Positions 1 through 64,000 of a stretch of DNA of 64,000 nt are shown here, piece by piece. The DNA comes from Miscanthus floridulus (taxonomy: Eukaryota; Streptophyta; Magnoliopsida; Poales; Poaceae): assembly GCF_019320115.1 (NCBI RefSeq), contig NC_089589.1, positions 17,299,641 to 17,363,640 of the forward strand, given 5' to 3'. The stretch's first letter is position 1. Every line of letters begins with the position of its first letter. Position numbers and translations under genes: made by a program. The notes beneath the pieces were generated by a model that did not search any database, had not been told where the DNA came from, and saw only the letters and a program-made list of their open reading frames with translations.

Positions 1-37
1 CTCGAAGCCTTGAACAACAACAAAAATCAGACACTAA
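1..37. other. Window edge, unassigned
   Basis: Short AT-rich sequence before the first mobile element. Its last three bases (TAA, 35-37) are the left target-site duplication of the adjacent MITE. No gene is visible. Confidence 0.5.
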
Positions 38-276
38 GGCTGTGTTTAGTTCGTGAAATTCGGGAATTTGGCTACTGTAGAAATTTCGCTTTTATTTGAC
101 AATTAGTGTTCAATCATGGATTAATTAGGCTCAAAACGTTCGTCTCGCGATTTCCAACCAAACTGTGCAATTAGTTTTTTTCGTCTACATTTAATGCTCT
201 ATGCACGTATCGCAAGATTCGATGTGATGGCTACTGTAGCACTTTTTGGGAAAGTTTTTAGGAACTAAACACAGCC
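38..276. mobile_element. Tourist-like MITE (PIF/Harbinger type)
   Basis: This 239 bp non-coding element has perfect 15 bp terminal inverted repeats: GGCTGTGTTTAGTTC at 38-52 and its reverse complement at 262-276. It is flanked by the 3 bp duplication TAA (35-37 and 277-279). The terminal sequence and TAA duplication are those of grass Tourist elements, which are mobilised by PIF/Harbinger transposases encoded elsewhere. It has no coding capacity. Confidence 0.9.
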
Positions 277-279
277 TAA

Positions 280-2364
280 CAAATGAAGCATTGAAACACA
301 AACAATTAGTATATTTTTTAATCAAAACAATAATATACAACAATAAAAAGTCAGACACCTAGAATATATATACAGGAGAAGCTAGGAAAAAATAATGTTT
401 TGCGAAGGGAAGAAGTTTGACGTGACCGGTTCTCCCGCCCACCGTCCAGCCGTGTGCGTGCCAAACCGCCGATCATAATACTAAGAATGCAAGTTGGCCA
501 AGTACGTTCAGAGCGGTGGACGAATAAAATGTTTGGATGGGAGAAGGCGATCGATTGTGTCAAACTTGACCGTGCAAATGGTTGACGATTGCGATTATGA
601 ATTCTAGAAGCAGGGAGATCCACTTGTGTCAGTATAATGATCCGTCCATGCAATACCACAAGGAAAAGATACACTCCTCCTCCTATATGTGAACAGTCTG
701 AATATACGAACAGATCAACAGTTGGCAGCGGGTGATGAAGGAAAGTATTGCTCCACAGTCTAGTAACGACCTAGCTGCAGGAACAGGATGCAGCAGTTGG
801 AGTAGGAAAGTATGTAGGCTTAAGCTATGCAGGCTCTCCTATATAACACAGACGATTGGTTCTTCGAGTACATACGGGCCTGGCCACAAAACGACGAGTC
901 TGCAGATGAGTTTGGTCCCTGAAACGAAACGGGCCATTCATCCCTGATTCTTGGCTGCCCCTTCTCCGCACAGCACATTTGGAATGGCATCGCTCTTAGC
1001 ACCGGCTACTGCTCAGCTCCGTGACCACGTACACAGTTTGGTTGCTGATTGTTTCTGCTTCTTGTTTGCTGGTCACCGTGCGTGGAGTCACAGGATTGAC
1101 GAGGTAGTCGTCAATCACATCCAGATCAAGATTATTGGCTATATAGTATAATATCATCGTCAACAAGCAAGGAAGAAGAAGATGATGAAATAAGCCTCAC
1201 ACGACGGTCCAACGTCGTCGTAATGTAACAAGCGTGACATGTCAAACGCCAGCGCGTGGCACCCTGGTCAGCAACCACCAACCATGCATGTTCGCCCCAA
1301 CACAAACAGTGAGCACAGAGGCCGGACGAAACCTTCAGAGAGCACACACGGATTTGAACCCGCGCGTGTGTGGTTTTGGCACGCACGCGTGCAGACGAGA
1401 CGACGACCGAGCGATGGAGATGAACACTAATCCACACGCGCTGATGATCAGCTAGCTAGCGAGCCGTTCATTGATGATCGCATCGCGGCAGGTCGGAGCC
1501 TCAGATCAAGCATGGCTGCTGCTGCCACAGCGTGCATCTGCCGCCACAACCACAGCCGGGGCCGGACGACGACGACGGCGGCGGCTGCTGCCTCTGTAGC
1601 AGACGGCGACGCCCGAGCCGCCCGCCATGGCTGCGTGCGTGCACCTGCAAGCTTTTGCCTTTTTGTTATTGTTATTACGGGCCCGGGGAGACCACCGGCC
1701 ACTGCTCGCGCACGGTTGGTTCTTGGTTGGCTGCTTCACTCCCTGTACCAGTGTACCACTAGCTAGAAACTAGAAAGGCAGGCAGGACCTATTCGCTTGA
1801 TCGTTTACGTGGCTTATAAATCGGCTGATGTTGTTTTGCTGTAAGAGAAAAACACTGTATCATAAATGATAAGTATGGCTGGTGTTCGTCATCGGCCTCA
1901 GCCAGTCAGCCTCGTTCCCAGTTACCTGGCTGACACGTCGGCCAGTCAAAGGCGCGCGCCGTGTCCCACGCGCCAGCGACGTACGACGGGCCGTGTGATC
2001 GAGATGGTGGGCGGGAGCCGTCGCCGCCGTTGCTGTCATCAGAGAAGAGAGAAGCTTTCATCCAGTTCGTCGTCCTGTGTGATTTTATTATAACCAAAAC
2101 GGAAAATAAAAAAAAATAAAAAACCGTCGTCGCGGACTTTTCCGGGCTTGCTTGCTTTCCCGCAACGCAAAGGCCACCGCGAGAGCGAGCTACTAGAGTC
2201 TAGATGCCTGCCTGCACGTCATCCTGCACCGTGGCTTCTCTTCTCGTCACCTCTGCCGCGTCCCCATGGAGGCGACCGGTCGGTCGAGGCATGCACGGTG
2301 CACGCACAGCGCCGGCAGAGACACCTCGCTTTCTCGCCCCCTCCACAGACAAGGCAGCTACCCC
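280..2364. other. Intergenic region upstream of the F-box gene
   Basis: No convincing gene is seen in these 2.1 kb. Open frames here are short, overlap on both strands and show no recognisable domain. About 1790-1875 resembles the degenerate interior of hAT-like MITEs (an AGAGAAAAACACTGT-type stretch) but has no clear ends. The last few hundred bases become GC- and pyrimidine-rich, as expected for a grass promoter and 5' leader. Confidence 0.5.
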
Positions 2365-2373
2365 ATTTATAAA
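2365..2373 (+). promoter_or_regulatory. TATA box of the F-box gene
   Basis: ATTTATAAA lies about 190 bp upstream of the first ATG of the F-box gene. It is followed by a pyrimidine-rich leader (about 2400-2557), a normal spacing for a TATA-driven plant gene with a 150-bp leader. The transcription start is inferred. Confidence 0.6.
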
Positions 2374-2557
2374 CCAACGAACAAGCCAGTAGCTAGCCAA
2401 GCCTGCTGCCTGCCTGCCTGCCTCCTCCAACGCCGGACGGAGACCATCAGAGACACACGCGCGCAACCACCCCCACAAGCTTTCCTATCCACGTCCTCCT
2501 CGCTCCAACTGACTCCCCACTCCCGGCCGGCCGGCCGCCCGCCATCGTTCTCATCTC

Positions 2558-3580
2558 ATGGGTGCTGGCGCGATGGAGGCCTCTTCCCCGGCTGCCTTCG
2601 ACGGCGACGGCACGAGCACGACCATCGAGGACCTCCCGGCGGACGTCCTGGCCCTCGTGCTCCGCCGCCTCGATGGCGCGTCGCTGGCGGCCGTCGGGTG
2701 CGCGAGCTCGGGCCTCCACGGCCTCGCCACCGACCCGGACACGTGGCGGGCGCTCTGCCTCGCCATGTGGCCCTCCGTCCGCGACCTCCTCCCCTGCCTA
2801 GGCCTCGGCGGCGGCGACGTCGACCACCGGGCGTTCTTCGCCGACGCCTTCCCCTTCCCGTGCTCGGACTCCCCATCCCCTCCCCCGCCCTCGCCCTCGC
2901 ACCCGCAGCCGCAGCCCCTGCCGGCGCGCCTCGTGTCGGCCGTCGATCTGAGCCACGCGGGGGTCAGCATCCTCTCCCGCGTCGTCGAGACGGACGCCGA
3001 CTCGGACTGGTTCCTGGGCGCGCCGTTCCGCGTCGACGCGCTGGTGCAGGAAGGCTTCACGTTGCCGACGGCCGCCTCGGCGTCGGGGATCTCCCACGCC
3101 GACCTCGAGCTCAACTGGGTGCTGCTCGACCCGGCCACGGGCCGCGCGCTCAACGCGTCCAGCCGCCGCGCCGTGGCCGTCGACCGCAAGTGGCTCACGG
3201 GGGACACCGTGGCGCGCTTCGCCGTCGTGCTATCCGGCGGCGAAGGCGGCGTCGCGCTCGACGCCGCCGTCACGTGCGACGAGCGGTACGGCCACGTCCG
3301 CGAGGTCAGCCTGCGCGTCGAGGACGCCGACGGCGCCGGCGTCAGCGGCAGGGACGGGCTCGCCGCCGTCGCCGCCGCCATGGCCGCGCCCAGGCGGCGC
3401 GGGTGCCGCGGGGGCGCCGCGGCGGAGGACGCGGCGAGGGAAAGGTACGAGGACTTCGTCAGGGGGAAGAGGGCGCGCAAGGAGTGGAAGGCCAGGCGCG
3501 AGGGCATCCTTGACCTCTGCTGCTCCGGCGTCGGCGCCGCCGCGTTCCTCGGCTTCCTGGTTATGCTCACGTTCCGGTGA
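2558..3580 (+). CDS. F-box protein, At2g27310/At2g36090-like
   Basis: This single-exon gene encodes 340 residues. An F-box lies at about residues 22-70: the segment IEDLPADVLALVLRRLDG leads into a CASSGLHGLA stretch and then DTWRALCLAMWPS. That pattern marks the grass and Arabidopsis At2g27310/At2g36090-type family. Such proteins are thought to bind SKP1 and present substrates to SCF ubiquitin ligases; no substrate is known here. A proline/serine linker (about 105-125) separates the F-box from a conserved middle domain. A basic stretch near residues 300-318 precedes a hydrophobic C-terminus (about 319-340) that could anchor the protein in a membrane. An in-frame ATG at 2573 has a better initiation context than the first at 2558, so the true N-terminus may be five residues shorter. 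The frame is intact and very GC-rich. Confidence 0.88.
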   Translation: MGAGAMEASSPAAFDGDGTSTTIEDLPADVLALVLRRLDGASLAAVGCASSGLHGLATDPDTWRALCLAMWPSVRDLLPCLGLGGGDVDHRAFFADAFPFPCSDSPSPPPPSPSHPQPQPLPARLVSAVDLSHAGVSILSRVVETDADSDWFLGAPFRVDALVQEGFTLPTAASASGISHADLELNWVLLDPATGRALNASSRRAVAVDRKWLTGDTVARFAVVLSGGEGGVALDAAVTCDERYGHVREVSLRVEDADGAGVSGRDGLAAVAAAMAAPRRRGCRGGAAAEDAARERYEDFVRGKRARKEWKARREGILDLCCSGVGAAAFLGFLVMLTFR

Positions 3581-4327
3581 CCTCGTCCGGCACGCCGGGC
3601 AACGCCGAAGCCTCAATCAGAGAGTGCCGTTGACATGTACAGTGTAGTTCAGGGAATGTGAATATGATTGTGCTGTAGCCTGTAGGTTATACGGTCGGCT
3701 GTCAAAGAAATGTACAACAGGGAAAGTCAACATCATATATCCTTTTTCTTTTTCTTTTGCTATTCATTTTCTTCTTCAGAAAGCGAGGTTTATGAAATAA
3801 AAAATACAGACTTCTAGAATCTTATTAGTGTCGTAATTTGTCCACGCCAAGTACAGGCATCTATCTCAATATAAATGATTGTTTAAGCCTTTCATCATAC
3901 AAGTTGCTCGGAGCCACCGTGATTTCAGTTTCAGTGGACATCATGCTACAAAGCTCTCATCGCTGAGGTGAAAAAGTTTAAGCAAAACAGAACATATGTG
4001 CCAGTGCGGCAGTGCCACACGAATTCTGACACCTATAATGAAATTTCTCGGTACATCACACAAAAATAGATCAAATTTCAATGTTCTTGAACAAACCCAG
4101 TTTTACTTCCACTTTTCAGTTACATAAATATGCTTATGACACTGCCAACACAGTTATTTGGAACCAGGGGACCCCACAAATACTACCAACCATTCCTATA
4201 GTACTCTACATCAATACAAACACAAAACTATACAAGAGTTCGGGAAGGGAAGCATGCAAAAAGTCAAAAGGAAAAAAATACAAGCATTCTTGTCAACCAG
4301 CCAGAAACTCCAGAAAGACTAAGCAGT
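3581..4327. other. Convergent 3' untranslated regions of F-box gene and DCP1
   Basis: No coding sequence is seen. The F-box gene (+) and DCP1 (-) point at each other here. AATAAA at 3796-3801, about 215 bp after the F-box stop, is a plausible poly(A) signal. The DCP1 3' leader should occupy roughly the right half. Overlapping 3' ends could yield natural antisense transcripts, but that cannot be shown from sequence. Confidence 0.5.
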
Positions 4328-7300
4328 CTATACAAGTGATTTCTGCAATTCCCGATACAACAAGTCGATGAACTCGTCGCTCTGTTGGGCATTTGGTGAG
4401 AGTTAGAGAAGATAATAATACTAATCCAAACAACTGTACCCTGTATGTTTTCAGTGTGGAACTTACCTGAACAAGTCTCTGTAGCGCGTCCTTGACTCTA
4501 TCCCTTGTAACAACAGGTCTATCGCCGTGTGGAGGGTTAAGGGAAGGAGGTGGAGTGGGCGGTGGAAAAGGTTGGAGCAGCGGGGTGCCGTATTGAGAAC
4601 GCTGAACAGATGCTGGAGTAGGATGAAGAGGAGGGGCAGTAGGAATCACAGATGCACCTGGCGGAGCCAGTGGAATTGAAGAGGATGGTGGAGGCGCAAA
4701 GAAATCCGGTGTCACAAGATTTGTTGACCGGCTAGTGTGGGCGTTAGTAGTCATGGATGGGCAATGGTGGAGCTGATGAAGCTACTGAAGGGGGTAGTTG
4801 ATGTGTTGGAGCAGCAGATGGAATGATCAATGGCACATGGGAAGAAGGAATGCTCTCAGTAGACGGGTGCACTCTTCCAGACAGTGGTGTGTTTGATACA
4901 CTTCCAATGCTAGCAGCAGCCCTGCAGAAATGTTGGAAAAATAATCTCAGCATAGTTAGACAGCAGCAGATATTTTGTAATGCAGCATATATCCAACCAT
5001 GAATGCAGCATACTTGTGTACATACATCAACCGAGATGCTACAATGGTCATTGAGTACACAATGCAGATAAATGAGGATATACCATTCAATCAACATGAA
5101 GAAAAAAAAACAGAATGAAATAGCTGATAGTTGACAGTTTAACATACACTGAAGTAATTGATCAATGATTCTTCAGGAGTATCAAGGACTACAGCAGCAG
5201 ATGCTGGCGGAGGTTCAAGAGGGCCATCTATAGCAGCAGATGCTGGTGGAGGTTCTAGTTCCTCAAACTCACTGTGGCCATGAAAGAAACTTCAGCACAA
5301 TTGATAATACATAATTCAAAGGAAAGAATGAAAGTGGTTGAATCCAAGAGACTGGAAACAAGTAATGGACCTTTTTGTGGAAGGCGCTTTTGGTTTTGGA
5401 GGTACTTTGGCGTAAGCATTCAGTATCCTGCAAATAAAATTGAGCAGCAAACCGTAAACTATCTGCCCACATGATTCTAACAAAGAAGTTCATCACTGGA
5501 TCCTGAGATACAATTGTTCTTTTTTAAAAGGAACAGATGTGACAAAGATTATGCCAAAACGATCATAATGCCCTGTAGCATGATACTGGCCATTTGTAGA
5601 AGTATCAGGGAAACATGCCATCACCATGGCATCCTGAGGTACAATTTTTTTAGAAAAGGCATCCTGAGATGCAATTGTTTTTTGGAAAGGGACAGATGTG
5701 AAAATGGTTATGCTAAAATAATCACAATCCCATGTTGTATACATTCTAAATAGAGCGCAATACTAGCTATTTGTAGAAGCATCAGGGAAACATGACATGA
5801 CAATCTCCAACAGTATCAGAAGTTTGTAAGCACACTGCACATCCTTGCTCTATACCTAATTTGGGAATTTCACTTGCTAGCATGCAAAGCTGTGATTAAG
5901 AGGGAGGAAACTGACTCTTTTCTGGGCACCAATATGTACTAGAGTAGTCGCTACTTCTTATTGCAATCTAGAAATAAAGTTATCTGAATATTTCTGTCAA
6001 ATATTTGGAATCTCACCAGCACTTAGTAGTTGACAAATGCAGTAAATCTAGAAAACAAGCGGCTCTCACACTTCAGGCTAACAGGGCAAGTTACTTCATG
6101 CCCTAAAAGGCTAAAGAGAGAACTAAGATTAGTAGGCCAGTATGTAGCTAGAATTAGATTTTGTCATCACAGGTCCTGCCACATTTCTCATTTAGAGAAT
6201 GTGATCCCAGCTAACAATGCTCACATTTAGTAAGACTAAGCATTTCTCATTCATCCACAACTAACTGGATCTTGAAAAATACATAACCATAGATATTTCA
6301 GATCAGAACTACTAAAATATGGTACAGTAATGTTCATAATCTACTCCCTGCATTCCAAACTGTAAGTTGTTCTGGCTTTTCTAGATACATAGCTTTTGCT
6401 ATGTACATAGATATACACTACGTCTAGTCTAGATACATAGCAAAAGGTATGTATCCAAAAAAGCCAGAACAACTTACAATTTGAAACGGGGAGAGTACAT
6501 AAATTCAGAGAAAGATACCTCCAACATGGGGAGAGAATACATGAACAGCCTTTACCTTCCAAATAGACTTGCAACAGCTTCAGCAGTCATGTTGATTGTA
6601 AAACCAAATTCCATTTACTTCTTGTGAAGCGTTCCGGTACAACAAATATGGAGGTTGAAGTTCATATTCAAAATCACTTAAGAGATCCTCCACCAGATTA
6701 TCTGTTGAGAGCAACATCATCGGACTTCTCAGTGAAGGATTCACCACATGAATCATCTGACTTTGTGCATATATTATAAACTTAAAGGTACTAAAGTTCT
6801 ATCAAGTTATTTAAATTATTTAACATGCCTTGGAAACTAGAATTGTGTCCTCAGTCTAACTCCTAATGTAGCCCAACTGCCCATACAGGTTAACTTCAGA
6901 TAGATCACCTTGACAATAACGCAGGGCACACATGTGTAGCTAAATTTCGCAGCGACCTAGGCATTGCAGTGCACTGGTTAACCTTTAGATATCACAAGGT
7001 GATCTCCATTTAACAAGATCCGAAATGAATGGTTTATATATCATGATTGATGCTGTTGGTTGGTACAGCTTCTAGTCACCCGTGGGTTCATCATAAAACC
7101 AAACCAACTACCCAAGACGCGAACCAGAAAGTCCAACCAAAGATAGTGCGTACCAGTGTTGCGCCTGTTCATGACGATGAACTGGAACCTGGGCTGCGAG
7201 TTCCTAGAACAATCGAGCACAATCAGGACAGAACAAGACCGCATACGAGAGCAAGCAAAAAAACCAACCCAAACGCTCACCTCTTGACGACGAACAGCGA

Positions 7301-7615
7301 CCCCTCGACGTCCTTCCGGCTCTGCGCGGCACAAACCAACAAGCAGAGAATTTCAGAATCCGCCGTGAGACCATGCCGGATCGGATCGAGGGTACAGGAA
7401 ATGGAGCGCGGGGGGAGGGGGAATCGGCGGCTCACCCACTGGTTGAGGTCGATGTTGAAGTCGTAGAGCGTGACGTGCGCGGCGGTGATGAGGATGTCCT
7501 CGACGGCGGGGTCCAGGCGCTGGAGCACCGTGAGGTTGAGCACCCGCGTGGCCTCCGCGTCCATCGCCAGGTTCGGGGTCACCTTGCCCCCGTTCGGCTG
7601 CGGCGGTGGCGGCAT
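4328..7615 (-). CDS. DCP1: mRNA-decapping enzyme subunit DCP1 (frame-disrupted)
   Basis: DCP1 activates the DCP2 decapping enzyme in P-bodies through an N-terminal EVH1-type domain. I read eight minus-strand exons: 7615-7436, 7321-7281, 7203-7154, 6701-6556, 5427-5371, 5271-5150, 4921-4467 and 4381-4328. Exons 1-5 give the EVH1 domain, including NLTVLQRLDP, SRKDVEGSLFVVK, PRFQFIVMNRRNT and NGIWFY. Exons 6-8 give the proline-rich tail and the conserved C-terminal DEFIDLLYREL helix. Splice sites are canonical except as noted. The ATG at 7615 agrees with other plant DCP1 N-termini. Three frame problems exist: an extra T near 6582 gives a TGA at 6580-6582, no GT donor in exon 6 is in phase with exon 7, and an extra base near 4750 gives a TAA at 4744-4746. 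Total length (about 368 residues) fits the family. It is either a recently decayed copy or a sequence carrying indel errors. Confidence 0.85.
5502..5790. repeat. Direct duplication in DCP1 intron 4
   Basis: Two diverged copies of a roughly 130 bp block lie in tandem (about 5502-5633 and 5659-5790). Both carry GGATCCTGAGATACAATTG-like starts, an ACAGATGTGA segment and the shared ATTTGTAGAAG...ATCAGGGAAACATG segment. A third partial start lies between them near 5630. They are non-coding and intronic. Confidence 0.6.
6344..6495. mobile_element. Stowaway-like MITE in DCP1 intron 4
   Basis: This 152 bp element is flanked by TA duplications (6342-6343 and 6496-6497). It starts CTCCCTGCATTCCAAA and ends with the matching GAAACGGGGAGAG. 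The arms are long inverted repeats (TAAGTTGTTCTGGCTTTTCTA and its complement), so the transcript would fold into a hairpin inside the 1.1 kb intron. Stowaway MITEs are moved by Tc1/mariner transposases. Confidence 0.85.
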
Positions 7616-7619
7616 CGGC

Positions 7620-8117
7620 TGCGCTGGATCTGAGAGCCGAGCAGCAGAGGCCAAGCAGGCAGCAGCAATCGTGGAGTGGGGTGGGGAGGATGTCTCCGGA
7701 ACAATCGCAACTCACATCACGTCGGATCGGACGCGGTGGAGGACAGGGATGGCCAGGTGGGCCCGCCCGCGGTAAAGGTGATTGGGCGTAGATATGTACG
7801 GCCTACTTAGGCCCACGTGCACCTAAGTAGTGGGCTGTAGGTCCTCGCGGCTGTAGGCCTTAACCCACGCGACCAGTAGTGGGCTGTCAGCCCATAGGGG
7901 AAGCCTTCCTCCGCAATCTAAACATACACTTCATAAATGTCAGGTATTATAGTCACAAAAAAAATGTCAGGTATTATAAGATTCATCCTCGAATATATGT
8001 TCATATTTTATTCATATTTTGATCTTATAAATGTTGACAATTTTTTTTCTTAAATTTATTCAAATTTAAAATAGTTTGGCCAAGTATATAATCAGATACA
8101 TTCTTTTTCATAGAAAG
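7620..8117. other. DCP1 5' leader/promoter side and intergenic DNA
   Basis: About 7616-7720 is the likely DCP1 5' leader and promoter (transcription to the left). No clear TATA box is visible. The rest becomes AT-rich. No gene is seen. Confidence 0.45.
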
Positions 8118-8119
8118 TA

Positions 8120-8362
8120 CTCCCTCCATCTAAAAAACTGACATTGGGTTGTGTGCTGATCAAACTTTTTTAAGTTTAGCTAGATTTATAGAAAATATTA
8201 ATAATATTTATGTTTCTAAATAAGTTATTTTATAAAAATATATTAAAATATTCATATAACAATACTAATTATACACCATAAATATTAATATTTTTATATA
8301 TATTTGGTTAATGTTAAAAAGTTTAACTTCTTGAAAAGTGAGCTCTTTGTGGACGGAGGAAC
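8120..8362. mobile_element. Stowaway-like MITE
   Basis: This 243 bp AT-rich element runs between TA duplications (8118-8119, 8363-8364). It starts CTCCCTCCATCTAAAAAA and ends GTGGACGGAGGAAC, which are imperfect inverted Stowaway ends. It has no coding capacity. Confidence 0.8.
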
Positions 8363-9472
8363 TAGTTACTGAAAAAAATTGGAAGATGTTAATAATTAGT
8401 ACTACCTTAGCACACCTACAAAATGTATGTGTTTGCATTATTTTTAGAACAGTCTGAGGAAAGGAAATGAGTAACACCCGCATATTCAGGTAACCGTTGC
8501 TATAAGTTGGCATTAATTAAATGTTGAGGCAAGATAAGCTTATATTTGTGAACACACTTTAATTTTGTGCACAGAGGGAGCAGCACCTAACTAAAAATGT
8601 TAAGGGCTCGTTTGGAAGCCCATGTAACCACCTCAATGCATATATGTCCGGTAAATTGGTGTCAAATTTTATACAACAATCCATCCTGGCATACATAGAT
8701 TGAGATGGGTACATTAGCATCCCAACAATGACTAAATGTGTTCTCGTAAAAAATGGTGCTAGCAACAAGAGTCCAAGATCAAAAAGGCTGTTTTCTTTGT
8801 GCATCCTCGAAAGGACCGAACTAGTAGGGTTTTTTTATTGAAAAATGAAGGCACCAAACGCATTAGCTATTTAGCTTACCTCGCTCTGCCCCTAACTGAA
8901 AAAGGCAATGTGTGTTCTCTCGTTTTGTGAAAATCTTCTAGCTAATAATATTAAAGAACCGTTTGGATGGACTAAAACGCCATTAGCCCATCCGGAAAAA
9001 AAGTAGTAAGAGCTAATAGTACGGTTAATTTGTTGCCAGTACACATTTTAACCATTAGTACATTATAATCTTTTTTTTATCAGGCATTATAATCTAATTT
9101 GGCAGCTAGTCATTTGCCAATCTAAACGTGCATGTCCTCAAGCCCCTATAGAACGTTGTATTTTTTTTTCCGAATTGTATGCTTCTTATGTGAATTTTTG
9201 TACAATTAGCTTGACATTATTTGTAGTGCCTTCATCCAAAAAATGCTGCAATTTTATATTTGAACCCAGTCAAATATTGGTAAGTTTTAATTAAAATTAT
9301 AGGAAATAGTATGAACAATTATGCCAAATACATTTATTACAAAAATATTATGTGATTAATCGAACAATACCTATTTTGTATCATAAATATTAATAACTTT
9401 TAATATAGATGTGAAACTTAAAATCATTTGAAAGAAAAAAATTTGCAGTATACCAGAGTCCAGAGCTAAAGG

Positions 9473-9560
9473 TCCTGTTCGTTTCGCTGAAATTTGACTT
9501 ATGCTGATTTATTATGAGAGAAAAATATTATTCGTTCGCTGAAAAATATGGTTAAAGTAG
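9473..9560. mobile_element. hAT-like MITE fragment
   Basis: GGTCCTGTTCGTTTCGCTGAAA followed by GAGAGAAAAATATTATTCGTTCGCTGAAAAATA is the recognisable left half of a common grass MITE family. The right end is missing, so this is a truncated copy. Confidence 0.5.
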
Positions 9561-11678
9561 TGTCGAAGAACCGGACGAAACCGTAGCAGTATGCTTTCGA
9601 GGGCTTGCAGGAGCAATAAGCACGTTTGAAAGGGTTACGGAGAGGCCAGCAACGCACGCATTGGTTCTGTACTTCTGTGCCCTGCATGAAATTCCGAGGA
9701 CATGGTCATGCATCACCATCAACTCGTAGCTTGTGCTGGTGGGATTGTTTGTTGTTTCGTGCCGGCTGCGGGGTGCCAGTGCATGACGACTGCTGACTGA
9801 CGCCTGAATAGGAATAGTCACCTCACGCTCATGGCACGCAGGACGGCAGGAGGAATATCGATCAGTCACCCCAGTGCAGAACATTAAAGTCTGAACAACA
9901 TTGCCTTGCTTGAGAGGGAGATGACACGCGACGACAAGGCATGAATGACATGAAAGCCGGCCGGCCGGCCGCGAGACAAGGGGCCGGGGCCATCACACAA
10001 CACGGAACAAGCCTCGCTCGACACTCCAATGAAAACCCGGATACGCATGGCGGCCGCCGGCCGGCATGCATGGTCGACGCAGGCACGCACGCAAGATACA
10101 GATACGAACGGCTGACGAAGGCGACGACGACCGCGCAACGTGTAGGAGCACACGTAGCGTCGCTGTGCGAGCCGCTATCGATCTGCGGCCCCGGTCCGGC
10201 CGGCCGGCGACGACGGGCGGCGGCGCGCATACCTTGGTCAACGAGGTTTCAGAAACAAAGGCGCGCACGCGAGATGGAGCCGACGCGCGCGCGGCAAACC
10301 AGGTTCGCGCGCGAAAGAGGCTCCACGCCTCCACCCAGAGCGATAGCGGTTGGCCCCTGCGCCCCCCGGATCGGTGGCGGCGCCCAACACCGCTGCGTGG
10401 CCCACGTGGCACTGTAGTTTTTCTTTTTTTGCAAGATGGAGCCGGCCGGCGGCGGCTCTGCCCGACGTACTAAAACCGGATATGACTAAAACCGTGGGTT
10501 TTTTTATTTTCAATTTTTATTTTTGAGCAAAAAAAACCGTTGTTCTTTAGAGTCAGGTCTCTTGTCATCATCTTTTGGCCCGGCCCATCTAGTCATCTAT
10601 AGGTGGCGCACAGGCGCCCGCACCTGTTGGATCGGAGCCCATGGCATCCATCGAATCGGCCAGCAGCTCAAGGCGGTGGGCGCGGCGATCGCGAGCGCGA
10701 GGCGCCGCCGCCGCCGGGCGAGATCGGTCCGCCCGCACTATGGCAGGTACTGGTAGCTCCGCACCTGCCGTTGTCGCCCCGCGGCCGGCACGACCTGCGA
10801 GTCCCGAGGCGGGTGCGTCAAAAGCCGTGCCCGAGACCCGAGCTAGCAGCAGCGCGATCACTGTCCCATTGGGATAGAGGGACGACGGCAGAGCCGGGCC
10901 AACTTGCGCTCCGCCGCCGTCCCAGCACCTATCTGCATACTCCGTATACTCCACTAGGGACGACGGCGAGCGCTGGTGCATTGCATCCGTCCGTGGCATA
11001 TACTGTACTGCTAGCTGCAAGCCTGCACTTCACTGCTGCACGGCTTGCAAGTTGCACCTTGCAGGCAATGGCGGCGTTGGGATGGAAGAGAGATGCTGAT
11101 CCACTGCCTGCCTGTGCGTGCATAGCAACGGCACGGGCACCAGGACCGCCACTGTATCCGTCCCTGCGTGCGGACCGCCTACGTAGGTCCATATACATAG
11201 GACCTACTGTTTGCTCATAATGTTTAGCCGACAAAGCAAGTCCATAATAAGATGGGTTCCACTGGAGATTAAAAATTATTCTATCCAATCATCTCGTGTA
11301 CCTTCACAAGAGAGAGAGCACAACGTTTGTTTATTGCTTATGGGTAGTCAATATGGTTTTGGGTACCTTTAGTTGTAGACTGTTATATGGACGGTCTCTA
11401 CAATGTTTCAGCTAACTCATACAGAGTATTTTATTTCCTATAAACTACTTTGCTGTCATATTGTGGTTGCTCCCCTCGCTAACTGCGGCCTGACCGTCTC
11501 GCTCTCAAGGGACAGGGGGATCGAAATGCAGAGGATGAGAGGACTCATTCCCTCCCAAAGTATAATTTTTCACTTTTAAAAAGTTAAATACTTCCAATTT
11601 TAATAAAATATACATAAAAATATCGCTAAGTTTTTAATAATCTTAGTTAATTTGTTAAGAAAATTTGAATCCTAAGGA

Positions 11679-11864
11679 CACTCCCAACGTAATAGTAGTT
11701 TCAATAGATATTATTTGTATTGTCACGTTTAATTTGCTGAGTTGGTAGGTCATTCATCGAAGAGAGAGAGAGAAAATGAGGAAATAGTGTTTTCTTCCGT
11801 AGAAATGATGTCTACGCAAGATCGAGGAGACCGAAGAAACGAGTCTCAATAGCGTTGGGGAGGG
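11679..11864. mobile_element. Possible MITE with CACTCCCAACG ends
   Basis: The left end CACTCCCAACGTAATAGTAGTTTC is roughly complementary to the right end GAGTCTCAATAGCGTTGGGGA, giving an imperfect inverted-repeat pair about 185 bp apart. I see no convincing target-site duplication, so the call is weak. Confidence 0.35.
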
Positions 11865-12552
11865 CATCGTGGTTTCTTTTCGGCGTCTCTGGACGCCGTG
11901 CGCCAAATCTTCCCCAGCGCGCTCCTCTCCCCGTCTTGGACGGGTGACGGCACGACGCGGCATTAAACCCCCTAAGGCCTCGTTCGGCAGCTTGGGATCC
12001 AATCCAGAAGATTATTCAATCCAGGCCAGGAATTAGTTGATCCACTTGCTGGCACTCATTCCAGGCCTGGGTTTAATTCCTCAGCAGAACCAATCTAGGA
12101 GGCTCCAATTTGCTGTTCGGTTTGGCCATGGATCCATCCAGGGCTGCTGACAGCATGTACACGTACATATCTAAGCATTTAACTAACACAACAGAATATG
12201 ATCAGGTTTGGAACAATTCAAATTACCATTCAAAGCAAACCCAACAGAAATTTCACAATCTGACAAACAAATATAAGTGCTTGTCATAAATAAATCCCAT
12301 GTTTTGGGGTTCTTGATCATCAAGTCTATCATCATGCTCTCATACATGTGGAGATAATGGGCCGCAACAATAGCAGAGTACCATAGATAAAGGACATGCT
12401 AGCTAGTGCCAAAAGTGACAAAAGGTGCATCAAAAGGTTGTCATGATCCACTCATGAAATTACAATCTTTTCTCACACAAACCATCACAAAGTGCACAAA
12501 TCCAAAGCATAATTTAAACTAGTAGATAACTCGTCTAAGCCTACTCAAGTGA

Positions 12553-12557
12553 CCAGG
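12553..12557. repeat. TSD CCAGG of the solo LTR, left copy
   Basis: CCAGG occurs immediately before the LTR start TGAAAGG and again at 45537-45541 immediately after its end CCCTTCA. It marks the original insertion site, with 33 kb of inserted DNA now between the copies. Confidence 0.9.
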
Positions 12558-13384
12558 TGAAAGGTCCTGGTTTGGTTTTGGTAATTGAGTGACAACTTAG
12601 GTGGACTAATTGTGTTTATATGAGATACACAGGTGATTAGTCCACAAGTACATGTGTGTGAGCAACATATGCCATAAAGGTGAAAATGGCTTGGAGATGT
12701 TGCAAAGCTCACACATGTGATGATGAAGGAGCTTAAATGCACATGAGACATGACATTGAGTCATGTGATCAAGGTGGAGAAGATCAAGATAAGACTTGGC
12801 TTGATGGACCAGTTGCAAGCGTGAAGGGCAAGTCGAAGGCTTTGGAGTGATGGACCGCGTGGCGGTGAAGCTTGAGCAAGACTTGGCGCCGATGGACGAT
12901 GGCAACGGTGAAGAGCAAGTGAAGTCAAGATCGATGAACCAATATGATCACGTGATGATATGAAGTGGATCATATCATTGTTGATCGTGTTGGTGCATGT
13001 GTTGCATCGACGATGGAGAAGATGGAATGGAATGCGCAAGGCAAAGGTATAACCTAGGGCATTTCATTTCACCGGTCATAGGTGTGTAGAGAAGTTTATG
13101 ACCGGGTTTAGGATAGATGGCCGTACTATCAAGAGGAGCAAACTTGTTTGCATATCGGTCATCTATGTGCCACTTGAGTGATCTAACTTTGCATCGTCGC
13201 TAGGATCGAGTGGCGTGGCAAGTTGAGTGGCTAACATCATTTGGGAAATGATTGTGAAAATGCTAACACACATACACATGGTGGTGTACACTTGGTGGTG
13301 TTGGCACATTTACAAAGGAGATGAAGTTGGAGTTGATGTGGATCAACTCGGTGAAGAAACGGTGATGAGAAAGGTTCCACAGAG

Positions 13385-13770
13385 TGGACCGGACTCTGGT
13401 CACGCAGTGACCGGACGCTGAGGCTCAGCGTCCGGTCAGTGGTGGCTGTCAGCGTGCAGCGTCGGTCAGTCGACCGGACGCTGGAGGCAGTGTCCGATCC
13501 TATTGTCGGGCGAAGCAGCGTCACTGGAAAGTGACCGGACGCTGGTGCTGCGTCCGATCACGTGCGATCGGACGCGTCCGGTTGAGGTCGGTACCTTACT
13601 AGAAACGACCGGACCCTAGGGGTTCTGCATCCGGTTAGTTAAAGCTGCTGCGTCCGGTCAGGTCAAGTGATCGTTGGAATCGGCACACGTGGCCGTCTAC
13701 GGGCGACCGGACGCTGAGGTCCAGCGTCCGGTCAATCTGACCGGAGCGTCCGGTCGTCCTGAGTTTTGCC
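13385..13770 (+). repeat. Cluster of GACCGGACGC motifs in both orientations
   Basis: About 400 bp contain more than a dozen exact or near copies of GACCGGACGC or its complement GCGTCCGGTC. Several pairs form palindromes such as GACCGGACGCTGAG...CTCAGCGTCCGGTC (about 13418-13440) and a similar one at about 13705-13735. The block sits immediately upstream of the LTR TATA box, so it lies in U3. Confidence 0.75.
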
Positions 13771-13806
13771 CAGTGAAGGGGTAACGGCTCTATTTGTACG
13801 TGGGGT

Positions 13807-13814
13807 TATAAATA
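13807..13814 (+). promoter_or_regulatory. TATA box of the solo LTR
   Basis: TATAAATA lies in a GGGGTTATAAATAGAGG context downstream of the GACCGGACGC motif cluster. It fits an LTR U3/R boundary and sets the LTR orientation as +. Confidence 0.6.
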
Positions 13815-14849
13815 GAGGTCATGGTCGGTCTTGGGCCAGCAACTGAGCACACTAGAGCCTTGGTGGCTTGTGTAGTAGTGCTTGGGAGCCCTCCATCTCA
13901 CACATACTTGATAGTGATCATCCGATTGTGTGAGTGAGCGATTCTAGTGCGATTGCATCATGAGGTTGCATCGAGTGGCACTAGGTGATCGAGTTGTAAG
14001 CCGGTGGTGCTTGTTACTCTTGGAGGTTGCCACCTCCTAGACGGCTTGGTGGTGGTCTCCGTTGAAGCCCGCAAGAAGCTTGTGCGGCGCTCCGGAGAAG
14101 TGCTTGTGAGGGGCACTTGTGCTCGCCCCGCGGGAGTCGCGAAGAGCAACTTTAGTAAAGCGTGTTATTGAGCTACCCTCACTCAAGGGGTAGGTTCTTG
14201 TGGTGCCTGACGTGCGGGCTTAGCGGGTGATGCTAATTAGCCGCCGAACCACCAAGTGAGTGGTCGACACAACGGTGACTAGCGTGTTGGCAAACACGTG
14301 AACCTCGGGAGAAAAATCATCGTGTCAACCTTGTTCTCACCGTTGGTTTGCATCCCCATTACACAAGCTTGCAATTACTTTTATACATATTAAGCTTGTG
14401 TAGTTGCTCTTGTAATTAGATAGCTTGTGTAGCTTGCTAATTACCTTCTTGCTTGTGTAGCATAGAAGTAGCTCCCTTGCGTGGCTAATTTGGTTTTAGT
14501 AACCTTGTTAGTCACATTGCTTAGTTTGTGTAGCTAAGTATTTACGCTCTCTAATTAGGCATTGGTTGCCTTATTATTGAGCATTGCTAATGAGCTTGGT
14601 TAGCTTTGTGTTTTTGCTTACTAGCATGTGTAGGAGCTCCCTTATTGCTTAAATTACTAGTGGCATAGGTTTGTGTGATCTTGCTCCTAGAATTGTTTAG
14701 GAGAGCTCTAGCTAGCCCGGCACCTTAGTTACATAATTAGTATCTTTGCAAGGTGCTAGTAAACATATATAGAGGGGTGTAGTCTTGGCTAGACCGATTG
14801 TTTTAATTCCACATTTATATCGGTTAGCCGACGCGATTAATTTTAGAAA

Positions 14850-14854
14850 AGACT
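14850..14854. repeat. TSD AGACT of the Tat composite, left copy
   Basis: AGACT directly precedes the composite terminus TATCGGTGTTTCGG and is repeated at 45495-45499 directly after the other terminus (CATCGACA). The sequence across the empty site reads smoothly as the end of the solo LTR. Confidence 0.88.
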
Positions 14855-16206
14855 TATCGGTGTTTCGGACCGGGGGTCCTCAACCAACCAACTAGTAAAT
14901 GTGAACTGCGTGCCCCTAATTACGGATGGTGATGCAAAGAGATACAAGGTGTATACTGGTTCAGGCAATCGGTGCCCTACGTCCAGTCTGAGAGATCGAT
15001 CTTGTATTCCTTGCACCGAAGTGCTTGTAGTAGGGGGTTACAAGCTGGGTGAGAGAGGGAGCTAGTCCCAGGTCTCGGTGAGGTGTGATGTGGGCTGCTT
15101 GAGACGTTGCTCTCAGGCGGCTGGGATGCGTATGTGTGTGTTACCAGGTGTTCTTCCCCGTGAGTCCCCCCCCTTCTGAGTGGCCCAAGTCCTCTCCTTT
15201 TATAGTTGAAGGGAGTACAAGGACAGTACATGTGTTAACTACGCGGCGTCGTGCCAACAGGGGCGACATGTCCGAGCCTGGTGGCCTGTCCCTGTGGCGA
15301 CGTGGTCGTCGGAGTGGTCCGTCCTTGGAGCACTGGGGCGGCGTGCGAGTCCCATCCGATCCTGTGCGTGGTGAGAGCCCTGTGACCGTCTAGAAGTGGG
15401 TGCGGCGGTGGACGTGCAAACCGCTATGGGCGGACTGTACGCGAGGCCGAGGCTTGGCCGGTGCCGAGGCCGCACCGCAATGGGGGGTCTCAGCGGGCAC
15501 GATCCCCAAGATAGCCGAGACCTTGGTGCACAGTGCCGAGGCCCCGAGTGGGTGGCTCATTTGGTGTGTCGGCTTGGAGGCGGTGATGTACTGGGACAGG
15601 TTGTCCGTGCGATGTTGTTTTCGAGGCGGAGATCGTGGGACACAGTGCGGTGTGGGCGCTGATCGTGGGCATAGCGTCAGGACACAGTGGCCGGTAATCC
15701 CCGCCGTGCCCTGTCCCGGCCGGTATGGCGCTGATGCGACCTCAGGTCCCGTCGGCCACTCCATGGCGTCGAGCCCTTGTCCGGCGGAGAATGTGGGAGT
15801 GGTTGAAGTATTAATGAGACACGACGTGCTGTCGGGAAGGTCGGCCAAGGCGGGGGGGGGGGGGGGGGGCGACGGGCCGCGGACGAACCGGCCTCGAGCG
15901 ACGCGGAGAATGAGGCCTCACGCGAGACGGAGATCGGACTCCTTGCCGAGACCTTCCGTGAGAGGCCTCGCGCGACACAGAGAATGCACCCCCTGCCAAG
16001 GCCTTCCGTGGGGAGCCTCGCGCGAGGCGGAGATTGCGTTCCCTGCTGAGGCCTCCTGCGCGAGGCTCGAGGTGAGGCGGAGGGCTTGGTGGGCCCAGTT
16101 GTGGCGGGTGAGGGGCCCATGGCTTATCTTCTAGCTTTGTTTTTGATGGAACCTAAGCGACCCCTTTGATGTTCGCTCAGGGTACCCTGTTCTAAGGTAC
16201 CCGACA
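14855..16206 (-). repeat. Tat LTR1 (3' LTR of copy 1)
   Basis: The LTR is 1352 bp and, read on +, runs from TATCGGTG (the TG end mutated to TA) to CCGACA. On the minus strand it follows a purine tract (16207-16222) and holds a TATA box, TATAAAAGG, at about 15197-15205. It includes an uninterrupted run of 18 G at 15852-15869 that is much shorter in the other two LTRs. Confidence 0.88.
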
Positions 16207-16222
16207 GTAGCCCCCGAGCCTC
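16207..16222 (-). promoter_or_regulatory. Polypurine tract of Tat copy 1
   Basis: On the minus strand AGAGGCTCGGGGGCTAC abuts the 3' LTR start TGTCGGGTACC. This is the expected plus-strand primer site of an LTR retrotransposon. Equivalent tracts lie at 30592-30607 (-) and 44137-44153 (+). Confidence 0.7.
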
Positions 16223-18240
16223 TGGGGGAGTGCGTGCACTCTCCCTGAGGGTTTGCCGAGGCTTGGTTTGTACCCGCTCCCATAGGAATTGGGTTTTGTT
16301 CCTTGAGGTTCCGGTGGGTGCGCGCGAGCGCACCCGTCGGGTGTAGCCCCCGAGGCCCTGGAGGAGTGGAGTTACTCCTCCAGGGGCTTTTTTATTTTCG
16401 TGTTTGAACGAGTAGTTCTTATCGCATTTGCCGAGCCCATAGACGCAAGCTCGGGTTGCGGGGGTCTCGGCGAGGTTGCAGGAAAAAGCCCTCTAGCCTC
16501 TGCACGGAGCGAGAGGTTCGTCAGGGGCCCCCCTGACTTTTGGTATGACCCTCACGCTTCCTTTCGCTCGGAAGGAGGGGTGGAATGTGCCAGGCTACCC
16601 TCGATGGGCACGAGCGTGGACACTTCCGGTGAGCTGTTATCGGGTAGTCCGAGTGAAGGCCCGAACCCCGTTCGCTAGGGGACGGCTAGCGGTCCAGAGA
16701 CGCACTCCAAGAGTACCAGAGGGTTTCTCTAGTGGGTGCCGAGGCCGTTCGCTGGGCCTCGGTGGCTCGGTGCCTCCCTACGGTGGGATCCCATTCGGAG
16801 ACTTCCCTGCCGATCTCGGACACGACTTAGGACGCCCCGAGCGACTGTTCGCTCGGGCCTGGGCCATTCGTAGGCTCGCCCCGAAGTCATCCCTGACTCT
16901 GCTGCCCTGGGGCGGCTGTCGAAACCTCTTGGAGACACAGCCTTCGAACCCCTGGACCGTAATGGGCTCGGTGCCCTTTGTCGTGTTTTGTAATGAAACC
17001 TCTAGCGTGGGCTTGGACCGTTTGTCTTGGTCTTGGGTGCAAGAGGAGCCCCCGAGCCTCCGCCTAGAGCAAGAGGGCGGTCGGGGGTCCCTTGACTTTT
17101 TTATCCGACCCTCACATATCCTTTTCGTTCGGATGGAGGGTTTGTTTGCCGAGCCCATTCTGGTCTCGGCAAGGTTGCAGGAAGAGCCTCTAGCCTCTGC
17201 GTGGAGCGAGAGGGCCGTCGGGAATTCCCCTGACTTTTTACACGCCCCTCGCGCGTGAGGGTTTGTTTACCGAGGCCCCTTTTGGGCGCGAGCCCGAGTT
17301 GTGGGGTCTCGGCGTATTTGCAGGAAGAGCCCCCCTAGCCTCTGCACAGGGTGAGAGGGCCGTCAGGAGCTCTCCTGTGTTTTTGTACGACCCTCATGCT
17401 TCCTTTTTGCTCGGAAGGAGGGTTTGTTTTGCCGAGCCCCTTTGAGTGCGAGCCGGGGTCGATGGGTCTCGGCAAGGTTGCAGGAAGAGCCCCCTAGCCT
17501 CTACATAGAACAAGAAGGCCGTCGGGGGTTCCCTTGACTTTTTGTGCAACCCTCACGCTTCCTTTTCGCTCGGAAGGAGGGGTGGAATGTGCCTCACTAC
17601 CCTCGGTGGGCACGAGCGGTGGCACTTCCGGTGAGCTGTTATCGGGTAGTCCGAGTGGAGGACCGTACCCCGTTTGCTAGGGGACGGCTAGCGGTCCAGA
17701 GACACACTCCAAGAGTACCAGAAGATTTCTCTAGTGGGTGCCGAGGCCGTTCGCTGGGCCTCGGTGGCTCGGTGCCTCCCTACGGTGGGATCCCATTCGG
17801 AGACTTTCCTTCGGTCTCGGACACGACTTTGGGCGTCCCAAGCGTTTCGCTTGCTTGGGCCTCGGCCCCGTATAGGCTCGCCCGCGGTTGTCCCTGACTC
17901 TGTTATCCTAGGGCGGCTGTCGAAACCCTTTGGGGCCCAGCCTTCGAACCCCTGGATCGTAATAGGCTCAGAGCCTGGTTCCTTCATACGAAAGGAATAG
18001 GCCGCGGGGAATATCTTCCCCATTGGCTCGGCAACGGGTGGCGTGCCTTTTGAGGCAGTTTCATGGGGAGACGAAACGATGCCTGCTGCCGCAGTGGCCG
18101 AGTGTGACATGGTGTATGGGACGTAACTGTCCTCGCATTTAATGTGGGAGACGTGGGCGCGTGGGCCGGCAAAATCGGCTCGTGGTTAACTGCGCCGGAT
18201 CGGGGGAAAAATCTCCCCGATTTCGTTGCCCGTTCGTTTC
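16207..18240 (-). repeat. Tandem-repeat region between LTR1 and antisense gene, copy 1
   Basis: This 2 kb stretch is non-coding. It is built from degenerate units of about 150 bp, each with GGTCTCGGC...GGTTGCAGGAAGAGCC, CTAGCCTCTGC, a GAGAGGGCCGTC segment, and CGCTCGGAAGGAGG. A longer block of about 410 bp at about 16577-16990 recurs at 17580-17990. Homologous regions lie at 30592-32630 and, inverted, at about 42090-44153. Such arrays near the 3' LTR are known in Tat elements. Confidence 0.7.
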
Positions 18241-18252
18241 GCCTCCTCCCTG

Positions 18253-18260
18253 CATAAATA
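18253..18260 (+). promoter_or_regulatory. TATA-like box of antisense gene, copy 1
   Basis: CATAAATA lies about 190 bp upstream of the antisense-gene ATG and is followed by a pyrimidine-rich leader. The same arrangement occurs at 32635-32642 in copy 2. It suggests the gene has its own promoter rather than depending on the LTR, whose promoter faces the other way. Confidence 0.5.
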
Positions 18261-18449
18261 CCGGAAGAGTCTCGCCCCTCCTCATCCTACCTTGCCTGCA
18301 TTAGCACCGCCTCCGTCGAGCCATCGCTAGAGCAGCGGGTGCTGGGAAGAAGAGGAGAGAAGAGCGAGCCTAGGGAGAAAGCGAGAAAAAAGCGAGAGCG
18401 TGGGAGAGAGAAAAAACTCACCGCCGCACCCGATTCCTCCATCGCACCC

Positions 18450-21400
18450 ATGGCCGGCGACATCGTCGTTGTCGAGGCGGGCCCCTGGGACTCGTCGGAC
18501 GTCACCGAGGAGATGCTTCAGTCGCTTGTCGACAGTGGACTCCTTCGCCCGGTGACAGACCCCAGCAGACCAGAGTGGATTGCCCCGTACGGCGAGCCGG
18601 AGCCGAGGCCTCACGACGGCTACATCGTAAGCTTCGTCTCCTTCCACGAGCACAGCCTCGGCGTCCCGGCGGACCGGTTCATGCGGGCGCTCCCGCACTA
18701 CTATGGCGTGGAGCTCCACAACTTCAATCCTAACCCCATCGCTCAGGCGGCTATCTTTGTTGCCGTCTGCGAGGGGTATTTGGGGATTGCTCCCCCTTGG
18801 GAGTTGTGGCTCCACCTATTCTGGGTGGGGCATACTACCAAGCCGACGGGCACGTCAGGCAAGAGGAAGGCGACGAGGGCCGGCGGCTGCACTCTCCAAG
18901 TGTGTCAGGACCGCCTGCACCTCTACATCTCGGCCCAACTCGCGTCCTCCAATCGCCGGTGGTACACGAGTTGGTTCTACCTCCACAACGACGACGAAGG
19001 ACTTCCCCCTTACACTAGGCGGATTGTGGAGAGTTGCCCGGAGAGGTGGAAGTACGGCGTACCGAAGGACGATCAGCCCAAGCTTCCCCCTTACCGTGGC
19101 TGTGGTCGTGGCCGCCTTCCACCGCCGGAGGGTGCTGCCGCTGATGGCTCGGCGGCGGCGGCTGTTTGAGATGAAGCCGGGTGAGCCTATTGAGGGCACT
19201 CGGATGTCCTCCTCCGCCCTTTCCGACGAGGAGATTCTTCGTCGGGTGGGGGAGACGATCAAGGCGAAGCTGAGGGGCGGCAACTTGACCCCTATCGCGA
19301 TGCGGCCGTCGCGGGGGTTCCTTTCGCTGGTAAGTCGTGTGCCGCTGTAGCCCCCGAGCCTCCTCAATCTCCCCTTACCCCTTATTTCCTTATGCGCGTC
19401 CGTCGTTCCTGCAGGGGATGAGGGACGTGCGCTCCTCTCCTCCGCCTGTTCCCAAGGACGCGAGACGTCGGGCGGTCAACCGTGCGCACGCTGATGCGCA
19501 GAAAAAAATGGAAAGACGCCAAGGCGGCGAAACGCACGAAGCAACTCCTCGCGCGTGAGGAGCTGGATAAGCGCCGCCGTCAACAAAGGAAGGAGGGTCT
19601 CCTGCTGGAGGAATCCCCGTCGACGTCGCTGTCGACGGAGGCCTCGGACGGGGATGACGGGGGCGAGGTCCCCTGGACCACCTTCCTGACGTAGTGGAGG
19701 TGGTGCCCGGGGCGCTGGCCAGCAGCCCGGCACTCCCGGCAGGAGGAGGAGAAGCGGACCCGGGGCCGGCGGTTGCCCACTCCGGGGCCGGGGCCGACAC
19801 ACCCGAGGCGTGGCCGTTGGGCAAACGCATCGTCAGCCCGGTGGGCTCAGCGGCCGTGGTGGAGCGAGTGGCGGTGGGGACGACGCCACCGCCCCCGCAG
19901 AGGACCGAAGGGGCGCCGGGGTCCATTGAGGACCGACCGGCGCCGATGGATATGGAGGCGCCGCCTCTGCCGCCACCTCCGCCGTTGCGGACGAGGTTCG
20001 CCGTGGCGAAACGGTTGCCGCGCCGTTCAAGGTTAGTGTATTTTTGGCAGGGTCATAGTGCATTCCATTCGCCTTTTTGGTCTCACGCTGACCCTGTAGG
20101 TTATTTTTCCTTAGTCGGAAGCGGCCTACGGACGAGCTCCCCTTGGCGCCCCTTAAGGCGCTCAAGGCGAGCCCTGGCTCCTTCGCCCACTGGGTGGCAG
20201 AGGCACAAGCCGCTATCCAACACGGCGTGGCGTCGGTGAGGGTCGCCCCAAAGGGGCCGGCCGCCCAAGGAGGGGTTGCCGAGGTGGCCCCTATGCAGAC
20301 GAGGGAGGGAGCGCTTCTGCCTCGTGGGGGCGAGGCTCACGAGTCGGATAGGGCCGGTGTGCCCTTGGTTGCCGAGGCCCCCGGGGTCTTCGAGGCTGAG
20401 GCGACGGAGGCCACGGCGCCCATGACCGCCGAGACCGCAGTGGCCACGGTTGGTGTCTCTGCGTCTGCCGAGGCCACGATGGCGGAGGCCGAAGCCCCCG
20501 AGACCGTCGAGGCCATCGCAATGGCGGCGATGCCGTCTGTCCAGGAGGCGGAGATGAAGGTGGCGGAGGCCTTGGTGGCGCCCTTGGTTCAGGGGCCGCC
20601 GTTGTTGCGAGAGAGCGCCCGGGAGACGGAGGTCTATCCGATCTCCTTCGACGATACTTCCCGGGCGCGGGAGGTGGTCGACGCCGAGGATGCCGGTGCC
20701 GTGGAACAGCCTGCGCCGATCTTGGACGAGGGGGGCTCGGCCCTCGTGCGGGTGTGACCCGAGCCTTGCGGGTGGGATCACCCGCGGGTACTGTGGCGGA
20801 GCCGGGACGACCCTGAGGGGGAGCCCCTGTTTGCCCTCGAGAACGCGGCCGAGGGTGGGCGCTGGGGCACCTTCGAGCAATACCGCCAGCTAGCGGAGCG
20901 GTCGCTACGGACGGCCCTGTCCGTGGTGGCCGACGACCTGCCCGGAGTCGCCCAGGTTCGCGTTTTCGTTTCTCGCGCGACGTTGTCCTTTTCTGGTTTT
21001 GTTACAATCAATGACCCATGTTCTGCTTCTCCAGGAGCTCAAGACCCGGTCCCTTGGGAAGTCGGTCTTTCTCCGGTGGGAGAGGGGCGTCTGGGACCAG
21101 CTTCAGCGGCAGAAGGGTCTTCTTGCCGGTGCCAACGAGCCCCTGTCGGCACGGAGCGCGGAGGTAGAGGACCTCCGCCTTCGTTGTGCCGACACGAAGG
21201 TCAAGGCGGCCATGGCCCAGGCACAACTCGCCCCTCTAGCGGCGCGGGTTAAGGAGTTGGAGGAGGAGCTCACCCGCGTGGTCAGTGACCAGGATGCCTT
21301 CAGGGGCCGAGCCGTTGAAGCTACGGCCTCGGCCGCGGCTCACGCGGGGCAGCTGGGGGTGGAACAGAGGGCGCACCAGCTGACGAAAGGTGCCTTGGAC

Positions 21401-22212
21401 GAGGCCCTTGCTGCAGCTGAGGCCTCGCGGACTGAGGCTGTAATTTGGAGGGGGACGGTCGAGGGTGAGTTCTAGTCCCTCATTTTGTTTTCCTTTCCTT
21501 GTGTTCGCCCCCTAACTCCCTTGTGTGACGCAGAGCTAGGGAGCGAGGCTTCCAGGGCTGCCGAGGCTTCTCGGGTCGAGGCCCAACGCTTGAAGGAGGA
21601 GGCCGAGGCTTCCCGTGCCGAGGCCCTGCGTTGGAAGGAGAAGACCGAGGCCTGTCAGGTCGAGACCCGACGCTGGGAGCTGAAGGCCAAGGGTGAGTTC
21701 CGTGGGTTTCCGCCCCTAGCTCCCTTGTTTTCTCTCTCGCTCGACCTTATTCCATTTTCCGCGGTGCAGAGTCAGAGGCGGAGGTTACTCGGGCCGCCGA
21801 GGCTTCCAGCGCGGTGCAGACGGTGCTCGAGACCGAGATCGGGGAGCACGAGGTGCTGAAGCGTGCTGCCCTTTTCGCCTGTGAGGCCTTGGAGGTTGAA
21901 GGGGTTCAGTCAGGCAGCTCCCTAGGGAGCCGTTTGATCGCACTGAGCAACCAGATGCGCGAGCGACTCCGAGGAGCGCTGCACACGGGTGTCAAGTGCG
22001 CGCTGACCGTCATCTCTTCTCACTACGTCGGCGTCGACCTCCCGGCCATCAGCGATGGGTATGTCCTGCCTGATGATGACGAGGAGGCGGACGCGGTGGT
22101 CACGAAGCTGATGGAGGCGGCGGAAGGCCCTGGCACGGCGCTGGCGACGCTCTTTGAAGAGGAGGTGGTTCCTCCCCTACCACCCGCCGGTGTTGAGGGC
22201 TTTGAGCCTTGA
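18450..22212 (+). pseudogene. Antisense retrotransposon gene with introns (PF04195-like), copy 1
   Basis: The gene lies between pol and the 3' LTR and runs opposite to gag-pol. Six exons can be read with GT-AG borders: 18450-19329, 19415-20031, 20115-20955, 21035-21464, 21534-21692 and 21770-22212. Exon 1 resembles the putative gypsy-type transposon domain: SDVTEEMLQSLVDSGLLRPV, then FHEHSLGVPADRFMRALPHY and the ANWELWLHLF-type region. Later exons encode proline/alanine-rich sequence and a long alanine/glutamate coiled coil (ALAAAEASRTEA, EEAEASRAEALRWKEKTEA). Breaks: a frame change near 19085 shared by all three copies, an extra A in an A-run near 19508, and CGA to TGA at 20755-20757. The function of these proteins is unknown. 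Confidence 0.7.
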
Positions 22213-22780
22213 TCTGGGCCCCAGGGGCTTTATGAAAAAATAGAGTAGGAGTTATTTTTGTATCATAATGCTTGTGGCCGTCGAGGCCTTTATTTCTGAA
22301 GTATTTACGTTTCTTAGTTGTTTTTCTTATGTTTCCGAGCCTCTGCCCTCTGTTGCTCCTGATCAGATTTCGTTTGCAAAACACCCCGTTGGGGCCTAAG
22401 CCGTCCCTTGGGCGAGAGGTAGTGAGGGAGTGCCGTAGCCCGGAGGCGTAGGCCGTCTCGTGGCTCTACCGGCCTCTTGCTTAGGAAACAGACCTTGGTC
22501 CGAGGAGTCTTTACAACTGATTCGTCAGAGCCTGCTAGAGTCTTGGCGTAGGAGTTTTTGCAAAAAACAACTGAAGAATGGTGCGTGGGACCTAGGGGGA
22601 GTCCCCCATTTAGCCCCTGAGGGGGGCTTGGTTCTGCCGAGGTAGAGCCAAGTCTCCCTTGCCGTGTTATCGAGTTGCCGAGACCTACGATGGGCTCGGG
22701 GGGTTTCTCGAAAAATTAGACCAACTAAAGAACGCTTTTTAATTGTATTTCGAGAAACGTCATATACAAGGCTTGGAAAT
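22213..22780. other. Spacer between convergent antisense gene and pol
   Basis: No coding sequence is seen. The antisense gene (+) and pol (-) converge here, so both poly(A) sites probably lie in these 570 bp. The same spacer, slightly diverged, occurs at 36607-37175. Confidence 0.6.
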
Positions 22781-23893
22781 TTAGGGATAAAAGCGACGTA
22801 GCTGTTCTATGTTCCAAGCGTTGGTGAAGACTTCGCCCTTCTCGTTGGCCAGCTTGTAGGTCATGGGCTTCAGTACTTGGGCGATGATGTACGGTCCTTC
22901 CCATGGCGGGGCCAGCTTGTGGCGGCCCTTGTTGCTCTGTGCTAGCCTCAATACCAGGTCGCCTACCTTCAAGTCCCGGCCTCGGACGCGCCGAGCCTGA
23001 TAGCGCCGTAGGCTCTGCTGATATTTGGCCGAGTGTAGTAGTGCGACGTCTCGGGCTTCCTCCAGTTGATCGAGGGTGTCCTCTCGGGTGGTGCGGTTAC
23101 TTTGTTCGTTATAGGCTTGTAGCCTCGGGGAACCATATTGCAAGTCGGTGGGGAGGATGGCCTCAGCCCCATAGACTAGGAAGAAAGGCGTGAACCCCGT
23201 GGCTCGGCTTGGAGTGTTCCTCAGGTTCCATATGACCGACGGGAGTTCGGCGAGCCATTTCTTGCCAAACTTTTTCAACCAGTTATGAATTCTTGGTTTG
23301 AGGCCTTGTAGGATCATGCCGTTGGCACGCTCTACTTGGCCGTTGGTCCTTGGGTGTCCTACGGCCGACCAGGCCACACGGATGTGGTGGTCGTCGCAAA
23401 ACGCTAGGAACTTTTTGCCGGTGAACTGTGTCCCATTGTCGGTGATGATGGTGTTGGGGACCCCAAATCTATGGATAATGTCAGTGAAGAATAGCACTGC
23501 CTGCTCGGATTTGATTTGATTGATTGGACGAGCCTCGATCCATTTGGAGAACTTGTCGATTGATACCAGTAGATGGGTATAGCCCCCGGGGGCCTTTTGC
23601 AGAGGCCCGACCATGTCAAGCCCCCACATGGCGAACGGCCATGTGATAGGGATGGTTTGCAGGGCCAGGGCCGGGAGATGTGTCTGCCGAGCATAGTACT
23701 GGCATCCTTCGCAGGAGCGTACTAGCTTGGTGGCGTCGGCGACCGCCATCGGCCAGTAGTACCCTTGGCGGAAAGCGTTCCCTACGAGCGTCCGAGGCGC
23801 CGCATGGTGCCCGCAAGCGCCTGCGTGTAAGTCCCAAAGCAAGGCTTGGCCCACCTCGGAACTGATACATCGTTGGAGGACACCTGAGGGACT
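22781..23893 (-). pseudogene. Tat pol: integrase, copy 1
   Basis: The integrase starts with an HHCC zinc-binding region (HAGACGHH, then CEGCQYYA) and continues with the DDE core (LDMVGPLQ, TDNGTQFTGKKF, and GHPRTNGQVERANG with the catalytic Glu). It ends with a basic C-terminal segment (KVGDLVLRLAQ, PPWEGPYIIAQVLKPMTYKL). There is no chromodomain, as expected for Tat. A TGA at 23894-23896, one transition away from CGA, separates it from the upstream RNase H frame. The remainder is open to the natural stop. Confidence 0.85.
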
Positions 23894-24634
23894 TCACCTG
23901 TACAATTCATCATTGTAGAGGGCGTAGGTCTTGGCTCGGCGCGCAAGCCGTCGTGCTTCGGTTCTGTCATCAGGGAGCTCCCCCCGATCAAGCCAATCGA
24001 GGAACGGGACTCGCCAGTCCGCGTCCTGATCAGTCTGCGGAGGCTCGGTGTTGACCTCCATGACCTCGGGCTCGGTCGAGGGGGTCTCGGTAGCAGAGGG
24101 GGCGACGGGCTTTGCCATAGGTTCCACAGGTGGGCCCTCCTCTGTTGTCGAGGTGTAGCAAATGGAAGGTTTGTGGAGGTCTCTGATGTAGACGTTCGGG
24201 GGGACCGGGGCCCGTGCCGAGGCCATCTTTGCCAGCTCGTCAGCGGCCTCGTTGTGCTTCTGCGCGACGTGATTTAGTTCAAGACCATCGAACTTGTCTT
24301 CTAGGCGTCGTACCAACTTGCAGTAAGCCTCCATTTTGGGGTCGAGGCAATTCGACTCCTTCATCACTTGATCTATGACGAGCCGCGAGTCGCCTCGGAC
24401 GTCGAGGCGCCGTGCCCCAAGTTCGATGGCGACTTGTAAGCCGTTGATGAGGGCCTCGTACTCTGCCACGTTGTTGGAGGCGGCGAAGTGGAGCCGCACC
24501 ATGTAGCGCATGTGTACTCTGAGGGGCGAGATGAACAGCAGACCTGTGCCTGCCCCGGTTTTCATCAGGGACCCGTCGAAGTACAAGGTCCAGCACTCCG
24601 TCTGAGTTTGAGCCGGTGGCAATTGGGTGTCTGT
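23894..24634 (-). pseudogene. Tat pol: second (archaeal-type) RNase H, copy 1
   Basis: The domain has the pattern WTLYFDGSLMKTGAGTG, SNNVAEYEALINGL, GDSRLVIDQV and HNEAADELAK, which places the D-E-D-H/D catalytic residues of an added RNase H. The linker to integrase is Pro/Thr-rich. A second RNase H after the usual degenerate one in the RT polypeptide marks the Tat lineage. The frame is the same as in the flanking pol segments. Confidence 0.8.
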
Positions 24635-26026
24635 CTAGTCAGCCATGAAATCGATCAAGACCTGAGACTTGATCGCTTTTCGAGGTGTAAAGGTCAAGGT
24701 TTCCCCCATAAGCTCGACGGCCCACTTGGCTATCCTGCCCGAGGCCTCCCGGTTATGAACTATCTCGCCCAGGGGGAAAGATGATACCACAGTCACTGGG
24801 TGTGACTCGAAGTAGTGACGCAATTTGCGCCGGGCCAGGACCACGGCGTAGATCAGCTTCTGGATGTGGGGGTAGCGTGCTTTGGTCTCGGAGAGCACCT
24901 CGCTGATGAAATAAACAGGGCATTGGGTGGGCAGAGCATGCCCCTCCTCCTGCCTCTCTACCACTACAGCAGCGCTGACCACCTGGGTCGTTGCGGCAAC
25001 ATAGAGTAAGAGGGCCTCGTCCCTGGCCGGGGGTACCAGGACGGGAGGATGTGTGAGCAGCGTCTTGAGTCTATCGAGGGCTTCTTCGGCCTCGGGGGTC
25101 CAAGAAAAACGCTTGGATTTTCTCAAGAGTCGGTACAGAGGCAAACCTTTTTCGCCGAGGCGTGAGATGAAGCGGCTCAGGGCCGCAAGGCATCCCAGGA
25201 CCCTCTGTACTCCCTTGAGGTCTCTGATTGGTCCCATGCCGGTTATGGCCGAGACCTTCTCTGGGTTGGCTTCAATGCCGCGTTCTGAGACTATGAATCC
25301 CAAGAGCATGCCTCGGGGGACCCCGAACACACACTTCTTGGGGTTGAGCTTGATGCCTTTCTCTCTAAGGCATTTGAAGGTTATCCTCAAGTCGTCGACG
25401 AGACCCTCGGCCTTTCTGGTCTTGACCACGATGTCGTCTACGTAGGCCTCGACGGTCTGCCCAATGTTGTCGCCAAAGTCCTGGGTCATGCACCGCTGGT
25501 ACGTGGCACCTGCATTTCTGAGGCCGAAGGGCATCGTTACGTAGCAGTACATGCCGAATGGTGTGATGAAAGAAGTCGCGAGCTAGTCGGACTCTTTCAT
25601 CTTGATTTGATGGTAACCAGAGTACGCATCAAGGAAAGACAGGGTCTCGCACCCTACAGTGGAATCAACGATTTGATCGATTTGGGGTAATGGGAAGGGG
25701 ACCTTTGGACAGGCTTTGTTCAAACCGGTGTAGTCTACACACATCCTCCATTTCCCATTTTTCTTCTTGACTAACACGGGGTTAGCCAACCACTCTGGGT
25801 GGGACACTTCCTTGATGAACCCGGCCGCCAAGAGTTTCTGTACCTCCTCACCGATGGCCCTACGCTTTTCCTCGTCGAAGCGGCGCAGGCGTTGCCTCGC
25901 CGGTCTAGATCTGGCCCGGATGTCCAGGGCGTGCTCGGTGACCTCCCTCAGTATGCCCGGCATGTCCGAGGGACTCCATGCGAATATGTCGGCGTTTGCA
26001 TGGAGAAAGTCGATGAGCACGACTTC
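24635..26026 (-). pseudogene. Tat pol: reverse transcriptase and first RNase H, copy 1
   Basis: RT motifs appear in order: GFIKEVSHPEWLANPVLVKK, KWRMCVDYTGLNKACPK, FLDAYSGYHQI, FGLRNAGATYQR and the catalytic YVDDIVVKT. A connection region and a gypsy-type RNase H remnant follow (LLLYVAAT, PVYFISEVLSETKARYPH). Three in-frame stops interrupt it: TAG at 26027-26029 just before, TAG at 25583-25585 within RT, and TAG at 24635-24637 at its end. The last two are one transition away from CAG and TGG. Confidence 0.85.
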
Positions 26027-26707
26027 CTATTTGATATCGAGGGTGGCGCTGATCCTCAGCGCTCGGTCGTCGGGGCAGGCGGGGTCGACCGGGATGAGTT
26101 TGATGGCTTCCGTGGGCTCGAACGCCCCCGCACGACGCTTGGAGTCAGGCGCCTCGCCACTGAGTTGGTCGAGGTGGGCGATGAGGGTCTCGGCCTCCGC
26201 TAGAGCCTCGGTGTACTCGATGCACTCAACGTCGCAGTCGTATGCATGTTCGTATGTGGACTCAATCGTGATGACACCGCTAGGGCCTGGCATCTTGAGC
26301 TTGAGATAGGTATAGTTGGGTACTACCATGAACTTGGCGTAACACGGCCGCCCCAGGATGGCGTGGTAGGCTCCCCCAAACCCGACTACCTCGAAGGTAA
26401 GGACTTCCTTGCAGTAGTTGGAGGGGGTGCCGAAGCAGACGGAAAGGTCGATGCGCCCAATGGGTCGCGTGCGCTTCCCTAGTACGATGCCGTGGAAGGG
26501 GGCGACGCCACCTTGGAGCCTCAACCAGTCGATCTCCAAGAGCTCTAGGGTATTGACGTAGAGGATGTTGAGGCCACTGCCTCCGTCCATCAACACCTTG
26601 GAGAGTCGGGTGTTGCCGATGATCGGGTCGACGACCAGTGGGTACTGCCCGGGATTCGGAACATGGTCAGGGTGGTCATCTCGATCGAAGGTGATCGCCT
26701 CCCGAGA
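26027..26707 (-). pseudogene. Tat pol: aspartic protease, copy 1
   Basis: The active-site motif is VLMDGGSGLNILYV, a DGG variant of the usual D-[ST]-G, and is typical of grass Tat elements. A hydrophobic flap-like region follows (GGAYHAILGRPCYAKFM, with the second conserved ILGRP motif). The frame continues from gag and into RT, interrupted only by stop codons. Confidence 0.75.
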
Positions 26708-28854
26708 CTAGTCAAGGTACTGGGGGGTGGCCACTTTGATCGAGAAGACTTCTTGGCATTCCTTCTTGCGCTGCTGCGCCGTAAGGCGCGCCGAGGGTCC
26801 ACCGAAGATCATGAAGGCGTTGCGTACCTCGGGGAACCCGTCGTCCTTGTCTTCGTCCCAGTCGCTGGCACCCTTCTGCTTGGCGTCGTCGTCGGGGAGC
26901 CCGAGCCTAGCGTAGTAACGTCGTAGCATGGAGCAATCCTCGAGGGCGTGCTTGACCGGGCCTTGGTGATAAGGGCATGGTTTCTTGAGCATGTCGTCGA
27001 AAGGCCTAGGGCCTTTGGGGCCTCAGGGATTCTTGCGTTCTATGGCCCCGACCAGATCAGCCTCCATGACCTCCTGCTTCCCTAGGCGCCCCTTTTTCTT
27101 TCTCTTAGGGAGGTGGGAGGCCGAGGCATCGGGGGCCTCGTCCCTCCGTTTTCCCTTGGTGTCGCTGTCGGGGAAGATGGCTCCGACAGCCTCCTCGCCC
27201 GAGGCGAAGTTGGTGGCGATGTCGAGGAGCGCAGCAGCGGTGCGTGGCACGTTCCGACCTAACTCCCGAACCAGGTCTCGGCAGGTGGTGCCGGAGAGGA
27301 AAGCCTGTACGATCTCCGAGTGGCCGACGCTGGGCAACTCGGTGCACTGTTTGGAGAAGCGCTGGATGAAGTCTTGGAGAGACTCGTCTGGTTTCTGGCG
27401 GCAACTCTTAAGGTCCCAGGAGTTTCCGGGACGTACGTATGTGCCCTGGAAATTCCCAATGAAGATCTGAACCAAGTCGCGCCAGTCGTGGATCTGAGAG
27501 GGAGGAAGGTGCTCAAGCCAGGCTCGCGCCGAGTCTGACAAGAGCCGGGGGAGGTTGCGGATGATGAGCAGATCGTCGTCCGCGCCACCTAGCTGACAAG
27601 CCAGGCGGTAATCGGCAAGCCAAAGCTCGGGGTTGGTCTCACCGCTATATTTTGTGAGGTTGGTTGGCTGGCGAAACCGGGCTGGGAACTGAGCGTTGCG
27701 GATAGCTCTACTGAAGACCCGAGGGCCAGGTGGTTCAGGAGAGGGACTGCAGTCTTCCTCGCTGTCATAACGGCCACCCCGATGCGGATGGTAGCCTCGG
27801 GCGGGCCCCTCACCATCGTGGCGTCGTCGTCGGCCGACCACCTCATGGTCTCCCTGCGCCTCGTGTCGATTGTCGAGGCGGTCAAGAAGCACGGGGACCC
27901 TGTGGGCTATCGGTGCTCGAGCGGGCTCGGGGCGTCCCGAGGCTTCCCTATCCTGCCGAGGCGGGGCTATGGGCAAGTTCGAGGCGCCCCCATGCCGTCG
28001 GGAGGCGGAACTTTCGGCCTGCTAAACCGCGGCGGTCTCTAGGAGATCCCGGAGCTCGCCGCGGACCCGCCGCCCCTCCATGGTAGAAGGCTCGGGCATT
28101 GCGCAGACCAGCATTGCCGTGGCCGCGACGTTCTGGCTGGCGCGATTGAAGACTGGGGGTTGCTCACTCCCTTCGTCGTCATGGATGCGGTGGTGCACAT
28201 CGCGGCCCTCCGTCGGGCTCCCCCGCCTTCACCGCGACCTCGCTGTTCCTGTTCGAGAGTATCTCGAAGCTGCTGCAGAAGGAGTTGGTCTTGTTCGACC
28301 TTGGCCTGGTGCTCATGGAGTTGTTCCAGGTCTGGGCGTTGAGGTCGCGCAAGGGCGGGGGTCTCGTTTCGTGCGGCCGGCAGGACAATGCATGGAGGTG
28401 TGGCAGCACCTGTACCCGGGCGAAGCAGGGAACGGCTACCTGCCCCCTCATCCTCCTCGCTCGCTCTCGGCATCCTAAGCCCGACGTGAAAACATTCGCG
28501 AGTGGGGTCGTAGGTGCCTTTGTCGTCGGAGTCGGAGTAGCCTAAGCAGTAGTCGCTCGCGGCCAAGAACTGGCGCATAGCCCCAGGGTCGTGGAGTTCG
28601 GAGAAATCCACTCTGGGCCATGCCTCATCCTCCTCCGAGGAGTCGGCGTGGGTGCTTAGGTCGAGAATGAAGCGCTGGCGGCGTTCTGAGGGATCCTCAT
28701 GAGCGGCAGTGTAAGCGTAGGCATATGAGGAAGTGGCATTTCTCAACCCAAGGGGGTATGGGGGTGGTGCCGTCGCCAGACTCTGCTCCGCCGGGATCGG
28801 CTCCTTAGGGAGCGGTGGAGCGGGGCTTGGTGATGGGGCATCGCCGTGTGCCAT
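26708..28854 (-). pseudogene. Tat gag, copy 1
   Basis: The N-terminal part (28854-28039) is low-complexity, acidic and glutamine-rich. A frameshift leads into 27976-27023, which has the retrotransposon gag core (RFRQPTNLTKYSGETNPELW, LPPSQIHDWRDLVQIFIGNF, ESLQDFIQRFSKQCTELP). After a TGA (27023-27025) the frame continues with CPYHQGPVKHALEDC, a zinc-knuckle-like segment, and reaches a TAG at 26708-26710. From 27976 to 22781 all gag-pol pieces share one frame, so the source element encoded one polyprotein. Confidence 0.8.
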
Positions 28855-29228
28855 CGGCGATTTTCCTTCGTCCCAGCTCAGGCGAGATAGGTCCCCAGCC
28901 AGGGACCCAGTGCCAACAGCTGGTCGCAGGATACCGGCGGGGAGCGGCGTGCCATCCTGAATTCGCGTAGTGTCGGGGTGGTCTTGCTCGCGTCGTGCCT
29001 GGCGGGCGCGGCGAGAGCGACCGCTCGGACGCCGCCTGCGCCTGGGCTACCAGTGCGTGACTTCATCGTCGGTTGGTGGGGCTCGAGGAGTGAGGAGTAC
29101 CATGTCGTACTCATGCCCTAGGGACATGAACTCTAGGCTCCCAAACCAAACCACCGTGCCAAGACACAACGGTCGTACGGGGTCTGCCATCCGGAACCTG
29201 TTGGGATGACGAAACTGACATGCAGAGG
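28855..29228 (-). other. Untranslated leader of Tat copy 1
   Basis: This GC-rich stretch lies between the primer-binding site and the first gag ATG of the minus-strand element. No coding sequence is recognised. Confidence 0.5.
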
Positions 29229-29246
29229 CCCCTACCTAGCGCGCCA
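29229..29246 (-). promoter_or_regulatory. Primer-binding site of Tat copy 1
   Basis: On the minus strand TGGCGCGCTAGGTAGGGG lies two bases after the 5' LTR end (CCGACA). It begins with the TGG complementary to a tRNA CCA end. I do not assign the tRNA. Confidence 0.65.
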
Positions 29247-29248
29247 AC

Positions 29249-30591
29249 TGTCGGTGTTTCGGACTGGGGGGTCCTCAACCAACCAACTAGTAAATGTGAA
29301 CTGCATGCCCCTAATCCCGGATGGTGATGCAAAGAGACATAAGGTGTATACTGGTTTAGGCAATCGGTGCCCTACGTCCAGTCTGAGAGATCGATCTTGT
29401 ATTCCTTGCACCGAAGTGCTTGTAGTAGGGGGTTACAAGCTGGGTGAGAGAAGGAGCTAGTCCCAGGTCTCGGCGAGGTGTGATGTGGGCTGCTTGAGAC
29501 GTTGCTCTCAGGCGGCTGGGATGCGTATGTGTGTGTTACCAGGTGTTCTTCCCCGTGAGTCCCCCCTTCTAAGTGGCCCAAGTCCTCTCCTTTTATAGTT
29601 GAAGGGAGGACAAGGACAGTACATGTGTTAATTACGCAGCGTCGTGCCAACAGGGGCGACATGTCCGAGCCCTGTGGCCTGTCCCTGTGGCGACGTGGTC
29701 GTCGAAGTGGTCCGTCCTTGGAGCACTAGGGCGGCGTGCGAGTCCCATCCGATCCTATGCGTGGTGAGAGCCCTGGGACCGTCTAAAAGTGGGTGCGGCG
29801 GTGGACGTGCAAACCGCTGTGGGCGGACTGTACGCGAGGCCGAGGCTTGCCGGTGCCAAGGCCACACCGCAATGGGGGGTCTCGGCGGGCATGATCCCCA
29901 AGATAGCCGAGACCTTGGTGCACAGTGCCGAGGCCCTGAGTGGGTGGCTCATTTGGTGTGTCGGCTTGGAGGCGGTGATGTACCGAGACAGGTTGTCCGT
30001 GCGATGTTGTTTTCGAGGCGGAGATCGCGGGACACAGTGCGGTGTGGGCGCTGATCGTGGCACAGCGTCAGGACATAGTGGCCGGTAATCCCTGCCGTGC
30101 CCTGTCCCGGCCGGTATGGCGCTGATGCGACCTCAGGTCCTGTCGGCCACTCCGTGGCGTCGAGCCCTCGTCCGGTGAAGAATGTGGGAGTGGTTGAAGT
30201 ATTAATGAGACACGACATGCTGTCGGGAAGGTCGGCCGAGGCGCGGGGGGGGGCGATGGGCCGCGGACGAACCGGCCTCGAGCGACGTGGAGAATGAGGC
30301 CTCGCGCGAGACGGAGATCGGACTCCTTGCCGAGACCTTCCGTGAGAGGCCTCGCGCAACACGGAGAATGCACCCCCTGCCGAGGCCTTCCGTGGGGAGC
30401 CTCGCACGAGGCGGAGATTGCGTTCCCTGCCGAGGCCTCCTGCGCGAGGCTCGAGGTGAGGCGGAGGGCTTGGTGGGCCCAGTTGTGGCGGGTGAGGGGC
30501 CCATGGCTTATCTTCTAGCTTTGTTTTTGATGGAACCTAAGCGACCCCTTTGATGTTCGCTCAGGGTACCCCCGTTCTAAGGTACCCGACA
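29249..30591 (-). repeat. Tat LTR2 (5' LTR of copy 1, 3' LTR of copy 2)
   Basis: The LTR is 1343 bp with intact TGTCGG...CCGACA ends. It directly follows the primer-binding site of copy 1 on one side and abuts a purine tract of copy 2 on the other, so it is shared by both. Its minus-strand TATA box, TATAAAAGG, is at about 29589-29597. Confidence 0.88.
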
Positions 30592-32630
30592 GTAGCCCCC
30601 GAGCCTCTGGGGGAGTGCGTGCACTCTCCCTGAGGGTTTGCCGAGGCTTGGTTCATACCCGCTCCCGTAGGAATTGGGTTTTGTTCCTTGAGGTTCCGGT
30701 GGGTGCGCGCGAGCGTACCCGCCGGGTGTAGCCCCCGAGGCCCTGGAGGAGTGGAGTTACTCCTCCAGGGGCTTTTTTATTTTCGTGTTTGAACGAGTAG
30801 TTCTTATCGCATTTGCCGAGCCCATAGACGCAAGCTCGGGTTGCAGGGGTCTCGACGAGGTTGCAGGAAAAAGCCCTCTAGCCTCCGCACAGAGCGAGAG
30901 GTTCGTCAGGGGCCCCCTGACTTTTGGTATGACCCTCATGCTTCCTTTCGCTCGGAAGGAGGGGTGGAATGTGCCAGGTTACCCTCGATGGGCATGAGCG
31001 TGGACACTTCCGTTGAGCTGTTATCGGGTAGTTCGAGTGGAGGCCCGAACCCCGTTCGCTAGGGGACGGCTAGCGGTCCAGAGACGCACTCCAAGAGTAC
31101 CAGAGGGTTTCTCTAGTGGGTGCCGAGGCCGTTCGCTGGGCCTCGGTGGCTCGGTGCCTCCCTACGGTGGGATCCCATTCGGAGACTTCCCTGCCGGTCT
31201 CGGACACGACTTAGGACACCCCGAGCGACTGTTCGCTCGGGCCTGGGCCATTCGTAGGCTCGCCCCGAAGTCGTCCCTGACTCTGCTGCACTAGGGCGGC
31301 TGTCGAAACCTCTTGGAGGCCCAGCCTTCGAACCCCTAGACCATAATGGGCTCGCTGCCCTTTGTCGTGTTTTGTAATGAAACCTCTAGCGTGGGCTTGG
31401 ACCGTTTGTCTTGGTCTTGGGTGCAAGAGGAGCCCTCGAGCCTCTGCCTAGAGCAAGAGGGCGGTCGGGGGTCCCTTGACTTTTTTATCCGACCCTTACA
31501 TATCCTTTTCGTTCGGATGGAGGGTTTCTTTGCCGAGGCCATTCTGGTCTCGGCAAGGTTGCAGGAAGAGCCCCTAGCCTCTGTGTGGAGCGAGAGGGCC
31601 GTCGGGAATTCCCCTAACTTTTTATACGCCCCTCGCGCGTGAGGGTTTGTTTGCCGAGGCCCCTTTTGGGCGCGAGCCCTAGTTGTGGGGTCTCGGCGTA
31701 TTTGCAGGAAGAGCCCTCTAGCCTCTGCACAGGGTGAGAGGGCCGTCAGGAGCTCTCCTGTCTTTTTGTACGACCCTCATGCTTCCTTTTCGCTCGGAAG
31801 GAGGGTTTGTTTTGCCAAGCCCCTTTGAGTGCGAGCCAGGGTCACTGGGTCTCGGCAAGGTTGTAGGAAGAGCCCCCTAGCCTCTGCATAGAACGAGAAG
31901 GCCGTCGGGGGTTCCCCTAACTTTTTGTGCGATCCTCACGCTTCCTTTTCGCTCGGAAGGAGGGGTGGAATGTGCCTCGCTACCCTCGGTGGGCACGAGC
32001 GGTGGCACTTCCGATGAGCTGTTATCGGGTAGTCCGAGTGGAGGCCCGTACCCCGTTCGCTAGGGGACGGCTAGCAGTCTAGAGACACACTCCAAGAGTA
32101 CCAGAAGATTTCTCTAGTGGGTGCCGAGGCCGTTCGCTGGGCCTCGGTGGCTCGGTGCCTCCCTACGATGGGATCCCATTCGGAGACTTTCCTCCGGTCT
32201 CAGACACGACTTTGGGCGTCCCAAGCGTTTCGCTTGCTTGGGCCTCGGCCCCATATAGGCCTGCCCGTGGTTGTCCTTGACTCTGTTATCCTGGGGCGGC
32301 TGTCGAAACCCTTTGGGGCCCAGCCTTCGAACCCCTGGATCGTAATAGGCTCAGAGCCTGGTTCCTTCATACGAAAGGAATAGGCCGCGGGGAATATCTT
32401 CCCCATTGGCTTGGCAATGGGTGGCGCGCCTTTTGAGGCGGTTTCATGGGGAGACGAAACGACGCCTGCTGCCGCAGTGGCTGAGCGTGACATGGTGTAT
32501 GGGACGTAACTGTCCTCGCATTTAATGTGGGAGACGTGGGCGCGTGGGCCGGCGAAATCGGCTCGTGGTTAACTGCGCTGGATCGGGGGAAAATCTCCCC
32601 GATTTCATCGCCTGTTCGTTTCGCCTCCTC
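30592..32630 (-). repeat. Tandem-repeat region, copy 2
   Basis: This is the homologue of 16207-18240 with the same degenerate ~150 bp units and the same duplicated ~410 bp block (about 30962-31380 and 31965-32390). It is non-coding. Confidence 0.7.
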
Positions 32631-32833
32631 CCTGCATAAATACCGGAAGAGTCTCGCCCCTCCTCGTCCTACCTTGCCTGCATTAGCACCGCCTCCGTCG
32701 AGCCATCGCTAGAGCAGCGGGTGCCGGGAAGAAGAGGAGAGAAGAGCGAGCCTAGGGAGAAAGCGAGAAAAAAGCGAGAGCATGGGAGAGAGAGAAAAAA
32801 CTCACCGCCGCACCTGATTCCTCCATCGCACCC

Positions 32834-35800
32834 ATGGCCGGCGACATCGTCGTTGTCGAGGCGGACCCCTGGGACCCGTCGGACGTCACCGAGGAGATGC
32901 TTCAGTCGCTTGTCGACGGTGGACTCCTTCGCCCGGTGACAGACCCCAGCAGGCCAGAGTGGATTGCTCCGTACAGCGAGCCAGAGCCGATGCCTCGCGA
33001 CGGCTACATCGTAAGCTTCGTCTCCTTCCACGAGCGCGGCCTCGGCGTCCTAGCGGACCGGTTCATACGGGCGCTCCCGCACTACTACGGCGTGGAGCTC
33101 CACAACTTCAATCCTAACCCCATCGCTCAGGCGGCTATCTTTGTTGCCATCTGCGAGGGGTATTTGGAGATTGCTCCCCATTGGGAGTTGTGGCTCCACC
33201 TATTCTAGGCGGGGCATACTACCAAGCCGACGGGCACGTCGGGCAAGAGGAAGGCGACGAGGGCCGGCGGCTGCACTCTCCAAGTGCGTCAGGACCGCCT
33301 GCACCTCTACATCCTGGCCCAACTCGCGTCCTCCAATCGCCGGTGGTACACGAGTTGGTTCTACCTCCGCAACGACGACGGAGGACTTCCCCCTTACACT
33401 AGGCGGATTGTGGAGAGTTGCCCGGAGAGGTGGAAGTACGGCGTCCCGAAGGACGATCAGCCCAAGCTTCCCCCTTACCGTGGCTGTGGTCGTGGCCGCC
33501 TTCCACCGCCGGAGGGTGCTGCCGCTGATGGCTCGGTGGCGGCGGCTATTTGAGATGAAGCCGGGTGAGCCTATTGAGGGCACCCGGATGTCCTCCTCCG
33601 CCCTTTCCGACGAGGAGATTCTTCGTCGAGTGGGGGAGACGGTCGAGGCAAAGCTGAGGGGCGGCAACTTGACCCCTATCGCGATGCGGCCATCGCGGGG
33701 GTTCCTTTCGCTGGTAAGTCATGTGCCGCTGTAGCCCCCGAGCCTCCTCAATCTCCCCTTACCCCTTGTTTCCTTATGCGCGTCCGTCGTTCCTGCAGGG
33801 GATGAGGGACGTGCGCTCCTCTCCTCCGCCCGTTCTCGAGGACACGAGGCGGCGGGCGATCAACCGTGCGCACACCGACGCGCAGAAAAAACAGAAAGAC
33901 GCCAAGGCGGCGAAACACATGAAGCAACTCCTCGCGCGTGAGGAGCTGGATAAGCGCCGCCGTCAACAAAGGAAGGAGGGTCTCCCGCTGGAGGAATCCC
34001 TGTCGACGTCGCTGTCGACGGAGGCCTCGGACGGGGATGACGGGGGCGAGGCGGGGCGAGGTCCCCTGGACCACCTTCCTGACATAGTGGAGGTGGTGCC
34101 CGGGGCGCTGGCCAGCATCCCGGCACTCCCGGGAGGAGGAGGAGAAGCGGACCCGGGGCCGGCGGTTGCCCACTCCGAGGCCGAGGCCGACACGCCCGAG
34201 GCGCGGGTGTTGGGCAAACGCGCCGTCAGCCCGATGGGCTCGGCGGCCGTGGTGGAGCGAGTGGCGGTGGGGACGACGCCACCGCCGCCGCAGAGGACCG
34301 AAGGGGCGCCGGGGTCCATTGAGGACCGGCCGGCGCCGATGGATACGGAGGCGACGCCTCTACCGCCGCCTCCGCCGTTGCGGATGAGGTTCGCCGTGGC
34401 GAAATGGTTGCCGCCCCGTTCAAGGTTAGTGTATTTTCGGTGGGGTCATAGTGCATTCCGTTCGCCTTTTTGGTCTCGCGCTGACCCTGTAGGTTATTTT
34501 TCCTTAGTCGGAAGCGGCTTGCGGACGAGCTCCCCTTGGCACCCCTTAAAGCGCTCAAGGCGAGCCCTGGCTCCTCCGCCCACTGGGTGGCGGAGGCACA
34601 AGCCGCTATCCAACGCGGCGCGGCGTCGGCGAGGGTCGACCCAAAGGGCTGGCCGCCCAAGGAGGGGTTGCCGAGGCGGCCCCTACGCAGATGAGGGAGG
34701 GAGCACTTCCACCTCGTGGGGGCGAGGCTCATGAGTCGAATGGGGCTGGCGTGCCCTTGGTTGCCGAGGCCCCCGGGGTCTCCGAGGCTGAGGCGACGGA
34801 GGCCACGGCGCCCACGACCGCCAAGACCGCAGTGGCCGTGGTTGGTGTCTCTGCGTCTGCCGAGGCCACGATGGCGGAGGCCAAAGCCCCCGAGACCGTC
34901 AAGGCCATCGCGATGGCGGCGATGCCGTCCGTCTAGGAGGCGGAGATGAAGGCGGCGGAGGCCTTGGTGGCGCCCTTGGTTCAGGGGCCGCCGTTGTTGC
35001 GAGAGAGCGCCCGGGAGACGGAGGTCTATCCGATCTCCTCCGATGATACTTCCCGGGCGTGGGAGGTGGTCGACGCCGAGGATGCCGGTGCCGTGGAACA
35101 GCCTGCGCCGATCTTGGACGAGGGGGGCTCGGCCCTCGTGTGGGTGCGACCCGAGCCTTGCGGGTGGGATCACCCGCGGGTACTGTGGCGGAGCTGGGAT
35201 GACCCTGAGGGGGAGCCCCTGTTCACCCTCGAGGACGCGGCCGAGGGCAGGCGCTAGGGCACCTTCGAGCAATACCGCCAGCTGGCGGAGCGGTCGCTAC
35301 GAACGGCCCTGTCCGTGGTGGCAGACGACCTGCCCGGAGTCGCCCAGGTTCGCGTTTTCGTTTCTCGCGCGACGTTGTCCTTTTCTGGTTTTGTTACAAT
35401 CAATGACCCCCCGTTCTACTTCCCCAGGAGCTCGAGACCCGGTCCCTTGGGAAGTCGGTCTTTCTCCGGCGAGAGAGGGGCGTCTAGGACCAGCTTCAGC
35501 GGCAGAAGGGCCTTCTTGCCGGCGCCAAGGAGCTCCTGTCGGCGTGGAGCGCGGAGGTAGAGGACCTCCGCCTTCATTGTGCCGACGCGAAGGTTGAGGC
35601 GGCCATGGCCCAGGCGCAACTCGCCCCTCTGGCGGCGTGGGTTAAGGAGTTGGAGGAGGAGCTCACCCGCGCGGTCAGCGACCGGGATGCCTTTAGGGGC
35701 CGAGCCGTTGAAGCTACAGCCTCGGCCGCGGCTCACGCAGGGCAGCTGGGGGCGGAACAGAGGGCGCACCAGCTGACGAAAGGTGCCTTGGATGTGGCCC

Positions 35801-36606
35801 TTGCTGCAGCTGAGGCCTCGCGGACCGAGGCTGTAATTTGGAGGGGGACGGTCGAGGGTGAGTTCTAGTCCCTCATTTTGTTTTCCTTTCCTTGTGTTCG
35901 CCCCCCTAACTCCCTTGTGTGACGCAGAGCTGGGGAGCGAGGCTTCCAGGGCGGCCGAGGCTTCTCGGGTCGAGGCCCAATGCTTGAAGGAGGAGGCTGA
36001 GGCTTCCCCTGCCGAGGCCCTACATTGGAAGGAGAAGACCGAGGCCTGTCAGGTCGAGACCCGACGCTAGGAGCCGAAGGCCAAGGGTGAGTTCCATGGG
36101 TTTCCGCCCCTAGCTCCCTTGTTTTCTCTCTTGCTCGACCTTATTCCATTTTCCATGGTGCAGAGTCAGAGGCGGAGGTTACTCGGGCCGCCGAGGCTTC
36201 CAGCACGGTGCAGACGGTGCTCGAGACCGAGATCGGGGAGCACGAGGCGCTGAAGCGTGCTGCCCTTTCCGCCTGCGAGGCCTTGGAGGTTGAAGGGGTT
36301 TAGTCAGGCAGCTCCCTGGGGAGCTGTTTGATCGCACTGAGCAACCAGATGCGCGAGCGACTCCGAGGAGCGCTGCACACGGGTGTCAAGTGCGCGCTGG
36401 CCGTCATCTCTTCTCACTACGTCGGCGTCGACCTCCCGGCCATCAGCGATGGGTATGTCCTGCCTGATGATGAGGAGGAGGCGGACGCGGTGGTCACGAA
36501 GCTGATGTAGGCGGCGGAAGGCCCTGGCACGGCGCTGGCGACGCTCTTTGAAGAGGAGGTGGTTCCTCCCCTACCACCCACCGGTGTTGAGGGCTTTGAG
36601 CCTTGA
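32834..36606 (+). pseudogene. Antisense retrotransposon gene, copy 2
   Basis: This is a full-length homologue of 18450-22212 with the same six-exon layout and intron borders (for example CTG|GTAAGT near 33716 and TTCCTGCAG near 33799). It has at least seven in-frame stops not found in copy 1, including TAG replacing TGG at 33206-33208 and near 35256, 35488 and 36068, and TAG replacing CAG near 34934 and 36301. It is non-functional. Confidence 0.75.
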
Positions 36607-37175
36607 TCTAGGCCCCAGGGGCTTTATGTAAAAATAGAGTAGGAGTTATTTTTGTATCATAACGCTTGTGGCCGTCGAGGCCTTTATTTCTGAAGTATTT
36701 GTGTTTCTTAGTTGTTTTTCTTATGTTTTCGAGCCTCTGCCCTCTGTTGCTCCTGATCAGATTTCGTTTGCAAAACACCCCGTTGGGGCCTAAGCCGTCC
36801 CTTGGGCGAGATGTAGTGAGGGAGTGCCGTAGCCTGGAGGCGTAGGCCGTCTCGCGGCTCTACCGGCCTCTTGCTTAGGAAACAGACCTTGGTCCGAGGA
36901 GTCTTTACAACTGATTCGTCAGAGCCTGCTAGAGTCTTGGCGTAGGAATTTTTGCAAAAAACAACTGAAGAATGGTGCGTGGGACCTAGGGGGGAGTCCC
37001 CCATTTAGCCCCTGAGGGAGGCTTGGTTCTGCCGAGGCAGAGCCAAGTCTCCCTTGCCGTGTTATCGAGTTGCCGAGACCTACGATGGGCTCGGGGGGTT
37101 TCTCGAAAAATTAGACCAACTAAAGAACGCTTTTTAATTGTATTTCGAGAAACGTCATATACAAGGCTTGGAAAT
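36607..37175. other. Spacer between antisense gene and pol, copy 2
   Basis: This is the homologue of 22213-22780, with no coding sequence. It also forms part of the unpaired loop between the two inverted arms of the composite. Confidence 0.6.
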
Positions 37176-38934
37176 TTAGGGATAAAAGCGACGTAGCTGT
37201 TCTATGTTCCAAGCGTTGGTGAAGACTTCGCCCTTCTCGTTGGCCAGCTTGTAGGTCCCGGGCTTCAGTACTTGGGCGATAATGTACGGTCCTTCCCATG
37301 GTGGGGTCAGCTTGTGGCGGCCCTTGTTGCTCTGTGCTAGACTCAATACCAGGTCGCCTACCTTAAAGTCCCGGCCTCGGACGCGCCGAGCCTGATAGCG
37401 CCGTAGGCTCTGCTGATATTTGGCCGAGTGTAGTAGCGCGACGTCTCGGGCTTCCTCCAGTTGATCGAGGGTGTCCTCTCGGGTGGTGTGGTTACTTTGT
37501 TCGTTATAGGCTTGTAGCCTCGGGGAACCATATTCCAAGTCGGTGGGGAGGATGGCCTCGGCCCCATAGACTAGGAAGAAAGGCGTGAACCCTGTGGCTC
37601 GGCTTGGAGTGTTCCTCAGGCTCCATATGACCGACGGGAGTTCGGCGAGCCATTTCTTGCCAAACTTTTTCAACCGGTTATGAATTCTTGGTTTGAGGCC
37701 TTGTAGGATCATGCCGTTGGCATGCTCTACTTGGCCATTGGTCCTTGGGTGTCCTACGGCCGACCAGGCCACACGGATGTGGTGGTCGTCGCAAAATGCT
37801 AGGAACTTTTTGCCGGTGAACTGTGTCCATTGTCGGTGATGATGGTGTTGGGGATCCCAAATCTGTGGATAATGTCAGTGAAGAATAGCACCGCCTGCTC
37901 GGATTTGATTCAATTGATTGGACGAGCCTCGATCCATTTGGAGAACTTGTCGATTGATACCAGTAGATGGGTATAGCCCCCGGGGGCCTTTTGCAGAGGC
38001 CCGACCATGTCGAGCCCCCACACGGCGAACGACCATGTGATGGGGATGGTTTGCAGGGCCAAGGCCGGGAGATGTGTCTGCCGAGCATAGTACTGGCATC
38101 CTTCGCAGGGGCGTACTAGCTTGGTGGCATCGGCGACCGCCGTCGGCCAGTAGAACCCTTGGCGGAAAGCGTTCCCTACGAGCGTCCGAGGTGCCGCATG
38201 GTGCCCGCAAACGCCTACGTGTAAGTCCCAAAGCAGGGCTTGGCCCGCCTTGGAACTGATACATCGTTGGAGGACACCTGAGGGACTTCGCCTGTACAAT
38301 TTGTCATTGTTGAGGGCGTAGGTCTTGGCTCGGCGCGCAAGCCATCGCGCTTCGGTTCTGTCATCAGGGAGCTCCCCCCGATCAAGCCAATCGAGGAACG
38401 GGACTCGCCAGTCCGCGTCCTGATCAGTCTGTGGAGGCTCGGTGTTGACCTCCATGACCTCGGGCTCGGTCGAGGGGGGTCTCGGCAGCGGAGGGGGCGA
38501 CGGGCTTTGCCACGGGTTCCACAGGTGGGCCCTCCTCTGTTGTCGAGGTGTAGCAAATGGAAGGTTTGTGGAGGTCTCTGACGAAGACATTCGGGGGGAC
38601 CGGGGCCCGTGCCGAGGCCATCTTTGCCAGCTCGCCGGCGGCCTCGTTGTGCTTCCGTGCGACGTGATTTAGTTCGAGACCGTTGAACTTGTCTTCTAGG
38701 TGTCGTACCAACTTGCAGTAAGCCTCCATTTTGGGGTCGAGGCAATTCGACTCCTTCATCACCTGATCTATGACGAGCCGTGAGTCGCCTCGGACGTCGA
38801 GGCGCCGTGCCCCAAGTTCGATGGCGACTTGTAAGCCATTGATGAGGGCCTCGTACTCTGCCATGTTGTTGGAGGCGGTGAAGTGGAGCCGCACCATGTA
38901 GCGCATGTGTACTCCGAGGGGCGAGATGAACAGC
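37176..38934 (-). pseudogene. Tat pol remnant (integrase and part of second RNase H), copy 2
   Basis: Integrase occupies 37176 to about 38300 and is broken by a one-base deletion near 37828 (in the TDNG motif region) and a TGA near 37911. The second RNase H is present only from YMVRLHF onwards, because at 38934 the sequence jumps to an inverted piece of the antisense gene. Everything upstream (gag, protease, RT, 5' LTR) is absent from this copy. Confidence 0.85.
38930..38934. other. Inversion junction with 5 bp microhomology
   Basis: Left of the junction the sequence follows pol (compare GATGAACAGCAGACC in copy 1, near 24535). Right of it the sequence follows the complement of the antisense gene (compare ATTACAGCCTCGGTCC, the complement of about 35828-35843). 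ACAGC is shared by both parents. Confidence 0.85.
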
Positions 38935-41912
38935 CTCGGTCCGCGAGGCCTCAGCTACAGCAAGGGCCTCATCTAAGGCACCTTTCGTCAGCTGGTGCGC
39001 CCTCTGTTCCGCCCCTAGCTGCCCTGCGTGAGCCACGGCCGAGGCCATAGCTTCAACGGCTCGGCCCCTGAAGGCATCCCGGTCGCTGACCGCGCGGGTG
39101 AGCTCCTCCTCCAACTCCTTAACCCGCGCCGCCAGAGGGGTGAGTTGCGCCTGGGCCGTGGCCGCCTCAACCTTCGCGTCGGCACAACAAAGGCGGAGGT
39201 CCTCTACCTCCACGCTCCGCGCCGACAGGAGCTCGTTGGCGCCAGCAAGAAGACCCTTCTGCCGCTGAAGCTGGTCCCAGATGCCCCTCTCCCGCCGGAG
39301 AAAGCCGACTTCCCAAGGGACCGGGTCTCGAGCTCCTGGGGAAGCAGAACGGGGGTCATTGATTGTAACAAAACCAGAAAAGGACAACGTCGCGCGAGAA
39401 ACGAAAACACGAACCTGGGTGACTCCGGGTAGGTCGTCGGCCACCACGGACAGGGCCGTCCATAGCGACCGCTCCGCCAGCTGGCGGTATTGCTCGAAGG
39501 TGCCCCAGCACCCACCCTCGGCCGCGTCCTCGAGGGCGAACAGGGGCTCCCCCTCAGGGTCGTCCCGGCTCCGCCACAGTACCCGCGGGTGATCCCACCC
39601 GCAAGGCTCGGGTCGCACCCGCACGAGGGCCGAGCCCCCCTCGTCCAAGATCGGCGCAGGCTGTTCCATGGCACCGGCATCCTCGGTGTCGACCACCTCC
39701 CACGTCCGGGAAGTATCGTCGGAGGAGATCGGATAGACCTCCGTCTCCCGGGCGCTCTCTCGCAACAACGGCGGTCCCTGAACCAAGGGTGCCACCAAGG
39801 CCTCCGCCGCCTTCATCTCCGCCTCCTGGACAGACGGCATCGCCGCCATCACGATGGCCTCGATGGTCTCAGGGGCTTTGGCCTCCGCCATCATGGCCTC
39901 GGCAGACGCAGAGACACCAACCGCGGCCACTGCGGTCTCGGCGGTCGTGGGCGCCGTGGCCTCCGTCGCCTCAGCCTCGGAGACCCCGGGGGCCTCGGCA
40001 ACCAAGGGCACACCGGCCCCATCCGACTCGTGAGCCTCGCCCCCACGAGGCGGAAGCGCTCCCTCCCTCATCTGCGTAGGGGCCGCCTCGGCAACCCCTC
40101 CTTGGGCGGCCGGCCCCTTTGGGTCGACCCTCGCCGACGCCGCGCCGTGTTGGATAGCGGCTTGTGCCTCCGCCACCCAGTGGGCGGAGGAGTCGGGGCT
40201 CGCCTTGAGCGCCTTAAGGGGCGCCAAGGGGAGCTCGTCCGCAGGCCGCTTCCGACTAAGGAAAAATAACCTGCAGGGTCAGCGCGAGACCAAAAAGGCG
40301 AACGGAATGCACTATGACCCCGCCGAAAATACACTAACCTTGAACGGGGCGGCAACCGTTTCGCCACGGCGAACCTCGTCCGCAACGGCGGAGGCGGCGG
40401 CAGAGGCGTCGCCTCCGTATCCATCGGTGCCGGTCGGTCCTCAATGGACCCCGGCGCCGCTTCGGTCCTCTGTGGGGGCGGTGCCGTCGTCCCCACCGCC
40501 ACTCGCTCCACCACGGCCGCCGAGCCCACCGGGCTGACGGCGCGTTTGCCCAACGCCCGTGCCTCGGGCGTGTCGGCCTCGGCCCCGGAGTGGGCAGCCG
40601 CCGGCCCCGGGTCCGCTTCTCCTCCTCCTCCCGGGAGTGCCGGGCTGCTGGCCAGCGCCCCGGGCACCACCTCCACTACGTCAGGAAGGTGGTCCAGGGG
40701 ACCTCGCCCCGCCTCGCCCCCGTCATCCCCGTCCGAGGCCTCCATCGACAGCGACGTCGACGGGGATTCCTCCAGCGGGAGACCCTCCTTCCTTTGTTGA
40801 CGGTGGCGCTTATCTAGCTCCTCACGCGCGAGGAGTTGCTTCGTGCGTTTCGCTGCCTTAGCGTCTTTCTGTTTTTTCTGCGCGTCGGCGTGCGCACGGT
40901 TGACCGCCCGCCGCCTCGCGTCCTCGGGAACGGGCGGAGGAGAGGAGCGCACGTCCCTCATCCCCTGCAGGAACGACGGACGCGCATAAGGAAACAAGGG
41001 GTAAGGGGAGATTGAGGAGGCTCGAGGGCTACAGCGGCACACGACTTACCAGCGAAAGGAACCCCCACGACGGCCGCATCACGATAGGGGTCAAGTTGCC
41101 GCCCCTTAGCCTCCACCTGACGAAGAATCTCCTCATCGGAAAGGGCGGAGGAGGACATCTGGGTGCCCTTAATAGGCTCACCCGGCCACATCTCAAACAG
41201 CCGCCGCTGCCGAGCCATCAGCGGCAGCACCCTCCGGCGGTGGAAGGCAGCCACGACCACAGCCACGGTAAGGGGGAAGCTTGGGCTGATCGTCCTTCGG
41301 GACGCCGTACTTCCACCTCTCTGGGCAACTCTCCACGATCTGCCCAGTGTAAGGGGGAAGTCCTCTGTCGTCGTTGCGGAGGTAGAACCAACTCGTGTAC
41401 CACCGGCGATTGGAGGACGCGAGTTGGGCCGGGATGTAGAGGTGCAGGCGGTCCTGACGCACTTGGAGAGTGCAGCCGCCGGCCCTCGTCGCCTTCCTCT
41501 TGCCCGACGTGCCCATCGGCTTGGTAGTATGCCCCGCCCGGAATAGGTGGAGCCACAACTCCCAATGGGGAGCAATCCCCAAATACCCCTCGCAGACGGC
41601 AACAAAGATAGGCACCTGAGCGATGGGGTTAGGATTGAAGTTGTGGAGCTCCACGCCGTAGTAGTGCGGGAGCGCCCGCATGAACCGGTCCGCCGGAACG
41701 CCGAGGCCGCGCTCGTGGAAGGAGACGAAGCTTACGATGTAGCCGTCGCGAGGCCTCAGCTCCGGCTCGCCGTATGGAGCAATCCACTCTGGCCTGCTAG
41801 GGTCTGTCACCGGGCGAAGGAGTCCACCGTAGACAAGCGACTGAAGCATCTCCTCGGTGATGTCCGACGGGTCCCAGGGGTCCGCCTCGACAACGACGAT
41901 GTCGCCGGCCTT
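38935..41912 (-). pseudogene. Antisense retrotransposon gene, inverted copy 3 (truncated)
   Basis: This inverted homologue of the antisense gene lacks its last two exons, which were lost at the junction. Its start codon is mutated (AAG instead of ATG at 41910-41912). Exon 3 is cleaner than in the other copies and reads through the position that is TGA in copy 1. The open frame at 38215-40227 crosses the junction into the RNase H region and is a chimera. Confidence 0.75.
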
Positions 41913-42089
41913 GGGTGCGATGGAGGAATCGGGTGCGGCGGTGAGTTTTTTCTCTCTCCCACGCTCTCGCTTTTTCTCGCTTTCTCCCTAGGCTCGCTCT
42001 TCTCTCCTCTTCTTCCCGGCACCCGTTGCTCTAGCGATGGCTCGACGGAGGTGGTGCTAATGCAGGCAAGGTAGGACGAGGAGGGGCGA

Positions 42090-44153
42090 GACTCTTCTGG
42101 TATTTATGCAGGGAGGAGGCGAAACGAACAGGCGACGAAATCAGGGAGATTTTTCCCCCGATCCGGCGCAGTTAACCACGAGCCGATTTCGCCGGCCCAC
42201 GCGCCCACGTCTCCTGCATTAAATGTGAGGACAGTTACGTCCCATACACCATGTCATGCTCGGCCACTGCAGCAGCAGGCGTCGTTTCGTCTCCCCATGA
42301 AACCGCCTCAAAAGGCGCGCCACCCGTTGCCGAGCCAATGGGGAAGATATTCCCCGTGGCCTATTCCTTTCGTATGAAGGAACCAGGCTCTGAGCCTATT
42401 ACGATCCAGGGGTTCGAAGGCTGGGCCCCAAAGGGTTTCGACAGCCGCCCCAGGATAACAGAGTCAGGGACAACCGTGGGCGAGCCTATACGGGGCCGAG
42501 GCCTAAGCAAGCGAAACGCTTGGGATGCCCAAAGTCGTGTCCGAGACCAGAGGAAAGTCTCCGAATGGGATCCCACCGTAGGGAGGCACCGAGCCACCGA
42601 GGCCCAGCGAACGGCCTCGGCACCCACTAGAGAAATCTTTTGGTACTCTTGGAGTGTGTCTCTGGACCGCTAGCCGTCCCCTAGCGAACGGGGTACGGGT
42701 CTCCACTCGGACTACCCGATAACAGCTCACCGGAAGTGCCACCGCTCGTGCCCACCGAGGGTAGTGAGGCACATTCCACCCCTCCTTCCGAGCAAAAAGG
42801 AAGCGTGAGGGTTGCACAAAAAGTCAGGGGAACCCCCGATGGCCTTCTCGTTCTATGCAGAGGCTAGGGGGCTCTTCCTGCAACCTTGCCGAGACCCAGC
42901 GACCCTGGCTCGCACTCAAAGGGGCTCGGCAAAACAAACCCTCCTTCCGAGCGAAAAGGAAGCATGAGGGTCGTACAAAAAGACAGGAGAGCTCCTGACG
43001 GCCCTCTCACCCTGTGCAGAGGCTACGGGGCTCTTCCTGCAAATACGCCGAGACCCCACAACTCGGGCTCACGCCCAAAAGGAGCCTCGGCAAACAAACC
43101 CTCATGCGCGAGGGGCGTATAAAAAGTCAGGGGAATTCCCGGCGGCCCTCTCGCTCCACGCAGAGGCTAGGGGCTCTTCCTGCAACCTTGCCGAGACCAG
43201 AATGGGCTCGACAAACAAACCCTCCGTCCGAACGAAAAGGATATGTGAGGGTCGGATAAAAAAGTCAAGAGACCCCCGACCGCCCTCTTGCTCCAGGCGG
43301 AGGCTCGGGGGCTCCTCTTGCACCCAAGACCAAGACAAACGGTCCAAGCCCACGCTAGAGGTTTCATTACAAAACACGACAAAGGGCACCGAGCCCATTA
43401 TGGTCCAGGGGTTCAAAGGCTGGGTCTCCAAGAGGTTTCGACAGCCGCCCCAGGGCAGTAGAGTCAGGGACGACTTTGGGGCGAGCCTACGAATGGCCTA
43501 GGCCCGAGCGAACAGTCGCTCGGGGCGTCCTAAGTCGTGTCCGAGATCGGTAGGGAAGTCTCCGAATGGGATCCCACTGTAGGGAGGCACCGAGCCACCG
43601 AGGCCCAGCGAACGGCCTCGGCACCCACTAGAGAAACCCTCTGGTACTCTTGGAGTGCGTCTCTGGACCGCTAGCCGTCCCCTAGCGAACGGGGTTTGGG
43701 CCTCCACTCGGACTACCCGATAACAGCTCACCGGAAGTGTCCACGCTCGTGCCCATCGAGGGTAGCCTGGCACATTCCACCCCTCCTTCCGAGCGAAAGG
43801 AAGCGTGAGGGTCATACCAAAAGTCAGGGGGGGCCCTGACGAACCTCTCGCTCTGTGCGGAGGCTAGAGGGCTTTTTCCTGCAACCTCGCCGAGACCCCC
43901 GCAACCCGAGCTTGCGTCTATGGGCTTGGCAAATGCGATAAGAACTACTCGTTCAAACACGAAAATAAAAAAGCCCCTAGAGGAGTAACTCCACTCCTCC
44001 AGGGCCTCGGGGGCTACACCCGGCAGGTGCGCTCGCGCGCACCCACCGGAACCTCAAGGAACAAAACCCAATTCCTACGGGAGCGGGTACGAACCAAGCC
44101 TTGGCAAACCCTCAGGGAGAGTGCACGCACTCCCCCAGAGGCTCGGGGGCTAC
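42090..44153 (+). repeat. Tandem-repeat region, inverted copy 3
   Basis: This inverted homologue of 16207-18240 has the same degenerate units. It ends in the polypurine tract AGAGGCTCGGGGGCTAC (44137-44153) that abuts LTR3. Confidence 0.7.
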
Positions 44154-45494
44154 TATCGGGTACCTTAGAACGGGGTACCCTGAGCGAACATCAAAGGGGT
44201 CGCTTAGGTTCCATAAAAAACAAAGCTAGAAGATAAGCCATGGGCCCCTCACCTGCCACAACTGGGCCCACCAAGCCCTCCGCCTCACCTCGAGCCTCGC
44301 GCAGGAGGCCTCGGCAGGGAACGCAATCTCCGCCTCGCGCGAGGCTCCCCATGGAAGGCCTCGGTAGGGGGTGCATTCTCCGTGTCGCGCGAGGCCTCTC
44401 ACGGAAGGTCTCAACAAGGAGTCCGATCTTTGTCTCGCGCGAGGCCTCATTCTCCGCGTCGCTCGAGGCCGGTTCGTCCACGACCCATCGCCCCCCCGCC
44501 TCAGCCGACCTTCCCGATAGCACGTCGTGTCTCATTAATACTTCAACCACTCCCACATTCTCCGCCGGACGAGGGCTCGACGCCACGGAGTGGCCGACAG
44601 GACCTGAGGTCGCATCAGCGCCATACCGGCCGGGACAGGGCATGGCGGGGATTACCGGCCACTATGTCCTGACGCTGTGCCCAAGATCAGCGCCCACACC
44701 GCACTGTGTCCCGTGATCTCCGCCTCGAAAACAACATCGCACATACAACCTGTCCCAGTACATCACCGCCTCCAAGCCGACACACCAAATGAGCCACCCA
44801 CTCGGGGCCTCGACACTGTGCACCAAGGTCTCGGCTATCTTGGGGATCGTGCCCGCCAAGACCCCCCATTGCGGTGCGGCCTCGGCACCGGCCAAGCCTC
44901 GGCCTCGCGTATAGTCCACCCACAGCGGTTTGCACGTCCACCGCCGCACCCACTTCTAGACGGTCCCAGGGCTCTCACCACACACAGGATCGGATGGGAC
45001 TCGCACGCCGCCCCTGTGCTCCAAGGACGGACCACTCCGACGACCACGTCGCCACAGGGACAGGCCACAGGGCTCAGACATGTCGCCCCTGTTGGCACGA
45101 CGCCGCGTAGTTAACACATGTACTGTCCTTGTCCTCCCTTCAACTATAAAAGGAGAGGACTTGGGCCACTCAGAAGGGGGGGACTCACGGGGAAGAACAC
45201 CTGGTAACACACACATACGCATCCTAGCCGCCTGAGAGCAACGTCTCAAGCAGCCCACATCACACCTCGCTGAGACCTGGGACTAGCTCCCTCTCTCACC
45301 CAGCTTGTAACCCCCTACTACAAGCACTTCGGTGCAAGGAATACAAGATCGATCTCTCAGACTGGACGTAGGGCACTGATTGCCTGAACCAGTATACACC
45401 TTGTGTCTCTTTGCATCACCATCCGGGATTAGGGGCACGCAGTTCACATTTACTAGTTGGTTGGTTGAGGACCCCCCGGTCCGAAACATCGACA
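44154..45494 (+). repeat. Tat LTR3, inverted (3' LTR of copy 3)
   Basis: The LTR is 1341 bp and runs from TATCGGGTACC (TG mutated to TA) to CATCGACA. A purine tract precedes it, so it is a 3' LTR in + orientation, opposite to LTR1 and LTR2. A TATA box, TATAAAAGG, at 45145-45153 faces out of the composite. Confidence 0.88.
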
Positions 45495-45499
45495 AGACT
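45495..45499. repeat. TSD AGACT of the Tat composite, right copy
   Basis: Identical to 14850-14854, and placed exactly after the last base of LTR3. Confidence 0.88.
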
Positions 45500-45536
45500 A
45501 TTCACCCCCCCTCTAGTCCGCCATCTCGACCCTTCA
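45500..45536 (+). mobile_element. Solo LTR, right part
   Basis: This is the final 37 bp of the LTR split by the Tat composite, ending CGACCCTTCA. ATTCACCCCCCCTCTAG is a common LTR end motif in grasses. Confidence 0.82.
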
Positions 45537-45541
45537 CCAGG
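45537..45541. repeat. TSD CCAGG of the solo LTR, right copy
   Basis: Matches 12553-12557 exactly. Confidence 0.9.
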
Positions 45542-45967
45542 CACTTTGTCCAATCCAATGTTTCTTGATCATTGACTCATTTGCCTCCCTGAAAATGACA
45601 GCAAGCTTTTTTACAAATTACTAAATAATTGAACGAAAATGACTCACAATGTAGTCAACCAAAACATAATTGAATCAATATGTTAGTTTAAAAGCCTTGA
45701 TTAGTTATGAAACTTATCGGTTCCTTCACAAGCTCTATCCCTATCTCTTGCAGTGGCTTCTCGACATGTCACTATTTCCTTTCAGAAAGCCAAGCATCAA
45801 GATCAATGTAAAAGGACAACAATTTTGAAGCTAAATGATAGGAGCAGATCTCAGCTTTCAACCTCACTGTAAAAGGACAGCAGAATCGGCTAACAACAAA
45901 CACAACCCTAACGGGAAATGCATCTCTGCAGTCCAAATCCTCTTACTAGCAACTCAGTTGTCAAAAT
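45542..45967. other. Single-copy-like spacer between two insertions
   Basis: These 426 bp of AT-rich DNA were once contiguous with 12552 on the left and 57648 on the right. No coding sequence is seen. The last five bases (AAAAT) are the left TSD of the Tekay element. Confidence 0.6.
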
Positions 45968-48912
45968 TGTGGCAGAACCTCCTAAATTATAGGACCCACA
46001 TACACTTGTCACTGTCCAACGACCTTTGACAACAATGCATATGTTCCTGGTAACTTAAGAAGTCTGTCGGGTGTCCTCGGGGAACCCCGAATCATCCACG
46101 ATTTCCGAGCAGGATCACGTTACAGAGTCATTGTAGTATTACAACATTTATTCAAATATCTACACCAGAGTAAAAACAGCGGAAGTCTTACAATAACATA
46201 ATTTACAAAACAGTAGTTTCAAACCTCGCAACTAGGTTCGATGTTTATTACAAAACGAAATAGTGGAGTGGCATTATAATATAATACAAAACACACAATG
46301 AAACTGCCCTGTCCAAGGGCCACACATTTACTTCTCATCGTCAGAACGAACGATAGTCATGCAGCACGATCCAAAATAGATCTGCTCATGAGGCTCACCT
46401 GCAACAAGGGTCAACGAACCCTGAGTACAAAAGTACTCAACAAGACTTAACCGAAATAAAATTGATAGAACTCAGGAATGCAGGCTCAGGAATTCAAGGT
46501 ATGGTTTTAGCAATAATCAAAGTTATTTTGCGTAAAAGCTCTTTGACAAAATTCTTTATTTCAACAATTTAAACTTCATAAAATCATATACAAAGATGAC
46601 ACGATCCGTAATGAGATCATGAAACTTCATATCCAACACCTTCATCAACCATTCTCAAGTTCCAGTTATTAATACTACGATGACGAACAGTGAGTTGAGT
46701 CTCCATAACCGAGGAGCAACGACGATTCGAACCTATTATAAACCCAGCTGGGACTTCCAGACCACACGACATATGCAGATCCCCGACCTACATATACCAA
46801 CCTACCCTCGGATCCTCTAAAACAAGAACGGGTCCGCGCCACCCGAGAATACAGTACTCCACCATTCCAGCCCATGGCCACGTGGGTACACGCTATTCCC
46901 GCCATCTCTCCACTCCCAGTGCGCGAGTAGCCATTCTCGTAATAGAATCGCCAAGTTCAGGCTTACCGGAGTATGTGGTTAGTACTACAAATTCTCACCT
47001 CATGCAATTCAACAATGGGCGTGCCTTAATCGACACAGGCGGAAAGATCCCACTCACAAGACCTCCATGTCTTGTGGCTCACACACACCGAGTCCGCCTG
47101 GTCTAGATTTATTACTCCACATTCCCATATCACATGCTATCATAATTAACCAATGTTCCATTTAAAACTTACAGGTGGCAGGTAGTCACCCGACTTCATC
47201 GTTCTACGCATAGCTAAGCAAAACTAGGCATATACGAGTTCAAAACTGGTAATATGGTAAATATGGAATAACAAGGGTGGTAATGCACCAATTAGGCTCT
47301 TACTTAACTCTTAATCACTTAATGCAGTAACGGAAATCAAAAGCGAAATTAATTTGTAAAACACAAGGTAGAGTTGTATGCATCCGGGGCTTGCCTTCGT
47401 TGACGGAAAAGTCTGGTTCCTGCGACGTCACACAAGTATTCGATCTGACCTCAACAGACAGATCAACCTCCTCCGCAACTTGATTAACTACCACGTGTTC
47501 ACCTTCGTTTACTACACGTAGTAACATTGCCATGTTTAACATGATGTGGAATATGAAACATGATGCTCGATGATGGATGCAAAAATTAATAAATTGGATA
47601 CAATTTTCCTTCGCAGTACAGTTACAAACCAAACTAACCAAACCATATTCGTAACTGATGTGACCACGCCAGCACCGATCACTTTGGTGAACTCTCTGAC
47701 CACTACGGTGAACTATCCGACCACTACGGTGAACTCTCCGACCACTACGGTGAACTATCCGACCACTACGGTGAACTATCCGACCACTACGGTGAACTAT
47801 CCGACCACTACGGTGAACTATCCGACCACTACGGTGGCTGATACACCACTCCAATTCCATACTGGACCAAGCACAACGATGACCATGGCGGCACGATGGC
47901 ACGACCACACTACACTGGTGACACAAGCACGATAGAGGTTAAACACTAAGCAGAGAAGGGTTCAGCACCTCACCCCGAACATGACTGAGCAACGAGCAGG
48001 GTCGGAGGAGCAATGGAGAGGCGTGACGACGACTACGGTGATCACGGCGGAGCAAAGATCGTCGGTGAGGGAGAACCAGCGACTGCAGTGATCAAAATGA
48101 GTAAACAATAACTGATTAAGTACTACAGCATCGAGATGAAGCCGTAAGTACACTGATTACGGACAACGGCTCACCGGAGGGCTCTGGCCACGATGACACG
48201 CCCGCGGCGGTGAAGTTGCCGACCGCGAGGAAGAAAGATGTGGACAGCGGATTCTTGACAATTTCTGGCGACCAATGTTAGCTGGCTGGATTCGCAAGGA
48301 AAAGACGGAACTAGGACGGCCTTTACCGAGATGGCAACGGCGGTGGTGAAAACAAAGGAAGAAGAAAAACGACGACTACGGCGTCTTGGTACTTATAGCG
48401 CGGCGCAGAAGCTCAAGGAAGCCACGACGGAGCCGTTTCCGCACCAGCGCGACATCAAGGACAGCCACGACGCGCCTGGAACGCCGAAGAAGGTCCGACG
48501 GCAATGTAGCTTAGGCGGTGAACACTGTTCACAGAAATTACAAAATTGCCATTCACCAAAATTCACAAATTACTCTCAAATTTTCATAACAACTCAAAAA
48601 TCTCCAAAAACAAAAGTTGTTCAAAATCAAAAGTTCTACAACTTTGCTTTTATAACCAACCCCTAATTCAGTCTAGATTTTGAAATGGATTTTTAGGGTA
48701 GAATTTAAATGTTGAAAAGCGGGGTTTTCTCGAAAAATTCAAAATCCAAACAAACTTTGAATTTAAGTCAAACAATACAATTCAACACATACCACATGAA
48801 TATAAACTTGTTTTAGTGTATGCATCTCAAAGTTTTCACCAAATGCCAAATGCTTTGTAATGCATATGATGACATGTCAGGTTTTAGTATTTTAAACACC
48901 CGAGGTGTTACA
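45968..48912 (-). repeat. Tekay 3' LTR
   Basis: The LTR is 2945 bp, running on + from TGTGGCAG to GGTGTTACA. It contains seven 21-bp tandem repeats and a minus-strand TATA-like CTATAAGTA at about 48392-48399. Confidence 0.9.
47690..47836. repeat. 21-bp tandem array, seven units (3' LTR)
   Basis: Seven head-to-tail units of AACTATCCGACCACTACGGTG, with one-base variants in units 1 and 3, lie downstream of the LTR TATA box and so within transcribed LTR sequence. Translated they give meaningless NYPTTTV repeats. Confidence 0.9.
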
Positions 48913-48925
48913 ATCTTTCCCCCTA
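48913..48925 (-). promoter_or_regulatory. Polypurine tract of the Tekay element
   Basis: On the minus strand TAGGGGGAAAGAT directly precedes the 3' LTR start TGTAACACC. Confidence 0.8.
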
Positions 48926-49080
48926 AAAGAAATCTCGCCCCGAGATTCAAAGCCATAGAGTAAGTAATGGAAAAGGAAATGTGTCAATCCAAAAACATCC
49001 AAAACTTACCTATGAAACAGCTGAGGTTCCTTTACAAAACACAACTTGTAACAACCGAGCTCAACTAACATTATTCTATT

Positions 49081-51900
49081 TTATATTGACGCTAGAAACT
49101 CTGGAAACTTTTCTAACAAGTAATCTTCTGATTCCCAAGTAGCTTCCTCTTCTGAATGTTGATTCCATTGTATTTTATAGAACTTGATTGTCCATCTTTG
49201 AGTAACACGATCTTTCTGATCTAACACTCGGATAGGATATTCGGAATAAGTTAAATCCGGTTCTAGTTCCACTCCTTCAACTTCAACATTCTGTTCAGGC
49301 ACTTGGAGACACTTCTTCAATTGAGAAACATGGAACACATCATGCACAGCTGCGAGATGTTCAGGTAATTTCAAGCGATATGCCACTTTTCCATACCTCT
49401 CCAAAATTTGATATGGTCCAATGTATCGGGGTGCCAACTTTCCTTTAACACCAAAACGGTTAACTCCCTTCATTGGTGATACTTTCAGATATACAAAATC
49501 TCCTTTGTTGAATACCAATGGTCTCCGTCGTCTATCCGCATAACTCTTTTGGCGGGACTGAGCTATCTTCAGATTACTCTGTATTTGCCTAACCTTGTCT
49601 TCTGTTTCTTTCACAAGGTCAACTCCAAAGAATCTTATTTCTCCAGGCTCAGACCAACTCAATGATGTTCTGCATCTACGACCATAGAGTGCTTCAAATG
49701 GAGCCATTCTAATGCTTTCCTGATAACTATTGTTGTAGGAGAACTCGGCCAAAGGTAAGCATTCATCCCACTTATTGGAATAGTTAAGGACACAACACCT
49801 TAACATATCTTCAAGTACTTGATTAACTCTTTCAGTCTGTCCATCAGTCTGCGGATGATAAGCTGTACTATACAGAAGTTTAGTACCCAATGAAGCATGT
49901 AAGTGTTTCCAAAAGCTGGAGACAAACTGTGTACCCCTATCTGACACTATAGTCTTGGGTACTCCATGCAAACTCATGATTCTTGCTAAGTACATTTTGG
50001 CATATTGGATCGTAGGATATATTGTCTTGACTGGAAGAAAATGTGCTGACTTAGTGAGTCGATCTACAATAACCCATACTGAGTCAAATCCCTTTGATGT
50101 CTTGGGTAGACCAACAATAAAGTCCATACTTATGTCCTCCCACTTCCAAGATGGAATAGGCAATGGTTGTAATTCACCAGCAGACCTCAAATGTATAGCT
50201 TTCACCTTTTGACAAGTATCACACTTTGCTATATATCTAGCAATCTCTATTTTCATTTTAGTCCACCAGAATCTTTGCTTCAAGTCATGGTACATCTTGT
50301 TACTTCCCGGATGGATAGATAACCTAGTAGCATGTGCCTCATCTAAAATTGACTGTCGCAACTCAGGAACCTTTGGTACCACCAGGCGATCCTTGAACCA
50401 CAACACATCTTCATCATCTATGCTGAAGCATTCTGCTTTTCCATTCTCGACTCTTTCCTTGATATGGGCTATACCCTTGTTTTCCTTCTGAGCAGCAATA
50501 ACTTGATCTCGAATAGTGGCTTCTACAATTATGTTGGTCAAACTTCCTTGTTGAATTACTTCTATATTCAACTTTTCCATTTCTTGACATAAAGTCAAAC
50601 CCATTGTTTTCACTGCTAGACAATTACAATAACTTTTGCGACTGAGAGCATCTGCAACTACATTTGCTTTACCAGGGTGATAATGTACTTCCAAATCATA
50701 ATCCTTAATCAGTTCTAACCATCTTCTTTGTCGCATGTTCAACTCTGACTGAGTAAAGATATACTTTAAGCTCTTGTGGTCTGTATACATATGGCACGTA
50801 TTACCAAGCAGGTAATGCCGCCAAATCTTCAGAGCATGAACTACAGCTGCTAACTCCAAGTCATGGGTCGGATAGTGTTCTTCATGTTGCTTAAGTTGCC
50901 TGGACGCATAGGCAATGACCCAGCCTTCTTGCATCAACACACATCCAATACCAATACCTGAAGCATCACAATAAACATCAAACGGCTTCTCGATATCAGG
51001 TTGGGCTAATACTGGGGCAGTAGTCAACAGTCTCTTCAAAGTCTGGAAAGCCTCTTCACAATCTGATGACCAGACAAACTTGACTTGGTTCTTCAACAAT
51101 TCAGTTATAGGTTTTGATATTTTAGAGAACTCTGGAATAAACCGACGGTAATACCCCACCAATCCAAGAAAACTCCAAACTTGATGAACTGTGGTTGGCG
51201 GTTTCCAATCAAGCACATCCCTCACTTTGCTGGGATCAACTGCAACTCCTTCAGCTGACAAGACATGTCCAAGAAATTGCACTTCCTTAAGCCAAAAATC
51301 ACACTTGCTGAACTTGGCATATAGTTGATGTTCTCTCAAGTGGGTCAGAACAATTCTGAGATGTTCCGCATGTTCTTTCTTATTCTTGGAATACACTAGA
51401 ATGTCATCAATAAACACCACTACAAACTTGTCTAGCTCAGGCATGAATACTGAGTTCATCAGATACATGAAATGAGCTGGAGCATTTGTCAATCCAAAAG
51501 ACATTACCAAGTATTCATATAATCCATATCTTGTGGTAAATGCCATTTTGGGAATATCTTCAGGCTTTATCTTAATTTGGTGATACCCTGATCTCAAATC
51601 TATCTTGGAGAAAACTTTGGCTCTGGCCCATTGATCAAAAAGCAAATCTATCCGAGGTAATGGATACTTATTCTTGATGGTCACTTCATTCAACGGACGA
51701 TAGTCAACACATAACCTCAGGGTCTCATCTTTCTTTTTCACAAAAATTGCCGGACATCCCCAAGGTGAGGAACTAGGTCGAATAAACCCCTTCTCAATCA
51801 ACTCTCGTAACTGAGTCTTCAACTCGGCCAATTCCTTAGGTGGCATCCTATAAGCTCTCTGAGAAATCAGAGCTGTTCCAGATCGTAACTCTATGTTAAA
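49081..51900 (-). CDS. Tekay pol: RT, RNase H, integrase, chromodomain
   Basis: The open frame begins just after a TAG at 51901-51903 and is uninterrupted to the natural stop. RT motifs include [47 protein letters not shown] and the catalytic [12 protein letters not shown] about 145 residues into the ATG-started part. RNase H starts at [13 protein letters not shown]. Integrase has an HHCC region ([21 protein letters not shown]), DDE residues ([25 protein letters not shown]) and a GPY-type segment (RYIGPYQIL). The C-terminus is a chromodomain ([31 protein letters not shown]). Chromodomains on such integrases are thought to guide insertion to methylated-histone chromatin. Expression needs readthrough of, or an intact allele at, the TAG. 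Confidence 0.92.
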
Positions 51901-53571
51901 CTATACATCCCTATCAGGTGGTAGACCAGGTAAATCTTCAGGAAACACATCCGGAAATTCACACACTATCGGAATATCTCTAATCTCTTTGACAGCAGTC
52001 GCACAAATCTTGCCCACTGATCTTCTTAGGGTTGGAAGTTGGATGAAAAGTTGAGAATTACTATCAGGCAAACTTACTCTTAAAGTCCTATTCAAAGCAT
52101 CTATAATAGCCTTATGCTGATACATCCAATTCATTCCCAAGATTACATCTATATCCTGATCCTTAAGGATAATCATGGTAGTGGGAAAAATATGCCCACC
52201 CAGGTTTACGGGTACCTGGTATACCATTTCCTTAGTACACAGACGTCCCCCGGGCGACTGTATAAAGAAACTTTCCTTTGTTGCCCCAATTGAAATTTCA
52301 TGCTTCACAACAAATGTTCTATTGATGAATGAATGCGATGCGCCAGAATCAAAAAGTATAACTGCAGGGTGATTGGCAACAGGAAACATACCCATCATCA
52401 CTGGCTCTCCTTCAGGAACTTCCCCGGCTTGAATATAGAAAACCCTTCCTATCTTCCTCTCATCTTTGCCCTTCTGAGCATTCTGATTGGGGTTCTTGTT
52501 TGGTGCCTGACCTTGTTGTTGATTGGCAGGGGCCTTCTGATAATTTTGATTAGCCTGCCTAGGGTATGGACATTCCCTGGAGAAATGACCAGTCCTTCCA
52601 CAATTGTAACACGGATAGTTGTGACCCTGTGACGTTGGAGCATTGCCACCAGAAGCATTGGTTGACTGTGAGTTCGGATAGGTTATAGCAGGACGGACAT
52701 TTGACTGTTGCCCGGCTTGAGACTGTGGCGGACGGTAAGGAGGACGATAATGGTTTACTGGATGATAAATCACTCTCTGCCTCTTTTGGTTTCCACCAAA
52801 AGGTCCAGACGGCACATTCTTTTTCTTCTTGAGCTCCTTATGCTGCCGATACTTTGCCTCTGAAGCAATTGCAATATTTACTGCCTCATGATAAGTGATA
52901 TTGGTACAGGCTATCATCATTGTCTGTAGTTTGGTATTCAGACCTCTCATGAACCATTTCTTTTTCTTGGCATCCGTATTAACATGTTCAGATGCATACT
53001 GCGATAGATGATTGAATCTTCCCACATACTGCATCACTGTTTGATCCCCTTGCCTCAAAGCAAGGAATTCATCCAGCTTCATAGCCATCACTCCTTCTGG
53101 GATATAATGGGCTCTGAAAGCAGTGCAAAATTCTGTCCAAGTTAACGGAACGCCTACGGGTTGCATGGCCATCAGATTTGCATACCAAGCACCAGCTGCA
53201 CCTCTAAGTTGCTGGGCAACAAACACCAGTTTTTGAAACTCTGTGCAGTGAATAAGATCAAATTTCTGCTCCATGGTCCTAAGCCAGTCATCAGCCTCTA
53301 GTGGTTCATCTGCCTTGGTGAACATCGAGGGTTTTGTATCCGTGAAATCCACATAGGTAGCCTCATGCCTGTTATGATTGCGGCCACGGTTTCCATGCAT
53401 CTGATTCTGATTACTTTGAGCCATCTCATGAAGCAAACGAGAATTTTCCACAGTCACATTGACTAATGCAGCGATAGCATCAGCCAAATTAGTTGGCATC
53501 GGTGGCGGGTTGGGGATATCATCATCATCTTGTGAAGTACCAGGAATATGTGATCCCCGCGTACGACGCAT
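51901..53571 (-). CDS. Tekay gag and protease
   Basis: The frame starts at an ATG (53569-53571) directly after a splice-acceptor-like TTATGAGCAG. It holds the gag core (TKADEPLEADDWLRTMEQKF, LVFVAQQLRGAAGAWY, FRAHYIPEGVMAMKLDEF), then a zinc knuckle CYNCGRTGHFSREC near residue 320, and the protease active site LFDSGASHSFI near residue 405. It ends at TAG 51901-51903, in the segment before RT. Pol continues in the same frame with no other stop, so the two are one polyprotein with a single nonsense codon. Related elements have a glutamate-type residue near this position, so a G-to-T change is likely. Confidence 0.9.
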   Translation of the reverse strand: MRRTRGSHIPGTSQDDDDIPNPPPMPTNLADAIAALVNVTVENSRLLHEMAQSNQNQMHGNRGRNHNRHEATYVDFTDTKPSMFTKADEPLEADDWLRTMEQKFDLIHCTEFQKLVFVAQQLRGAAGAWYANLMAMQPVGVPLTWTEFCTAFRAHYIPEGVMAMKLDEFLALRQGDQTVMQYVGRFNHLSQYASEHVNTDAKKKKWFMRGLNTKLQTMMIACTNITYHEAVNIAIASEAKYRQHKELKKKKNVPSGPFGGNQKRQRVIYHPVNHYRPPYRPPQSQAGQQSNVRPAITYPNSQSTNASGGNAPTSQGHNYPCYNCGRTGHFSRECPYPRQANQNYQKAPANQQQGQAPNKNPNQNAQKGKDERKIGRVFYIQAGEVPEGEPVMMGMFPVANHPAVILFDSGASHSFINRTFVVKHEISIGATKESFFIQSPGGRLCTKEMVYQVPVNLGGHIFPTTMIILKDQDIDVILGMNWMYQHKAIIDALNRTLRVSLPDSNSQLFIQLPTLRRSVGKICATAVKEIRDIPIVCEFPDVFPEDLPGLPPDRDV

Positions 53572-53747
53572 CTGCTCATAACAAACCAACTTTATTCACA
53601 AGCCTTTATTGAATTGCACAAAGCTTACTCCAGACACATTACATAGGGTTTACTACTATAAACACCAGGCCCTATAAGTACCAAAACAAGATACATAGCT
53701 CAACCATAATTAACTATTATCCAACTCTACTCTTTTCTGTGATTACT
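53572..53747 (-). other. Spacer between upstream frame and gag
   Basis: These 176 bp hold two AATAAA motifs on the minus strand (53591-53596 and 53605-53610) and end in a splice-acceptor-like CAG directly before the gag ATG. This suggests that gag may be translated from a spliced transcript and that the upstream frame has its own 3' end. Confidence 0.45.
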
Positions 53748-54314
53748 TCAAACTTCAGGCTTGGTATCCATTCCGGAATTATTACCGCCTTCATCATCAC
53801 TTTCATTGATCATTACTAATTCTTCAGGATCTTCTTCTTCCTCTTCCGATTCACTTTCATTGGCAAGGATGACACCTGGGTCCATGGCATCAGCTTGAGG
53901 CTCATGATTCGGGTTTAGTAGATTGCTAAGCCTATGCACTTCCTCATGTAGATAGGTATTATGTTCTTCTAAATCTTCTACATAGAACTCTAGCTCATGA
54001 GTTCTAGCTCTAGCTACATTTTCCCTATGCCAAGCCTCATTTTGTCCCTCCACCGTACGAACTAATATACTTTCGCAGTTCCTGTGTGCGGTGGTGAGAC
54101 GTCTCAATTGATCCTGTAATTCTCCTACCTATATAGCATCCAAAGCCCTATCTCTAGTAGCTTGTGCTAATTCTATAGAAATTCTCTGTATCTCCGCCTG
54201 GGGATCAGGCCTAGAACTGCTACTTCTAGCACCATCGTTTCTAGGGGCAAGTTGGTGACGAGGAACTCCTTTGGGTCCAGTGGACTTACGGGGCGTCATC
54301 TTGGCACGAGCCAT
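53748..54314 (-). CDS. Tekay upstream ORF with histone H3 tail-like N-terminus
   Basis: The frame starts at ATG 54312-54314, one base after an acceptor-like TTTCCTACAG. The first residues read MARAKMTPRKSTG and continue with PKGV then PRHQLA. Against the histone H3 start (MARTKQTARKSTG, GKA, PRKQLA) about 16 of 22 positions match with one inserted residue. Kept are the equivalents of R2, K4, T6, R8, K9, S10, T11, K14, R17 and Q19-A21; K18 is His. A serine-rich linker, heptad-like coiled-coil sequence (about residues 35-125) and an acidic tail (ESESEEEEEDPEE) follow, giving about 187 residues. One in-frame TAG (54129-54131) interrupts it near residue 62. I do not recognise a named family. The role is unknown; histone mimicry is inference. 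Confidence 0.7.
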
Positions 54315-54703
54315 ACTGTAGGAAACCAATTTAATCCAAGTGAGACCATTTGACCAAAGTCTAAAGAACAGCTATGATGGATTACATTCCTCAAACCAGA
54401 CTCACTACTCAACTCTAGACTAAGAGGTGAAGGAAGTAACGAGTGAATTATTCATGATGCATGAATCGTTCTTACGAACAGAAACATCAAAGTTTATAAT
54501 GCACATAAACAACATTTATTTTTATATAGGGCATAGTAAGATTACTACTCCACCACACAAGACCCTTTTAATCAAATAAGGAATGGTGAGAAAGAAATAA
54601 GATAAGTCAGAAGCAATTTGGACCAAACTATCAAGTTAAATTTAGTCATCCAAATCATTTTGAAGTTTTTGTAAAACAATACAACAAAAACCTTGTAACG
54701 ATC
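54315..54703 (-). other. Untranslated leader of the Tekay element
   Basis: This AT-rich leader lies between the primer site and the upstream frame. It contains donor-like sites (TTACAAG|GTTTTT near 54690 and CTGTTC|GTAAGA near 54475) and ends at the acceptor-like TTTCCTACAG (54316-54325). No coding sequence is seen. Confidence 0.45.
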
Positions 54704-54715
54704 GCTCTGATACCA
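54704..54715 (-). promoter_or_regulatory. Primer-binding site, initiator Met tRNA
   Basis: On the minus strand TGGTATCAGAGC lies three bases after the 5' LTR end. It is the standard site complementary to the 3' end of plant initiator methionine tRNA. Confidence 0.9.
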
Positions 54716-54718
54716 TTC

Positions 54719-57642
54719 TGTGGCAGAACCTCCTAAATTATAGGACCCACATACACTTGTCACTGTCCAACGACCTTTGACAACAATGCATATGTTCCTG
54801 GTAACTTAAGAAGTCTATCGGGTGTCCTCGGGGAACCCCGAATCATCCACGATTTCCGAGCAGGATCACGTTACAGAGTCATTGCAGTATTACAACATTT
54901 ATTCAAATATCTACACCAGAGTAAAAACAGCGGAAGTCTTACAATAACATAATTTACAAAACAGTAGTTTCAAACCTCGCAACTAGGTTCGATGTTTATT
55001 ACAAAATGAAATAGTGGAGTGGCATTATAATATAATACAAAACACACAATGAAACTGCCCTGCCCAAGGGCCACACATTTACTTCTTATCGTCAGAACGA
55101 ATGATAGTCATGCAGCACGATCCAAAACAGATCTGCTCATGAGGCTCACCTGCAACAAGGGTCAACGAACCCTGAGTACAAAAGTACTCAACAAGACTTA
55201 ACCGAAATAAAACTGATAGAACTCAGGAATGTAGGCTCAGGAATTCAAGGTATGGTTTTAGCAATAATCAAAGTTATTTTGCGTAAAAGCTCTTTGACAA
55301 AATTCTTTATTTCAACAATTTAAACTTCATAAAATCATATACAAAGATGACACGATCCGTAATGAGATCATGAAACTTCATATCCAACACCTTCATCAAC
55401 CATTCTCAAGTTCTAGTTATTAATACTACGATGATGAACAGTGAGTTGAGTCTCCATAACCGAGGAGCAACGACGATTCGAACCGATTATAAACCCAGCT
55501 GGGAGTTCCAGACCACACGACATATGCAGATCCCCGACCTACATATACCAACCTACCCCCGGATCCTCTAAAACAAGAACGGGTCCGCGCCACCCGAGAA
55601 TACAGTACTCCACCATTCCAGCTCATGGCCACGTGGGTACACGCTATTCCCGCCATCTCTCCACTCCCAGTGCGCGAGTAGCCATTCTCGTAATAGAATC
55701 GCCAAGTTCAGGCTTACCGGAGTATGTGGTTAGTACTACAAATTCTCACCTCATGCAATTCAACAACGGACGTGCCTTAATCGACACAGGTGGAAAGATC
55801 CCGCTCACAAGACCTCCATGTCTTGTGGCTCACACACACCGAGTCCGCCCGGTCTAGATTTATTACTCCACATTCCCATATCACATGCTATCATAATTAA
55901 CCAATGTTCCATTTAAAACTTGCAGGTGGTAGGTAGTCACCCGACTTCATCGTTCTACGCATAGCTAAGCAAAACTAGGCATATACGAGTTCAAAACTGG
56001 TAATATGGTAAATATGGAATAACAAGGGTGGTAATGCACCAATTAGGCTCTTACTTAACTCTTAATCACTTAATGCAGTAACGGAAAGCAAAAGCGAAAT
56101 TAATTTGTAAAACACAAGGTAGAGTTGTATGCATCCGGGGCTTGCCTTCGTTGACAGAAAAGTCTGGTTCCTGCGACGTCACACAAGTATTCGATCCGAC
56201 CTCAACAGACAGATCAACCTCCTCCGCAACTTGATTAACTACCACGTGTTCACCTTCGTTTACTACACGTAGTAACATTGCCATGTTTAACATGATGCGG
56301 AATATGAAACATGATGCTCGATGATGGATGCAAAAATTAATAAATTGGATACAATTTTCCTTCGCAGTACAGTTACAAACCAAACTAACCAAACCATATT
56401 CGTAACTGATGTGACCACGCCAGCACCGATTACTTTGGTGAACTCTCCGACCACTACGGTGAACTATCCGACCACTACGGTGAACTCTCCGACCACTACG
56501 GTGAACTATCCGACCACTACGGTGAACTATCCGACCACTACGGTGAACTATCTTACCACTACGGTGGCTGATACACCACTCCAATTCCATACTGGACCGA
56601 GCACAGCGATGACCATGGCGGCACGATGGCACGACCGCACTACACTGGTGACACAAGCATGATAGAGGTTAAACACTAAGCGCAGAAGGGTTCAGCACCT
56701 CACCCCGAACATGACTGAGCAACGAGCAGGGTCAGAGGAGCAACGGAGAGGCGTGACGACGACTACGGTGATCACGGCGGAGCAAAGATCGTCGGTGAGG
56801 GAGAACCGGCGACTGCAGTGATCAAAATGAGTAAACAATAACTGATTAAGTACTACAGCATCGAGACGAAGCCGTAAGTACACTGATTACGGACAACGGC
56901 TCACCGGAGGGCTCTGGCCACGATGACACGCCCGCGGCGGTAAAGTTGCCGACCGCGAGGAAGAAAGACGTGGACAGCGGATTCTTGGCAATTTTCGGTG
57001 ACCAATGTTAGCTGGCTGGATTCACAAGGAAAAGACGGAACTAGGACGGCCTTTACCGAGATGGCAACGGCGGTGGTGAAAACAAAGGAAGAAGAAAAAC
57101 GACGACTACGGCGTCTTGGTACTTATAGCGCGGCGCAGAAGCTCAAGGAAGCCACGACGGAGCCGTTTCCGCACCAGCGCGACATCAAGGACAGCCACGA
57201 CGCGCCTGGAACGCCGAAGAAGGTCCGACGGCAATGTAGTTTAGGCGGTGAACACTGTTCACAGAAATTACAAAATTGTCATTCGCCAAAATTCACAAAT
57301 TACTCTCAAATTTTCATAACAACTCAAAAATCTCCAAAAACAAAAGTTGTTCAAAATCAAAAGTTCTACAACTTTGCTTTTATAACCAACCCCTAATTCA
57401 GTCTAGATTTTGAAATGGATTTTTAGGGTAGAATTTAAATGTTGAAAAGCGGGGTTTTCTCGAAAAATTCAAAATCCAAACAAACTTTGAATTTAAGTCA
57501 AACAATACAATTCAACACATACCACATGAATATAAACTTGTTTTAGTGTATGCATCTCAAAGTTTTTACCAAATGCCAAATGCTTTGCAATGCATATGAT
57601 GACATGTCAGGTTTTAGTATTTTAAACACCCGAGGTGTTACA
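54719..57642 (-). repeat. Tekay 5' LTR
   Basis: The LTR is 2924 bp with the same termini as the 3' LTR. It is 21 bp shorter, exactly one unit of the internal array. The TATA-like CTATAAGTA at about 57122-57129 (-) would drive the element leftward. Confidence 0.9.
56441..56566. repeat. 21-bp tandem array, six units (5' LTR)
   Basis: Six units of the same repeat as in the 3' LTR; the last is degenerate (AACTATCTTACCACTACGGTG). Confidence 0.9.
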
Positions 57643-57647
57643 AAAAT

Positions 57648-58697
57648 GTTCTCATCTCTAAGGGTTGCACAGAACTAGGAAGTATTTCTTCTTTCAGGTT
57701 TCTGAACATTTCTCTATGGAACATGGGCATCGTCACAAAAAACGACTAATTTTGTTCTTCTAACTGCCACCATATATTATTTAACTGACACCAAGATCAT
57801 TGTGTTCTTCTAATAGCCGTTCCGATATTATAGTCAGCATCTCATTTGAGAATGCAAATGCAAGAATGTATTTTGCATTATTGTGGGGAATTATCTAATA
57901 TGGTACCTAAGGTTATGTGACTGACCAAGCCTAGAGAACTAAATATAGAAGCATATAAATTTATAATCATATAGAAGCTTCTGGGGTGTACCTTATGGAG
58001 TTGGTACCAGATCCTAAGAAGGCGGAGGTTCACCTTCCCCAACTCCAAATGGTTCTGGAGGGATCTACAGGTAACAAGAAAAGGTATCTGTTAAGCAAAA
58101 AAAAACATAAATCATTACTTACAAAAGTCCTACATCTATACGTTTTAAACAAAATGAATTTCAAGGATCAAACAGGAGACTAGCATCTTCATGAATTAAC
58201 ACAAGTGCACAGGCATGCAGCTGGGTACTACTATTGCTGTCACACCATCAGAGTGGCAGCAACACATGAAAATATTTTACAAAGTACATATAAGTTCCAC
58301 CAAATAAAGATGCACCATTGTTCAAAAAAAAGAAAGATTGTTAAGGTCTGATGTGACTACCCTTCTTTTAGACACATGATCAGGCAAACTGACTCTGTCA
58401 CTACAGGCCTTAACTAGTAAGATTGTTAAGGTCTGCTGAACACTGCTACATATGCACTATGCAGATTGCAGAACATCTAGACAGGGCCAATGCCATTTCA
58501 TGGAACAGATAGATCAGCTCAGTAACAGCACATCATGACTTTAAAGTCAGTATTGCAGAGCATCAATCTTTTCTGAGTGCTCAGAAAGCTTATCTATATA
58601 AACATTAAAAAAAAGAACAAATTCACTAAAATGTGTTCCTCTATTGATTGGAGAACACACACAACCAGTGAACGGTAGCAATGCTTCCTTTATTGTG
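57648..58697. other. Intergenic DNA right of the Tekay element
   Basis: AT-rich DNA without a recognised gene. About 57974-58070 could be an exon-like island on + (acceptor-like ATATAG, donor-like CTACAG|GTAACA), but no reading frame gives a known protein. It is left unassigned. Confidence 0.45.
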
Positions 58698-58917
58698 AGG
58701 AGAGGTAGAGGTAGACCGAAATTGATATGGGGGGAGACCATAAAAAGAGATTTGAAAGCTTGTAATATACCTAGAGATCTATGTTTGAATAGGAGTGCTT
58801 GAAAAACAACTATTGATGTGCCTGAACCGTGACTAGGGGCTCTTGGTAGATTTCAACTCTAGCCTACCTCAACTTGTTTGGGACGGACATACTTTGTTGT
58901 TGTTGTTGTTGTTGTAA
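58698..58917 (+). mobile_element. RTE-type LINE 3' end fragment
   Basis: A translated remnant reads RGRGRPKLIWGETIKRDLKA then CLNRSA, a stop in place of Trp, and KTTIDVPEP. This is the conserved C-terminal end of plant RTE-type LINE reverse-transcriptase proteins. It is followed by the short 3' tail and a (TTG)n microsatellite (about 58894-58915), typical for RTE LINEs. It is 5'-truncated and dead. Confidence 0.75.
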
Positions 58918-60643
58918 TGCATCCTTTATTGAAAAAAAAATTGATTCTGCCATCTGCCATCTTGTTTGGGCAAAATCTTAAGTGCAAACATCTATAGAAC
59001 TAGTAAACCACGCACTGCTACTTTCCTGTAAGTACTTTCAGTTTTTAGTGTGTTGCTAAAGGCACTCATCTGGCTTCAAATCTTGTGGCCGCAATTTACA
59101 TGCGCACAACACAAGTGCTTATCCATGGCTAGCAAATGGTGGGAAACAGACTGGCCATCCCGACTCACTGTCAAATGTATATCAACATGTGTATTTTCTG
59201 CCTGAATACAGCAGCAGCCGCAGTGCAGTACAGTCAAGAACAGCAGTAGCAGTAGGTGAGATCACAGACCAGAGATTCAGAGCCATCAAATGGAAGTACT
59301 GTTCCCCAACGCGCAGGGAGGGATTCGATCTTAGCAACCGGCCACCACACTAGCTGATCGCCGTCCGGCGCGAGCTAACCTTCCTCGGGACTGCCTGCAT
59401 GTCGGCCAGTCCTTGCGGACGTCGGTGCTGGTGGAGTCCTACTCGTTGGTCCACCCGGCGGCCAACCCCAAGGATGCGGTGCTGCTTCGCCGGCGACGAG
59501 CGACGAGTGATGGATCTAGCGAGGATCAAGCGACGGAGCGCAGGAACCCTAGCGCTGGGGAGAGAAGAGGACAAGGAAGACGAGGGCGATGCGTTACCGA
59601 CGAGAAGGCATCGGAGAGCATGGGCCATGGGCGATGGATGGGAAGCGGTCGCCGTCGCCTACCCACGCGATGCGCCGCGCCGTCGCCTTCCGACTCGGCA
59701 GGATAGAATCCGGACGTCCGAGGGTCCGTCTCCATTCCAGGCCGAGGAGGGGGGTAAAAAGGCCCGGATTGAACTATTTTCATTCCGGCCGCATCAAACC
59801 GAACGGCTATTCCTGGTCCAACCTGGCTTTGAACCGGGCCATGCCGATCCGGGCGGATCAGGCCGCGATCGGGGCCATTCCGGGCCAAAACAAACTAGGC
59901 CTAAGCGGCATCTGGGAAGGCGGGATGCTAACCCCGCACGGGACTGCATTGCCGACGACCCCATCATCCGCGAGAGCAACCATCCGAGACTGTGCTAGGG
60001 ATCTTGTGCACGTGGGCGCCGGTGCAGACCACGCACGTGCGGCGGCCGCTGCTTGGAGCTCACGTGGCTGCTGCCGCTTGGAGTTCATGTGTTGCGTGGC
60101 CGCCACCATCATCGTGGATGGAGCTCGCAAGGCCGCTGCCGCTGGGATCTTGCGCGCCCGATGCGGATCTTGCATGGCAGCCGCGGTTCCTTGGAGAAGA
60201 ATGATTGGTTTGAGATCTCAATGAAAAATACAGCGTTGGAGTGGATAGTTTTTAGCGATGGTGTCTTGTGACGTATATAAACTACTGGAAAGTTTCTGTA
60301 TCGTAAATGACCTAATACAATATTTTTTATGGAACGGAAGGAGTGCGTATTTGGTGCAGCTCCTGGGGCTCCCGTCTCCTCCTCTACAACAAAAGATCAG
60401 CTCCGGCTCCTTCCCAAATATACTGAGGAGGAGTCGAGGAAGCTACTGCCTGCCTCGCCCTCGCCCTCACCCTCACCCTCGCCCTCGCCCGCGCCCTATC
60501 CGTGCTAGCTCATTCTCCCTCCCACCCGCACGCTGTCACTGTGTGTGGGTCGCATGGGTGCCTAGCCGCGGGAGGCATGGCACGCATAACCTTTCCCGAG
60601 TTGGCTTTGAACACTGCCTTGGCACCTTGCCCTGTGGCAAGTG
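58918..60643. other. Intergenic DNA with an unassigned GC-rich island
   Basis: About 59340-60200 is GC-rich with overlapping frames on both strands. One + frame (about 59395-59520) reads DCLHVGQSLRTSVLVESYSL then VHPAANPKDAVLL and looks protein-like, but I cannot match it to a family and it has no clear start or splice context. It may be an exon or gene fragment. Confidence 0.4.
60453..60496. repeat. CCTCGC/CCTCAC hexanucleotide microsatellite
   Basis: About seven tandem units of CCTCGC, CCTCAC and CCCGCG variants. The complement is G-rich. Confidence 0.7.
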
Positions 60644-61017
60644 CTCCCTCCGTTAAAAAAAATGCGTTATAAGTTGATTCCACTAAAATTTACTGTGTTT
60701 ATTTTCTCAAAAAAAAATCACTTACCATAGAAATATAGCGCATGAAAAAATATAATACTCAATATTGTCTTCATTTTAAATTATAAGACATTTTAGTTTT
60801 TCTATATACTTAATGTTTACTATACGCGCTTAGATGTACACTATGTCTAAATATATGTAGTAAAAACAAAATACCAAAACATTTTGTAATTCTGAACAAA
60901 AAGAATATTATAAATACCAATATCCATACATTTCGATGAAATCTGAAATCTATAACGGTTTGGCTTTGAGTAAACTTATGAAGTCCTTATTTTTCACACG
61001 GAGTAGGACGGAGGGCG
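60644..61017. mobile_element. Stowaway-like MITE with a nested second MITE
   Basis: The outer ends are CTCCCTCCGTTAAAAAAAATGC and GTAGGACGGAGGGCG. Inside, about 60764-60904 looks like another Stowaway-like copy (TTAAATTATAAGACATTTTAG and its near complement AAAACATTTTGTAATTCTG). The TA duplication is intact only on the right. Confidence 0.6.
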
Positions 61018-61361
61018 TAAGTTAAACAATAGACAAGATAGTATAAGTATATATATTAAAGATAAACCATGGTGCATCCCATCATCCCATGTATTAGATA
61101 AATAAAACATGAAACCCAAAGAAACTACACTAGAAAAACCTAGTCTCTTCCTGCTTCGTTTTAATACGCTCTTCGTCTTGAAAAAACCCACAATTCTCGT
61201 TTTTTCCTAATAAATCAAATAAATTTAAATGTTTCTAAATATAAATATAAATTATTTGACTATAGAAATAAATATAAATTATTACTTACTCCAACTGTCT
61301 CAAAATAAATATTTTCATGAGGTTTAAAATTTGTGTAGAGAAGTAAAATATTGACTTGGTA
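61018..61361. other. AT-rich intergenic DNA
   Basis: No gene is seen. A partial MITE end (ACTCCAACTGTCTCAAAATAAA, near 61288) is present without a partner. Confidence 0.45.
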
Positions 61362-61583
61362 CTCCCTCCATTCAAGAAATAATACAATTCTAATACAGTG
61401 TCATATTTTAGTATCTTAAGTTACGTTACAAATAAAGTTATCATTATTTATGATAGTAAAGAAACAGCATTATGAAAGTTATTTTCATATTAAGTAGACT
61501 TGAAGTTATAAATGTAAATATTATTCACTAAAAATTTGGTGAAACATTAATCACTTTACATTCTTTCTTGTTGATAGAGGAAG
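61362..61583. mobile_element. Stowaway-like MITE
   Basis: This 222 bp AT-rich element lies between TA duplications (61360-61361 and 61584-61585). Its ends are CTCCCTCCATTC and GATAGAGGAAG, which are imperfect inverted repeats. Confidence 0.75.
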
Positions 61584-61689
61584 TACAACCTATCGCTAAC
61601 CATTTTTTTACTAGATCCTGCGGTAGTAGGAGCAGGTGCTTGCCGGTTGGTCGACCACCGCATAGTCCCTGAAAAAGAAATGCTAGATT

Positions 61690-61990
61690 GTAACACCCCA
61701 GGCCCGAGGGGTGGGCCTCACATACAGAGCAACCCGCTTACATTTTCGTTTTCGTTTCGCGTAAAATAGTTAACCGAATGTTACTACGTATTCTTAGCCT
61801 GGCTAGTTAAGCAGGTTCGGCAAATTCAAAATTCACGTTATGGTATTTGACTTGTTTTCCACAGCTACAGTACGTACCCCGAATTCAGGCCAGCCCACTT
61901 CAGCGCTACAGCTACGGTAGTCTCGGTCCAACCGCAACTCGGCTCGTGAGCTGGGTCTCCCATGGATCCAGCGGTACAGTACAGTAGAGA
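61690..61990 (+). mobile_element. Possible LTR fragment
   Basis: TGTAACACCCCAGGCCCGAGGGG resembles the start of Tekay-type LTRs (this window's element begins TGTAACACCTCGGG on its own strand). No matching end or coding region follows, so only a fragment is likely. Confidence 0.35.
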
Positions 61991-62013
61991 GACGACAGGC
62001 AATTGAGTCGTAG

Positions 62014-62145
62014 CTTGTTCGATTGGCTGGTTCGTATTGTTGCTGGTTCGTAAAGAAGTACTACTGGTTGGTTTGTGTGAAATAAAAATATTATTTCGAC
62101 TGAAAATTTACAATCATTTACGACGAGCCACGTCCAAACGAACGG
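62014..62145. mobile_element. hAT-like MITE
   Basis: The ends CTTGTTCGATTGGCTGG and CCAAACGAACGGAC are imperfect inverted repeats of a common grass MITE family. The interior contains TGTGTGAAATAAAAATATTATTTC and CGACTGAAAATTTACAATCATT, typical of that family. No clear target duplication was found. Confidence 0.6.
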
Positions 62146-62926
62146 ACTGTCTGTTGTTGCCCGCCTCGGCATCCCCGCTAGTGGCCGCCTGCCTGAGCTT
62201 GGCAAGATGGACAGCGGTTGGTCGAGCACCCTGGGCACGAGCAGCGAGAGCACGCGGACAAGCTCGGCGATCAGCGGTCAACACACGCTTCTCCCTCCCC
62301 CCATCACTCCATCAGGTTTGGTCTAATCAGACAGAGATCACCCTGCTGCCTGCTGCTGCAGCGGACCCAGCAGCACATCGCCGAGCCTGATTGGGTGTGT
62401 GTGCGCGCCATCCAGCGTTCCAGACGCTTCCGGCGTGGCGGCGGCCACCCGGCTGTGGCGCGGGGGCGGCACGTCGCGCGGGCTGACATGCGGGCCGCCG
62501 CCGCCGCCGACTCCTCCGCCTCTCCAAAGTCCGTCCATCCAACCAACCAAAGCGCCCACGATGGCCCACACCGCCTTCGTCCCGACACTGTGACTCACTG
62601 ACTAGGCGTCCCCACTGCCCGGCTCGGGCCCGGACGGACCTCGGTCGGGTCCAGCGAGCGGAGCCGACGCGGTCCCGCCCGCCCGCCCGCCGCTGACACG
62701 CGGGCCCAAATGTCCCGCCGCCTCGGGCCACGAGCCCGCCCGCTCTCGGCAGTCTGCATGCTGGTCGCGGGTCGCCCGGCCTCCGCGTGTCCACCGAGCG
62801 CCTGCTGCGTGGAGCTGAGCCCGGGCGGCGCGAGCCGTTCCGACACGTGGCGGCCGGGGACGGGCGAGACGGGGCTCCACCGGGCGCTCTGCGGGTGGCC
62901 GCCTGCCCGCGAGGCGGCGAGCGAGA
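62146..62926. other. Upstream region of the bZIP gene
   Basis: GC-rich sequence with no gene recognised. Probably bZIP promoter DNA. Confidence 0.5.
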
Positions 62927-62936
62927 TATTTATAAT
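62927..62936 (+). promoter_or_regulatory. TATA box of the bZIP gene
   Basis: TATTTATAAT lies in a GC-rich context 214 bp upstream of the ATG, followed by a pyrimidine-rich leader. Confidence 0.6.
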
Positions 62937-63149
62937 CCGGCCGGGGGCCTACTCCTTCCTACTCGCTTTCGCTTTGGCACCGCCCCGCCGCCGTCGAAGA
63001 ACTCGAAGACGAAGTCGAACCCTCTTCGTCTCTTCTCCCGCACCGCCACCGCACCTCTATCTGTTTCTCCCCGTGATCCATCCATGCGAGGCTCCGGCAT
63101 CTAGCAGGTCGCTCCGTCCGGCTCCACCCACCACCCCTGCTCGCGCGCC

Positions 63150-64000
63150 ATGTCTGACGATAGCGACGGGCAGCGGCAATGCCGCCGGGGCGTCGCAGTC
63201 GACGTCGAGCTCGATGCCGCCATGGCGCTCGCCGACATGGCCGGGGTCGGACGGGCCGGCGAGCAGCAGCCGCCGGTGCGGCACGCGCCTGCTCCCCCTC
63301 CTACTACTACTCATCAGGTGAATGATTTATTACAACCGCCGTCGCTGCGCTTTGCTTGCTCTAATCGGAGTAACAATTAATTCTCCATGATCGACCGACT
63401 AGGAGGACGAGGAGGAGCTGGCGAGCACGCGGCTGAGCCTGGAGCTGGGGAAGGTGGGCATCCAGGCGTCCCCGTGCTCCAGCAGCTCCAGCGCCGGCGG
63501 CCACCCGGCGCACCACCAGCCATACCAGCAGCAGCAGCAGCCCGCCACGGCGGCGGCACCGGCGACCGGCTACGGGCCACGGCCCCGGCACGCGCTCACC
63601 GAGGTAACCTACTCGTGCTCCGCGCTCGCGATTCCGTGACCCGTCTTCACCAGCGTGCGTGACGTGGCAGGCCGAGAAGGAGGCGAGGCGGCTGCGGCGC
63701 GTGCTGGCCAACCGGGAGTCCGCCCGCCAGACCATCCTCCGCCGCCAGGCCATCCGGGACGAGCTCGCCAGGAAGGTGGCCGACCTCTCGTCGCAGAACG
63801 AGAACATGAAGAAGGTAAGTACGTACTCATGCCGGCTGACATACTAGGCTCGCCGGCGTCAACTGACGTCTGCTACGACGTCGTCTTCGCCCTCTTTTGA
63901 GTTTATTACTGATGTGAGCTGACGACGACAACGACACACTTGTTGGTGCAGGAGAAGGACATGGTGATGCAGGAGTACCTGTCGCTCAAGGAGGCCAACA
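63150..64000 (+). CDS. bZIP transcription factor, 5' part (runs off window)
   Basis: Four exons are visible with GT-AG borders in phase: 63150-63317, 63403-63603, 63671-63814 and 63952 to the edge. Exon 1 starts MSDDSDGQRQCRRG. Exon 2 has an acidic start and the conserved EEELASTRLSLELGKVGIQA, then a Ser/Gly- and Gln-rich low-complexity stretch. Exon 3 carries the basic region (RRLRRVLANRESARQTILRR) and the first leucine heptads; exon 4 continues the zipper (EKDMVMQEYLSLKEAN). In the N-x7-R signature of bZIP proteins the arginine is replaced by isoleucine here. Such plant bZIPs may bind DNA poorly or act through dimer partners. The ATG is the first in the leader. The 3' end lies outside the window. 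Confidence 0.9.

What the first reader, a model, noticed from the sequence alone, without database searches (positions are those of the whole stretch)
54240..54314. Retrotransposon ORF that begins with a histone H3 tail mimic
The minus-strand frame upstream of gag in the Tekay element starts, from its first ATG, with MARAKMTPRKSTG and then PRHQLA. This matches about 16 of the first 22 histone H3 residues, in register from the initiator Met, so Met removal would expose ARAK just as H3 exposes ARTK. Equivalents of K4, R8, K9, S10, T11, K14 and R17 are kept. The DNA also contains CGTAAGTCCACTGGA, which can be read as the H3 codons for RKSTG, so capture of a host H3 5' end is possible. A methylatable or acetylatable mimic could attract or decoy H3 readers and writers. 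Match and position are seen; function is inference. I do not know of a description of this in Tekay elements.
Basis: partly seen in the sequence, partly recalled or inferred. Interest (0 to 1): 0.88.

Follow-up and report, generated by a model that had tools for sequence, protein, structure and literature searches.

The report
Retrotransposon protein wearing a histone tail
A very abundant plant jumping gene encodes a small protein whose first 24 amino acids look like the tail of histone H3 and seem to come from the first coding exon of the host's own H3.3 gene, so the parasite may be showing the cell a false chromatin tag.

Summary
The ORF upstream of gag in a Tekay-type element (window 45968-57642, minus strand) starts MARAKMTPRKSTGPKGVPRHQLAPR: 15 of the first 23 residues of mature H3, with one inserted residue. 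The other 1,877 window ATGs score far lower and 0 of 1,000,000 shuffles reach it. A profile of ten relatives' tails hits H3 at E 4e-8. Distant relatives are H3-like at partly different residues, and the tail is better conserved than the rest in 21 of 21 pairs.

New evidence on origin: 12 of 15 shared-residue codons equal one host H3.3-type gene (expected 5.3; P 0.00035 over 20 H3 genes). The protein match spans the first coding exon of such genes, which ends at K23 in 8 of 8 fetched. Exon capture is the best reading. Transversions are depleted in the tail.

This copy is dead (stop after codon 61); copies without stops exist. Function is inferred: a coiled-coil protein showing H3-like tails to H3-binding or import proteins. 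Protein-level selection on the tail is not shown. ORF0 is known; no description of its H3-like start was found in the papers searched.

The parts
45968..57642 (-). Complete LTR retrotransposon insertion (Tekay type), about 11.7 kb
   Evidence: LTR pair 97.6% identical over 2946; TG...CA ends and ATTTT duplicated on both sides
54719..57642 (-). 5' LTR of the element (target-site copy ATTTT at 57643-57647)
45968..48913 (-). 3' LTR of the element (target-site copy ATTTT at 45963-45967)
54704..54715 (-). Primer binding site TGGTATCAGAGC beside the 5' LTR (initiator-Met tRNA type; label recalled)
   Evidence: sequence
54315..54718 (-). 404-nt leader with 11 upstream ATGs
54316..54325 (-). TTTCCTACAG, splice-acceptor-like, one base before the ORF0 ATG; possibly a trace of the H3.3 intron end (inference)
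   Evidence: 23 of 30 copies carry the identical last 20 nt of leader
54240..54314 (-). H3-like N-terminal tail of ORF0 (Met plus 24 residues), the reported finding
53748..54314 (-). ORF0 frame upstream of gag; one in-frame TAG at 54129-54131 in this copy
53916..54203 (-). Long single helix, likely coiled coil (residues 38-133 by homology to the P0004 model)
   Evidence: AlphaFold2 on alignment A3 with P0004 first, 91 residues at pLDDT 90 or more
53751..53915 (-). Acidic C-terminus of ORF0, disordered in the model
   Evidence: sequence; low pLDDT there
51901..53571 (-). gag-protease ORF
   Evidence: Pfam RVP_2, Retrotrans_gag, zf-CCHC
49081..51846 (-). pol ORF (RT, RNase H, integrase)
   Evidence: Pfam; same frame as gag, separated by at least one stop (coordinates)
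49093..49224 (-). Integrase C-terminal chromodomain with motif EEATWESE
   Evidence: Pfam Chromo E 4.9e-5, 23.6 bits, below the curated cut-off of 25.1; motif described in PMC3350952

Best explanation
ORF0 of this Tekay-type family begins with a captured copy of the first coding exon of a host H3.3-type gene (Met to K23), changed by one inserted codon and by point changes. The exon is joined to a Ser-rich linker, a long coiled-coil helix and an acidic tail. After Met removal, expected because Ala follows, the protein would expose Ala-Arg-Thr/Ala-Lys and present several H3-like tails on a nuclear oligomer. The tails are most likely kept because they engage host proteins that bind the H3 tail (readers, writers or importers), to the element's benefit, for instance by tethering or by acting as a decoy in silencing. 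Shown: sequence match, exon extent, codon agreement, wide retention, low variation, disordered tail before a helix (a model). Inferred: translation, Met removal, nuclear location, oligomer, binding, benefit. My estimates: origin by H3.3 exon capture about 0.75; function through H3-tail-binding proteins about 0.4.
For: Match to H3 far above chance.

Distant relatives are H3-like at partly different residues, as expected if the ancestor was nearer to H3: P0151 ARTKQAARKSSG..., P0154 ARQKQTPRKRTG..., P0134 ARTKLTARKATE....

12 of 15 same-residue codons equal H3.3-type gene L100 and 11 of 15 L099; 5.3 and 5.6 expected from the element's own codon usage; P(best of 20 H3 genes reaches 12) = 0.00035 in 20,000 simulations. 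The four other intron-type genes give 7-9; the 14 genes L082-L095 give 3-5.

In 8 of 8 intron-type H3 genes fetched, the first coding exon ends AAG|GT after K23, where the protein match also ends; in two an acceptor-like CAG abuts the ATG (separate downstream exon matches). All eight best blastn hits of leader plus ORF0 begin exactly at the ATG; the two longest end at base 68-69 of the ORF, the other six at base 39.

Tail identity exceeds body identity in 21 of 21 pairs.

In 28 distinct copies ranked by the coiled-coil part, transversions touch 2 of 75 tail columns, 50 of 300 leader (P 0.0007), 35 of 288 helix (P 0.017) and 20 of 165 C-terminal columns (P 0.016).
Against: pN/pS in the tail (0.33) is higher than in linker, helix and C-term (0.06-0.14), and synonymous diversity in the tail is low too (0.035 against 0.11-0.18), so the constraint may act on RNA or on the start region rather than on the peptide (23 distinct copies).

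H3-unlike tail positions (P7, P13, G15, V16, H19, P23, Met as 0) are as conserved as H3-like ones.

Residues that matter for known readers have changed in 97 main-group tails: A7 to Pro in 94, K18 to His in 89, K23 to Arg in 94; Q5 is variable. The six P0154-group tails all lose T3, and five of them A1.

With all 66 distinct copies the tail/helix transversion contrast weakens (5 of 75 against 42 of 288, P 0.08); leader and C-term contrasts stay (P 0.0016, 0.04). Columns and copies are not independent.

Six of the eight nucleotide matches to intron-type genes cover only the first 13 codons.

Distant relatives were found with words that include the tail, so they are biased towards tail keepers. 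The codon test is one evolutionary event with few codons, and its null uses the codon usage of this one decayed copy.
Confidence: 0.55

Rival explanations
1. Same captured exon, but it works as an H3-type nuclear import signal that carries ORF0, and what it binds, into the nucleus; chromatin readers are not involved.
For: The stretch shared best across lineages is GPKGVPRHQLA, the H3 12-21 region. Kap123 binds H3 through K14 and K23 and does not read residues 15-22 specifically (PMC5677370, passages). Other Tekay 5' ORF proteins are predicted nuclear (PMC11728184, passages).
Against: K23 is Arg in 94 of 97 main-group tails, and G13, which Kap123 wants small, is Pro in 92 of 97. Conservation of KGV is partly built into the search words. 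No import test was possible.
Confidence: 0.25
2. Captured exon without mimicry: the stretch is kept as translation start, RNA signal or general basic nucleic-acid-binding tail; H3 likeness is a relic.
For: Low synonymous as well as nonsynonymous variation. H3-unlike positions equally conserved. The P0154 group has drifted at residues 1, 3 and 10.
Against: Tail identity exceeds body identity between deep lineages in 21 of 21 pairs. Lysines 4, 9 and 14 are kept in 96, 96 and 97 of 97 main-group tails.
Confidence: 0.3
3. Convergence: selection for mimicry built an H3-like tail from unrelated sequence.
For: Short H3-tail mimics of viral proteins are known (influenza NS1, PMC12937675, passages).
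Against: Synonymous codon agreement with H3.3-type genes, the exon-sized extent and length (15 of 23 residues from the first one) go beyond what mimicry needs.
Confidence: 0.12
4. The tail is a ligand of the element's own type II chromodomain, linking ORF0 to integrase or making new insertions recognise the element's own protein.
For: The element carries a chromodomain. Type II chromodomains lack cage residues and their partner is unknown (PMC6317226 passages; PMC3350952 passages).
Against: No interaction evidence. Sunflower Tekay groups without 5' ORFs also have type II chromodomains (PMC11728184, passages).
Confidence: 0.1
5. Chance resemblance of a basic N-terminus picked out by eye.
For: The tail is short and basic.
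Against: 0 of 1,000,000 shuffles; profile E 4e-8 with H3 or H3-like chains in all 60 rows shown of 137.
Confidence: 0.01

Closest known systems
ORF0 / 5' additional ORF of Tekay (Del) chromoviruses: RIRE3, RIRE8, Retrosat2, FRetro3, ZMsat2, Sorsat2, sunflower Tekay group 2 (PMC3485330 passages and section 14; PMC11728184 passages)
   Same: Extra ORF upstream of gag, LTRs of about 3 kb in the rice elements, chromodomain-type element, fast-evolving ORF0
   Different: No H3-like N-terminus was seen in the passages read, and 'histone' occurs 0 times in the main text of both; their ORF0 sequences could not be fetched for comparison
Viral H3-tail mimics such as influenza NS1 (PMC12937675, passages)
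   Same: Short stretch resembling the H3 N-terminal tail in a genomic parasite's protein
   Different: There it is in the C-terminal region; here it is an exon-sized tail at the N-terminus, apparently captured, in a plant retrotransposon; no binding shown
LTR retrotransposons that captured host gene pieces, such as maize Bs1 (recalled, no call)
   Same: Host coding sequence carried inside an LTR element
   Different: Here the piece is an H3.3-type exon at the start of an element ORF, in a family with 9,306 first-look candidates in one genome
Histone H3.3
   Same: Residues 1-23 in part, codons and exon extent
   Different: No histone fold: one long helix and an acidic tail follow (model of P0004); no Pfam histone match

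Membership tests
Tekay (Del) chromovirus | Ty3/gypsy order gag-PR-RT-RH-INT with C-terminal chromodomain | tested here: met
   Pfam hits in order; Chromo 23.6 bits, below the curated 25.1 cut-off
Tekay (Del) chromovirus | Tekay-characteristic chromodomain motif EEXTWEXE (PMC3350952) | tested here: met
   EEATWESE in pol C-terminus; motif text
Tekay (Del) chromovirus | (K/R)-X-(L/T)-R-X-(K/R) motif in the chromodomain | tested here: inconclusive
   Window reads RVTQRW (no match); genomic copy L102 reads RVTRRR (match)
Tekay (Del) chromovirus | RT phylogeny placing it in the clade | not tested
   No reference RT set at hand
Retrosat2/RIRE3-type ORF0 | Extra ORF upstream of gag in an element with LTRs near 3 kb | tested here: met
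   description in PMC3485330
Retrosat2/RIRE3-type ORF0 | Sequence homology to published ORF0s | not testable with these tools
   Published ORF0 sequences not at hand
Histone mimic (functional) | Sequence match to a histone tail beyond chance | tested here: met
Histone mimic (functional) | Binds or is modified by histone readers or writers | not testable with these tools
   Needs bench work
Captured host exon | Synonymous-site similarity to the donor beyond codon usage | tested here: met
   12 of 15, P 0.00035 over 20 genes
Captured host exon | Similarity limited by exon borders of the donor | tested here: met
   Exon ends at K23 in 8 of 8 genes; the protein match ends there; nucleotide matches start at the ATG in 8 of 8 and reach within two to three codons of the end in 2 of 8, base 39 in 6 of 8
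Histone H3 proper | Histone fold after the tail | tested here: not met
   Single helix 38-133 in the model, no Pfam histone

The most novel reading that the evidence does not exclude
A plant retrotransposon family captured the first coding exon of host H3.3 and uses it as a multivalent H3-tail mimic on a coiled-coil protein, either to divert H3K4/K9/K14 readers and writers from its own chromatin or as the missing ligand of its type II chromodomain. This would be histone-tail piracy by a transposon against the silencing system that controls it.
Probability: 0.3. Interest if true: 0.92.

Novelty: new variant of a known kind. Interest (0 to 1): 0.8.

Why it matters
What the extra ORFs of Tekay elements do is an open question, and so is the partner of plant type II chromodomains (PMC6317226, passages). 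A captured H3.3 tail gives ORF0 a precise, cheap hypothesis: peptide binding to H3 readers, writers and importins. If true, a transposon fights silencing by imitating the substrate of silencing.

Tried and rejected
Pfam on ORF0: only sub-threshold matches (bestrophin-type, HALZ), treated as coiled-coil noise. Viral contigs with ORF0, gag and pol: no relatives. Genome contigs: one weak 26% match in a bacterial contig (L001), judged a coiled-coil chance hit. My first tail table required KG followed by V or A; redone by alignment it again gave 105 tails. P0151- and P0154-type elements were not among the 150 scored matches in this genome (best 58% and 61% identity), so dN/dS between deep lineages could not be done. 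Reading H3 capture from CGTAAGTCCACTGGA alone, as the finding does, was rejected as uninformative without a donor gene; the donor comparison replaced it. PMC3485330 gives about 10% similarity between Retrosat2 and sorghum ORF0s, so the tail may be absent elsewhere; this is open.

Paper searches (ten of ten used) gave no description of an H3-like ORF0 start; only listings were seen except for the papers cited. The library lacks most subscription papers; Steinbauerova 2011, a survey of extra ORFs, is not held, and Kumekawa 1999 was not looked up.

Full report
WHAT IS THERE. The window (contig C10 of an unnamed 2.68-Gb genome) holds a complete LTR retrotransposon on the minus strand, 45968-57642, with 2.9-kb LTRs 97.6% identical, TG...CA ends and an ATTTT target duplication. 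It carries gag-protease and pol ORFs with integrase and a C-terminal chromodomain. EEATWESE fits the Tekay motif EEXTWEXE of PMC3350952 (passages). Between 5' LTR and gag lies an extra ORF, 53748-54314, in the position of the known ORF0 of Retrosat2, RIRE3 and RIRE8 (PMC3485330, passages and section 14).

THE OBSERVATION. The ORF starts MARAKMTPRKSTGPKGVPRHQLAPR. Against mature H3 1-23 it has 15 identities with one inserted residue after K14. Scored the same way, the best of the other 1,877 ATGs in the window reaches 19 against 60, and none of 1,000,000 shuffles reaches 60. The 25-mer finds H3 in the PDB at E 0.0045; a profile of ten tails reaches E 4e-8, with H3 or H3-like chains in all 60 rows shown of 137. 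This copy has a TAG after codon 61, so it cannot make the whole protein. Of the 150 genomic copies scored and listed, about 108 have no stop (my count), and the first look gave 9,306 candidates (a loose count).

THE FAMILY. Three protein searches gave 457, 821 and 348 relatives at E up to 0.01, of which the best 120 each were listed. Of 208 proteins held (the window's own, with X, included), 105 have a full tail. In 97 main-group tails K4, K9 and K14 are kept in 96, 96 and 97. Arg 2, 8 and 18 (Met counted as 0) are not Arg in 29-38%, mostly His or Cys, while Arg 24 is kept in 94. In the 30 genomic copies the first three are CGT codons (in 27 to 30) and the last AGA (in 29), so the losses fit methylation-driven decay of silenced copies (inference). 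Position 5 is free. P0151, the P0154 group and P0134 keep H3 residues that most of the main group has lost (Q5 or A7) and lose others. That pattern fits an ancestor nearer to H3. Tail identity exceeds body identity in 21 of 21 pairs of seven representatives, for example 88% against 46% for P0004-P0154 and 71% against 46% for P0004-P0151 (body by local alignment). Pairs are not independent, and distant relatives were found with words that include the tail.

COPIES NOT CHOSEN BY THE TAIL. Searching the genome with P0151 ranked copies through the coiled-coil part (query residues 102-236 in the 30 fetched). Of those 30 loci, 24 show the tail in frame with the body; in six the frame is shifted within or after it (my count). 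Of all 80 loci L002-L081, 79 have a tail at an ATG with at least 17 of 25 residues like the window's. Among 28 distinct copies of the 30, transversions touch 2 of 75 tail columns, 50 of 300 leader columns, 35 of 288 helix columns and 20 of 165 C-terminal columns (Fisher P 0.0007, 0.017, 0.016). With all 66 distinct copies of 80 the figures are 5 of 75, 67 of 300 (P 0.0016), 42 of 288 (P 0.08) and 28 of 165 (P 0.04). Against protein-level selection: pN/pS is 0.33 in the tail and 0.06-0.14 elsewhere, and tail pS is low (0.035; 23 distinct of 30 copies). All tail differences listed there are transitions.

ORIGIN. Host H3 genes were located and 20 starts fetched. Counting only codons for the same residue, the window tail equals 3-5 of 15 codons in the 14 genes L082-L095, but 7-12 of 15 in the six genes with an intron after K23: 12 in L100, 11 in L099, 7-9 in the rest. 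From the element's own codon usage 5.3 and 5.6 are expected for L100 and L099; the chance that the best of the 20 reaches 12 is 0.00035 (20,000 simulations). Eight intron-type genes were fetched with flanks, six of them the same as above. The coding exon ends AAG|GT after K23 in 8 of 8, and in L107 and L108 an acceptor-like CAG abuts the ATG (the introns are inferred from this and from separate downstream exon matches). ORF0 has TTTCCTACAG one base before its ATG. The best blastn hit of leader plus ORF0 to each of the eight starts at the ATG; it ends at base 68-69 of the ORF in two and at base 39 in six (best E 6e-5). The protein match runs to H3 residue 22. So the H3-like part has the extent of this first coding exon, and I read it as exon capture. 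That these intron-type genes are H3.3 is inferred from the intron and from plant H3.3 genes as recalled; residues 1-23 do not separate H3.1 from H3.3. Codon counts were not made for the two GC-rich intron-type genes L109 and L110.

HOW IT MAY WORK. The model of relative P0004 (mean pLDDT 76.9, 34-row alignment) has a disordered tail 1-37, one helix 38-133 with high confidence and a disordered acidic C-terminus. A coiled-coil oligomer, not modelled here, would show several H3-like tails. Other Tekay 5' ORF proteins are predicted nuclear (PMC11728184, passages). Changes at A7, K18 and K23 argue against a perfect copy of any one reader site. The K14 region suits H3-type import signals in part (PMC5677370, passages), but K23 is Arg and G13 is Pro. 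The partner of type II chromodomains is unknown (PMC6317226, passages), so an ORF0-integrase contact is open. I place engagement of H3-tail-binding host proteins first (about 0.4), start-region or RNA constraint and import next.

START SITE CAVEAT. The leader has 11 upstream ATGs; the H3-like ATG has A at -3 and G at +4. Some relatives have an open frame reaching further upstream (for example P0071, P0126, P0151), where another start would bury the tail. A spliced leader would solve this; not tested.

NOVELTY. ORF0 is known; its H3-like start was not found in print: 'histone' occurs 0 times in the main text of PMC3485330, PMC11728184 and PMC7264820 (passages read), and the searches listed no paper on it. 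Steinbauerova 2011, a survey of extra ORFs, is not held, and most subscription papers are outside the library.

Noticed in passing
47675-47836 and 56437-56566: A 21-bp tandem repeat inside both LTRs differs in copy number (7.7 and 6.2) and makes a repetitive open frame on the minus strand.
   Followed up: no
L102 (G000:C16:84614949-84617500): A genomic copy in which ORF0 runs straight into the RNase H part of pol in one long open frame, apparently by an internal deletion; its chromodomain reads RVTRRR where the window has RVTQRW.
   Followed up: partly
51847-51900: gag-protease and pol ORFs of this copy are in the same frame and separated by at least one stop, so gag-pol seems broken as well as ORF0.
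   Followed up: partly
L092-L095, L091: Four host H3 gene starts encode R instead of K at residue 18 (PRRQLATK), one of them also T for A at residue 7 (L095), and L091 reads MARMKQTARKS by eye: possible H3 variants.
   Followed up: no
54315-54718: Leader with 11 upstream ATGs and a splice-acceptor-like end; some relatives' frames stay open upstream with similar text (MLTFRSS...LTLYR), which could be intron or an N-terminal extension.
   Followed up: partly
2558-3580: A 340-aa plus-strand ORF that looks like an F-box-type host gene by eye; no domain search was run.
   Followed up: no
54240-54314 in copies and relatives: In protein relatives the tail arginines that are CGT-coded in genomic copies are often His or Cys while the AGA-coded one is not, a likely footprint of cytosine-methylation decay in silenced copies.
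   Followed up: partly
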